Shown: positions 1-64,000 of the stretch, piece by piece
How positions within the stretch are numbered: the first letter of the stretch is position 1
Layout of the letters: every line of letters starts with the position of its first letter
Notes under the pieces: model-generated
Database searches by the model: none
Seen by the model: only the letters and a program-made list of their open reading frames with translations
What the model was told of the DNA's origin: nothing
Translations under genes and position numbers: made by a program
NCBI GenBank assembly: GCA_950295325.1
Contig: OX485803.1
Location: forward strand, 60,219,554-60,283,553
Direction of reading: 5' to 3'
DNA: 64,000 nt
Source of the DNA: Polytrichum commune
Taxonomy: Eukaryota > Streptophyta > Polytrichopsida > Polytrichales > Polytrichaceae

Positions 1-1
1 G

Positions 2-106
2 GAGAGTACTTCCGGTCTTGATACACTGGGAATGAGACAAATTGCGCCAGCGCCTCGTCTGCGAAGTTTTCCAACTGGTCGTGGTCGTGCTGTGCCCGTT
101 CCCTAG
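2..106 (+). CDS. C-terminal end of a protein running in from the left edge (partial)
   Basis: Frame 2 is open from the first bases to a TAG at 104-106 and gives about 34 residues, rich in Arg and Pro, ending in RGRAVPVP. It looks like a basic, disordered C-terminal tail rather than random sequence: no low-complexity run, and a regular spread of Arg and Pro. The start and body of the gene lie outside the window. I do not recognise the family. Nothing else in the first 1.2 kb looks coding, which fits this being the last exon followed by a 3' UTR. Confidence 0.35.
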   Translation, partial: ESTSGLDTLGMRQIAPAPRLRSFPTGRGRAVPVP

Positions 107-1225
107 TGATGGATTACCAGGTGACGATTTGCCCGAATAACAATGTGCCTCGTCCTGAAGTCTTATGGTTAGATTATTGCCCCACTCAAACGCAAATACG
201 AAATGACTAAAGAGTAATAGGGCATAGACAAATTGATTTCCAATCAGACTACATGCATCTTTAAGAGCATGTGCGGCTGGAGCAGCACGCAGGAAGGACG
301 ATGAAATTGATTCAAACAAGAAACTGAACCATCTGCTAGGTTTATTGCCAGTTGAATTAACCAAATATTACCAAATGAGTTCAAGAAAAGGCGAAACTAT
401 TACCTAGTTTTAAGACAGAGCGGATGATGTTTGCATTTGAGACGAAGCCATTTGAATGTGAAAGCACCGTTGACAGAATTTCGAGGTTACAGAGCGCGCG
501 GAGATTGCACACGACGAGCACTGGAAGCCACTAGTGCAAAGCTAAGGCTGAAGACAGAGTCGCTGATCCGAATACTAACAAAGATCGAATTAAAGACTCT
601 ACACTACTGATAATTAATGAGGTGCTTCCGCGAGTAGGAGAGCGCCAATCCGGTCTGCAACCAGGCTACAATCCTGTCTGTACACCTACTAACTAAACTA
701 GTGCAGGAAGGCACCTCGATTCTTCAGGTTTCTTTATTCTATTACTATTGGATCGTGTCCATATGAGACTGAAAGAGAAGCAGTCAAAGAGATGACAGAT
801 AGAATAGCTTAGTGAATATCGACTGCCTCCGCGACGACTTAATTTAAGCACCACAGCCAGAAACCTCTATCCTTAATGCGCTTTTACACTATTACACTAT
901 TCCTCATCAAATTGTACGGGCGAGGCTTCTAACCTTCGGGTATTCTGCAAGTATTCATTAATGCATCTTACACTGAAGCCTGTATTCTTCAAGCTTACTT
1001 AAAAGTATTCCTCAACGCATCCTAAGCCACGGCTTTAATTTACCTATTCAAGATTCCTGAATTTACTCTTCAAGAAAAGACTCCTAGCCGAAACCTCAAT
1101 CCTTCACTCTCCCTCATTACCAAGTTCATACCCCAAACACTTCGATTCCTCAATCTTCCTTAAATGAAAACTCAACGCGCTGTCCTACGCGTCGCAAACA
1201 GTTCCTTAAAACATAGCCTGCTGAC
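107..1225. other. Non-coding stretch, probably 3' UTR and intergenic
   Basis: No open frame of useful length is seen on either strand. The sequence is of mixed composition. Its beginning is the likely 3' UTR of the gene that ends at 106. Confidence 0.4.
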
Positions 1226-1445
1226 GGCGATGTCTGTATTCTTCTGACAGGCTCCAGTCATCTAAGATCATTTGTTGACGATTCATAATTACGTCGAGGG
1301 CGATGTCTGTATTCTTCTGGTAGGCTCCCGTGATATAAGATCATTTGTTGACCATTCTTACTTACATCGAGGGCGATGTCTGTATTCTTCTGACAGGATC
1401 CCGTGATATAAGATCATTTGCTTGCGGCCCATAATTACGTCGAGG
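1226..1445. repeat. Tandem repeat, three copies of 73 bp
   Basis: The block beginning GGCGATGTCTGTATTCTTCT starts at 1226, 1299 and 1372, an exact 73-bp period, and each copy ends near ACGTCGAGG. The copies differ at only a few positions. It lies in non-coding sequence. Confidence 0.9.
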
Positions 1446-2978
1446 CGGAGGGCACAGGAATCTACAAATCATCTCGTTTGTCTCCTCCCCGACCACAGCA
1501 AGCAAGAAGCTGTCTGCAATCCAGCATTGATTTCGTCACTTACCGACTGCTTTGAAGTTGGAGGATGCATGTACTTCCCCACGGACGATTGAGACCAAAA
1601 ACACAGAGCGTAGGATACGCAGCTTTCTTGCTCTGCCTAATTTACCGCCTTCCCTGTTAGATAGTCCTTTAAGGAGGCTGTGAGGAAGTTCGTGATACAA
1701 TTAAAAAACAGAAAGAAACAAAGTAGCAGTGGAAGAGGCTTCGAATGAACGTGCCGAGAAAGTTTGTCAGGATGGCTGTCTGTACCGACGATTTACAGCT
1801 CGGAACGTGGAGATCACTCCGAGACTACCTTCCTGATACCTTCCTTTGCTTTCTTCCTTCCGAAATCCATATTTTAAGCTTAACCCTAGATTGAACACTT
1901 CCTTCCGAAATCCATACTTTAAGCTTAACCCTAGATTGAACACTTCCTTCCTCCGTGATCGATGCCCATTGCCCTCGCCGACTGCCCCAAGGGGTCATCT
2001 CTTGGCGGGAGCGTATCCTAGGCTGCCACGTCAAGGCAACATCCGTCCTCGCATTCCGCATGAAGATTCTTCTCTATTTCAAGACTAACTTGAGTGTTAT
2101 TCGGTTCCTTTTTTCAGTGGTTCTCCAACTCCTACCGATTAGATTAACACAACACAACTAAATTTGTGTTGCATTAACAACTCCGCGATGAAACATCAGC
2201 AAACATCAGACTGAAAATAGGGTCTCTAATTTAGTTATAGTTATCGAAAGTGCATGTTTTGTTGATTCTCTTAAGCGTGGAATAGTTTATACAATTTGAA
2301 AACACTCAGTCCAATCTCATTTAAACAAGTGTCCATCTGGTGTTTGTTCGTTGATCCTTGTCGAACCACACACCAGTCAAAATATAGGCGTCCGATTAAG
2401 AAAAGTAGTTGAATAACACCCGCATACTTTAGGGCGAGTTCACATGTTGTCGTATCCAGATAAACAGTGGTTATAAATGAAAAGCACATAATATCATTTT
2501 GCAAAATTTGCATCAAGGCATCATCCTTCAACTTGCTTCATTCCCACTTCTTGACACAACAACAACAACAAACAAAACAAAACAAAAACCTAAATAACAA
2601 AATTCCTTGAATACAAAGAATCTTGAATATGCAGAATAACAACAAATTTTATTTTTGGGGGCTTGGTATGCATCACCCGGCATGGGAAACATTCACCCTC
2701 TCACCACTCGATCTTCGCTAAAGCACATAACACCACTCAACCTCACTAAAACACCTAACATCACTTGACCTCGCTAAAATACCTAACACCACTTTGTGGC
2801 ACTGACCTTCCAACTTGGCCATCAAAACTACACCCAATGTTGCACAACACCGGCTACTAGACTTCAATTCGGCTATCTACTCTGCAGAGTGCATAATCTG
2901 GACATGAGTTCGTCTATTGATGTCTGCAAATAAAATGGAATAAACAAATAGATAAAATGAGGTGATTAATTTGACTTC
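1446..2978. other. Non-coding stretch with a 45-bp tandem duplication
   Basis: A 45-bp unit (CCGAAATCCATA...TTAACCCTAGATTGAACACTT) is present twice in tandem at 1860-1904 and 1905-1949 with one difference. Short open frames here are by-products of this repeat. The remainder is AT-rich with no feature I can support. Confidence 0.6.
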
Positions 2979-4272
2979 TTATGCGAAATGGGTGAAAAGT
3001 TGTTCTGCAAGTCTGTTGGCAGCGTCCATCCCAATATCATCGACGACAAACTCAGGTATATCTTGTTCGAACGCCACCGCATGATCGAATTGACGTAAGA
3101 GACGCATTCTCAACCTCATAATCGACGGCTCCGACTCTCTCCGTTCATGGAATATGCGTTGTAAACGCCTCGTGAACATGTCTGTGTGTTGTCTGCACAA
3201 CCTGTAGGGGAAATAATTGAACAAGCATCTGAGTTAGGGTGCGGACTCAACATTTGCCGCGTTTTTCCATTTGTTAATAATATGTTCAGCTAGACCCTCG
3301 AATGCCGCAAGAACCAACGCAATTTGTGTTTAAAATAAGTAAGCGGGTTGTTCTTTGGTTACAATTTTCTTCAGCGGACACCTGATATTTGATTGGTGTG
3401 TGGTTCAGTGACGATCAAAGAACAAATACCATAAAAACAGATTGGACTACTCCACACTCAACCATTGAACATGTTTGGGGGGACCTGTACATACAGTAAT
3501 TAAGGAATCAACAAAGCATGCACTTCCGATAAATCATAACTAAATCAGGCAAGGTCTGATTTTTACTCCGATTTTGGTTGATGCTTCATCATAGATTTGC
3601 TAACGCAACACAAGCTTTGTTGCGGAAAATCTAATTCGCAGAAATTGGAGAACACGAGGAAAAAGCAATCCGACTAACACCCACCCACCTTAGAGTACTA
3701 CGAGACTACCGAGTTTTCCAAACACAATTCTTAATATTATTACAAAGAATTATTTACCTTGAATTTTGGTGTGGCCTTACGCTTGGATAGATAGGAAAAG
3801 AACCAACACACCAGTGACCACCACTCCCTTCCAGAGTGACATTGATTTCCACAGATCTCCGGTACTCCGATCGCCTAAAATAGTTTCGTTCGACTGTGCT
3901 ATGACAATTGGCAACAAGGCAATCCCTTCTTCGTAGAGAGAGGCCACTGTCTTGAACAATGAGAAGACTCTGAATTATCAATTCTAACAATCTCCTGTTC
4001 AGTGTAGTAGGTGCCAGATCGTTTTCCCACGTCGAATATGACAACATCTCTCGAAGAATCGTAGCTGCTCTCGCTTCGTTCAACCACGATTCAAAGTCAT
4101 CGACGTCAAGCCAAATATTCCGGGTCGCATTGATTAGCCGCACAACAAGACTCGACAATGGTGGAAAGTTCAAAGCCCGGTTCGATGTGCCGCGGTTAAC
4201 ATTGCGGACGCGGTCAAGTAAACTTCTTATTCGCTCATCACGTTCACTCAATCTCGGCAAATGACTTGGCAT
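2979..4272 (-). CDS. Unrecognised two-exon protein gene, probably frameshifted
   Basis: Exon 1 runs 4272 down to 3758 from a true ATG, and exon 2 runs 3201-2979 to a stop. The donor CAAG|GTAAAT and the acceptor CCCTACAG|G join in phase to give 245 residues. The N-terminal half (SERDERIRSLL..., then FESWLNEARAATILREML...) looks like a genuine helical protein. From about position 3960 the neighbouring frame (...FKTVASLYEEG..., then a hydrophobic stretch GVVVTGVLVLFLSI) is more protein-like than the annotated one. It also ends at a good donor (GC|GTAAGG, about 3776) that joins exon 2 in the same phase. The simplest reading is a one-base insertion near 3957-3966 in a gene for a membrane-anchored protein. 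Exon 2 is Arg-rich and ends NRLAEQLFTHFA. I cannot assign a family. It could be a pseudogene. Confidence 0.4.
3345..3660. repeat. Diverged dispersed repeat inside the intron, related to 27228-27760
   Basis: Shared tracts in the same order (GGACACCT..., CGATTGGT-like segment, ATCAACAAA.CATGCACTT, TTGATGCTTCATC, TTTGCTA.YGCAACAC) show that this is the same element as the copy near 27.2-27.8 kb. It lies within the intron of the 2979-4272 gene. No coding capacity is visible. Confidence 0.55.
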
Positions 4273-4998
4273 CGTGTAATACGTTGTTTTTAGTACTTCA
4301 TAGCTCGGATTTTCGAAACGTTACTGGTCAATGTACCAATATGAACATTCAAGGGAGAGTTTCAACTAAGAAATGTGATGATTATGAAACGATCATAAAA
4401 AACCCACCTCTAGAACTCGACAAACCCAAGGAAGATAGAATGAATGAGTTACATGTTGTTTGCCAAATTTTATCTTCAAGCTCATATTGAACATCCCGTA
4501 TGACACTTTACGTTAAAGTAAAATCTCTTTTTCTTTTTCTTTTTAAAGTAAATCTTAAATTTATCCAATCTCAACTAATGACGACACCAAAAGGTAAGCA
4601 ATGATGGATGTTTAAGTGGCATGTTTAAGTTGGGGAAATAATCCTCTCTTCATAAATTTATAGTAACAATCAAACTAAATATGGGGGAATATCTAGGTTT
4701 ATTTCATGGAATATTGTCAACCCACAAAACATTGTTATGGATATGAATAATGTTATGATGGACGGTACGATGATTATCCAAGTATTGATTCATATGCACA
4801 TGTGTAATGGGACGGGCCCATACTAGTAGCCTTACATGAATCTGGGTGCAATATTAGGCATCAAATCAAGTTAGCTACAAATTTACCTCCTCTACTTCCA
4901 ACAATGAACCCCCCCCCCTAAAAACTATCTCATAAATATTTACATTTATAAATTCTATAGGGATATCAAATGATTATGCAAGTAGTCTAAAGAAACAA

Positions 4999-5038
<40 letters not shown>

Positions 5039-5639
5039 CCTTGCCCTCAACACACCTGGTGTTCAGTGAAACTCTAGCAAATTCCAATATTATGACTATG
5101 TTGTTTTAAGGAACAAGTACAAGCATGCAAGAAGCGATGAAATAACATAGAATACTTGCAATGATTTCTCATGGTTATCGATGTAATGACCATGAGATCA
5201 AGGTATTTGTAAAGGCCTTGAGCAGTGGATATCTAATTTAAGCAAGATTTTGAACTCAACATGTGAATCGTCTCCCAAATCTTCTTGCCTTCTAGCCCCC
5301 TCTTCATCGTTGTTCTTCTACTTCCTACCATAATTGCATAGTTACGATATGATTTCGTAATGTTCACGGCACCCCGATTTGATTTCTTAAACTAGGAGTA
5401 TTTTCTTGAGTTGGGACCGCTGGTATTTAACACCACATTCACACCACTACATCTTTTTCCATACCTTGGACATGGACCCCAGTGCAAAAGTCCAAGTCCT
5501 TGGGCCACAAACAATGCTCTTGGCCAATAGGATCGCTCAAATTTAAAGTTTCTTTGGCATTGGACCCTAGTGTAAACCCACCCTTAGGTTGGGTCCTACC
5601 AGTGGAAGCCTGGAGGGAATAGAAAAGGACAGCGCATAT
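4273..5639. other. Intergenic, with a (CT)n microsatellite
   Basis: No gene is supported. A pure CT run occupies 5003-5036, and a C9 tract lies near 4912. The segment around 5460-5600 has short similarities to text near 62.0 kb (GGACCC.AGTG.AAACCCA) but no defined ends. Confidence 0.6.
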
Positions 5640-5898
5640 GCCATGTCAGGTGTAATATCCGATTACTTCTCGCCGCCCAATCCCCGCATCCCACATCATC
5701 ACTCACAAGATAAGTCCAGTCCTCTCTCATCAATCCTCGCAGCTCACTTTGCAATCCCGCAGTCCATCGATGCATTCTTGAAGCGACTCACCGTGCCAGC
5801 ACCACCTACCTTGTCGAAGAATCCCTCATTGCAGCGCATTGCATTGCATTTCTGTAAGTGCCCAAACCCGCACTGTCTCCATTGCTAGTGAATTCATC
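5640..5898 (+). promoter_or_regulatory. Putative 5' leader exon or transcription start region for the gene at 7992
   Basis: A C- and CT-rich segment ends at a strong donor, ATC|GTAAGT at 5898/5899. A second candidate donor, TTCT|GTAAGTG, lies at about 5852. No long protein is continued from here. I infer a non-coding first exon, with a leader intron that could end at GTAAGCAG|GAAATGG just before the ATG at 7992. The acceptor is weak, so transcription could instead start nearer the ATG. Confidence 0.3.
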
Positions 5899-6470
5899 GT
5901 AAGTTTTTGGGTTTGTTTTTGCGCCGTCTAGGTGACTTGGTTGTGCAATTGAGCTGGTTTGGGGCTTTTTATTTAACGTTCCCGGATTTCTGTGAAAGCT
6001 TCTCTCTCCGAAGAAGAAGAAGAAGAAGTTGTTGGGGTCGAAGTTGTCAGATTGTGGTTTGGATCTTGGGAGTTTCAATGTGAGGTCATTTCGTTCGTGG
6101 GTGCGTATTTTGAGATTGATGTGTTGTTGTGAGAGATTGCGTAATTTGAATCTGTGATTTGTAGTCCATGGTTTGGGTGTGTGGTTCCTGTTTTTGGTTT
6201 TGGGGGGAATTTATATCAACTTCAAACGCAATGTGAAAGCAATCTACATTCAGTATAGGTTAAGGAGTCCCAATGTGAGATGTGGGTTTATTGAAACGGG
6301 GGCACTAGAAGAGAAGCGGAGAGACGAACAATCCCCCCTATTGGTCGTCGGCTCATTTAGCCTTGTGAAGCGCGGAAAGGAATCGCCACTTGTAGGTGAA
6401 TCCGAACCGACATGTGGATAGTTGTGCATGGCGAGGAAATAAAAACGATTTTTCCATTTATTAGTACATT

Positions 6471-6950
6471 GATTATCCTAATTAGTGTGTGTTACCATTG
6501 GGAAGTACACAGTGCTATAACTAGGTATGAAATGAGAATGTAATATTTTACCGAGCAAAGTCGTTTATGTTCTATAATGTCTGAACAACCTATTTAACTT
6601 TCATTAGTTAAAATTGAACCCGTGAGTAAGTCGTTATTGCACTACATACCTCCGAATAGTAACATGCACTACCGTAGTACCATAGCTGGTTCGTTCAAAA
6701 ATAATTCTAAAAATAAAAAACGTAAAAATTATGAAATTATGAAGACAGAAAAACGAAAATATAATTAATTAATTTTTGCAATCTTTTGGTGTTTCTAAGC
6801 CATTTAAGGTCATTTTTACTGATTTTTTTGCTAAAAATGAAAATTGAGAAATTCAGTTTTTTGAGAGGCAAACCTTATTTTTTCAAAATAAATAAATATT
6901 CGTTCGCCAAGGGACGAACCAGCTATTGTGTTACGGTAATTGGGATAATC
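6471..6950. mobile_element. TIR element (MITE family A), interrupted by a nested MITE
   Basis: The left end GATTATCCTAATTAGTG and the right end TAATTGGGATAATC are inverted repeats. When the nested insertion (6672-6936) is removed, the right arm rejoins and the inverted repeat extends to about 31 bp with few mismatches. Related elements lie at 52077-52286 and 53468-53657. There is no coding capacity, so it is non-autonomous. Confidence 0.75.
6672..6936. mobile_element. Nested 265-bp MITE with TA target duplication
   Basis: The ends CCGTAGTACCATAGCTGGTT... and the reverse complement CCGTAACACAATAGCTGGTT... form a TIR of about 24 bp. TA dinucleotides flank it at 6670-6671 and 6937-6938. The interior is strongly AT-rich. 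A TA duplication suggests a Tc1/mariner or PIF-like mobiliser; the exact superfamily is inference. Confidence 0.75.
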
Positions 6951-7050
6951 AGTGTAGGTAATTGAGGTTAGTCAACACACCATTTAAGTTAGTTGCTTTA
7001 GAATCGGAAGACGGCCGCCAAGTTAGATTAGTCATACACAACACCTGGAA

Positions 7051-7182
7051 ATTCGAGACATGGAAGAAAATTGTGTGCGCACACACATTGTCAAAGAGAG
7101 GGCTTCTCCTCTGCACATTCGAGACATGGAAGAAAACTGTGTGCGCACACACATTGTCAAAGAGAGGGCTTCTCCTCTGCAC
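7051..7182. repeat. Tandem duplication, two copies of 66 bp
   Basis: Copies occupy 7051-7116 and 7117-7182 (ATTCGAGACATGGAAGAAAA...CTCTGCAC) with a single difference (TTGTG/CTGTG). Each contains the near-palindrome GTGTGCGCACAC. Short open frames on both strands arise from the repeat. Confidence 0.9.
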
Positions 7183-7991
7183 TATTGCAATCACAAGCTT
7201 GGACTTACGCCATGTGGGTGGGGAATACTCCACTTTTGTCATGACGTGGAATCCTTTGTGTGTGTGTGTTTGTTCTCTAAATTATTCTGTTTAGGATAGG
7301 AGATGAGTACTAGGACTTGCAAATCAAGTTTTGAAAAAGACCTGGTTGACACCAAATTCATAGTCATGACTTTGTTGCTTGCACTTTGGGGTAGAAAATG
7401 CTAAAACGTTGCTCAATCAATTGGCACACTGAATCAAGAAGATCCAGTTTTTAGTAACCTGAGATTACCTACTTGTGCATCACAATGATGATGTCCATGT
7501 GTGAATTGAAGAGATGTGGGTTGTCCTTCATTCCAAAAATATCAATTGAAATCAAGGGGTGATTTTCTTACATCTTCTTTTACTGTTGAATGTGCTGTTC
7601 CCACCTTCAACTATCCCTGTTCATAGAAACTTTGGAGAAGAGGAGCATCATGAATATTGCAGGAAAAATGAGGTCAATGAGCTTGCACATTGAAAACTTG
7701 TGGACTAGTGAGTGCAGGGAGCATATTCTGTTTTTCTAGGGGATAATCTTAATTGACTGCACTTTGAATATAAAAATAAATGCAGAGGATGTAGAATCTT
7801 GATTCGATTTCAGCCTGAATTTTCAAGTGGATGGAAGAGAGGGAGGAGGCTTTACTAAGGTAGGTTATGAAAGAGAACAACCTTCCTAGACTGAGTAATG
7901 GTATGAGTCTGTTATGCTGGTTACTGCAAATCATGAAGGCGCTCTCCTGAACCATTTTGGACTCTGTGATGACAGACTCTGTAAGCAGGAA

Positions 7992-8577
7992 ATGGCAACA
8001 TCAACCCAAATATGCATGTCATCTTCCCCATTCTTTTGCTTGGGTAGCATTTCATCCAAGCACATAGACACAGCATGTAGGTCCACACCAGTAGCTACGC
8101 CCAACAGATTAGTCATCTGTCACCAAGACAAGAAATGGACAGAGGCAGTTGATGTCTCCCGAAGGTGAAAATCTTTGATCTGCTTTGATCTCGCTTCATG
8201 TCCACTTCGGAATTCCCTTCAATCTCAAATCTTATGTCCTGTCATCATGCTGTCACTCGAGCTCTTCATGTAGCTTATGAAGTTGGCCAGATTTGTCTAC
8301 TCGGCTTCACCAATCCCGCATGATTATGTTATGCAGGAATATTCTTCTTGTTGGAGTAGCTTCAGGGGCCACGTGTGGTCTTTTTGCCCAGCAAGAAGCA
8401 CAAGCAGCAGGGAGACGCAAACCAGCAGTGGAGGAAAAGAAGGAAGATAAGGTGGACGATAAGGGTTTGAGCGCTTACGACCAAAGGTTGCTTGCAAATG
8501 CTCGCCGCAAGGATGCCATGAAAGCTAGCGTTGAAGCTGCAAAGGCAAAGGCCAAGTCGGTTGCAACCAAGGAATAA
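7992..8577 (+). CDS. Small thylakoid-lumen protein with Tat-type bipartite transit peptide
   Basis: Exon 1 is 7992-8164 and exon 2 is 8337-8577. The donor is CGAAG|GTGAAA, the acceptor TTATGCAG|GAATATT, and the 172-bp intron splits an AGG codon. The product has 137 residues. Residues 1 to about 55 are Ser/Thr-rich and low in acidic residues, like a stromal transit peptide. The splice junction creates SRRN followed by a hydrophobic stretch (ILLVGVASGATCGLFA) and an AxA-type site (QEAQA|AG). This is the classic twin-arginine thylakoid signal, so the mature protein should reach the lumen. The predicted mature part is only about 57 residues, lysine- and alanine-rich, ending VATKE. I do not recognise a named photosystem subunit. 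The twin arginine exists only after correct splicing. A polyadenylation region should follow, tail to tail with the CIP7-like gene. Confidence 0.8.
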
Positions 8578-9577
8578 GCAAATTTCGCTGACATAGCTCA
8601 AGAGCTTTTTGTACTTTTATTGCATCATCTTCTTCAGCCACTCCCATCCATGTGTGGTGGCCCCTGTCATACTATCCAAATTTGCAGTAAATGCAACTGT
8701 AAATTCAACCTGAGGTTTATTGTGAAACTTTCATTGTCAAGTGAACATTATCAAAAGATTCATTTCACATCGCACATTCCACCAATCAATGTCATACATG
8801 TTTTTATGAAAGTATTGATGAACCACTAAATATATTGCAAGGATTAGAATAGATGGTAGGAAGGAAACTTGAGGATGAAGTCTATTCACAAAATTAAAAT
8901 CTGTACATAAATCATCAAGCAGCCGTGCACATTATGTTTGACGGCAGAACATTTCCTTCCACAAAAGGGAAACCTGGAGGAAATGTGAAGACAGTCAAGT
9001 ATAGTCCATTGTAGCAGAATGACAGCAAGTATGAGGAGAGAGCAAACTCGTAAGTTGGAGTCCTGCCAATGCAGGCAAAATTACTTATATCATCAATGTG
9101 ATGGAATTGGAAGGCAGGAACTTGGGCAGGCTTTTATAGATAGACTTTACCCCAAGCCATGCTTGTACATTCTATATAAAACCCAGCAGTCAGGAGCTGG
9201 GACCAATGAGACAAACTCTCACAAAATTTGACAGGCACACTACATTTGAGTGCAAAAGGCTGTTTGACCTTGCACATAATGAGGGGCATAATCTGAAGGT
9301 TGCCATGAGGCACAACTAAGAGGAAAATTTTCTTGGCCTGTCATGCTAATGAAAATGCGTTCCATTTTAATTAAACTTATGATCTTGACAACCTGCCGGT
9401 CAAGAGGTCCTTTGATGTTTTTTACAAAAGCAGGCATCGCAAACTCACAAACTTTGGGCATGCATGTATACACTCTTGAAACCGGTTATGGTCTTGAGCA
9501 GTCAATCACAACCCTATCCGTCCCGGTTGGGGACTTTCCCCCACATGTTGAACCAGTGCTGACACTGGTTACCTGTT
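8578..9577. other. Convergent 3' region between two genes
   Basis: The stop codons of the plus-strand thylakoid gene (8577) and the minus-strand CIP7-like gene (9578) face each other across 1 kb. No coding frame is supported here, so it should hold both 3' UTRs and polyadenylation sites. Confidence 0.6.
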
Positions 9578-12500
9578 TTACTGCTTTGATTTGCTGCGAA
9601 ATGATGACAATGAGAAGAATGAACGAGGGGCTGCAAATTGCACACAACCAAAACTCTTGTCAGCTCCATCACAATCAAAATTGAGCTTCAATGACAGTTC
9701 ACTAATCAAGGAAAATTGGACCAAAATCAACCCTTTGAACTGCCCATATGAATGGCAATGAGGGTGCAAAAAGACAAGATTCAAGATTGCCAGAGTGAAA
9801 GGCTCAACACAGGGAGTGGACAGGTCGTCAACCTTTTAAGAGGCTGCTTCCGCCCACATGCTCATCGCGAGTTTTGAAATGAGCAGGTGCTGCGGGTATG
9901 GAGCTTCTGACAAACGGTACTGCAACACCCAGAGAATGGGCCAGTTAGAACGAGATCCTATCTTCTGAATTTTGTGAAAAGATAAACAACACGCCTTTGT
10001 TGAGTTACAGAGAGGTTGAGAGAGTGTGTTCGAAGCACAGCACAGAGTAGCAAACTTACTTGAAACTAGCCGTGTTCCCACATCGCCCTCTGTCACTGAG
10101 TCTTCTGGAATTGCTGGAGGTCCAGACACTTTTCCAGGAATGCGAGAACCAGTGCTCTTCGCCCCAATATGAGTCAACTCGTCAGTTCGTCCACCATGCT
10201 CACTGACCATATCAAAGTCATCTTCAATGTCAGAGGGGCTTTCACTTGTAACTGAAGCTGCACTGCTCTTGTCCTTCTTCCGACCAAATTTAAGCAGTCT
10301 TTTCAATCCTCTGGGAGAATCCTTCACATTTGGTGGAGCTGCAGCCTTCTGTGCACTTCCCCACTTCTTCCGCAGGCCGGAAACTGTTTGGCCGTCAGGA
10401 GAAAGAGATTGATGAAGTTGAGGGGCCGGGCTTGCAAAAGGAGAACCTGAACCTAGTGCAATGGGTGCCTCACTAGGAAAACTCTCTGCCATTGATGCAA
10501 ATGGCACTTCATATGAGAGCCGAGGTGAGGCCAAAGTATCACCAGCCGGTCCTCGATGTGCCCTATATAAATCTAGGACTTCGGAACCTTTGGGGGACAA
10601 TGAACTCAAAGGTATGGAATGTATAGGGGAAGATCTGCCACGTGGTGGAGATCCTGGGCGGCTGGTGTTCTGTGATGACCCATTCTGAGGTTCTTCATTC
10701 AGAAAATGTCTCAACGTGGTTGAATGCACATTACCAGATGAGAGTTCCGCACGAGTGTCACACTCTTCTGCTTCACTAGCAGGAAGCCTGACAGTGCTCA
10801 CCCCATCTTGGCCAGCATCAGCCTCTTGCCACTCTTCCAGTCTGATGACCTCATCTTCATCTTCCAGAGGCAGAGAGGTTGACTCTGGAGGAGTGCCAGA
10901 ACTGACTGGGAAAACCCCTAATCCCCCAATATCCAATGTTTCGGATACTTGAGCAGTCGATGACTCTGGCTGAGCAATTGCCCTTTCATCCTCATCTATA
11001 GAGGATGCCAAGCCTGTAGCTGCCTTTTCAGCTCCTGCCCCAACAGTTTGAGATTCAGAGTCAGGTACCTTCTCTGATTCCTCCTCAGGTGATTTTGTAG
11101 GTTCAGGGGCGGCAGCTACTTTCGATTTGCGAACGTTGGGTCCTGCTCCTGGTCCAATTCCTCTCCCTTTGCGTAAGAAGGGTTTTGAGTCTGTTGTTGA
11201 GGCTGATGTGAGAGAAAGCCGTTTATTAGCCTTGCTTTTGGAAGTTGGCTCAGCTGGAGATACTTTTGCAACCTTGAGAGGTGACAAGATTGGACCATCC
11301 TTGATAGAGTCTGTTACCACAGCAATGCTCCTCCTTATGCCCATTCCCCGCTTCTTTTCCTCTGAAGGAGTACCTTTGGTAGCAGTGCGACTCCCATTTG
11401 ACTCCAGAGGAGCTGATGAAGCTCGCACCATACCAGGAAGTTTACTGCCTGTGCTGCGGGGCCTTTCATTATAAGTGCTGTTCCTAACTAATGCAGGCTT
11501 TGTGTTTTCTTTCCTCAGCTCTGACAAGGAAGGAACTGATCTGCTCATGGCATTTTCAGCCTCTTTGGCTGGACCTGTAGTCTGTGGCCTCATTTGGATG
11601 GTTCGGACCAGCTTTGGGGTAGACATAGGGGCTGCAGGGGAGCTCACAGTTCCTCTGAAGGCCCCATGCGACACCTTTTTCGGAGGAGACAGCCTGCGAG
11701 CTACACTAGGCTTTGATTTAGGGGTTAAAGATGGAGTGGGGATAAGAGTCGGTAAGGGGGTGGGAACAGGTGTGGAAGATTGCTTTGATGCAGCTCGTGG
11801 TGTCGTTGCAGTGGAAGGTGTTGATCGCCCTGCTGGGGGAGGACTGAGACTACTCCTGGCTGCAATTCGTTCCCGTCTTTGGTTGCTGACCTCTTCCAGT
11901 CTCTTAGATTCATCATCACCCTAGAAAAAACAATGTGAGTAAACCGGCATGCAGACAGTAATGAGTAAATAATAGACTTATAAGATATCAACTTCCATGC
12001 TTCTGTTGGTCCATAGTGATGTGGAAGACATCAAGTTGCCGCAGGGGAGCCCAGGTTCTGTTGTTCATAAAGATATAACAGGAAATTGGCTACTCAATCT
12101 TACAATGAAATCAATGCTGAAGGGAAGCAATTATAATACATCATCATGTAAAGATCATCCTCAATGAAGATAGAACAATTTCTACATGAATATGAAGGTC
12201 AGAAACAGTAGTGGCGGAAGAGTACCTTGTGCTTCTTAATCTTGACGACATCCACTTTTGAACTGCGCACTTTCTCATCGCGCACTTGGGATTCTGCATC
12301 TAAGTTCTGTTTTGCTGAACTTCCTTTGCGAGCAGCCATTTCTGCTTTCCTCCGCTCCAAAACTTCTTCCATAGATTTCAGTTTTGCATCTCTCTCTGCT
12401 TTCTTTGACTCCGACTCCTCCCGCAATTTAGCATCCCTCTTCTCACGGTACTGCTCATAGAATCTCCCTTTAGGTTCTTTAGGTGATAACAATTCAGGTC

Positions 12501-15500
12501 TTGCTGAATCGCCTGTGGCTGTGTGGTCACTGGCATTTTCAGAAGCCTCCATATCATCTTCAACTGGACTATTCCATCCTGAAGATCCGCGACTGGGTCT
12601 TTGGTCAAGTACTGATTCTTGTGCAAGATTTGAAAAGGAATCAGTATCAGTGTCCACAGAAAGGCCGCCTCTCCAACCACTGCCCAAATGATCCTCAACT
12701 GCAATATGCATATTGTTTGTGTCAAGAAATTTTGATGCAACACCCACCAAGATTTGGAACCTACAAATCAAAGCTTTCTAGAATTCTCTCCAAATCAGTT
12801 CCCTAGTAGGATACCAAAGATCAATAATGCAGTCTCCTAAAATAACTAAACCCTCACTGTAATATTCAGCCAGGGGATCGTCATGAGCACTGCTCCTTTC
12901 GTAGAAATGGCTTTCTGACAAACAGCTCGTGGTTACACAGGTCCACCTATACAGAATTTCGACCATAGTTTTATGATATTAAACACAGGAACAGCAATGA
13001 TTGACACCTATGATGTGAAACTCTCATCAAGGTTCTAAGGATTGAATATTACTGAACAGAAGCAACTAAGTGTAGGTTATATGCTCATCACACAATTCAA
13101 ATCCCTCTCATCAAGAACTCCACAAAGAGTACCTTCACCAATACTCCAGTTTTGGTCAGAGACTGGAAAACTATACTGACCTTGCTTGATTGGAGAACCA
13201 ATCTGCTCCCCAGAAGCAATCTCAGTATCTTCATCACTTCCCTCCAACTCCTGAGAAACCAGGTTAGTCCCAGCTGCTCTGAGAGGAGCATAATTGACAC
13301 TCTTCATGACTATGAGACCTGAGCGCCGCATGCTATTTCGACCAACTTGCACCCTCCGCATTGGTGAAGATGACCGTCGTCTAGGGGATGAGGCTCTTCG
13401 GACCACAGGCCGACTCTGAGGCCATTTAGCCTTGTCCTCTGTTGACAGACTATCTTGAACTTTGGGAGCTGAAGTTAACTGAGCCCCATTTGCAACAGAA
13501 GGTGCTGCATTATTATTCCCCATCTTCCCCTGTACTTCCACTGTCTGCCGCCTCTTATGCTCTTGCCAGGAATTAGCTGCAGGAGATGGTAGATTTCCAT
13601 TTGCATCCTCAGATTTATTTTGTTCTTCTGTACTAGATGATACATATCCAAGTCCATTGGCTGCACTTGCATGTGTTTGAGGCTGAGATATTACCACATG
13701 GGATACTGCATGTCCAATAAGCTCAGCTGGACCAGGTCGCCACGGTTGGTCCGACTGGCCAGCAGCAATCATCCAACTAGGAAGACTATCTCCCATCCTC
13801 TGGGTTGGACCATTCTGATTGTGTTGGCTCCCTCTCACGGATGTATTAGAACTCTCACTATCTGATAAAAGTGGACCACTCTTCGACTGAGAACCAAGAG
13901 GAATTTGATGAGCCAACAACTGAGGAGGTCCCCATGCTCGTCTTTGACGCTGACCTCGGCCAATGCCATTGCCTGCATTTTGATCATTTCCTGCTTCAGT
14001 TGTGCTATCTGCAGCATACCTGAAACCAGGAAGTTGAGAAGAGAGGGATGATGCCCACCGGCCTGTGCCATTTGGGTACGATGAGGTTTCATCTGCATAG
14101 GCCCTGCCTGCTGTCTCTTGACCTTGGGAGCCTCGAGATACTTCATCCCAACTGGCATGATTTGACCCTCCACGTCCTCGCACATACTCACCACCCATGT
14201 CCCGTGATTTGCTGGGACTTAAACTTGGAGGTTGCTCAAGAGGATTCCGCTTTCGAAGCATGTCTGTGCCAGAATATCCTCGCAATGATAAATCTTCACT
14301 ATAATAATTACTATAGGATTTTACACTAACATCGTCCCTAAGATCCTCCAATCTGAAGTCACCTGCCTCACTGTGCATATCAGACCACAGATCTGACTCA
14401 CGTGGTCTTAATTCAGGACTTGTTGGAACATTACGAAGACTTGTTGTGTCAGACAGTGGCCACTCATTCTCATCCCAAAGGCCTGATTCTTTGCTCTTCT
14501 TGAATATGGTCGTGTACATAATACATGCATCACTGTTTCCAACCAGCACAACATTTTTAATTAGTTCATCATATGTCCCAAATCTACATGAAGTTCAGAA
14601 ATAGTGTGCAGCCACAGAATTCCTCCTGATGCCTATGCTACCAGAAACACCTAATTCATTCCTGTTCAAAAAAGGTCATCTTTAATTATTCATCTTAGTG
14701 TGAGAAGACTTGAGCTAAGGATTCACACCCCAAGCGATTGGCACCAAAACAGTCAGCAAAGACCAACAGATGTTCCATCTTTTGCATGTCAAAGCCAGCT
14801 GCAGTTGCTCGTGCAAATGCCATTCCCTGTTCTTTGTGCAGCAGCATTTTTCTTGCTTCCATGGCTCGTAACAAACGCCGCCTGCCAATAGTAATCATAA
14901 CCATCCACATCCTTAATCAATCTGTATCTATAGAACTATAATTCTTCACCACATATGCTTGAGTAGCAAGAAAACGCCATCATCCTCTCCACACAGCAGA
15001 ACGAGGACAGAAAAAGAAAAGATTTCAAACGCTTGAAATGAAGTCACGAAAGAAAATAGAAGAGGATACCTGGCATTTTCGTCAGGTGTGGGGTTATCTG
15101 CCCCATCTAGGGAATTCCTTCTTGACTTTAATTGTCAACACAAGCAACAAAGCAATCATTAGGAATCAAGGGACCATGGCATGAGGGTGATCAAGGAAAA
15201 CTTTATATTACAAAATTCATCAAAGTGTGGAGATTTTCCAGTAATAAATATGGACTTGCAAAGCTTGTGGAACAAAAGTTGAGGTCGTACAGGTGTAGGT
15301 GTTGGTGCTTTGTCAGTGGTTAATGATAACAATATGTTGCTAGCTGCATTAAACCAACCAAAGCACTTAGTCTCCAGGTGAGTTCAAAACTGACCTTCAG
15401 ACATCATACATTTTACTAGTCTTCAGAGAGGAATTTTTCACTCAGTTCACATGCAAGAATTGACTCAAACCTCATCAATCCACAGAGAAAAAGTGACAAA

Positions 15501-17383
15501 CATGAACAACATCACAACATCCGCCAATGCATAGTATGAAGGATTAAACCCCATATTGAGTTCTATTAGGCAAATGTGATTCTGTTACAAAAATCTCAAC
15601 TACCTGCCGAAGCTAGTGAAGGTGCTGTGTTAGCTGGTGCAGTCTCAACCTGGATGTTGAAAATGTAAATCACCATTAGTACACACAATTTGTGGACCAT
15701 GTACTGAAAGTCAAATAAACTATAATGAAAGTAGTTAACTTACACCCTACCTGTGTAGACTCATTTGCATGGTCCCTTATGGCTCCCTCCAGATGTACCA
15801 ATTCAGCTTCTACAGTGCCAACACGCTCGAGTACCTCTGGTGTGCTCACAAAGCGGACAAACCTAAAAAGGACAATCCAAAGTTAGGTGACTTTGTATGG
15901 TTTTGCTGGATTAGCAAGTTAGGATTCTATAGTTGAATACCATTCTCGTCCAAGAACACAACGTCTATGCAAAGAGACAAGGTCAAACCACAATCCTGTT
16001 AGATTTTGGTTTGAATCGAGCAGTGCCCAGTTCATGTATGTGAGCCACTTTAGGGTTGAATTTGCAGGATTATGATTGAAAGAACTGATTGAAATTAACT
16101 CTTACAAGAGCATGGCAAGACATTTTATTTAGAAAAACAGGACATGTTTGGAGGAAAACGAGTGACAATGTATCGCAGAAAAACTTGATTGTGTTTGTTG
16201 AAAAGCCTAACTTGCAGCTTTGAGTGGTGTAGTTATGAAAAGATGTAGAATGCAAGAAATGAGTTAGAACCTTTCAATGGTTCCCTTGGTGAACCACGCC
16301 AAGGCCTCCGGCTTCACCCCTTGTCCATAACCAGGTGTAGGCTTGAGTTTGATTTCCTTCGTCCCAGTAGCATATTGGTCTTCAGCGGCTTTCAAATGGA
16401 CTAAGAAAGGCTTCACCAAGCCGGAGGCTAGCCGTTCTGTGTCCTCTCCACATACTACCACAAGCTCACACCTGAGCAGGCACAGAAACTTCATCAGCAC
16501 AGAAGTCAATAATGCAGAATTTCTTTCTTTAGAACTTCTAACCACAGTACTTCCAAAAAAAATCACTGGAGGCTTCTCCCTGGTCAAATTCCACTTTTTC
16601 CTCCCTTGAAGACACAGGTGCAAAGATATTTTTAGCTACTCCCCATGGCAAGCTCTGGGGTGAAAATGAGTGACAACTACAGGCAGGAAGTTCCCATGGA
16701 TCTAAATGTCAAATGAATGTTTAGACTGAAGGCTTAATCAGCAATATATTCTATTAGTGAACTTCAGCAGCTTAAGGTAGATAGTGCTAAAACCAACACC
16801 CCACCCAACACCCTAAAATCTTGCCCAATAAGCACATCTTGATTCCAAGAATGTCCACTAGCTTAACTGATGAACATTGGTGCTGATTTTGGGTCGCCTA
16901 CGAATAAGAGTTTGAACCCTTATAACTTTTGCACACGGAATTCAAATAAGATATACTTTACTTCGTTTGAATCCCATGTCAATTGCTAACAAGAAATCAC
17001 TACGACCTTTTTAACCCAATAATAGCATGTATGCTCGGCACCATCTACCTTCCACCTGGTTCCTGTCTAAATACCTATGCGCACCAACGCTGCTACTGTT
17101 GCGTTAGCACACTAACCGCTTTCATCTATACAAACGACACTGGGAAGAATCACCATCTTGGATGATTGGAAGAATGCGGTATTATTATAGTGCATCGTCC
17201 ACTGTAAGGAAAGATGACGCGTTTGCTACATTAAAGTTGGAGAGGAAAGGAGGCGCTAGAGATTGGAAGCTGTCGAAAGTGCGCATTCATTCAAAGATCA
17301 TACGGAAGAGAAAGGTCTGAGAACCTGTTTCGAGAAGGTGTGAGCTGGAACACAGCAAAGTCCAGAGCGACGTCCGACTTCAT
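9578..17383 (-). CDS. CIP7: COP1-interacting protein 7 (CIP7) family protein, 11 exons, 1,493 aa
   Basis: The exons, in coding order, are 17383-17325, 16471-16271, 15862-15751, 15649-15604, 15106-15070, 14881-14729, 14532-13133, 12698-12226, 11920-10060, 9919-9833 and 9630-9578. They total 4,482 nt, all GT-AG, with phase kept throughout. The N-terminal 220 residues carry the family block: LDFAVFQLTPSRNRCELVV, then [43 protein letters not shown] and FARATAAGFDMQKMEHLLVFADCFGA in pieces across exons 1-7. A conserved SSSPMRRVQVGRN motif lies near residue 598. A charged coiled coil (KGRFYEQYREKRDAKL...) lies near 750-800. A long Ser/Pro/Lys-rich disordered region follows, ending in the family tail FFSLSSFRSKSKQ. 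Arabidopsis CIP7 is a nuclear COP1-binding protein that promotes light-regulated gene expression. Membership of the family is clear; one-to-one orthology is not shown. Exons of 37, 46, 53 and 59 nt are easily missed by gene finders. Confidence 0.93.
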
Positions 17384-19260
17384 CTTCCTTTCTCTCCCAG
17401 CTTGCCACGAGCTACCTTACAGATTCTTCACTGCTTTCTCCCACCAACACGACCATCTGAAAGCGCTAATTCCCGTGCTCCAAGCGACGATAGACACCAG
17501 CAGCTGCTCATGACATCCCCCCTGTCCTCCTTGCAGCCTCATTGGATTGGAACAAAGGATAATTCTGTGACCGAACAATAAGGACCTTGATCCCAGTCAA
17601 TGCAGTCGACAAGAGGAGTCCATGCCCGTGATGCTTTGAGACTTTGATGCTTCTTCAAGTCTCCTCCCTGACTCCATTGGGCTCCATCTCTCGCAGTAGA
17701 TACATCTAATTGATTCCACTGAAAAGAGTAGTTAGCTTGGCGTTTCTGGAACGCAGACAATAACTAGATACAATTGACATGAGGCTCCAAGACACGATAC
17801 AGAGCTTCGAACCAAATTAGCTGCTCGATGGATGTACTCTCATCAGTGTCATCATCGCAAATCGAATGCGAAAAGTACTTTCATCCGTTTCTTTAGTAAA
17901 CGATTGATGAAACACACGATGATGTCCACCTTCGTATTCACACGCAAAGAAGAAAAACAACCTCACGCCATTTCACTTCATGTTCGCAACAGAACCAGAT
18001 TCCACAACTCACTAGCTCCACAAACCTCCTCCCGCAGATTTACGCCGAACCCCCACACACACACGTCACGCCTAGCAGTGACGCCACACAGCCGGAACAA
18101 CTCAGATCAGCTAAACTAATACACAAGAGGAGCGGTAAAGGAAATCACCGCATGGAACAACAGATCTGAGAGCTACTACTGCGCCCGACAAATAACCTTT
18201 TGCACCAGGTTTCAATAGCACACATCACCTCTCCCAATACTAGAACCTCGCATTGACTATGTGCGGTAGTAACCCAACCGGAGAAAAGGCAACACCAACG
18301 CACGAACCTAAACATCTAGACAGATCGAAAATCGACATTTCGAACCAAGCTCACACGACTTATTCCAACCTAAACGCTTCCGAGAGAACCGGAAGAAATG
18401 TCCCGTGGCCTGGCCTTTCCATTGCTCTTGATGATAACATGCCGCATTCCGAGGCCAATGCCAGCTTACCACCACAGAGTCTACCCCTGCACAACCTAAG
18501 TTAAACGGCCAGATTAAAAATAAAATAAAAATAGTCCTGGCAGTGTCGCAACCAGGTCTGTTTCATTCCCACGCTTGCGTAACGTAACGCACACCTGAGT
18601 GAAGACGGGGCTCCTCCGCAGCATCCAACGCTTGTCTGCTGTTACACAGGTCTCCGCCGAACGGGTTGATCGAACGCGGCTTTGCAACAAGAGCGGTGAT
18701 AGGGAGAGGGAGAGGAAGAGGAGGAAGAGGGAGAGGAGATGACGCTAGAGCCAGGGTGTGGAGTGATGAATCCGGTGACTGTTGTACCAGCGGCGGCCAT
18801 AGCCAGGAGCTCGCTGCAATATCGACAACAACAACAACACCACGCACACACAACGGAGCACAACCAACACACACGGAGACACACACACACACACACACAC
18901 AGCGCGAGCGAGCGAGCGCAATTCCTTCCCTCCCCGCAACGAAGGCGGAGGCGGTCGCCAGCCGGTCACCGTGGGCCACCAGTCTGCACAGCGCGCCACC
19001 ACGCAACCCCTGGGGGAATTAGCAAGGAACCGGGCGCTCCCGGTGCGCGCGGGCGGCCACGGGCTGGACCCGGTCGTCCCCTTGTTGACCGCGATCGGGT
19101 GTTGGGGGGGGAGGCGTCGGGTCGCCCGGGGAAACGGCGGGGGGTCGGGGGGGGGGGTGGAACTGAGATGCTGCCGCGGCTGCCTGTTGGCCCAGTTCGG
19201 TTGGCGTATGAAGCCGTTATCTTGTCATTTCATCATAAAAGGGCCACAGTGGTATAGTTC
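17384..19260 (-). promoter_or_regulatory. Upstream region of the CIP7-like gene with a GC-rich block and (CA)n
   Basis: The sequence from 18560 to 19260 is far richer in G+C and CpG than its surroundings. It contains purine-rich stretches (GGGAGAGGAAGAGG near 18710) and a CA repeat at about 18880-18901. A possible leader donor on the minus strand (CTCAG|GTGTGCG, about 18598) would allow a 5' UTR intron before the ATG at 17383; this is inference. Open frames here are low-complexity products of the CA and GA tracts. I read it as promoter and leader, not as a separate gene. Confidence 0.4.
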
Positions 19261-21479
19261 CTAGTTCTACTCCCCCCACACTTGTTTGTTCTCTTGGGAA
19301 TGGCTATGGGGAATCACGCGTGTGTCGAGGCCCACCCACCACATAGGAAGGAAATATTGTTAAAAAAAATGTAGAGGCCGAAAAATCAACGCACACACCA
19401 AAAGAAACGGTTTGTAGGAAGTCAGTCCATCTCATGTTATCGCCACGGAAACGTTTTATTACTATCATGCCCACACCAGGACCAGTGATTGGATGACACC
19501 ATTGGGGAGAGTTTCATTTTTTGTCCTACTCAAAGTGTCCTTGTTGGATGTAACATGCTGCGGTTTTTGCTAATCCGTGCATGACAAAAATTCCCATCAA
19601 GATCCTCGTTGGTAGCGATAAATGCGCTTTCCCTGTCGAGACGGACTCCTCTTGTTGTCCAAGACCAACGTCTGGTCTAGTGTGGGCATGGTACAAGCAG
19701 TTGAATGATGGTTTCTTTCCAAAGAAAGGAGTTGCAATGGAAAGAAAATTGTGAATTTATGGTTGTTTGTTGAAAAGTCTAGGGTATGCGGTCTAAGTGC
19801 TCCCCATAAACGGTGAGTCCCGAAGTTTTAAGGAGAATTATTCTCGCCTAATACGTGCTCTCACGAAACGCAACCAAGGAGTTGAGTGATGTTATGGAAC
19901 TTTGTACCGACCGTCCTTGTTTCGAAGAGGGAATGAGAGATGATGCCAATTGTAGGTTGGTGTGAATGAGAGATGCTTGACTTTTGATCAAAACTACAAA
20001 ATTGTCTTTCTAATAAACATCGTGATGGTATTGAACCACAAGCAAGAGAATTAAAAATTTTATGGGTTGGGCCTAGCAGAAATTAATGGATGAAATCATC
20101 GCGCACAACAAAGGTTCGTATAAGTTAATCCATCTCATGCCATCGACGACTCTTGTACCATCCTTGTCTTCTAAAGAGAGAAAATAGATGGCGTTGATTA
20201 TAGGTTGGCATGAATGAGAGACGCTTGACCCTTGATCACCACTACAAACTTGTCTACTAAACATTATGATGGTTCTAGATCACATAGAAAAACAAAATGA
20301 AAGAACAAAAAATGTATGGGCCAAAATCAACATGTGCACAAAAGGCTAGAATAACTAATCCACATGATGCCATAAGTTAAACAACTATGTACCATCCTTG
20401 TCTTCTAAAGCGAAAAAAAGAGAATGACAATCGTAGGTTGGCGTGAACAAGAGATGTATGATGGTATTGAATTGAGTTTCCAAATGTACAATGACAAAGT
20501 TGAATGCCTCCTATTCTTTTATTGTCTAGTTCATGTCCACAACTGCCCTTTTGGAGATGCTACATGGAATAGTGTGGTCTAGACATGCCACATATGAAGA
20601 AGAAAATTATGTACGGGCCGAGCGTAGCATAAATCAACAATTGAAATCAATGCGCACAAAAAATGCATCTACAAATTGATTTGTACCATGTCGTCAACAA
20701 ATCTATATGATCTTTGTCTTCCAAAAAGAGAAAGAAATGACGGGTTAACGTGAATAAAAGATGCTTGACCCTTTATCAAAACTCTAAATTTGTTGTATAA
20801 ATATTACGATAACACCAAATTAACTTTCTAAATGTAGAATCGATAAGTGGAATGCCTTCTATACTCTTAAAATTATGTCGGTATCATTATGAGAACTATG
20901 TGACCTTACCGCTTGCTCATGGTCACTAGATGGTTGCATGATCTATAAAGGTGGTAAAAATTTGAACGCCCACTTGGACAAGACCATGTCATCACGTGGT
21001 TTATAGAATGGTTCCATTGGAACACTATAGGGAATCACACGCTCTAGGCTTGCAAAGAAGATACTTATGGGGGGCAAGCCTTGTGGAAATTTATAGTCAA
21101 AATCAACATGCACACAAGGCTCGAATAATTGATCTCATGTCATTGAGAACTATGTACCATCCTTGCCTTCTAAAATATGACAATGATGTCAAACTAGCTT
21201 TCTAGACGTAAAATGATGAAGTTGAATGCCTTCTATCCTCCAAACATTATGTTGGTATGCCATGGCTCAATCATAATTCTCTTGAGAGTCATGTGCTCTA
21301 TGACAACATAAATACATAAGGTACCACCAAGGACTCTCTCTTTTGACGAGAACTACAAGTTTTTCCTCTCAAAATATGCCACACATGATTCTTAAATTGC
21401 CCAACATCTTCACTAACTTGAATTCCACGTGAAAACTATATCATGGCTAGTAGATATGAATCAGGGTGTACTAAAAGAG
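19261..21479. repeat. Degenerate tandem array, several diverged units
   Basis: The marker phrase ACCATCCTTGTCTTCTAAAG recurs with changes near 19905, 20155, 20391, 20709 and 21150. A second phrase, GGCGTGAATGAGAGATGCTTGA, recurs near 19958, 20207, 20440 and 20746, in the same order. Spacing varies from about 240 to 440 bp. The units are old and decayed, and no long open frame runs through them. Confidence 0.65.
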
Positions 21480-21583
21480 ATCACCTCAAACAATAGGCAA
21501 TAGCACTTGTCCCATAGTCTTTCTATGTGAACCCATTTCAGGTTCATGTATAAGCTTGCAGCTATGATCAAGGTGAAGCATAA
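21480..21583. repeat. Dispersed repeat related to 43275-43370
   Basis: Both places share GGCAATAGCACTT.TCCCATAG, GAACCC/TTCACATG and GATCAAGGTGAAGCAT in order, and both are followed within about 200 bp by a CT-rich microsatellite. No ends can be defined. Confidence 0.55.
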
Positions 21584-22500
21584 TATACCAAATTTTGTTT
21601 CAATTTTGGCATTTGGATGAACTAAAAGTAAATTGAGATGACAATACTTGGAAACTTAATTCTAAGGAATATCATTATAAAAGTCACCACAACGACATAA
21701 AATTCCATATGACACTTAATAAAATATTTAGTGTAGTGATTGGCGTGTCACCTCTCTCTCTCTCACTCTCCAACGTACCCTTTATGATAACCATTGAGAT
21801 GTCTAAAGTAGGTTACGTACATTTTATATGCATTTCCTTAAAAGATAAGACCCAAGTCCGAGGACATTCTATAGGTGGAGCCTAAGCAATGGCCCTTATT
21901 TGTGGAACACTTTGAGGAGAAGGCCTTATTGGATGTAAAGCATTATCATTGGCAATTGTAAAATGGAACAGACTGTCAAGAAACCCCCAGAATGTGTCAT
22001 TATAATACTGCGCATGCATATTTAGAGTAGCGGCACCATAACTGATCACTTAAGAGGTTATGCACAAGGTCTGGAGAAGTATTTGGCAGCGTAAAAATTT
22101 CCCGTGTAGGAAGATAGAAATAAAGAGAACTACAATTTTTTTCAATAATTTTACTCCTTGAATTCAAATTATTATGGACTTTTGTAGCCAAGAGTTGGTC
22201 TGAACATGTAACCAATGTATAGAGTCTACCATGACCGCTCATTAAACCACTCATTCCTTCTCACTTTAGCACTCAAAACCAGGACATGTTGTGACATAAT
22301 TATTTTGGCTTGATCGAAATTATGTCCTAGCCTAACAAAATTGCGTCCCCGCTTGATTGATATTACGAAGCTCTATGGATTGCAGATGGGACCTGATCGG
22401 GAATAAATGCCTCTACTATATATGGGAAAATAGTGTGGAGTTAACAATCTAGTTATCGTAGTCTCCCCCTAGATATCGGTTTTGGGTACCTCAACGGTTG

Positions 22501-22502
<2 letters not shown>

Positions 22503-22543
<41 letters not shown>
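22503..22543. repeat. (CT)n microsatellite
   Basis: An uninterrupted TC/CT run of about 41 bases. Confidence 0.97.
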
Positions 22544-22545
<2 letters not shown>

Positions 22546-22969
22546 AATTGAACACATGCAATGGATCTTTTCATTAATTCGACCATAAGTTTGGTCAAGA
22601 GTTGGTTGTTTTGCATACAACACCATTTCATGTTCAATAAGGTTTCGGTGCATGTTTGGATTTGGTGGGAAGATTTGAACCAAAAATACGTTCTAGATTG
22701 GTTCATTGACGATCAAACTCATTCTAGCACCTTTTGACATGCCAAAAAATACATTCAAGATACACTTAGAAATGAAGCATGGTGCATACCATGATCAATA
22801 TAGGGAAAACATGTTCATATATTCTCATCAATGCAAGACACCAAGGTCCCTTTTATTGAGGGTGGCTTAAATCCAAGGTCTTAACCAAAACCCATGGGAA
22901 CTCCGAGATTAAGCCGCCTAAAGTTGAAATAGTACCGTGATTTGTCCACTGTGATTTATGTACCCTAAA

Positions 22970-23175
22970 CCCTACCACCTATGATCCACCCAATCATAGT
23001 GGACAAATCATGGTGAACCGTGTCTTTTCAATCAACCACGTGGGAACCTAGGGGATTGCCCTTAGGGGAGAAAGGTGTCCGCCTGCTTGTCCGCACTTGT
23101 TCAAGGTGTTTAGCCTTGAAAGGAGGAAGTAGTCGTCATGACCCCTCTAATTCTCATGATGCCCATTTCGGAAAT
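22970..23175. repeat. Dispersed repeat related to 50443-50645
   Basis: The two segments align over about 200 bp: CCACCTATGATCCACCCAATCATAG / CCACATATGGTTCACCCAATCATAG in overlapping pieces, then CAACCA.GTGGGAA.CTAGGGG, GTTCA....TTCAAGG and CTTCTAATTCT/CCTCTAATTCT. The copy at 50.4 kb is preceded by a phrase (GGCTTGAACCAGGGCACTTG) that recalls tRNA-derived or retroposon sequence, but no promoter boxes can be confirmed. Confidence 0.55.
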
Positions 23176-23269
23176 ACATATCAATATAGACCAACTCACA
23201 CATAAAACCACACCATGTTTCACGTTGTTGGCAACACCAGAGTCGTCTTTCTTTCTTTCTTTGTGGTGC

Positions 23270-24250
23270 ATATGAACGGCTAGAATCAACACCCGCACTC
23301 GGCTCAAATAATCCATCTGGTAGCAAGAACTCCATACTATCCATGCCTCTTCCGAACACAAGACAAGTCCATCAACAATATCGAAGGGACTTTCTAGACC
23401 CGAAGTGATGAAGATTAGTAGATGTCTTCTAATCAATGACACACCCCCTTGTTGGTTGAAAGGGGAGGCGCCACACACGTTCGGAAATGGCGGTTTCGAA
23501 ACGGAGTTTGGCAAGCCAAGGTAGAAAATTTCCGGCTTTGACATGTGCCTGACTTCATGGAGCTTGGTTTCACGTTGGTCTCTCTTTCTAGGAGTAGAAA
23601 CGTTTATTTTCAACTCCGGTCCAAGATGGCGATTTTGCAAAGGCTAAACTCTTCATTTTACGATCCGAGTTGAACACATACAATTTTCATCCCAAAAAGA
23701 AAGGACCAACCTTGAAACCAAACTCCTTGACATTAGGCACGTGAATCATATGGCGGGACACCAATGTTCCATAACACACCGGTTAAACCCTAAAGCCCGT
23801 GTCGATGTCAAAAATGATCAGTTAAAGACGATCAAAGTAGCATTGTGATTATCTCGACACCTTGTACACGCTCTGATGGTTCGAAGCTGGTGGTATTTAT
23901 TTTCAATCACTTACAACCACCAAACCGATCGTTAAGGAGACTCCGATGTATTTCAGACACCGCTCCCCCGCCACAAGGTTCACACGTCGATCCTCTTACT
24001 TTGGCTCACCAAACTCCGTTTCTAGACCCGCGTTTCCGCACGTGTGTGGCCTCCCTCCACGTCACGTGAGAGGGAAAAGAAACCAACTCGAACCCAACTC
24101 GGGTAGCCAAGTTTTTTACCAATGGCCACGAGACCTTACACACACACACGAGGCCCAAATAATCCATGTGCCATCATCGAGGAAGTCCGTACCCCATCCA
24201 CGGCTTTCCAAACGTTCGAGTTCCTCGACAGTACCCAACTTTCTAGATGT
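23270..24250. repeat. Diverged inverted repeat pair
   Basis: The reverse complement of about 23445-23600 (TTGGC.CACCAAACTCCGTTTC, then CGTGTGTGGC) matches the plus strand at about 23995-24060. Further diverged matches occur near 23290-23350 and 24150-24210, but the orientation of these outer matches varies. An open frame of 176 aa on the minus strand at 23110-23640 lies in this repeat and resembles no protein. Confidence 0.45.
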
Positions 24251-24442
24251 AAGTTAAAGAATGATGACCCCCCCCCCCTTCCCCTTTCCCACAACAACAA
24301 CAACTGAAATGTGCCCTTTTAACAAGTATGTATATACTCCTCGTACATTATATATATACATATATTCAAGGTTCACCTGTGAACATTCCTCCTTCTACCA
24401 TAACATAGTGGAAGGGGCTCCGTGAGCAGACCTGTGCCGGTG

Positions 24443-24795
24443 GGATAACATTACCCAACCCAATACTCTTAACTCCGGCGCGGAGTTCGATGCGGCTCCG
24501 ATGCGGCTCCGGGAGGGTTCGGATGCCAGCTCCGGTGGGTTCGGGTGGGTTGGGGCAAAAATTGCCCCTTATTTTTTTGATTGGGTGGGGCCTTACTTGA
24601 TCTCATAAGGGGCCTCCTAGAGTAATTTGGGGCCGTAGAACCCAAATTTAGCAAAAAAACCCAAAAAAAGTCATCAAGGGGCCAAAACGGGGAGGGCTAG
24701 AAAAATGGACCCACCAGAGCTGGCATCCGAACCTCCCCGGAGCCGCATCGAACTCCGCACCGGAGTTAAGAGTATTGGGTTGGGTAATGTTAGGG
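24443..24795. mobile_element. MULE-type MITE with 9-bp target site duplication
   Basis: GTGCCGGTG stands at 24434-24442 and again at 24796-24804, directly bordering an element whose ends are inverted repeats of about 85 bp (TAACATTACCCAACCCAATA..., then TTAACTCCGG and GGCTCCG). A 9-bp duplication with long terminal inverted repeats is the hallmark of Mutator-like elements. The 353-bp element has no transposase, so it is non-autonomous. Arms match at roughly nine bases in ten by eye. Confidence 0.85.
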
Positions 24796-24805
24796 GTGCC
24801 GGTGA

Positions 24806-25540
24806 TGGGGGAGATTGTTTGGGCGTAACCGGTTGACATCCTAGTGTTTGGAACTCCAACCGGTTACATGTTGTGATCGTTTGGTTTTCCCTTTAATAAA
24901 TTGGGGTATATGCTTCTATAGATTCCTCTAGAATTAATGATGGGTGGATTTTCCTGTGGTCTTGAACTTCAACCGGTGGTTATTTCTCAAACTCAACCGG
25001 TTCATTTGTAACTAACCGCCGGTTCTCCCTGATCATAGGACCTTTGTTGTGTTGTGTAGCGGGTGTGGTGCGAGTGGAAAGGCCACCACACACTTCACGT
25101 CATTGCACAACATTAATGCTCAAAGCCTTTCCCTCACTGACACACAAAAAGCTTGTAAAAAGCACCAGATCCGACCAAGGGGGGAGAGCCAACCGCTACT
25201 TGCAGATGAACCGGTTCAGTCGCAGGAATCGCCGGTCGGAGTTCACGACTTCGGGAAAATCACCCATCATTTTAGAGGAATTTGTGGAATATACCTCGAA
25301 TGATTTTAATAAAGCTTGCAAAAAACACCACATCCGACCACCGGGGGAGAGCCGGCCGCTAGTTGCAGGTGAACCGGTTCAGTTGCAGAAATGACTGGTC
25401 GAAGTTCACGACTTCAGGAAAATTACCTATCGTTTAGAGGAATTTATGGAATATACCTCGAATAATAAACAAGAACCAAAAGATCACAACATGTAACCGG
25501 TTGGACTTGGAAACACTAGGATCTCGACCAATTATGCCCA
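24806..25540. repeat. Inverted repeat with a tandemly duplicated 163-bp arm
   Basis: The right arm holds two tandem copies beginning at GCTTG 25151 and 25314 (period 163), each with ATCCGACCA..GGGGGAGAGCC and TTTAGAGGAATTT.TGGAATAT. Its reverse complement matches 24806-25045 (CCTAGTGTTT..AA.TCCAACCG, ATTCCTCTA). A further copy lies at 60590-60790. The recurring GAACCGGTTCA/AACCGGTT palindromes are striking. No coding frame is supported. Confidence 0.7.
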
Positions 25541-25542
25541 GA

Positions 25543-25597
<55 letters not shown>
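25543..25597. repeat. Compound (GT)n(GA)n microsatellite
   Basis: A GT run followed directly by a long GA run. Confidence 0.97.
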
Positions 25598-25599
<2 letters not shown>

Positions 25600-27227
25600 G
25601 GTTTGGATGAATGATTGGTCATGAGGCCATGACCAGTTGCTCATTCAAGTGCATGGCACTACCGACCACTCTCCTGTGTTTTCTATCCATGCAAATAATA
25701 TTTTTATCCATACCATGTGATTCTATATCCATACCATGTGATTCTACATCCATGAGTAGATTGGTCCTAAAGTCACAACCAGTTGCTCATCCAAGTGCAT
25801 GGCACCTCCAACCACTCTCTTGTGATTTTTATCCATGCAAATAATATTTGGAAACGCTAGGATCTCGACCAATTATGCAGAGAGAGAGAGAGAGAGATGG
25901 TTTGGATGAATGATTGGTTATGAAGTCATGACCAGTTGCTCATTCAAGTGCATGGCACTTCCAACCACTCTCTTGTGTTTTCTATTCATGCAAATAATAT
26001 TTCATCCGTATCATGTGATTTTTACATCCATGAGTAGACCAGTCATATGATTGATAACCAACTCCATGAGAAATAGATGGTTGGCCGCTTCTGAGGCTCG
26101 CCATTCACTCTCCTCTCAATGGTTATTTAGTCCATAATGGTTGCAATTAGAAGACAAAGGTGAATAGAGAGGCAAGATATAGCTATACATCATAAACATC
26201 TGTAAAGTGTAGCTATGAGGTATAACTTGTTAGGGACGTTTGTGTGATGAAAAGTGGTGGAGAAGACCACATCCTTAAACTCTCCCCGGTTTCCTGTGAT
26301 ACTTCCGTGAGTGGACCGAGTATTAGTGACCCGGCACCCAATCACGTGCCTTTGTGTTTCAAAGTGTGCATGTGTTAACCTTTTAGAGTTAAAAGCCTAC
26401 AAGGACCTTTGAAAGGGTAACGCATTTTCTAAGATGCATCGCACAATAGCACTATCAAGAAATTCTGGAGGACTACTAAAAAAGAGAAGTTATGAAGCAC
26501 CGTTAAAGAAATGCAACCATACGGTTAAATGAAACAAAATAAAGATGTCTTCCTATTTTATTAAGAAGTTAATTAGTGTGAGAATTTAGCATAATCACGA
26601 AGCCCATTGTTTTGTATGAGACGCTCGAGGTGATTGATTCAAATCACATAATTGTGGATCGGTGGAAAGTTATGAGCATTGTGTGATCTTCAAGTGATCA
26701 ATGTGTTGACATGTCTCTTGAGATGTGAGCACTTCATGAGAAATACATGGCAAATTTGCATGCAATTTGTAGGGTCAAGTGTTTGGAGATGAATGGCGAA
26801 TTCAATAACTACATTTGGAGGGGGGATGGCTAGTTGTCCTTGTTGGCGTTAATGGATTAAGGTACTTGGGTATGATGTGATTGCCTTTCTTAATTGAACG
26901 CATGTATTTGAGTGGTATATGACAATGTTCGTTATTAAGAATAAATGTCAAATAGACACGTGTTACGATGAGAGTGGACTAATTATATATGCTCATGATA
27001 TAGACACCGTTCTACAATCAAATAGTGAACACGTTGGTGTAGTCATTTAAGAATTTGGAAAATCTTCATTTCATATTTTTTGTACAACTTTTTCATATCT
27101 ACTCCAGTTCTTGAAAGGACAATCTTCATGATTCACAATTACTAACAAACGAACGAGACAATTCTCGAGCCAATTCAACGGCCAACGATGTATGTGGAGT
27201 TGGAAGTGCCCACGACAAGGTACGTGG
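25598..27227. repeat. Intergenic, beginning with a three-copy local repeat
   Basis: The phrase CCAGTTGCTCATYCAAGTGC, followed by CCATGCAAATAATATTT, occurs near 25631, 25780 and 25931, giving three diverged tandem copies over 25604-26045, broken by GA microsatellites. Beyond 26045 I see no repeat with definable ends and no gene. Confidence 0.65.
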
Positions 27228-27760
27228 GTGTTGTTTGGTTACTTTTCTCAATCGGACACCTACATTCGATTGGTTGTGGTTAGATCAAGATCAAGGAACA
27301 AACACCATAAAGAGACATGACACTTAAAAAAAGATTGACCCTACGTCTTTAGATTTTTAACAACTATTCCACACTCAATCAAGAGGAAATGTGTATTGAA
27401 CTAAAGAATCAACAAACATGCACTTTCAATAAAGATAGATAGAAACTCCGGTCCCTTTTTAGCAAGGGGCCGGCGTGAATAAAGTGTCCGTTCATAATGC
27501 CAATGACCCGATGCCCACTGGACAAGGGGGGCATTGGGACAATACTACTCTCCCCTTTCGAGGATGGACACTATAGTGACACACTATACTAGTTCCTAGC
27601 TAGCCACTTTCAATAACAATAACTTAACAAGACAAAGTCCAATTTTCAATCTGTTTTTTGTTGTTGTTGATGCTTCATCGTACATTTGCTAGTGCAACAC
27701 GAGAGACTTTGTGTGATTTCTAGTCGGTAGAAGTGGGGAAACATGAATAACACGAGAAAC
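27228..27760. repeat. Second copy of the dispersed repeat seen at 3345-3660
   Basis: The same ordered phrases occur as at 3345-3660, with an extra insertion of about 150 bp around 27450-27600 (GGTCCCTTTTAGCAAGGGGCCGG in overlapping parts), which may be a separate small element. Confidence 0.5.
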
Positions 27761-30700
27761 AAACCGGGGAACATATTCCCAATCCCTACGGGGGCTTTGA
27801 CCCGGACACGGAAACGGTAGTAGGTAAGCTATATAGTGCATGGTACTTGGGCTAGGAAACGGGAACTTAAATTTATTCCCCTACCGTTGTGCATGTGTGT
27901 GGCAATCTTTGGCATGCACATGTTACGTGAGCTTGCACGCAACACGAGACCCGTCTCAAGGGAGGTGTTAGTGAAAATCGAACAAACTCGTGAACGATAT
28001 TATTTTGTGTGAGAGAGAGAGAGAGACGGGTCAAGATCGGTGTTGTGCAAACAACGAGGGAATGCAATCCACCACCTCAAGCTTCGAGCCGGCGGCAATT
28101 CCTTATGAAGCATAGGCTTCTAGCGTTTTGACTTTGTCTCCCCCCCCACCCCAAGTTTAGGTATTAGGGTTGGGTCCGATGTTGGACCGGTATATAAGTC
28201 TCCGGAAGTAGATTATGAGTACAAGTATACAATCTCTCGTGTTGATATGAACAAATTATGTAAAATTTGAGTATTTGTTAGTTTTTAAAAAACATGTCTC
28301 AAGATATTGCAGTACTCCTTTGGTAAGATGACTTTACATAAGTGCAAACTCAAATTCATGAAGGTTTCAAGCAAGTTCGTGAGCCTTCCAATCAATGTTA
28401 TTAGAGTGTTCTACCAATTTTTGGAATCTTCTGAATGATTTTTCTCAACCCGACTTGACATGTGGCACACCTCAATTTCATGATATTGGGCCTTAACCTG
28501 ACAACTTCATAATTTTTCCAAACCAATTTCATAAATCTTTTCACACTTTGTGCTTTTCGTATTCTCAACTTCTTGCCTCTTCGTTTTGCATTCTTTGGCC
28601 TTCTCATTGTTCATTGGTGCCTTGTTTGTTATGTGTTTACGTGGAGGTCTCTAGCCTTGACGTTGATTTTTCTTTGGTCTTTCATTAAAGTACCTCGAAG
28701 CCAGAAGCAAGCAGTGCCAGTTCATGTTTTTTATTACTCTACATTGAAGCAAGCAACGTAAACCCAATGTAGTTGGAGCACGCAATCTCATAAATTTGAG
28801 AGTGTAGTGTGGTTTCGTCTAACGCCATCGCCCTAGGGCGTGGCCTAGGATGTTCTACAAACATACACTCTATTCAATCCGGCCTCCTCCAGAGACCGGA
28901 GTTCTTTTTCTTTTGTAGTGTGGTTGTGGGTTTGATCATGGGAAGAGTGTTGGTTGCGTGAGCAAAGCGCAAAACGTTAGAGGCTGGAAAAGAGAGGTCA
29001 ATTGAAATTTGGGTAGAGCTGGTCATGGGGGTCAACTAAGAGAATCATGTACATGATGTACCGTTCATTATGCAATGAAGTTATATAATTTACGAGATTG
29101 ATTTTGTGAAGTTGTGAATATGGGTACCACACCATGAAATTGTTCACAACACGTAGTGAAATTGATTGTCTACATAATGAACTTGGTTCATGATTCCAAT
29201 GAAATCGGTAGAACCTATTGCTAAATCATATTGTAAGATCGTGAAAACGAGTTTGCACTTCTATGAATGCATCTTACCAAAGGAGGATTAGAAGTTACTT
29301 TTTTGGGTGAAAGACTCTTGAAAAAGCAAAAACTTCATGTGAAGCGTATTTATTTGGTGCCCTTCAATTTGAAAATGCATATGCGGGCTTCAACTTTGAA
29401 CACTGATGTCATCTCCCATATCATTATTAAACAACGTGCATTCATTCATGTGAGCATGTGAATCTACACTAGATCAGGGCATCCCATGGTCATATTCTTA
29501 GGGCCACATGAACTAACGCACATTGCTTGATATCTACTGAATTTTTTTGGTCAACGGAGGCCTGTCAAATTGTTGAACATTTCACCATTCAAACTTGAAT
29601 ATGATCATTCTTCCGTCGTTTTTGGTCAATGTTGATATTGGAAACATAGGGTTCAGGCAAGCTACTAAGAGTCATAGTATTCGATTTCACTCTAGACTGA
29701 CGGTTATATTGTTGGACCTAACTTAAATAGACTTATCCTCCAAGTGTGCGAATCCTTTCATACAATTCTACTAATTAACTCTTAAGGACCGCGGTTATGT
29801 AAATGTGACTTATATTCAAGTTCCACTTAAACCCTAGACCTGATTATAACTCAACTTACATATGCATGCTCCGATTGAAACAATGCATGTGATTAATGAA
29901 GTGATTTAAGATACAATCACTTTGGATGCTTTAAGTTGAAACATCAACAAGTAAGTAATTTCAACATATGAATCTCAGGCAATTGTCATGTGGTCGCGAA
30001 AAAAAGATGCAAAGACATCAATGTGGTTGATTTATATATTGCCTAGTGACGTATGACAATTTTCTAGTGATGAAGGGTATTAGTCCAAGACATGTATGTT
30101 TACAGTGAAGCTTAGAACCCTTCATGTGACACCTTGAGGCCCATAATGGGCCTCAAGGACCTTTGAGCGTTAAAGACTAGGGGGTGCTCACATGGCTATT
30201 TGATAGGGGAAAATAAATGAATATTCATTATGATTATAAAAAATACCTTATTTAGTGTGGCATGTAATGTTCATAATCGACACACACTAATCGTCTTGCA
30301 ATCAATACGTGGCAGCTCGACATGTTGTCGGATGACAGTTGGTGTTGTACGTGACAATTCACAAAACCCAGTCTAGTTAACATGGCACGTAAACTATAAT
30401 GCCATGCTAACACACATGTTTAGTGCAACTCATTAGCCCATTACTGTCCTAGGATCTATCCCATGGAAACTTCAAAATTTAATACCACCTCCAATGATTA
30501 TTGCTTTCCAACCCTTTTGCGACAAGTTGGCAAGCAATCAACATACATTTGCAAGTGCTCCCATTTGCAAAGTTGCAACAATGAACCATCTACCACAACT
30601 TTTTCATGATTGGATTATGCTTGTGTTGACTAACATACAATAGCATTCAATGCTTCAAAAAAGAATTGAAATTCCATTGAAGTGAGAAAATCCAATGGTG

Positions 30701-32139
30701 CCAAAAAACAATGAGGAAGTAAGGGCAACCTCAAAATACGATCATAATTTTTGGGTGACAAATTCGGCATAGACCCTTGATATTTCCGCATATTCATGTT
30801 CACCATGGAAAACAATGTATAAAGGGATTTTACAAGTCTTCATTTGAACTTCTTTATGAGCAAGTTACCTTTACTTGGTAAAATTTGGTTGACAAAATGC
30901 AACTCCAAGTTCTATTGAAAAAATATGGGGACCTTGGTATTCATGAAAATTTTGGAACAATACTTGAAAGACTGCCAACAAATGGGAAGAACTCAATATA
31001 TGTTGTGGGCATGAGCTCATGAGCCAAGGTTCCTTGTTCTAACACTAACAAGGGAGGATGAACCAAAAACATAAATAAATGTAAATAGAAATATCCATTT
31101 TCTCTTAGGAGTCACTTCAAGAAAACACATGTTGCGATGAGATTGGACTATGTGCTAAAATTCTAGGAAAGTGGGTGCAACATAAATTTGTCCATTTAAG
31201 ACGTGCTTGCCTTAAGTCTAATTAGTATTGAGAACGTTTGCTTCTTCCAAATGAGAACTAATGACTATGGGAATCCTCATATGCGGGAATCAAGGAACAA
31301 ATCTCTCATGTAATTTGTCAAGGGCCAATTCCTTGAGCTAATCCTAAACTATTGCCAATTCTTCTATTCAAAGTTGTGTCCAATAGATTTTCCACCCTTG
31401 TTATATGCATTGTTGAATTTTTTACTACATCATGGTCACCATGATCAGTACAAGAGGAACAAGCTCACATTCATGCCACTGTCACAACACCGGTATTTCT
31501 TTTACTTTACTTTTTTTATTTTCTTCTTATGGTTCAAATTTGAAGTGCCACGTGATTTATGATTAAGGATGAGCTATATTCTTAATAGATGGATCATTAT
31601 AGTATAATTAAGAGTGTTTTGCACATCTCATTTATTCATAACCCATAAATATAAGGGTAGATTTTGTAGACCTCGTTGCATGTTAAAGACAAAATGGGCC
31701 ATTAAAGAAGGCATTTATTTTTAAGATCACTTCACAAAGTTATGCAAGGTTTTCCACAAGAGTGTCAAGTGAAGGCTAGTGGACCAAAAAAAAAATGCTC
31801 TTCAACGTTATCACCTTCTACATGTTTGTGAACAATTGATTATAATTGTGTCGCATTACATTTAATACCGGGGTCTTTGAAGCTAACTTCGATGTTAGAG
31901 TATTTGATAAATGTAATGAGACAACATGAGACTTGGGTCATTCTACCAACTTTGAATTTAATCACATCTTTATTCCAAACTTCAACTTCACCTAAACACA
32001 TTGTCATTGAGCTTCTCCACAAGGATTTTTTTAATCTTTTTTCAGTCTCACTTGAGTGGGTTTCACAAGCTCTTGTACTAGCTAACATATGAGAATGGGT
32101 GTCACTGGGGTTGCAAATATGGGGACGAGTAGGATGTCC
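27761..32139. other. Intergenic, no gene supported
   Basis: Only short, chance-like open frames occur. A TATA-like GTATATAAGTC near 28191 and a polyC tract near 28141 are noted without a gene to go with them. Confidence 0.5.
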
Positions 32140-32143
32140 ACCA
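32140..32143. repeat. Target site duplication ACCA, left copy
   Basis: ACCA immediately precedes the TG that opens the left LTR, and ACCA follows the closing CA of the right LTR at 42023-42026. Four bases can match by chance; the coincidence with TG/CA ends makes it credible. Confidence 0.55.
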
Positions 32144-32654
32144 TGTCGTGTAAACTAAGATCGTTAAACACAACAGATCGAGTGTCGGCGTCAACATCAA
32201 TTAGCAAAATAAAATAGCAAACATGAGGGTTTCTCTCTCCAAGCTTAAGAAACTAAAATGTCTCCTTACAAAGCTTAAGAAACTCTAAAATTCACACACA
32301 AGAGTCAAGCTATCTCTCACTCCACGAAGGGAGAATCCAAGAGTGCAAGTGGTGGAGAAAGAATGCAAAGGCTTTACTCATAATCTACTACACCATAGCC
32401 ATGAGAAAGCAACAACAAGCTCTCTCTCTCTCAAAACACACTCACAAGACTTGATTTGACAACAATGGCAAGTCAAGAGGCCTTCCTCTCCATACAACCC
32501 CAATCCTATGTGGAGTTCATCCATGGAGGGGATGAACAACTAACTAGGACTCCCAATGGAGTCCGTTACTCATCCTAATACACATGGACTCCTAGTGGAG
32601 TCCATTTACTCCTAAATTGACGTGACTTAGCCCCCGATATCACCTCACGTAACA
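32144..32654 (-). repeat. 3' LTR, 511 bp, with an extra 79-bp end
   Basis: The 431-bp core (32224-32654) is shared with the 5' LTR. A further 79 bp (32144-32222) extends it to a TG...CA-bounded 511 bp next to the ACCA flank. In element orientation it starts TGTTACGTGAGG and ends ACACGACA. The extra 79 bp is absent from the 5' LTR but repeated just inside this LTR. Confidence 0.85.
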
Positions 32655-32656
32655 GC

Positions 32657-32735
32657 TGTCGTGTAAACTAAGATCGTTAAACACAACAGATCGAGTGTCG
32701 GCGTCAACATCAATTAGCAAAATAAAATAGCAAAC
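32657..32735 (-). repeat. Internal copy of the 79-bp LTR-end block
   Basis: It is identical by eye to 32144-32222 (TGTCGTGTAAACTAAGATCG...TAGCAAAC) and is separated from the LTR by two bases (GC). A purine stretch (GAAGAGG in element sense, near 32750) lies just beyond it and could be the polypurine tract. Confidence 0.9.
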
Positions 32736-33088
32736 TAAAATGCTAAACAACCACCTCTTCAAGTGCCCCCACTAGCAGATAAGGAGCCCCTCCAATCGGC
32801 TAGGAACAAACACACTCATCGGTAGAGTTGTTGAACATGATGAAGTTGTTGCTACATCTATACATATTCAATTGGGTAGTGGTAATCTAGGGAATTAAAC
32901 TCATGATTGAGAAAGTAATCCAAGAACTATAGGCTGGGTGCAATTTGAGCCCCATCCTTAATCGCCTTCAACAATTTATGTTGAATTCTTGGATAACTCT
33001 TTCAATGTGATTTTCAATCCCATAAAATTTCCAACCAACTAAATAACAACTTCACCACTAAAACATGTGGTAAACATCCACAAAATCC

Positions 33089-36000
33089 TCAATCATGACC
33101 ATTAACGGCCACGGAATGAGAGGCTTTCCGACAACGAGGACAAACCCAATTGCCAGAAGGAAGAGTCAAAAGGGGAGGTGTCAAACATGCCATGTGCCAT
33201 CCACGTTGACATTGGTCGCACAATAACATTGTTGCAGCTCCTGTCTTCTCTCCACAAACATAACAAGGCAGACCCTGTGGTACAACCGCCAACTCGGGAT
33301 GCACAGAGCCGTCGATGGGAAGGTGACATGGAGCACAATTCTTTGAATGCTTACGACATTCCCGTCCATCCTTGCCTTCAAGCAATAATATACCACTTGG
33401 CAAGACATCTTTTACCCGCAAAATCGTGCGCCCAACCTTGACATCCAATGTCGTAGGCGCCTCCCGTTGCAAGTAAACATAATCCCCCTTGGAAAATCTA
33501 CGAACCTGAGGTCGATAAGCTCCACTGCGGATCCGAGCATACCGTAATGTATCACGATGTTGAGCAATATTTAAGTTCTCCATAGCCATAGGCATGGCCT
33601 TTTGGAAGAACGCTGCTCGGTCATGAAGACATTGAGCCCAAACATCTGGATCATCCAAGTTTACCACGGGAGCCAATTTCTCTCGCACCGAGCTAGGTAA
33701 AATTGGTTCCCGTCCATACAAGAGTTGGTAAGGACTATAGGATGCCAAAGATGCTTGCCTGCTGAAACGATAACCCATTGCTATCCATGGTAACATCAAG
33801 TCCCAATCGCGATGGTTGCCATGAAGCAATCCATACTTCCGCAAACCGCGCTTAACTGTCTGAACAACTCGTTCAGCTAAGCCATCTGCCTCAGGGTGAT
33901 CTCTAGAAGTTGTCCGATGATCAATCAAAGCCTTGGTACACAAAGCCTCGAAAGATCCAAGGAATTCTCTCCCTTGATCCGTCAACACCTCTGCAGGTGC
34001 TCCAAACCGTGCCAAAACTCGATCAAGAAATGCCACAGCCGCCAATTCTGAGGAATTTTGGGGAAGAGCCACGAGTTCAATCCACTTACTAAAATGCTCC
34101 ACCATCACAAGCACATACTTGGAACCACGTGGAGTGATAGTAAGCGGTCCGGAAAAATCCAAAGACCAACGATATCCCAAGCCCATAATAGGTAAAGGCT
34201 GAAGTTGAGGTGACAAAGTATTAAAACTTGACCTGACCCGGTCACATACTTCACACCGAGAAACATAAGTGGCAACCTGTTGATACATACCAGTCCACCA
34301 ATATCGGTTGCGCAACATAGAGTGCGTCCTTCGCACTCCAAAATGTCCAAGCTCCTCGTGCACTTGCCGTACCAAAGAAGCTCTTTGATCTGGCCTTGGA
34401 ACGATGCGCCTCGTTCCGTTCGGCCACACACGAAATAACAAGTTGTTTGCCCAACGAAACCTTGTTATCCGGTGACTAACTCTATCTCGCTCCATAGCAG
34501 ATAGTTCAAGAGGAAATATCCCTTGTTGAAGTTTGTACAAGACCGCCTGGTCTTCCCACACATCACTAACAACGAGAGATTTATCAACCTCCTCATCCTG
34601 TTCTTCTACAAGGATCTCAGCAGCCAATCCCGACATCATTGTGAGATATGTGGCAGCATGCCAACCCGGCACTGCCTCACGATCACAATCTCCATGCCAC
34701 CTGGCTCCAGTTAAATCCTCATCTGAAGGACTTGGATTGCGAAACAATCCGTCTGCATCCAAATTGGCAATTCCTGCTCGGTGAACAACTTCAAAATCAT
34801 ATTCCTGAAGTAACAATGCCCACCTAGCAAGTTTCCCGGTGAGCTTATCTGATTCCATAAGCCATTTTAAAGGCTGATGATCAGTCACCAAAGTAAACTT
34901 TTGCCCATACAAATAAGGTCGAAAATGTGCAATGGCCCAAACAGCCGCCAAGGCCTCGCCTTCATAAGAAGAATAATTAGATTCAGCACTATTATTGCTT
35001 CTAGATGCATAAGCCACCACATATTCCTTTCCCTCTTCATATTTCTGTGTCAATACCGCTCCCAATCCCACTGCACTCCAATCCGTGTGCAATTGAAAAG
35101 CTCTAGACACATCCGGGCGTCGAAGCACTGGCGCTGAACCGAGCCTCTGCTTCAATGTATCAAATGCCTGTTGTTGTTCCCGACTCCAAATCCATGGTTG
35201 GTCTTTCCCCGTGAGAATGGTAAGGGGTTTGGCAATCAAACTAAAGTTTTTGACAAACCTCCTATAATAATTTGCCAATCCTAGAAATGCACGAAACCGT
35301 GGTACATCACTAGGTGCGGGAATTTTGTGCAAAGCATCCACCTTCGCCTGTTGCACACCAAGACCGCCAGGAACAATCATGTGGCCTAAATAGGGCAATT
35401 GATCATGGAAAAACTTACATTTTCCATGATGTAAACGGAGTCCCCACCGTTGAAGTCGTTCAAATACCGCTTGCAAATGTCTCACATGATCATGTGGACT
35501 ATTACTAAAGATGATAACATCATCAATGTAACATCTAGCAAACGGCAAACCAGCCAATAATTGGTCCATCACCCGCTGAAATTCAGCTGGTACATTCTTG
35601 AGACCAAATGGCAGAAATTTCCAATGATAAAGTTGATCCTTGCCATCTTTATCAATTCCCCAAAATGCGGTCTTCACCCGATCACCCAACAACAAAGGTA
35701 ATTGGTGATAACCAGACCTCAAATCCAAAGTGCTGAAGATTCTAGAAAATCCTAGTGCATCAAACAACTCCTCCGGCATCGGCATTGGATATCGATCCGA
35801 CTTGGTCTTGCGGTTGACTGGACGATAATCACCACACATCCGTTTTTCCGTCCAGTTGCCAAATATATCCTTCTTTGACGGCATAACCGTGGCACAAGCA
35901 TACTCTCCTTTGGAGAGTTCAATCAATTCCGCTGCCAATAACTCTTGACATCGAGTTTGAACACCCAACCTTTCAGAGGTACTAAGTCTGTATGGCCGTC

Positions 36001-36232
36001 TGAAAATAGGGTGGTCGTCCTCGAGTTGAATACGAACAGGTTTACCTTTATATCCTTCAAGATCATGAAGACTAAAGGCAAAACAATTACGGTAAGAGCG
36101 AATAAATGCCCGTACCTTTCGTGCTTCGGCACCAGTAAGCTTTGGCCCCACTTCAATTGGCCAATCGTCAAACTCCGTAGTTTCCTTCTTCATAGAAGGA
36201 TTGCCAATTGGTGCCAGCACAGCCTGTGATTG
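33089..36232 (-). CDS. Pol: reverse transcriptase, RNase H, integrase and C-terminal PHD finger
   Basis: The reading frame continues in phase from the DNMT segment after the UAG at 36235-36233. The GTG at 36220 is taken as residue 1 for numbering only; the first real ATG is codon 10. RT carries YIDD at 231-234 and FLPFGLKN at 202-209. RNase H shows TDWS (D380), the E420/E422 region and TDHQ (D447). Integrase has an HHCC zinc site (H621, H626, C656, C659) and the acidic triad D688, D748, E783. Residues 986-1030 form a C4HC3 PHD finger (C986, C989, C1001, C1004, H1009, C1012, C1027, C1030), with a C-terminal stop after 1,043 residues. PHD fingers read histone H3 tails, so here it may steer integration, as chromodomains do in chromoviruses; that role is inference. 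All catalytic residues that can be checked are present. Confidence 0.95.
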   Translation of the reverse strand, partial: QSQAVLAPIGNPSMKKETTEFDDWPIEVGPKLTGAEARKVRAFIRSYRNCFAFSLHDLEGYKGKPVRIQLEDDHPIFRRPYRLSTSERLGVQTRCQELLAAELIELSKGEYACATVMPSKKDIFGNWTEKRMCGDYRPVNRKTKSDRYPMPMPEELFDALGFSRIFSTLDLRSGYHQLPLLLGDRVKTAFWGIDKDGKDQLYHWKFLPFGLKNVPAEFQRVMDQLLAGLPFARCYIDDVIIFSNSPHDHVRHLQAVFERLQRWGLRLHHGKCKFFHDQLPYLGHMIVPGGLGVQQAKVDALHKIPAPSDVPRFRAFLGLANYYRRFVKNFSLIAKPLTILTGKDQPWIWSREQQQAFDTLKQRLGSAPVLRRPDVSRAFQLHTDWSAVGLGAVLTQKYEEGKEYVVAYASRSNNSAESNYSSYEGEALAAVWAIAHFRPYLYGQKFTLVTDHQPLKWLMESDKLTGKLARWALLLQEYDFEVVHRAGIANLDADGLFRNPSPSDEDLTGARWHGDCDREAVPGWHAATYLTMMSGLAAEILVEEQDEEVDKSLVVSDVWEDQAVLYKLQQGIFPLELSAMERDRVSHRITRFRWANNLLFRVWPNGTRRIVPRPDQRASLVRQVHEELGHFGVRRTHSMLRNRYWWTGMYQQVATYVSRCEVCDRVRSSFNTLSPQLQPLPIMGLGYRWSLDFSGPLTITPRGSKYVLVMVEHFSKWIELVALPQNSSELAAVAFLDRVLARFGAPAEVLTDQGREFLGSFEALCTKALIDHRTTSRDHPEADGLAERVVQTVKRGLRKYGLLHGNHRDWDLMLPWIAMGYRFSRQASLASYSPYQLLYGREPILPSSVREKLAPVVNLDDPDVWAQCLHDRAAFFQKAMPMAMENLNIAQHRDTLRYARIRSGAYRPQVRRFSKGDYVYLQREAPTTLDVKVGRTILRVKDVLPSGILLLEGKDGRECRKHSKNCAPCHLPIDGSVHPELAVVPQGLPCYVCGEKTGAATMLLCDQCQRGWHMACLTPPLLTLPSGNWVCPRCRKASHSVAVNGHD

Positions 36233-36235
36233 CTA
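36227..36235 (-). promoter_or_regulatory. Putative stop-codon readthrough signal UAG-CAA-UCA
   Basis: The stop between the DNMT and RT segments is followed by CAA UCA, which fits the UAG-CAR-YYA context known from tobamoviruses to allow ribosomal readthrough. The frame is open on both sides. Function is inferred from the match and from the shared frame. Confidence 0.65.
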
Positions 36236-37693
36236 GTCCGTGGAGAGGGCAACACCTTTGCCCCCATCATCTGCACTTGAATCCAAATGCGTATCCTCTC
36301 CACTACAATCAGTTTGTGTAGCTAAATAGCTATCCACATATGAAGTATCACCAAGAAGTAGAAGTGGAAACATTTTATGGGCCTCCAACTTCCCAAACTC
36401 TTGGGCCAAAGCCGAAAAACCACGTTGGACTCGAAGCTCTTCCGCAACATAAAGTTTCAAAGGAAATAATCCCTCGGTGTCATTGACCTCAATGTGATCC
36501 TTGGATTGCGGCTCCATTGCCCCCTGACCATTGTTCTCTGCTCTCAGAGTAAGCAATCGGTCATTCATACGTTGTTGAGCAGCAAGACAAATTCCAATTA
36601 TCCACACAATGCTATTAAGATCCATAGCTTGCCCCAATAGGAAACGTCTCTGACCTTCCTGAAGCTTGTGAGCAGCCGTGGTACCTGTAAGAAAACCCAT
36701 GGCGCGTTCCCGCTCATCTGCCGTAGGCTCCTCATAAGTTTGGGATTTTGAATCCCAAACCATGCCAGGTCCACGAGATCGAAATGCAAAAGACTGTGGA
36801 TATGTCACAAAAGTAGGTAGTGCACCTCTCGGAATTCCCACCTTGTTAATTAATGCAAATGGCAAGGTGTCATCCTTGGTAACTGCCAAGGAAACACGAT
36901 GATCATTTAAAATGTCATCCACCTTGCGATCCATAAGGCGGGGAATGTGGGCAATCGCCGCTGACAGCACCCGAGGTGATACCAAGTTGGTCCAAAACCA
37001 ACGAGGCCGATGAGCAAAGGATCCCAAAGATGCAGCATCCAGAAATGTTGGAGTACCCAAAATTTGGTTAATGTACTCACCATCCTTCACCACTTTGTGT
37101 CGGGTATCACCCAATAATGGTACATTTTCGAAAATGTACCCTGGCGGAGTTGATTGGTGGGTAAACCACCATTGCGTCAATCGCATCAAATCCGCAAACA
37201 AACTAGACCTAGGATCATCCAATCCCTGGCCAGTTCCTGCCCGCGAATGGCCTTGACAAGGCCATCCTGCAATAATCAAATCCACGTGGCCCAACCTTCT
37301 CAAATCCTCATCACTAATCATAGTGACATCTTGAGGAAGTTGACCACAACATCCATGAATGGCAGAGGCTGACAATTGTGCGGGGTATCTCAACAACAAT
37401 TGTTGGATGTGGTGTCGGACGGCTCTGTTGGCTGCATACCCATTGTCCACATGAATATATCGCCAAACTGTAATTCCAGCTTCCAACACTGCCGCCAAAC
37501 CTGTGCCAATGCCTCCAAAGATCTCCACAAGGACAATACCTTCAGGTGATGGTTGCCAACGAATGAGTTGAGCAAAAGAAAATGAGGATGAAGTTGGGGA
37601 TGCCTCTCCAAGCTCCAAATCCGCTACAATGTGTCGACAATGGTCGGATAACTCCTTAGGAGTTCGCCATGGTGGAGGTGGATCCTTGAAATG
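36233..37693 (-). CDS. C5-cytosine DNA methyltransferase, DNMT3-like, embedded in the retrotransposon
   Basis: It transfers methyl from S-adenosylmethionine to cytosine C5 in DNA. Numbered from the TTG at 37618, motifs come in canonical order: I, EIFGGIGTG (32-40); IV, GWPCQGHS with catalytic C121; VI, FENV (163-166); VIII, AHRPRWFWTNL (202-212); IX/X, RAMGF...RRFLLGQAMD (305-333). The unpermuted order and the AHRxRxFWxNL block resemble DNMT3 more than plant DRM, whose motifs are rearranged; PCQ rather than PCN is unlike animal DNMT3. About 110 residues of unknown role follow motif X. There is no ATG between the gag UGA (37696-37694) and residue 100, so independent initiation would lose motif I. 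The frame is the same as gag, so readthrough is the likely route. No frameshift or internal stop is seen. It ends at TAG followed by CAA TCA. Confidence 0.95.
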   Translation of the reverse strand, partial: HFKDPPPPWRTPKELSDHCRHIVADLELGEASPTSSSFSFAQLIRWQPSPEGIVLVEIFGGIGTGLAAVLEAGITVWRYIHVDNGYAANRAVRHHIQQLLLRYPAQLSASAIHGCCGQLPQDVTMISDEDLRRLGHVDLIIAGWPCQGHSRAGTGQGLDDPRSSLFADLMRLTQWWFTHQSTPPGYIFENVPLLGDTRHKVVKDGEYINQILGTPTFLDAASLGSFAHRPRWFWTNLVSPRVLSAAIAHIPRLMDRKVDDILNDHRVSLAVTKDDTLPFALINKVGIPRGALPTFVTYPQSFAFRSRGPGMVWDSKSQTYEEPTADERERAMGFLTGTTAAHKLQEGQRRFLLGQAMDLNSIVWIIGICLAAQQRMNDRLLTLRAENNGQGAMEPQSKDHIEVNDTEGLFPLKLYVAEELRVQRGFSALAQEFGKLEAHKMFPLLLLGDTSYVDSYLATQTDCSGEDTHLDSSADDGGKGVALSTD

Positions 37694-40330
37694 TCAAGCA
37701 TGAATTTGAAAAGATGGTAAAAATTGTTGTTCTGCCGCATTACAAGTGTAGGCCATTGTTTCCTCCAATAAATCTGGAGCACAAGGCAAATCTGCAACTA
37801 AACCGCTGCAACCAAACATTGCCTCCGCAACCATAGTCATAGCAGTGGCTGCAAATGTGACAGGAATAAATACCTTCCTGCCATCTCCAGTGGACCATCC
37901 CGGTCTAATCCATGCCTCTTCCGTCCAATTATCCAAACCAAAGCGAAGTGGGTAAAGAGCTTGCTGACCAACAAGTATATCATAGTTGGTAGCATTAGTA
38001 ACAACACACTTCATTGACAAATGAGTGTAAGTAGGCCCTGCCCCCACATGAAAAATCAAACGTAGAGGTGCCTTGGTGTAACCTGTTGCACGTTTAGTGC
38101 CCCCTACTGAAGTCACAATAGTAAATGGACAAGGATCCAAGCTTGCTGGCGTCAATCCAAGACTGTCAGCAAGTCCTTTGCCAATCATAACCGGTTGAGC
38201 ACCGGAATCCATCATAACTCTCAGTGGTGTAGCACGGATAGTGGGCATATCCGTGCGTGAAACGACAAACAAAGATTTGTCGTTCATCAGCCGTACAACT
38301 CCAGGTTGCAAATTATGCCATTCGCGAGCAGGCCTTGCAGAAATGTCTGCAAGATATGCCGCTCCCGACGCATAATTCAAAAATGACGTATCCACTGCTG
38401 AAATTGATGCTGGAGGAATATCAGTTTGCTTACCAAAAGCAATGATCGCCGCATCCGCAAGACTCGCTCGCAAATTGGCTAAGTCCTCCACCTCGTCAGC
38501 CACAGGTACGTCAACCACAGCTTGGGATACTTGAAGGGATGGCAAAGCCGCCTTACCTTCTAACATTCTCCCAGCTAAATGAAAAACTGCAGCAGGCTTG
38601 AAATCCGAAGCCATAAATTCCGAACCCGAGAAAATTGGCATATGGAGAATTTTGTATGCCAATGCCTGCGTAACATCCTTCGAGATGGAATCCCCATCTC
38701 TCAAAGGTACAGGGTTTTTAGCCCCAACAACAGTGGTGTCTACCAATCCAAATGAAAGAGGTAAACGTGCTTGACCAATTTGATCAGCTGGTCCGGCATG
38801 GCGAGGATGTAGCACCTCGTGGCTACCCCCACTCGTGGAAGCCACCGCATCTGCCAATGTTTGTGAGCGAGTAGAAGCCGCCGCCACCACCTCTCCAGCT
38901 GCTCCAAACATATACATGTCCGAACCCGAGGTGCCACCACCCACATGCGGCTCAGAAATTTGAGCAAAAGATGCAGAAGATTTGAGCTTTTGCTCAAGCT
39001 CTGCCACCTTAGCCTCAAGACTCTGCTCCCTTGGAGACTTTCCAGTGACATAACTGGCAGGCCGCATCTCAGGATGAAGTAGGAAACAATGATCCACATC
39101 GTGATTAGTGCCACCACAATGGTTACATTTCAATTGTCTCTTCTTAGAATTGTCCCCTGCCCTTACTGGTTCCATCTTTTGTTTTAATTTTCCCAAAGGC
39201 TGAGTTTTCTTCTTCTTAGGACAATTGGGATCATTCTTCGAATGACCAGCTTCTCCACAACCCCAACAATGCAAAATCTTTTGCTCCTTGACGGGTTGAG
39301 TCTCAGCTAAACTACTAGTAGCTGTGACAATTCTTCTTGGTTTCGGACTCTCTGTCATCCAAGATACCATATCCGTGGCATCATGTTGGCAAAGAGCCCG
39401 ATCACATCTCTCAACCACGGCAAACGCTTGTGCAAGCATAGCTCGGCCCTCGTAGTCGAGGATAATCCGAGGTGATGCCAACTCAAGTAGCCGCTTGTCA
39501 ATTTTAGACAAAAAGATTTTAACAAGCTGACTCTCAGCAAAAACACCTCCCGACTCCACAGCAAATCGCGCGAGTCGCGTATACATGGTCCGTGGAGTAT
39601 CATCCTTCTCTCGGCGGAAATCCTGGATGCGCTGCATCTGGTCTCGCCGAAACCCACCATACTCCACTTCCAAATGTGCGACAAATTCAGTAAGGGGATT
39701 AAACGGAGGTGGTGGACCAACAGCCGTCAATGCTGCCTGTGTAGCACGTGCCACCCGTGAAAGGGTTGCCGTGCTACTGCTAGCCACCATTGGCCCAAGT
39801 GCCAGTTCCGTGTCCTTAGACTCCGCCGGCGATTCCTCCTCCTTTAAGGTGGGTGGAGCTAAGGTAGCAATCGCCCCATCTTTAAGGGCTAAAATAAGCT
39901 CAACCCGGGCCTCCCAATACTGCTCCACCTCCCGAAGTTGTCGCTGATGACCCTCTGTCCAGCGTTCGTAAGTTTGGAGTGCCTCATACTCCAAATGCTG
40001 AGGCAGAAGTTCAAAGGCATACCAATCATTGAAATTGGAAGACCTTTGGCGTTTCTCCTTAATCCAGGTACGAAACCGGAGTTTCCAATCGGGCAAGGAA
40101 ATGCCCCCAGCTCGACCTGAAAACCGATCACGCACTGAATTGTGGCGATCGTCCTCCATGTCGTCGAACGTGCCGACACTCCAAATCCGAAGCCTACTAG
40201 TAGTGTCCAACGCCGAAATAGGCTCAAAAGCCTCGTTGGTATCTACCTCTGGCTCAAGATTTGTGGTGCCCACGTCCTCCAAGTAATCTGGTGATGGAGA
40301 TCGATAATATCGACTCCTAGTTTGCACCAT
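37694..40330 (-). CDS. Gag polyprotein with zinc knuckles and retropepsin-like protease
   Basis: It starts at a true ATG (40330) and runs 878 residues to UGA. The region of about residues 210-330 resembles the retrotransposon gag capsid fold (FVAHLEVEYGGF..., then TMYTRLARFAVE...). Two zinc knuckles follow: C355, C358, H363, C370 (longer last spacing) and the canonical CX2CX4HX4C at C402, C405, H410, C415. A retropepsin active site, MMDSGAQ, is at D708-S709-G710, followed by a flap-like YDILVGQQ. The protease is therefore fused to gag and separated from RT by the DNMT. The next codons after UGA (CAU UUC AAG) stay open in frame into the DNMT; the C right after the stop favours leakiness but is not a classic motif. 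Confidence 0.93.
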   Translation of the reverse strand: MVQTRSRYYRSPSPDYLEDVGTTNLEPEVDTNEAFEPISALDTTSRLRIWSVGTFDDMEDDRHNSVRDRFSGRAGGISLPDWKLRFRTWIKEKRQRSSNFNDWYAFELLPQHLEYEALQTYERWTEGHQRQLREVEQYWEARVELILALKDGAIATLAPPTLKEEESPAESKDTELALGPMVASSSTATLSRVARATQAALTAVGPPPPFNPLTEFVAHLEVEYGGFRRDQMQRIQDFRREKDDTPRTMYTRLARFAVESGGVFAESQLVKIFLSKIDKRLLELASPRIILDYEGRAMLAQAFAVVERCDRALCQHDATDMVSWMTESPKPRRIVTATSSLAETQPVKEQKILHCWGCGEAGHSKNDPNCPKKKKTQPLGKLKQKMEPVRAGDNSKKRQLKCNHCGGTNHDVDHCFLLHPEMRPASYVTGKSPREQSLEAKVAELEQKLKSSASFAQISEPHVGGGTSGSDMYMFGAAGEVVAAASTRSQTLADAVASTSGGSHEVLHPRHAGPADQIGQARLPLSFGLVDTTVVGAKNPVPLRDGDSISKDVTQALAYKILHMPIFSGSEFMASDFKPAAVFHLAGRMLEGKAALPSLQVSQAVVDVPVADEVEDLANLRASLADAAIIAFGKQTDIPPASISAVDTSFLNYASGAAYLADISARPAREWHNLQPGVVRLMNDKSLFVVSRTDMPTIRATPLRVMMDSGAQPVMIGKGLADSLGLTPASLDPCPFTIVTSVGGTKRATGYTKAPLRLIFHVGAGPTYTHLSMKCVVTNATNYDILVGQQALYPLRFGLDNWTEEAWIRPGWSTGDGRKVFIPVTFAATAMTMVAEAMFGCSGLVADLPCAPDLLEETMAYTCNAAEQQFLPSFQIHA

Positions 40331-41591
40331 AAAATAATCCCTTGAGTACCTGCAACTATCTACAAGGTAATGGAAACCTGCACCTGTTGTGGACTATCTA
40401 AATGGCAATACCTTGCCAAATGCCAAATGCTTATGCCCCCAGAATTCCAAAATTGTGCAAAGGTTTGAGATTGGTAATTAAAATTAAAAATCAGCGTTGA
40501 AAATGTTCATTTCCAAGGTGATTATGAACTCCAATCAACAAACTAAGTGCACCAATGGACTCCTAGGAAGATTTCACTCCAATCGGAGTTAATTTGCTCC
40601 CAAAAACAAAAATCAGCGTTGAAATTAGCAATTTCAGCAATGATTTTGACTTCCAATCAAAAATCCAATCACACCATTGGATTCCTTGGCAAATTTCACA
40701 CAAAATAGGCTCAAATTTACTCCGTTCGGAGTTAATTTGCTCCCAAAAACAAAAATCAGCGTTGAAATTAACAATTTCAGCAATGATTTTGAATCCCAAT
40801 CAACAATCCAATTACACCATTGGATTCCTTGGCAAATTTCACACAAGATAGGCTCAAATTTCACTCCAATCGGAGCTAGTATGCCCCCAAATTTGAACCT
40901 CAAAGTTTGTGAGAGTCAAATGCCAAGTTTGAGAGGTATAAGTAAAAATAAGTAAAAATAAAAATAATTGTTTATATTTTTTAAATAAAAAATAAAAACA
41001 AAAACAAAAACAAAAACAAAACCAAAACCAAAACCAAAAATAAAAAATAAATTAAATTAAATTAAATTAAATTAAAAAAGGGAAGGGGAAGGGGGCTAAC
41101 CTGGGCTTGGCTGGCGCCGCCCGCCCCGGCCCGGCTGACGCCACCCGCCCGTGGGCCCGGCCTGCGCCGCCTGCCCGGCTTGCAGAACCGGAGCTCCAGG
41201 AGCTCCAGAAGCTTTAGGAGGGTCCGGTGAGCTCCGGATCCGTCTGGAGCTCAACAAAATTTAAAAACAAATCGGATTTGAACTTTAAAAATTAAAACTA
41301 AATCGGATTTGATTAAAAAAATTAAACTTTGCTTCCACAATTTGCAAGCAAGAAAGATGTGACTTGAGATTCCATTTGGTCTCAAGATTCAACCATCAAC
41401 AATTCAAGAAAACACAAAGAGACACCAAAAGAGAAATGTGAAGATTTTTCTCAAAATCTTCTTGAGGGTTGCAAGGAATTGCAAACTAAGCTTTCATACA
41501 CTTGTATCACTCATTTGCTCCCACTACTGGGCCCTTCTAGCTCAGAAATACAACCAAAAATGAAAAATTTGAATACAATTGTTGTCAAGTA
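40331..41591 (-). other. Retrotransposon 5' leader with tandem repeats and a GC-rich segment
   Basis: A unit containing AAAATCAGCGTTGAAA, then AATCCAATYACACCATTGGATT, repeats with period about 143 bp (markers at 40491, 40613 and 40756; CGGAG markers at 40584, 40727 and 40871). The segment 41100-41240 is very GC-rich (GCCGCCCGCCCCGGCC...) against an AT-rich background. No coding frame of note is present. A long structured leader is typical for such elements. No tRNA-complementary primer site is evident beside 41592. Confidence 0.7.
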
Positions 41592-42022
41592 TGAGGGTTT
41601 CTCTCTCCAAGCTTAAGAAACTAAAATGTCTCCTTACAAAGCTTAAGAAACTCTAAAATTCACACACAAGAGTCAAGCTATCTCTCACTCCACGAAGGGA
41701 GAATCCAAGAATGCAAGTGGTGGAGAAAGAATGCAAAGGCTTTGCTCATAATCTACTACACCATAGCCATGAGAAAGCAACAACAAGCTCTCTCTCTCTC
41801 AAAACACACTCACAAGACTTGACTTGACAACAATGGCAAGTCAAGAGGCCTTCCTCTCCATACAACCCCAATCCTATGTGGAGTTCATCCATGGAGGGGA
41901 TGAACAACTAACTAGGACTCCCAATGGAGTCCGTTACTCATCCTAACACACATGGACTCCTAGTGGAGTCCATTTACTCCTAAATTGACGTGACTTAGCC
42001 CCCGATATCACCTCACGTGACA
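41592..42022 (-). repeat. 5' LTR, 431 bp, lacking the 79-bp end
   Basis: It matches 32224-32654 over its full length with five differences, all transitions. The outer end is TGTCACGTGAGG in element sense, next to the ACCA flank at 42023-42026. The inner (U5) end stops at CCCTCAT and continues into unrelated sequence, so the last 79 bp seen in the 3' LTR are missing. Confidence 0.93.
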
Positions 42023-42026
42023 ACCA

Positions 42027-45000
42027 TGGTATTCTAGACATCTTGATCTCAACTATTGTTTTTCTCATTCTTGGTCTCAATGGAGTGGTAGTGACAACAC
42101 ATTCATCAATGTTGGCAATGTTGAGGTTTCATTGGGTTTTACTTGGAAAGAGACTTTTTTTCCATATTTTTTCTTTTCATCGAGCTAGTGTTTTTGTGAC
42201 TTGAAATTATTCAAGATTGTAGGCCTCTATTTGTGGTTTGGTGAACTATGAGTAGAAGTACACATTCTCTCTTATTTATGTGACCATATTATGTAAAGTC
42301 TGAAAAAAATGTTGCTTTTATAGCTCTATAGCATGTTGACATTGGATTATCCTATGTCAAGAGAATAGCTAGATTAGCCAAATTGACTCCAGATGTGATA
42401 TCAAAAATTCACACCTAAATTTTGTGGGATATAGAGCTTGAATGAATTGACCCTGAACATGTGGGGGTCCTTTTTTAGTACGACAATTGAGTTTACATAA
42501 ACACTATGAACACCCAAGCCATGGTTTACAACTGTTGTGTATACTAAGTACGTAATTCCAAGTTTCATGTGCGCTCGGGGGGGGGGGGGGGTAGTCATTG
42601 GTTGGAGTAGCAATATACGTGCGAACAAATGATAGGGTATTTTAAAAACATGGGAGCAAAAAATTATAATTGGGCTTAAGAGTAATATAGGGTATCAAAA
42701 ATGGCACTGGACATCTTTAAAGTACTATAGGGTATGGAATAATAGGTAATTTGAAATTATAAGTAATGCAAGCCATTTTTCTATTGACCCAAAGTATAAA
42801 TTTACATAATGATAGCATGTGAAAAAAAGAAGAGAATTGAAAGTAATACCCCCCTATAAAATAGTGGTTGTTTGCACCTATATCCTTAACTTTTTAACAC
42901 ACTGCCCCCCCCCCCCCCCGGAGCATGTGCGAGCTAACGAACTTGACATCCAACAACTTTTGATTTTTGCTTAGATTTTTGTGTGGGTACAAAGTGAGTG
43001 ACCTGATTGCATAAGAGAAATGTACTAAACATTAACAAGGGAGGGGAAAATCCATAGTCTAAACAAGTACATGCTCATACATGAAAGCTCAAGTATGTGT
43101 GTTGCATAAATATCACAAACTTCAAATCATGTGTTAATGACCATTGAGCATCATACTAAGGGCATACTTCCATGTGCAAGCTAAGGAACTTAATGTCCAA
43201 CCTTTACTTTATTTTATTTTGTTGTATTTTATTTTTCTTAAGTGTAATGTGAGGACTCGGTTAATGGGGACCACCTATGACAAGAGGCAATAGCACTTAT
43301 CCCATAGCCCTACTTAGTCAACCTGCTATGGGTTCACATGTGAGCTCGCAACTACGATCAAGGTGAAGCATCCCTCATTCACACCAAATCCAGAGGTTGG
43401 TCTCTCTCTTGCTCTCTCTCTCTCACACACACACACACTGATTCAATTGCAAGTAGAAAGTATTATGTATCACCAAGGGAGGAAAAAAAATCCTTTGGCT
43501 AGCCGGTGCACATCCATGAAAGAAAGCTCGAGTATGTGTCTTTACATAAATGCCATGAAACTGAAACCATTGTTAACCACCACTGTGCATACTAAGGGCA
43601 TACTTCCATGTGTAAGCCAATAACTTGAGGTCCAACCATTTTGACGTGTTGTTTTTAGTTTGGGCGTAGATTGAGAGACTCAATTGCGTGGAGGAAAACA
43701 CTAAATACAACCAAGGGAGAAAGAACACACTTGTCCAACCAAGTTCATGTCCATGCAAGAAAGCTCTGAGTACACATGTTTATTTGTTTATTTGTTTAAT
43801 TTTCTTGGCACATATTGAAAATTCAATTGCAAAAAGATCCCAAAGTACGCATGTTCACAAAAACACCATGAACCCCAAACCATGCTTAACCACCATGATG
43901 CAAAAGTAAGGACCTCACTTCCATGTGAAAGCCAAGAAACTTGATGTTCAGCTGTTTTTTTTTTGTTGTGTTTTGTTTGGGTATAAAATGAGACATTTTT
44001 GATTTGCAAGGAGAAAAATACGAAATATGACCAAAGGGAGAAAGACTTCTCATGTTCAACCAGGTTCAAGTCGATGCAAAGAAAATTATGAATATATGTG
44101 TTTACACAAACACTTTGAACCCCCAAACCACATATAACCTCCAAATCCCTAAGCACCATTATTCTCAAATTCGGTCTCAAATCATTGTTTCTAAGAGAGA
44201 TTAATTAGGACTCAATTTGCAAGTGTTTTTGAGCATCCAACCATATGGTATGACATTGGCTTTTGTATGAACCGCCTGGAAAAAACATCAACCGTTCATG
44301 TGGCAATATGAACGAAACTTTAGTACATAATGTGAAGGTATAATGGGTGAGGCAACTGATTGAAAATAAATAAATAACCCTACGGACAACATTGAAATGG
44401 ATGACATGATGAGACTTTTTGTATTAGATTCGCAACTAAATTGTGATCTTTTGAGGCTCGAAATTTCCATGTGTTGCACCAAATGTGATTTTTTGAGATT
44501 CCTTGCAATGTGTATCACTCCATTTTGCATCCAATCTTACATTAAAAAATCAAGTAACTTCAAAAACTCCAAATACCAATCCCAACTATAGATATCCCAA
44601 ACATAAAATAAATTAAACCCTTGTAAAAAAACTCATAACTTTCCAAGTATATTTGAGTGTTGTTCTCATGTTTAACACATTTCATAGCACATCATGAGGT
44701 CTAGTCCAAATCCAATGGGATTTGGGGTGTTGGATGACTTCGAAATTTTCCACAAGGCTGAGATCTAATCCAATGAAAATTGGACCGTTGGTTGCAAATG
44801 AAAATTGTTAATGTTGACATAACTTTCACTTCCATCCCCCCCCCCCCTTCCCCCCCCCCCCCTCCAAAAAAAATCAAAAAAATCAAAAAAATCAAAGGTC
44901 ACATTTGAAACAAAAACTGTTAAAAATGTGCATTTTAGATCTCTTGTGGATTTAGGAGTTAACCACCATTTTGCAAACTAAAGGCAAATTTCCATGCGGA

Positions 45001-45240
45001 AGCCAAGGAACTTGATATTCAACCTTTTAATGCTCTTTTTCTTTTTCTTTTTTCTTTTGTTGGGGTTGGGTTTGGTTTGGTTTGGGTGTAAAGTGAGAGA
45101 CTGAGAATTGGGAGAAAAATGTTAAACACAAGCAAGGGAGTAAAAACCCCATTGTCCGGCCAGGTACACATCGATGGGAGTAGGCTTGAGGATGAGTGTG
45201 TTGAGGGTCACACACGAGACTGAGAGCCCATGACCATTAC
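42027..45240. repeat. Degenerate tandem array with homopolymer G/C tracts
   Basis: A composite phrase, ACATCCATG.AAG.AAGCTC.AGTA..TGTTTACA.AAA followed by ACTTCCATGTG.AAGCCAA.AACTTGA.GTCCAACC, recurs with decay near 43080-43200, 43510-43640, 43740-43960, 44060-44110, 44950-45020 and 45130-45200. Tracts of 16-17 G or C occur near 42577 and 42904, and long C runs near 44838-44863. The 43275-43370 part is shared with 21480-21583. No gene is seen. Confidence 0.6.
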
Positions 45241-48200
45241 ACTTCAAGCACTCTCATTGGTGGAAAAGGTGGAGTCGGTCCAAGTTTGCTTCATAATATG
45301 CTTGAGGGACCAACGGAGTATATGAATGCAAGATGGATGTGAAGTCTACATGGATTCCTACATGGCATCAAATGGATCGTGTTTCATGGTCACTTGGATT
45401 ATTTTCAAAATCCACCTCTTGGAGGTAGGCCTAACGCAAAACTAGGAGACCATGGCACTCCGACATCTCACTACTAACGGATTATGTTTCATCATGTGTG
45501 AGGACCCCACATGATAGAACTTCATTTAAATAAAAACTGACCAAGGGCCCGGTCACGTGTGACTTCACACTACGTGATTTTGGAAGTGTCTTGGGACAAC
45601 TTTTGAACAATTTTTTTGGGCTCTCACAATTTCATGGTCACAGCTCTTTGGCTTGTGTGTGAAGCAGCCATGAAGGATTGGGCACATGGTACAACTTTGG
45701 TGCCATGTAGTTGTTTTTAGCCAATGGGGAGGCAAGGCAATTGGGTGAACGGTTGTACATCACATCAAAAAATTTGTTGCAGCCATGGCAAACCACCGCA
45801 CAAGTTGCAAAATGCAATAAAAACCAAGTCAACGTTTTACCCCAACGCAATAAACACACTGCATGCATTTTACCCTATGATGAAAATTTACCAAGATCAT
45901 TTTATTATCACATTTATTTATTTTGTTTTATATTGTTTTAGCTCATGTGTTTCAGAATCCGCCCAGGCCATGTGCCCAACCCTCGAGTCACTAATGATAT
46001 GCTAAGCTAGTATTAAGCTTAGTCCCCATGTATATTATATGTCAGGTGGAGATTGGCCTTGCTCCTGATTTGAAGGGCTTTACCGATTGTACTTTCTATC
46101 ACCAAACACGTGGAATCACTTCCATACTAAGGCTTGGTTTATACTTGGGCCGGATTGAGGGCCAACCTAAACTCAAAAAAATTGGCTAATAGGATCACTT
46201 GGTTTCACCAAATCTAGCCCAAAGGGCTTTATACTAGAGTTGGGCTTGAACACTCACTCATCCCATCTGGCATCCTAAGTGGCACAAATTTGACACCAAA
46301 TCTTTGGGTTGGCTTAATAAAATCAAGATGATATTTTCTCGGTCCGAACCCTTAACATGGGCCATATTGGACTCATCCGGTGGACAGTGAACATCTCTAC
46401 AACGAGTCCATGGAAGGCTAATTCTCTTCGTTGCACTTTTCCCCCAAGAGCATCATGACCTAAAATTGGACCTTGTCACTTTACATGTGACAAGGTTGGG
46501 CCCGAAAATAGTTGATATAGTTGGGCCAGTCTGAGGGCTTAACACACATGAATCAGGCCGGTGCTCAAGGCTAGCCCTAAGCCATGTATAAAGTAGGCCT
46601 CATAACTACTGAGTGCTTAAAGTCCTCATATCATGAGTAATACCAAATGTCAAATTGCTTAAAGTGGCCTCCTAACATAGTTGGTCCCCAACTTCCCACC
46701 AATAAGGTTTCGACGTCTGTAACGGATAAAATAAGAGACTTTGCATTTGTTGAGGAGGAATAATAGTGGTAATTTGTTGTCCTTGTAAAGAGACCATATT
46801 CTAGGGATAATGCAATTTTTAAATTTTATTTTCATGAATTTGGAAATTGCTACAAGTTTTGAAGCAGTAAAGTATTCTAGAACACACAATCAATCTATAG
46901 GTTAATCCATAACAACTCACCTAAATGCTAATTCTTGGCTACAACATTTGTCAAAACTCTTATGAGGGTATATAATCAATCACAAGTTGCCACCACACAA
47001 ACCTTTATTTCATTTGCCTAAAGATATAGATCTCATTGATGCGGGCATTACATGTACCCTAGTGAGCGGTGGACACGGTCATGACCATTAAATGGATATC
47101 GTTGACTCACGGGGGGTGCACCTACACTTGATTTTATGTATACACGTGTGAGAACCCCATGTTTAAGGGGGGGGGGGTATTTAATTTCTTTTGTTGAATA
47201 CTCTCCACCCTATGAGTAGCTAAATTTATACTGGGTGGTATTTTCTAACACCCTATCTTTATATGAAATTTAGAGTCGCATAATTATAATCACCCTATCT
47301 TATTTATAAGTAGTAGAAATTACGTGTGAACAATTTGCACATACATTACGCATACATTACATTGGACAAATAATACTTTGCACATTACACACATACAACC
47401 ATCATCCTAAAAAATTTAGCATATTGCGTAAGGTTTTTGAACCCCCTAGGAAACCCTAAATAAGCCAGCCAACCCTTCCATCGTTGGGTGACGGTATTTC
47501 ATCCAAAAGCGATTGTTTTAACAAATCCACCCACATGTCCACGTACATCTTTCTTATTTCTCATCCAATGCCACTAATGACATATGATTTATGTTAAACC
47601 TATAAATAAACAAATATAAAATTAAGTTTGTTTATGCTACTTTACATCTAAATAATAATAATAATAATAATAACCTCAACTTTAACCACACCATACATGA
47701 TATATAATTCCCAAATTCACATTTAGAGGATGTTATTGTATATCCAAGAAAAATGTAAAAATTATGTTTTGAATAAAATCCACCCTACATTTTCTCGCAG
47801 GTGGTTTCTACATTTTTGCCAACCCCCCCCCCTAGATTGACTATGGATGCCTCGACCTTAGCGGCTACTTTAAGGTGTGTGCACTGGTGTTGGACTAGTA
47901 TTATCCTTTTGAACCCTTTATTGCCTCATGGTGCATTCCAATGAACTTGGAAGTTTCATATTACTCTTGATATCAAGGCATTTGAGTTCACTTTCATCAA
48001 CATTCGTTTTGATCGATTACTTGCATGTAGAAGCCAACTTTTGAATGGAGGCATGGGAATCAAACAATTTTTTTTTAATCACTCCAACAAAATTTTAGAA
48101 GATCCGACGGTTGCAAAGTTGAAGTAATGAAATTGGGGCAACCGGTGAATTTTTTCTTCTTCTTCTAAGTTTGGATGATGGTATGGATGTAGAGCCTCAT

Positions 48201-49656
48201 TAAAAATATACATACATGTACAATTTGGAAACATACACGTGCAAATTAAAATATTCAAATTTGATGTTCATATGCATTTTCTAGAGGTGGTCAAAGTTCA
48301 TTGACCGGATGATGGGTATCTCACGTACATTTACATGCGTTCCCATTCGCATATGCAAATGTTCGTCAATGCAAATACTTCAATGCCATCTTTGGAGCAT
48401 GTTTGCTTTGCGTTGTTGCCCAAATTGCTAAACATAGTTGATTCTTACAAGGGACAACACCCCACGTCATTGAGGCGTTGTGAATGCCTCCCGCGTGGTT
48501 GTGGGCAGAGCATATCTTCACTGTCGATTGCATCTCTAGATCTAAAAGCTCCCCAACTCTCGACTTCTCCACCCCTCAGGCATAGTCTATAAAACTTCGA
48601 GTTGGGTGGAATTTCCACCTTCACCTTCTCACAAAACTTGGGATGGAAAAATCCAATTGAATAACCCATCAAATTGGCTATCTTGAGTGTGTGAAGGGCA
48701 AGGGGATTCAAACCCCTATTTCCTCCTTCCCAAATGATAGTGCAAGGGTCATCAACCATAATACCCAAGCCCTCTTTGTTGAACATGAATGTAGTGCAAT
48801 TAAATATAAGGGAAACTCCAAAAGGAACTTGGGGACTGCTCAGGGAACCTTTAAAATTCCACGCAATACCTCCCCGTATAGTTGGGATGAACAACCGATT
48901 GCTTCATTATGCAAACACTAATCATTCATCCTTTAAATCTCCATCCATCATAATTTTGTTTGTATTGCCCAAATGGTTCTATGCACTATACGATGGGGCT
49001 ATGTGAACAAATAGTTTGGATGTGGTCGGCCCACAACCACACCCCTCCGGTCACAACACGTCAATGACTCATGGCAACACATACGACACAACACCCGTGT
49101 GTGCACCATTATTTTTATTTTTGGTTTTAGGAGAGTAAGCACATTTGACTTTTTGGTTTGTTTGTTTCAAGTTTTAAGATGGCCATAAGTTGCATATGTT
49201 TACTAGAAATGGGAGTTAGTTGAGATGGGGATATGGCAATGACAAAGGCACACATATGTGATGGTTGATGTGGAATTGATACCGTAGAGACATGCAAAGC
49301 CATGTTGCCTCATTGGTTTTCTAGTCCTTTATTCTCAAGCTTTAATTTTAGTGCCCCTATGGAGCCCAAAACACACACATATTGACGTGCCATAATAATG
49401 AGAAGTGGGTGAATATGCTAGCTTTGAGAGGCAATTGCTTCAATAAAGGGGAGGGGGGGGGGGGTTAATGCTCTCCAACTTAATATTTGTGACTGTGTTC
49501 AGGAACCAATTGTGGATAAGGTCATTTATATGTAGTGCGTATATATATATATATATGTGTGTGTATATATTTGTTATTGGGGGGGGGGGGCATGGGGTTT
49601 GAAGGCATTGGTTGTAGAGGGTATATGGTCTATTTTTTTTTGTTTGTTTAGTTAAG
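45241..49656. other. Intergenic, no intact gene
   Basis: The open frames here are short or start only at non-ATG codons (for example a 149-codon minus frame at 48445-48894 starting at TTG) and match nothing I recognise. Microsatellites include (ATA)n near 47648-47672 and (TA)n near 49541. G/C homopolymers occur near 47167, 47825, 49446 and 49579. Confidence 0.5.
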
Positions 49657-49932
49657 GTGTGTGATGCATTTTATGGCAGTTTGGTGTATATTCTTCATGA
49701 GATTTTAACCGTATTTCTTTTGGAATGAGGAGTTTGTTGAGTTTTTCGATGAAGTGTTCATGTATGGTCCCTTTGACTCCGGATGTGATGGTGATCGGTG
49801 GGTTTACATTCAAACCGTTATTTTGGATTATGGCTACAAGAGGGGCTAGTTCATGGGATATGTCATGGTAGTATGTAAATCCTATGAGTTGGAATGTAAT
49901 GGATGCGGAGGGGGTGACAGAGAAGGAACTTT
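49657..49932 (-). pseudogene. Open-frame remnant of an unknown protein, about 90 codons, no ATG start
   Basis: Stop-to-stop minus frame reading SFSVTPSASITFQLIGFTYY in its first part and ...GVKGTIHEHFIEKLNKLLIP in its second. Its composition is like a folded protein rather than random translation, and codon positions look coherent. It probably comes from a mobile element. I cannot name the family, and it has no start codon near its beginning. Confidence 0.3.
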
Positions 49933-52076
49933 GGTTGGGGGTTCCTTATGTATACTATGTATGTTGATACCTTAAATAACACCCCTTCTTACACTCACAT
50001 TAGTTTGTATGTTGTATGCAAAGTCCATTCCCCGGGCATGTTCTCATGATCACCAATTTAGAGGTGCCTCCTCCCTTCTAAATGCTTCCGTCCCTTCAAA
50101 ATGCAACTTATAGAGAGAAGAGCTTTCACCCATATATAAGGGAATCAACTATTAATATCTTGCAATTTTTTACCACATAAAATCTCGATGTCAATGTTTA
50201 CCATGTAGAGCCTTGTGTATTGTAAGATTAGTTTCAAGTGTGGGACCCATAACTAAAATTGCTTGTATAGAATGTGTGTAACACATGATGAGATTACTTT
50301 TCCCTGAACAAAAGTTACCCAATTCAATATCTTTTGATGTCAGTACTTGGTGTACAACACGTGGTCACGACCCAAGTGATGGGAAGGGTGTGCAGGTTAG
50401 GAAAAGGTGGCTTGAACCAGGGCACTTGATTTCCCGTGCAGACTACCACATATGGTTCACCCAATCATAGTGGGAGGTATTAATGTGAATCAAATATTTT
50501 CAACCAACCATGTGGGAATCTAGGGGGTTATCCTTGGTGGAGATAGGTGTTGGCCAACTTGTTCACACCCATTCAAGGAGTTCAACACCAAAAAAGAGGG
50601 GATCGTTTTCGAGGGCCTTCTAATTCTTGTAATGCATGTTTTGGGATTACATGCTGACTAAGGCCAACTCGAAATGGAAGCAACACCACAATTCACATCA
50701 GTGGGAACATCAAAGTCTTCTTTCGATTATCTTTCTTGCAAGTTGGGAAAGGAAGAATTGTGTGGAGGGGGTTGTGAGTGTAGGAAGGATGGCTATATGT
50801 GCATTTGTGGACATGTGGACATGGCTTCCGATTCCTTTTGGACCCGTGTATATGTGAAGAGGGGTTGCTTTTGTGGAATGGTAGGGTAAATCATGGGAAG
50901 TGGACAATCATTTGTACGTATGTGCGTATGTTCAATTAAAAGAAGATCGGTGACTTGGATCCAAATAGTGTGAGGGATGAAGAGGACATGTCCTCAACCT
51001 TTAGGGGGTTTGGTTATAGTATGGTCCTTCATCCACAATGGATGAGTTTACATAAACACCACAAAGCTTGAGCAATATGTAGGGTCCCGTAACATCATAA
51101 TTGCATTGAGTGCATTTACATTCATGAAATCAAGCATACTAACCCTCGCATAATCTCAGTGCACGAGTGGATCAAAGTAAGACATACATGTGATGCTACA
51201 TCACACTTAGAATGGAATATGATAACTTAAATCAACATGTACACTACAAAAGTTGTTGTTTTTGATACCTTGGAGGATCGAACGTGATGGTTGTGAAATA
51301 AACATTGCTTCTTAAAGGCGTATGAATAACCATATGTATATGACTGAGTCCAAGTCACTTTACACTACACCTTCCAAAGGTATAGCGATACTTGCAATTT
51401 TCAACACGTACATATTGAAAAATATGGCATTGGAGAGTTTTTTCCCTTATAGTTGTTGAAGTGTTTGGTTTCACATGCACATCCCCGTGAGCCTCACATT
51501 TCTTCTTGGGTCCCTCTTGAAACTTTATTTATTAGCACTGAGCTTAGTACCCTTCTCAAATTCTCTCAAGCAAAAACGGAAAAAGGAAGGGTTTAGAATA
51601 TATATATAAATCCACTTTGTAACACATGTGAAGTATCTCCCACTCACGTGGCTCAAGCACACACTTGTGATTGGCCTAACGCAAATGTGAAGCATTCTCA
51701 AAGAAGGACATTATGTTCCTATATTTGTGGAAATGTTGTCTCCTTTCATTGTCTATAATGTATATGCTTGCATCAACAACTGGGCCTTCAAGCAAACAAG
51801 ATTCATCGCGAAGCCACTTAAGCTTAGATTGTGGCAATTAACAAGTCCTTGCAGAAGGCTCGCCAAGTGTTACAGTCATGGCACCAATACAGTTGCTCCC
51901 TCTAAGAACATAATAAGCAACAAATGAAATGGCTAGAACATTATGGTGTCTATATAACCCAATGTATTGAGAAATCACAAATGCAATGAAAGTGTGTAGT
52001 TTTACAATTCTGAAAACAACTTTAACTCCAATAATGACATGTTTTTAGAATCAACAACATGCATCTAGTCCACACT
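49933..52076. other. Intergenic; includes the second copy (50443-50645) of the 22970-23175 repeat
   Basis: No gene is supported. The repeat copy at 50443-50645 is described with its partner. Short frames at 50285-50470 and 50636-50889 overlap it. Confidence 0.5.
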
Positions 52077-52286
52077 TATTATCCCGATTGGTGTGTGTTA
52101 CTCTTCATAGCAATGCAATGCAATTACGTCTCACTCAGGAGCTCATGTTTTACTAACGAAATATCAATAGGTTGTTCAGATATTTATAGCACATAAACAA
52201 CTTTGCTTAGCAAATGTTACATTCTCATTAAATAGTTATAGAACCGCGTAACTCCAAATAGTAACACCCACTAATTGGAATAATTA
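52077..52286. mobile_element. MITE family A copy, about 210 bp
   Basis: The left end TTATTATCCCGATTGGTGTG and the reverse complement of the right end TAATTATTCCAATTAGTGGG are inverted repeats, and the arms continue GTGTTACT. It belongs to the same family as 6471-6950, judged by the shared phrases GTGTTAC.ATT.GG.A.TAC and AATGAGAATGTAA. Confidence 0.65.
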
Positions 52287-52607
52287 GTGCAGTACACTGG
52301 GATACATAGAGGACTTCAAGTTCCGGACTAAAGAAAGTGAAGGTTAATTAAAGAGAGAAACAGTGCCAAATTTAAGGGAGATTGTGGTCCACCAACAATA
52401 AATGTGCGGGGTTAACATACACACAAATTTCTTTCTATAATTGAGTCTATTGTATATATCCTTTGTGAGTCTATAAAAAGGAGCACAACTAAGAACCGTT
52501 TGTAGTGCCGCCATCACTATAAGTCTGGGATGGGATCAAATGTTCCACATGGAATACGGAACTCGCCATCACCGATAGCTATTTCAAGGACTCAATAGTA
52601 AAAGGTA

Positions 52608-52840
52608 AAGTACACTACACCAAATATGATATTTAGTGTGACTTACTTTCGGAGTTACATGCTCCCATTTTTTACTATTAATGTAAATTTTATACCACAT
52701 AAAAATGTTCATGTTTTATAGTGTCCAAACAACCAATTCGACCATGGTTAGTTAAGAAAAAGGACTTGCACAATAGACATTTATAGCATTGCGTAATTTC
52801 AAACAACAAGTCACACTAAATATCATATTTACTGTACTTT
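52608..52840. mobile_element. MITE family B, 233 bp
   Basis: The left end AAAGTACACTACACCAAATA followed by TGATATTTAGTGTGACTT, and the right end in reverse AAAGTACAGTAAATATGATA followed by TTTAGTGTGACTT, form terminal inverted repeats of about 35 bp. Fragments of the same terminus appear near 21720, 54640 and 63755. It is non-coding. Confidence 0.7.
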
Positions 52841-53467
52841 GGACCACGGCGGCCGTGTTCCAATAGGGTATTATATGTTGCTAAAAATCAACCCACATTG
52901 TTTACTATTGAAACCGTAAACATGGCCATATAGATAACCATTCCAATCCTTGGAGGCTTGTGAAATAGTGTGTTTGCGTTCCGGAGATGTTGGAGATCCA
53001 CACATGTTTAGTAGTAGACATATGGCTCCGAGCCCGTGTCAACACAGTAAAAGAACAAGGGGTAACATTCAAGTCTTGTCGAGGCAATTTTTGTTGAGTT
53101 ATAGAATTGCAATGTTGCAATCGAGTCATGTTGTGTGTATGGTTAGGGGGAAACAATCCGTACATTGGTACCTTGTAGCCAAGGTTGCAGTCGTCCGACA
53201 AGGAATTGATGTATGGGTGGGTTCGGCCTCCCCTACATATATTGAGTTTTCTAAAGTGGACATATACTTATCGATCATCAAGTTGTGCATCGGCCTTGAA
53301 AAATTGAAGCCGTGCCCAATGAGACCACTATATGATACCACCCATGATATAAATGTGTTGGGTATGTGTACTAAGCATCTTCTAGAGGCACTAAAACCAT
53401 AAAAAGTTGTTTGGATTTTTGTATAGTAATACTTTTCTTGTGTTATACTAGTACACTATTTTGTAGG

Positions 53468-53657
53468 ATTGGTGTGGGTTACCATTGGGAGTTACGCATT
53501 GCTATAATACTTTAATGAGAATATCATGTTTTACACAAATACCAGAAATAGCACAATGAAGATATGATATAACTTACTTGTTCAAAAATGACGGTGTTGG
53601 TAAAGAGTTGTAGCAATGTGTAATTCCAAATGGTGATCCACACTAATTAGAAAAAAA
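53468..53657. mobile_element. MITE family A copy, about 190 bp
   Basis: The left arm ATTGGTGTGGGTTACCATTG, then GGAGTTACGCATTGCTATA, pairs with the right arm, which in reverse reads AATTAGTGTGGATCACCATT, then TGGAATTACACATTGCTAC. The interior phrase ATGAGAATATCATG relates it to the copies at 6.5 kb and 52.1 kb. Confidence 0.65.
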
Positions 53658-54344
53658 TAGTGTAGTGGGAAATAGTATTAGAGGTAAATACAGTGAGCAG
53701 GGAGATTTTTGAGTCAAGTTGGTCAATATCCCTGCTTCTTAATTAAATTTTGGTTATTCATTGCTTCGGTTATTTCTTTTTTTAAATAGAAAAATCATGG
53801 AATATGGGTAGGTTAATTTCCTAGAGTGTTGATTTTGGACCTTTAATTCGGGATTAGAACTAGTTGATTGTAATAACACTTAACCTGATATCTAATGTCA
53901 TCAAATGTAATCATCTTGTAAACCATGGTATAGTGCACGGGGAGGTCATTTCATTGTCAAGTTGACACCACGTGCGGACAAAGTTTGCTACCCCTATATT
54001 ACATGTCATATATAATTTTAAAATTTATGATATTTTTTCTCCATGTACAAAACCATTGATAATATCTTTTGTATATTTTTTTGAAATTTTTAGTCATCTT
54101 TATTATTTTTAGTAAATTTTTAAGTTCAATTCTGTGTCATTCTAGTTAGAAATGGTATGTTTTATGAAAAAAACAAATCATCAAATTTAGTTACCACTTT
54201 TGACTATGTCATAGGTACTGTGTATATCTACCCATGAAAAAAATATGATAAAATTTTGATCCATTTTGGTGGTGCAACTTACCAAAAGAAGATTTTTTTT
54301 GGTCGCACGTGGTGTTCAACTTGACAATGGAGTGATCTACCCGT

Positions 54345-54567
54345 GGTATAGTGTTACCAACACTAAATGTAAACCCAATATTATTTGTCATTCCTTGTTA
54401 AAAAAACAAAAATTGGGATTGTAGATTTACAGTGTTGCAAAGACTGTCACTTATCACATGATTTTTCATCGAAATTTCAATCATCCATGACAATATTTCA
54501 TCACAAGTTGCTAACAAGAGAAGGTAGGGTTTCTTGGGCAATGGATGAACTCATCCATCATCCATGA
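54345..54567. repeat. Dispersed repeat shared with the right edge of the window (63815-64000)
   Basis: Both share TAGATTTACAGTGTTGCA, ACTGTCACTTA, TTTCAATCATCCA.GACAAT and TTGGCCAATGGATGAACTCA-like ends at roughly 85% identity by eye. The copy at 64 kb is cut by the window end. Confidence 0.7.
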
Positions 54568-57059
54568 CAATAATTGTTCGCTTATTCATAAGAAGTGTCA
54601 TCCAAAAAGTTACCCTAGCGGCATTAAATACCACGTGACACTAACTACCATATTAAGTGTAGTAGCCGGTTCTCTCCGTTCATTGGGAAAATATCTCCGG
54701 GAGTGTAGGGTGGCGAAAACACGATGACAAAGGCTTTTTCTAACTGACTGTGTGTTTTCCATGGGAAGTATAGTTGCACTCCAATAGAGTAACCCTTAAA
54801 GGTGAAACATATGGTGAATTTTGGAAGTGGGCATTTCCAAAGAGGAGAGAGGGAATTGTCATTTAGGAATGTACCTCTCATTCATCAACATAATACCATT
54901 GGAATAGTATGTAGCATGGTTGTTATGTTTCTTTACTTGAAATGACACCATAATTAGTTCTTGAAGAATCCGAATTGGTGTACTTGAGGTCATTTAAGAT
55001 GAATCAGCAACAAACCTACAAGGGGGTTAACAAGTTTTTACGTTGGATGGATGAGAAGTATGCTCGTATACGATAAATTTATCTAACGATCAGATAGAGG
55101 GTGAAACATAAATAAAAAGATTGAGTTTCATAGGCGATTATCTTGTAAATCTTGTGTCTCCCTTGTCATGGCCTATAACTAAACACATGTTCATAGAAAG
55201 TTCCTGCTATTTTTCTACTTCACAAGAAGCGAATCACAAGTTTCGTCTTTTTCATTGGGAACATGTAATTTTAGCTTGGGAACTTTTTGGGAGCCACATT
55301 TTTATATCTATAATAGTTGTTGGAACCGATAGTTTAAGGCTACCTGTCAAAGACAAGATGCACCTCTAAACATTGGTTGGTTGCTCCCGTCATTGTAAGG
55401 ATAGTTCTCATGCAAGGTCTACGTGTTGTGTTTTGTACATGCATGTACACACTACACTATCAAACTAGTATGCATCACCACAAGTCATATCACCTAGTCA
55501 CATTTCTTAATTGGCGTTTTTCAAATTCCACTATAATATGGAGAGAAATACGAAGCATGACAATGCAAAAGATTGGGATTCATATGTACATTGGCCGTAC
55601 CTATTTCATTTTGTAACTTATTTATAGTCGCTAAATCAAGCTACGATGAACCCCCAAAACTTGCATAATATTATTTAGATGGCTTGCTAGGTACCTGCAT
55701 GTATCTTCCACATTCAACATGAATGTGTCCATTATTCAAGAATCGTTCCCAATATTAAGGGGCCTTACATAACAACTTGCATTGTTTGAATAATGGTATG
55801 CATGTGTTATGTAGTTTCTAAAAAATAAAGTGGAGACATATCGTGATTCACACTTAGAGAAGGCACGTCCACCATATAACACACCGCAACATATGCAAGT
55901 GAGTGGAAGCTATAGCTTTGCATAGGTGAGACCATGGATTTGCATTTTGAAACAAGGTTGAGATGTCACTTGTGGTCCCACATACTTATAACGAACAGAC
56001 GAGAATCGGACTCGGGAAGGTGAAGAGTGAGTGCATGTCTGTCTTCTCTGTCTGTCTGTCTGCACAGGCACTGGACGGTGGAGATTAGGGGAGAGGGTCA
56101 GATCCGACGGTCAAGAAAGCACGGGCGACGTGGCCTCACCAGAAGCCAGAAGTTGTTTTCATCGCCCATAGACTTCTTCTCGATAAGCATCTCATAACAT
56201 GTCATTTAAGAAGCTTTTCATTCCATCCAAAAGGTGAGCCATAACATAGTTGGATAGCACAAAAAATGTCTCCATGTGTGATCACAGTGGATTTTGAAAC
56301 ATTACATAACTCAAACATTCCATAAGAACTTGAGTTATGGGTCACGACTCAAACACTTTGAATCCACTCCGAAAGGTTATCCGACTTGAGAATCAACCAA
56401 AATAAGCCAATCTACTTAAATTTTGTTAATAATGAAATTACCATACACAAAGAATGTTGTCGGGCTACTAAAAACCGGCTTTCTAGGTTGTCCTACTAGG
56501 ATGGGTAGGCCAATCTAGCCTTGCATAGGCCGATCCAAAATTTAAGATAGCGGGCGCATGCCCTGTTTTAGATCGTAAAATTCTTTCGAAATTTTAGGGA
56601 TGAAAAGAGGAGACCCCAAAAATTTCACCCAACTTTCAGAATAGGCTCTAATATACGACGAGCTAACGAGCTCTTACTATAAAGGTTTCTCAAAGAAGGA
56701 TCAAACCCCACGGTTGCGTCCCTCTTTGAGGGGCCTTGTGAGATATATCTATCGCATGCACCAATCCCCACTTGCCAAGTCTATTGAAGGGCACAACATG
56801 AGCCAAGAAATGGCCCCTGCATTTGTGGGTCAAGGAGCCCTAAAATAGTAGAGGAACTATTGCAGATCAGTCCCATTGTAGAGAGTGCAAAAGAATGAGC
56901 CAGATGCCACTACTACTGACAAACTTAGAAGACATAAATAGAGCATGATCATGGTACTTGTACTTTTTTGGGGGTTTGTTGGCACAAATTTGAGAAAAAT
57001 TCAATTGCAAGAGAAAAGTACAACAACCTCGGAAAACTAATGCAAATCGAGGGGACTCG
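54568..57059. other. Intergenic, no gene supported
   Basis: Short frames only. A small perfect hairpin (CATAACTCAA...TTGAGTTATG) lies near 56307-56341. A short region around 56030-56160 is more GC-rich, with CTGTCTGTCTGTCTG. Confidence 0.5.
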
Positions 57060-57880
57060 ATCGAGAAGTGATGCCCATCATGGGCCTAATTAACCTTCCA
57101 AGTAACTGCTAAATTGTTATGAGTAACAGTAAGACCTTTGACACACCACATCGAGTCAAATTTTCTGAGAACATCTTGATAAGCAATGTCTGGAGCTTTT
57201 TCCAAATCATTGAATGTCCGTTGCCACTCAAATTTGTCATAGTCAAGCAAAGAATCTCACACAAATTATTGTGTTTTCTCCACTAGCCATTGGATAGACT
57301 TGAAAACATGATCATTCCATTGAGACCATGTAATCTACATGAGACCACTCCTCAAGAAAAACCAAATACAATTGAAGGATTTCAGTTGCTATGGGGCCGA
57401 TCAAAAAGGTAGTGCGTTGTCGAGAGAGGTTTCCAAGGGCCAAGGTTACCTTGTTTGGCAAATAGTTGCCAAATTATGTTAGCTGCATAGCTCCACACTC
57501 ATTGAGCCAATATGCAACCGAAGAACTTGTGCTCCACCGACTTCACAGATTGCAAGCCACAAGAGGACAACTCTTATCAACCTCTATCAAGATTCGACCA
57601 CACTATTTGTTCACCTCCACCGCCTTATGAATAATTGAGCAAAGGAAGACCATTTCTTTTGCGCATTGTATTTGTGCCAATTGATGCTCCAACTTGGAAT
57701 TGGTGGAAGGAGGAATTTCATTCTGCCATTTGTCGAGAATCGATTTCTTAAGAACCTCTTGGAAAATTTTGGTTCCTTTCTTGCAATTGGTTCTTCAATT
57801 TGTGCCAAAAAACCAAAAGCCAAGAAAAAAAGAAAAAAAGAAAAAAGAAAAAAGAAAACTCTTGAACATTGATCCACTTC
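57060..57880 (-). pseudogene. LINE-like retroposon remnant with a reverse-transcriptase zinc-binding domain
   Basis: Minus-strand translation across several frames and stops gives ...ILDKWQNEIPPST..., then SCPLC....VKSVEHKFFGC with ...VWSYAANIIWQLFAKQ, and then ...QWNDHVFKSIQWLVEKTQ and ...EWQRTFNDLEKAPDIAYQDV. The Cys-Pro-x-Cys...Glu-His-x-Phe-Phe...Cys...Val-Trp layout is that of the zf-RVT domain found after reverse transcriptase in plant non-LTR elements. In-frame stops and frame changes show it is dead. Further decayed sequence may extend to about 58.2 kb. Confidence 0.65.
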
Positions 57881-58385
57881 CTACCAAGCTTGGCTAAGTA
57901 TGCCATGGAAGGGGCAACCTCGTGCCACCACCATTGTGCTACATCAAATAAGTATTAATCCAGTTTTTTTAAAGAAGAGGTTAAATTGAGTTTGTGCGCT
58001 GCCTCGTGGCAATGTGCCCACCTTAACATGTGACATCCAACTCAAGAAAGTTATGGAGGGTTTTGCATTCCTTGCATTTGGTTTCACCTCAGTAAAAATA
58101 AAGCATTGCAACCTCACATAAGATTTAGGCTGTACCCATAAATCCCGCACTAAATTGCACCGAACCAAATCCAAATTCCTTAAAGTCACTAGCACTAGCT
58201 GCCCACTTGGGCAAGCCATATATGCTCTTAGTTCTCAAATGTTGTTAAGTACGTAAGTTACTTACTTCCACTTGTGGGCACAATCGAAGTTTGACATCAT
58301 CATGTGCATGAGATCAAAAAGCTGTAGCCATGACCTCCCCTCAAGTTTGTGTAGTTAAGTGTAGTTAAGTGTGAGGGAACTAAGG
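57881..58385. other. Probable decayed extension of the LINE remnant
   Basis: A minus-strand frame at 57944-58219 continues without clear domain motifs. The repeat TGTAGTTAAGTGTAGTTAAG lies at about 58350. Nothing else is supported. Confidence 0.3.
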
Positions 58386-58612
58386 TACGGTAGATGGATC
58401 TTAAATGCTTAATTTGTTTTTGCCAACTATCTAGTCCACTTCTTGTAGGATATGAAACACACGATGAGCATGAGATGCTTACCAAATTCAAATCGTGGGT
58501 GTAGCCAATTTTCTTGTGATTTTTGGAGCTCATATGAATAAATTATCCATAGTTAAAGTGGAGATTCTCGTGCTCGTTAAATGGTCGCATAGGTCTCCCT
58601 GTCCCCCTCCAA
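58386..58612. repeat. Direct repeat, first copy (second at 60929-61152)
   Basis: The two copies begin GGTACGGTAGATGGATCTTA and end CTCCAAACGT, are about 225 bp long and roughly 90% identical by eye. They lack TG/CA ends, so they are not an LTR pair. The 2.3 kb between them has no intact coding region. Confidence 0.85.
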
Positions 58613-60589
58613 ACGTGTTGATTATTGAGTTTATAATGGTTGACATACTTTGAGCATGTAGTTCACACCTAACCAAATATCACTCAAATAGAGTTGTCCG
58701 ATAAGAAAACAAGTGAACGTGAAAGACGTGTCTACCTTGACAATTTCGAGTACTTTATTTCTCCATAGATACTAGTCAAGATTGTAGCGTTAACATAATG
58801 AGGTACGTGTGCTTATTGTAGGAACTTCCAAGTTTAACTCCACAAATCAATATGGCCACCTGATTAGCATTTTGTATGCTCGTGAGATCATCATTTACAA
58901 AGTTATTCTTGTTATAACCTAAACACAAAGTAGCTTGGAAAGAGTTTGACGTGGGTATCATATAATATGGTATAAATAGAGAGTTCAAGGTTGGTTTGGA
59001 CATTCTAGAAGCGTCTAGGGGCTAAATGACTACCTATGTAATTTTCATATACAATTTTTAAGTGCATGGCATTGGAAACTCCATTCTTACCATAATATGG
59101 AATACAAAGAGTGCATGCTTTGCAAGTTTCACATGCTCATCAACAACGTATGAAACTTACATGTGTTTTTATCATAGGTCATTTATATTGGATCCCTATG
59201 CTAAACCATTTACATGCCTTTAGTTAAAACTTAGCTTCCATCAATTCCTCAATTTCAATTACCTTTTTGTTTTTTGGAAACAATTCTCTCCATTTTGGAG
59301 CATTAAGAGCTTATCAATGCTCTACCAAAAGATATTGAAGATCCTTGCCTACTAATGACACTTGACATTTATTAAGATACTAGCTTCTTACTTACCAACT
59401 CCCTTGTAATGCTTACTACTTGCTAGGCCTTAACTTGTGTGGAACGAAGGTAACCTACTCTAGAGCGCTCATTAATAATGAGTACACATTGATCATTACA
59501 ATGTCCACCATCTTAATATGATCCCCAAATCTACCAATAAAACTTTGATATAGCATAGGACAACTATATATGCTTTAGTGTACGGCACCTATGGTATAGT
59601 GTACGTCCAAAGACTTAGTTGTAGTATAGGGAACCTATGGTAAAGCACATGTAAGTTTCATGTGCTACCAACGAACAACCGGCTTTTTAAGGTTTTTGAA
59701 AACTTTGAAAACAAGCATAGTGTTGGTTTTGGTGTTGTAATAATCGGGCTTCGGAATCATGGAATTTGGGTACCTAACCCTTTGGTTTGTTGGAGAAGCT
59801 AAATGTATGCAGGTAGGACATGAAATCATCTCACAATTTGAACTTTGTTGACATACGTGTCCCTAACCCAGTGTTCAAGATTGGAGCCCTCATATGAGTT
59901 TCACTTTGAAGGGCTCTCAAATTTCAGCCCTTCTTTTGAAGCGTTGGTTCAAATCCAAGACGTCAATCCAAGAATATAGAAATGAAATACAAACCTCATA
60001 TTAAACTTGTGCATGAATTCTATGGTACATGCATGTTTCCAGTTCACTGTGAAGAATTAAGAATCAACCATCTAACGCCACTTCTTGTAGTGACAATGCC
60101 CTACGCTTGTCGGTTCTTGTGACGGACAGATTATATTGAGGACTTCAAGTGACGTCTTCATTTTCAATTCGGGGTCGCGTTTTGAAGGGCTGTTCTGAGA
60201 GAGGTATATATTGAAGAGCTCAATCTTGAACACTGGCCTAACCCTGTTGGGTTCAGGGCTGAGGAGTATACAAACCTCTTGAAGAACGAGAGGAGAAACT
60301 TACAAATAATTTGTGGTGTGCCTGGCATACAACCATCTCTTCTTCATAAATCGCTCCTCCCCGGTTTCTTTACATTAAGATGTGAAATGTATTTAGGAAT
60401 CATGTCCCGGTGCAATATTGAAGAATCGGAAAGCCTCCTCACTCACAGAAAGAAAAAGAAAAATTACGCCCGTACATTGTACCGGCATGAATGTGAGCCC
60501 GTTATCCAAATGTTTAACACGGTGAGCCCTCCTCACTCACATGCTAATGGCAGGTGGCTTTATCGGAGCGTCCAGAACTATGTCCAGGA
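58613..60589. other. Intergenic with decayed mobile-element sequence
   Basis: Plus-strand codons at about 59088-59153 read HNMEYKECMLCKFHMLINN and then stop, matching the small ORF at 61193-61369 on the other strand. The 111-codon frame at 60279-60614 is not recognised and overlaps repeats. Confidence 0.45.
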
Positions 60590-60790
60590 AGAACTGGTGG
60601 TTAGTTGCAGATGAAATAACCGGTTGAAGTAGTTCAAGACTTCAGGAAATTTACCCATCATTTTAGAGGAATCTATAGACGAATATACCTCCTCAAATGA
60701 ATAAAGCAAAACCACCGGAAGATGATGTCAACATGTAACTGGTTGGATTTAGAATCACTAGGACCTTGACTGACTACTATGCCCAAAAAC
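60590..60790. repeat. Third copy of the 25.15-25.54 kb repeat unit
   Basis: Shares TTAGTTGCAGATGAA..AACCGGTT, ACTTCAGGAAA.TTACC.ATC, TTTTAGAGGAAT and ACATGTAACYGGTTGGA with the unit near 25.3-25.5 kb, in the same order. Confidence 0.7.
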
Positions 60791-60928
60791 TTCCCCAAGA
60801 TCATAACTAATTCATTGAATCATCCTCTATAGACTATACTTCATGTTCAACCTTTCAAGTTTGCAGTCTTCAGTTTCTGTAGGCCTTGCACGTGGAGCTT
60901 AATAGTTTACTATCGAGGAATATAGTGG

Positions 60929-61152
60929 TACGGTAGATGGATCTTAAATGCTTAATTTTTTTTTGCCCACTTCTCCTAGGATATGAAACACATGATTAGC
61001 ATGAGATGCTTACCAAATTCAAATCGTGGGTGTAGCCAATTTTCTTGTGATTTTTGGAGCTCGTAGAAATATATTGTCTATTTTTAAAGTGGAGATTCTC
61101 GTGCTCGTTTAATGGTCACATAGGTCTCCCTGCCCCTCCCCCCTCCAAACGT
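60929..61152. repeat. Direct repeat, second copy (first at 58386-58612)
   Basis: See the first copy. It differs mainly by a T-run expansion and a C-rich insertion near 61130. Confidence 0.85.
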
Positions 61153-61192
61153 CGTCCTATGTCCTCGGGGAACATAGGATGACATGGTTGTC

Positions 61193-61369
61193 TTAGAGGG
61201 CGGCATTTTTGGACAACACTTTAGCCTCCTCCTTGACAAGCATGTGAAACTTGCAAAATGTGCACTTATTGTGTTCCATGTAGTATGTCCTGCATCCACG
61301 ACATTTGCAGTTTACATGCTCTATGGGATGTTGCGGCCATATAGAATCCTTCATGCCGCATATGATCAT
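61193..61369 (-). CDS. 58-codon Cys/His-rich small ORF, probably of mobile-element origin
   Basis: ATG at 61369 to TAA at 61193. The core reads CKCRGCRTYYMEHNKCTFCK followed by FHMLVKEEAK. Four or more cysteines and the C-x2-C-x2-H cluster suggest a metal-binding mini-domain. A decayed relative on the opposite strand at about 59088-59153 keeps YxNMExxxCxxCKFHML, which argues that the protein sequence was once selected. A stop lies a few codons upstream. I do not know the family, and expression is unproven. Confidence 0.4.
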   Translation of the reverse strand: MIICGMKDSIWPQHPIEHVNCKCRGCRTYYMEHNKCTFCKFHMLVKEEAKVLSKNAAL

Positions 61370-61399
61370 GTGATTGGTTGGAACCTCTTACATGGATGA

Positions 61400-62536
61400 G
61401 ACGGAAATCCAATGTCCATGATCATGTGTAAATGTATGGTGTGATGGGTTCCAATCAATAACTCTAAATACTCAAACATTGTGCATGACATGGTTCTTGA
61501 GAGCGGGTTTACAGTAGGGTCCAAGACAAAGGAAACTTCAATCTTGAGCAATCTTATTGGTCGAGAGCAAAATTTAGACCCAAGAGTTTTTCACAATTGG
61601 GTATGGGTCCAAGGTACAAAATAAAATAAGATGAAGTGGTGATCCCTAGCAAAGAAAACACTTATATGGAAGATGTGTTTAATTCCAACACAACGATAAT
61701 ATGGACACGTGCATTTGAGTGGTATGTGATTTTGTGCAGATCTAAGAATTTACATCAAACTAGACATGTTTAAAATGCACCCTTGAACGAAGACTTTATG
61801 AACGAGCATCTTGGATGGAGTTTGCCCATGACCACACAACACCAATTTCACATAGCCTCATGCCCCAATCACACCAACGTTCCCGTCCAGTTCCAACTGT
61901 GAAATTGCTAAGGATTATGTTGAGAAATAGATGTTGGCCCACCACTTTTCACACTATCATAGCTGAAGATGCCATGGGTGGTGCCAATGGTGGTCGGTGT
62001 GATCAACCCATCAATGACATGGATCTTGGACCCGGACCCCAATGTAAACCCAACCTCAAAGTACTACAAGGAATGGGGACAAATGATATAATATTGACAA
62101 ACTGAAAACACATAAATGGGCAAGCAAGCCCTTATTGCTATATAACTTATCTTACTACTTTGTGTGTGAGAGAGAGGGGCAACGGCCGCCATGTTGTGTA
62201 TAAGTTTATTGCCAAATAGAGAATGCAAGAACATTTGTTACTCGTATACGAACGTACCTCTCATCCATCCGGCCTGAAAAGTTGACCCCATTAGGTTTGT
62301 TACCGATTTATCTTAAATGATTTCGAGGAGATTGTTTCAGGTCTCTTAAGCTAGTTTTCGTGTCAAATCAACCGTAAAAAATAACCTTTGGGATGCATAC
62401 TATCTTAGGGGTTTCATGTTGGATGAATGAGAGGTACTACGCTTGTATATGATAGTTCCCTCTTTCCCCAACTGACCATGTAAACTCATTCATATGGAAG
62501 GTGAAAACCAATGTTGGACTGGTAAATAGGTGAATG
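61400..62536. other. Intergenic, no gene supported
   Basis: A 96-codon plus frame at 61815-62105 is not recognised. Its later part shares phrases with the non-coding sequence near 5460-5600, so it is probably repeat. Confidence 0.45.
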
Positions 62537-63152
62537 TATGGTAACAATAATCAACATTGATAATGGTGTCAAAGAACTTACATGTGGGTACCAAAAATGT
62601 AATGTTGATCAAACATTGGCATCTAGTGGGTATGCCAAGGTGAGAGAATCTTTATATGGCCAAGTTATTATATGGGTCTATTTCGTTCTAAACCATGTTG
62701 ACACTAGGGTGAATTTGTCTAGGTGTGATAGTTCTTGCATGGAATATAGACCCAAATGGTATCGAAAATAAACATACCATCAAACTCGTATACCCTACAT
62801 GTATCAAAAAAATGTGGTCTTGTTTGATATTATATTTATTTTAATACCATTTGGGTATTTGTAATGAGGATGTCACATCTTTATTGATACCAATAGGGTA
62901 TGGGTATTACATGGTATTTTTATTTCAATATCATTTGGTCTATATACCATGCAAGAACTTTCACGCGTTGGTAAAAATTTTGTAGTATCGATATGGTTGA
63001 GAATGGTGTTGACACAATTAATAACTTGTACCAAAAAAAAATCTCTCACCCTAACATACCCACCAAATATCAATATTTGAGTGGCAAGTACAAATTTGAT
63101 GCCCATGGGTATGTTCTATGATACTAGTATTGATGTTGATAATTGATACCCA
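62537..63152. mobile_element. Foldback element with inverted arms of about 270 bp
   Basis: The plus strand from 62537 to about 62800 and the reverse complement of about 62880-63152 share CAT.AATCAAC.TTGATAAT/ATTATCAACATCAAT, GGTGGGTATG..A.GGTGAGAGA, AGTTCTTGCATGG.ATATAGA and CCAAATG.TAT.GAAA. A loop of about 90 bp separates the arms. Both arms are open in the outward reading, so coding-like frames appear on both strands. It could give a long hairpin RNA; that is inference. Confidence 0.65.
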
Positions 63153-63814
63153 TGTATCCACCTACATACAAGTCCTACATTGGTGAAGAGGCACATACCA
63201 TATTAGGTTCCAAGTTTGACCTTTTGAGGATAACATTACTCAACATGTTATGCGTCCATGTTGGACCATGAGATGCAATGAGAAAGAGAATGCTTGTATG
63301 AGGCATTCACATAACCATTTTTGTAGCCATGGTCTAACTATGATTAACACTTTAACCCTACTATCAATGTGTGTCCATTCGAGGCTCGTACATTCAAGAA
63401 TTTACGAAAGAGCGACATTGGGGAGTATTCTCGATTCAAGATATACCTAGTAGAATGGCAAAACCCCATTGAATTGAATCAATGAAACACATGTAGGGGG
63501 CATCAATTCTACTATACTCTATGCATACACGATGGACAAAGTTACAAGCTCGGTGAGAAGTCGATGATGGTTGCTCCAAACCATCTTTTCTATTAAAGTT
63601 GTTGGCATTGTTTTTGTTTTGGGCAACCCCCCCCCCTCCCCCCCCCAAAAAAAAAAGAAAAAAGAGAGAAAAAGTCCCGTGTGGTTGGGTGGAAGAGGTT
63701 TGGAGAGAAGAAGTTTTGAAAGAAGGGTAGGATCTCCTTGCTCATCGGAATAACTACACTAAATATGATACTTAGTAGCACCAACTCTAATTGTCTTGCT
63801 CAATACTAATTGTA
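63153..63814. other. Intergenic with a C/A homopolymer tract
   Basis: A C-rich then A-rich run lies at about 63628-63660. A MITE family B terminus (TACACTAAATATGATACTTA) begins near 63754. No gene is seen. Confidence 0.5.
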
Positions 63815-64000
63815 AACCGCGGTATAGAGTCACCAACACTAAATATTATGAATTCCTTGTACATTTAATAGATTTACAGTGTTGCATCACTGTCACTTAC
63901 CAAGTGGTTTTTCATCCAAATTTCAATCATCCAGGACAATATTCCATCACAAGTTGCCGACAAGAGAAGGCATGGTTTTGGCCAATGGATGAACTCATCC
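63815..64000. repeat. Dispersed repeat, partial copy of 54345-54567
   Basis: See 54345-54567. Truncated by the window end. Confidence 0.7.

Follow-up and report, generated by a model that had tools for sequence, protein, structure and literature searches.

A window of 64,000 nucleotides of Polytrichum commune DNA (contig OX485803.1) contains a retrotransposon that encodes its own DNA cytosine methyltransferase (DNMT). Positions 32144-42022 of this window, on the minus strand, are a single complete Ty3/Gypsy-type element. Its coding domains run from gag-protease through a Dnmt3-type DNMT to reverse transcriptase (RT), RNase H, integrase and a PHD finger. We consider it probable that this is a crippled copy from a multi-copy, split-repeat Ty3/Gypsy family in which DNMT and RT have long been inherited together, the DNMT would be made at the level of Gag and would methylate cDNA, and the PHD finger would steer insertion. 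The first-pass annotation had proposed a Ty3/Gypsy element that carries a DNMT within these boundaries. The domain order and the best PDB sequence match of pol (Ty3 Gag-Pol, 5.1e-100) agree with the proposal. The boundaries are confirmed by terminal repeat A1 and its second copy A2, which are 98.8% identical over 432 bp, and by a 4-bp target-site duplication, TGGT, identified by comparison of the flanks (left copy 42023-42026, right copy 32140-32143). Elsewhere in the window, a multi-exon host gene lies on the minus strand at 9836-14549; it has no Pfam match and may encode a COP1-interacting protein 7-like product. The nearest named relatives of a host gene were seed-plant sequences of low identity. 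The tandem arrays at 25148-26002 have repeat units of about 163 bp and about 153 bp.

All features of the element are on the minus strand. Read in the coding direction, it begins with A1 (41591-42022), which starts TGTCACG, and a leader (40331-41590) that includes 143-bp tandem repeats at 40571-40891. The gag-protease frame (37694-40330, 878 aa), identified from its open reading frame, Pfam and comparison with sister copies, is followed by the DNMT frame (36236-37693, 486 codons) and by pol (33089-36232). Beyond pol lie repeat B1 (32657-32763, 107 bp), the dinucleotide GC, A2 (32223-32654) and terminal repeat B2 (32144-32222, 79 bp), which ends ACGACA. The repeat order is thus A-coding-B-A-B, as in DIRS elements, and had been missed in the first-pass annotation, as had the PHD finger and the reading frame common to gag-protease, DNMT and pol. 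Simple LTRs at both ends were rejected as a description, as the split repeats were found in the window and in the other copies. The B-GC-A-B arrangement was present in 20 of 20 copies fetched from the same genome, 19 of which also had the left A. We speculate that the constant B-GC-A junction may serve as a template joining the element ends. The B2 of the window copy does not have the first 28 bp found in the B2 of other copies.

Pfam identified the C5 methylase, RT, RNase H, the zinc finger and core of the integrase (H2C2 and rve) and the PHD finger; the aspartyl protease (Asp_protease_2) scored 22 bits, just below the cut-off of 24.3. The element therefore has the protease-RT-RNase H-integrase order and the Ty3-type RT of Ty3/Gypsy elements without their simple LTRs. 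The Pfam scan of the element gave no tyrosine recombinase, with the rve integrase present instead, and no chromodomain at E values up to 0.001. The PHD finger occupies the C-terminus of pol (33131-33265; PF00628, 40.7 bits, cut-off 24). Its relatives in a PDB sequence search include the histone readers PHF21A, CHD4, UHRF1 and ATXR5, which favour unmodified H3K4. Chromoviruses share the RT-RNase H-integrase order followed by a C-terminal histone-reader-like domain, which is a chromodomain in their case, whereas the element in the window has a PHD finger in the corresponding place.

The presence of a complete methyltransferase domain between gag-protease and RT, claimed earlier from motifs, was upheld by Pfam (PF00145, E 3.4e-12), by sequence and by predicted fold. 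The nearest PDB sequences are DNMT3A, DNMT3B and DNMT3C, followed by DRM and then by bacterial enzymes. An AlphaFold2 model of the DNMT frame had a mean pLDDT of 80.3 and a pTM of 0.75. In a fold search with this model, all 50 PDB matches listed were DNMT3 structures, with target-normalised TM scores up to 0.83. Motifs that we take to be I, IV (with Cys121 of the 461-aa ORF), VI, VIII, IX and X are all present in unrearranged order. The catalytic domain of DNMT3A/3B, the best match by both sequence and fold, has the same motif order. The two differ in that structural alignment gives only ~21% identity, motif IV reads PCQ in the window and PCN in DNMT3A/3B, and the window DNMT has a C-terminal tail of ~100 residues, modeled with low confidence. 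No ADD or PWWP domain was found in the window DNMT frame. With its catalytic motifs in the original order and DNMT3 as its closest relative, the domain is classed by sequence and model as a Dnmt3-type enzyme of putative activity.

A single reading frame covers gag-protease, DNMT and pol, with in-frame stops only at residue 879, at residue 1366 and at the end of 2414. The earlier statement that the frame is undamaged does not hold. The first stop, a TGA at 37694-37696, splits gag-protease from the DNMT and is private to the window copy: all 20 fetched sister copies encode an amino acid at this point, Arg in 19 and Gln in 1. Among 18 protein relatives aligned over this position, 11 have Arg, 5 another residue and 2 a gap; predicted proteins cannot hold a stop and are a biased sample here; the fair comparison is with the 20 copies read as DNA. 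The window copy is crippled by one nonsense codon, and the view that it is intact was rejected. The second in-frame stop, a TAG at 36233-36235 between DNMT and pol, is conserved.

We searched the genome (407.8 Mb in 64 contigs, 7 of them large and together 406.1 Mb) with the DNMT, which gave 599 first-look candidates, 92 of which were scored. The 92 matches are 88-100% identical, and 42 of them, including the window, have no stop in the matched 461 residues, a count that covers stops within the match and excludes frameshifts outside it. The 20 copies closest by DNMT match, a choice that favours intact DNMTs, were fetched whole. All 20 repeat the layout of the window. The frame was free of stops and net indels in 12 of 20 copies for the DNMT, in 7 of 20 for gag-protease and in 7 of 20 for pol; in 2 of 20, all three were open. 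Nine DNMT stops occur in 7 of these copies. None is at a common codon; every copy thus probably carried an open DNMT at the time of its insertion. The single stop common to two fetched copies is in pol. Two points raised in the first-pass annotation are thereby addressed: copies with an intact DNMT could be counted among the scored matches, and the sister DNMTs are not always broken.

A 4-bp duplication flanks 7 of the 8 sister copies with both ends in reach and is absent from one; the count is 8 of 9 with the window, and L015, which has no left A, was left out. In 19 copies, the identity between A1 and A2 ranges from 94.7 to 100%, with 9 copies at 100%, some of these over a partial A. Because many copies have identical A repeats, the family is young; it is also widespread, yet tolerated. 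With 72 DNMT homologues, 555 pol homologues and 92 scored copies in the same genome, the arrangement is not due to chance. A one-off capture, or an assembly artefact confined to the window, is close to impossible and was rejected: besides the 92 matches and the shared layout of the fetched copies, relatives exist in other plants and algae.

Selection on the coding frames was estimated among the copies by dividing mean dN by mean dS, which gave 0.45 for gag-protease, 0.58 for the DNMT and 0.31 for pol. The DNMT is constrained, but the least of the three. A more distant comparison was provided by L001 (CADCWO010000201.1), a contig of 9285 bp deposited as part of a Synechococcales genome, which is surely plant or algal contamination of a bacterial genome. 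L001 and the window are 87% identical in pol and 62% in the DNMT. Silent sites between them are saturated (pS 0.74 for the DNMT and 0.71 to 0.78 over long blocks). The pN values are 0.24 for the DNMT, 0.27 for gag-protease and 0.08 for pol, and dN/dS is far below 1. A circular form of L001, drawn from its 127-bp overlapping ends, was not adopted, as identical repeats produce the same overlap when the assembly loops through them. Another relative, P0002, is named Candidatus Obscuribacterales and likewise looks like plant DNA contaminating a bacterial genome.

The TAG between DNMT and pol is followed directly by the hexamer CAATCA (36227-36235 with the stop). In plant viruses, UAG-CARYYA serves as the type I leaky-stop signal (PMC2754532, PMC2194720), and UAG-CAA-UYA is described as giving 32% and 11% readthrough in plants in the TMV and BNYVV contexts, respectively (PMC2754532). 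The TAG and a CARYYA hexamer were found in 40 of 40 other genomic copies examined. Of the 20 closest copies, 19 read TAGCAATCA and 1 reads TAGCAACCA at this position, and all 20 copies taken from the lower part of the match list read TAGCAATCA. In the 64-kb window, CARYYA follows 2 of 1632 TAGs, and the DNMT-pol TAG is one of the two. In L001, gag-protease and DNMT form a single open frame that ends in TAG CAATCAC and continues in frame into pol; the ten bases from the TAG onward are identical to those of the window. In both, pol is open and in phase downstream of the UAG. An open frame of 1386 codons is listed for 24 of the 92 scored genomic matches, a length consistent with a frame that starts upstream of gag and runs to the DNMT-pol UAG. 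Among the 72 DNMT protein matches, 11 stop at the corresponding place with a similar ending, and two more do so loosely.

Given the TAG signal in L001 and the genomic copies, and the matching ends of the protein relatives, we regard the stop as a conserved feature of the clade. A UAG followed by CARYYA and by an open, in-phase frame makes it, by sequence, a candidate type I readthrough site. From its identity with the plant-virus signal it would follow that the DNMT is made at the level of Gag, with readthrough yielding pol as a minor product. The RNA 3' of the UAG may form a stem (36120-36221, outer arm 11 nt from the stop). Both the window and L001 fold here with z of about -3.3, a value reached by 0 of 200 shuffles, and their folds have 14 to 20 pairs in common, depending on the length used, with one two-sided change. 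Control tiles elsewhere in the element fold as low in 9 of 119 and 13 of 208 cases. The stem is therefore only suggestive, and we rejected it as strong proof of readthrough.

Protein searches gave DNMT relatives in Calypogeia, Marchantia, Riccia and Sphagnum and further relatives in Closterium and green algae, with none in scans of viral contigs. An element with a DNMT had been thought untypical of land plants; these relatives make the case less isolated. Among the 120 of 555 pol matches that were listed and examined, the DNMT lies before the RT in the same ORF (front position) in 13 and between RNase H and integrase (middle position) in 34. No DNMT in the same ORF was found in 73. In the window clade, the intervening stop may be the only cause of a DNMT missing from the pol ORF. 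A PHD finger is present in 85 of the 120. One middle-position protein, P0186 from Chromochloris, has a G-patch domain (residues 737-780) between its DNMT and its integrase.

An RT tree of 104 rows, built by a quick method, places all 31 middle-position rows together with 4 DNMT-less rows on one side of a branch with a support of 99. On the opposite side are the 14 front-position rows, including the window. The named members of the middle-position side are Tetrabaena and Haematococcus, the latter with no detected DNMT; those of the front-position side are Klebsormidium, Closterium, Marchantia and Calypogeia. Support for the Tetrabaena DNMTs is weak, with no Pfam match, 84 bits and two short matches to a model built here. 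On the streptophyte side, the tree also has an 18-row clade, including two Klebsormidium proteins, with no DNMT in the pol ORF. A DNMT tree of 78 rows, in which only pieces of one outgroup are present, joins 31 middle rows, 2 front rows and a single lone row in one group with a support of 85. The DNMT may have been captured once and then moved, or been captured twice. Distances in the RT and in the DNMT are correlated, with r of 0.69 over 39 proteins, 0.66 within 28 and 0.87 within 11, and 0 of 5000 shuffles were as high in each case. The DNMT therefore travels with the element, and the question of whether DNMT and RT trace the same lineage is answered in the affirmative.

Elements of this kind have been known since 2018. 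The precedents in charophytes and dinoflagellates cited in the first-pass annotation are found in de Mendoza et al. (PMC5890265). Our literature search, which excluded most subscription journals and bioRxiv, gave no other report of DNMT-bearing retrotransposons (PMC5890265 is cited by PMC12344493). KnitGypsy-Dnmt3 of Klebsormidium nitens is described in PMC5890265 as a Gypsy element with a Dnmt3, and shares with the window the Gypsy domains and a Dnmt3-type DNMT without motif rearrangement. The legend of Fig. 4 gives its repeat order as that of DIRS, which A-coding-B-A-B fits. A K. nitens protein with the DNMT before the RT (P0114) groups on the window side of our RT tree. The DNMT of KnitGypsy-Dnmt3 is described within the Pol ORF, whereas that of the window is on the Gag-protease side of the UAG, with a stop between DNMT and pol in every copy examined. 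The hosts differ as well, the window coming from another plant, with a genome of 408 Mb. By sequence, the window element thus appears to be of the KnitGypsy-Dnmt3 type in kind and not in expression layout. SymbioDIRS-Dnmt3 of dinoflagellates also combines a Dnmt3-type DNMT with A-coding-B-A-B repeats, and its two structures, as described, have the DNMT at two different places in the polyprotein (PMC5890265). It is a DIRS element with a tyrosine recombinase; the window element has instead a DDE-type integrase and 4-bp target duplications, neither of which accords with the DIRS order, where a tyrosine recombinase is present and target-site duplications are absent. The term PHD finger does not occur in the text of PMC5890265. 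In the literature searched, the leaky stop, the PHD finger, the clade-specific positions of the DNMT and the wide range in green plants are new, as are the multi-copy plant genome and the relatives in liverworts, Sphagnum, Closterium and green algae.

In the mechanism we prefer, most ribosomes would stop at the UAG and release Gag-protease-DNMT, and a minority would read through into pol. The DNMT would then be a major, Gag-linked component of the particle. Judged from the signal, its synthesis is probably coupled to that of the abundant particle proteins and not to that of the copying enzymes. This dosage is not universal, since distant members have DNMT and pol in an uninterrupted frame (the 13 front-position ORFs). 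A quite unlikely reading is that the UAG is an ordinary terminator and that pol is expressed by re-initiation, splicing or a separate RNA. The window pol frame does have an AUG at residue 14, but the pol of L001 has none before residue 117, inside the RT, which argues against a separate start. Moreover, pol stays in the frame of the DNMT in both elements, and the hexamer is a known leaky context kept in all 40 other copies.

Methylation of the element's own cDNA would be the likeliest role of the enzyme; such a role was proposed for DIRS elements by de Mendoza et al. (PMC5890265). The enzyme may act within the particle or shortly after entry into the nucleus, and a methylated new copy would arrive marked like resident DNA. 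The integrase PHD finger may in turn steer insertion by histone mark. The same authors raised the option that the DNMT limits its own family, methylating and silencing copies and so lowering copy number and host harm. At least 92 copies carry the DNMT in a young, widespread and tolerated family, and dosage at the level of Gag would scale the enzyme with expression. We nevertheless judge self-restraint improbable, because the most active lineages should lose an enzyme that did nothing but limit them, yet the 20 closest copies have no DNMT stop in common. It is similarly unlikely that the DNMT is a nucleic-acid-binding or structural module of Gag with secondary or modified catalysis. The domain does sit in the Gag-protease polyprotein, and in 22 aligned retrotransposon DNMTs (including P0107, P0140 and P0166) EC replaces the PC of motif IV with the Cys kept, which is odd for a working methyltransferase; 17 of these are middle-position, 5 are front-position and 0 of 35 stand-alone rows has it. 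Against this, the window clade retains PC, ENV and the remaining motifs, and conservation across the aligned relatives is 71 of 73 for the catalytic Cys and 71 of 76 for the Glu of motif VI. In the 2018 work, expression of the KnitGypsy-Dnmt3 DNMT in yeast gave no methylation, a result that its authors call inconclusive (PMC5890265).

Why a transposon would carry an enzyme that usually silences transposons has been a puzzle since 2018. A young multi-copy family with a conserved DNMT is now known in a plant, and its candidate leaky stop predicts that DNMT protein exceeds pol and is packaged into the particle. The occurrence of DNMT-bearing Gypsy elements in liverworts, Sphagnum, charophytes and green algae points to an old green-plant lineage and not to a single Klebsormidium event. 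We put forward only tentatively the broader picture of an ancient green-plant Gypsy lineage in which the silencing enzyme of the host has become a particle component, the UAG sets a high ratio of DNMT to pol, each particle methylates its cDNA before integration, the PHD finger picks the chromatin by histone state and the DNMT has been retained while shifting between the front position of the streptophyte-side clade and the middle position of the green-algal clade. If this is true, a writer of DNA methylation and a reader of histones would travel together in one element.
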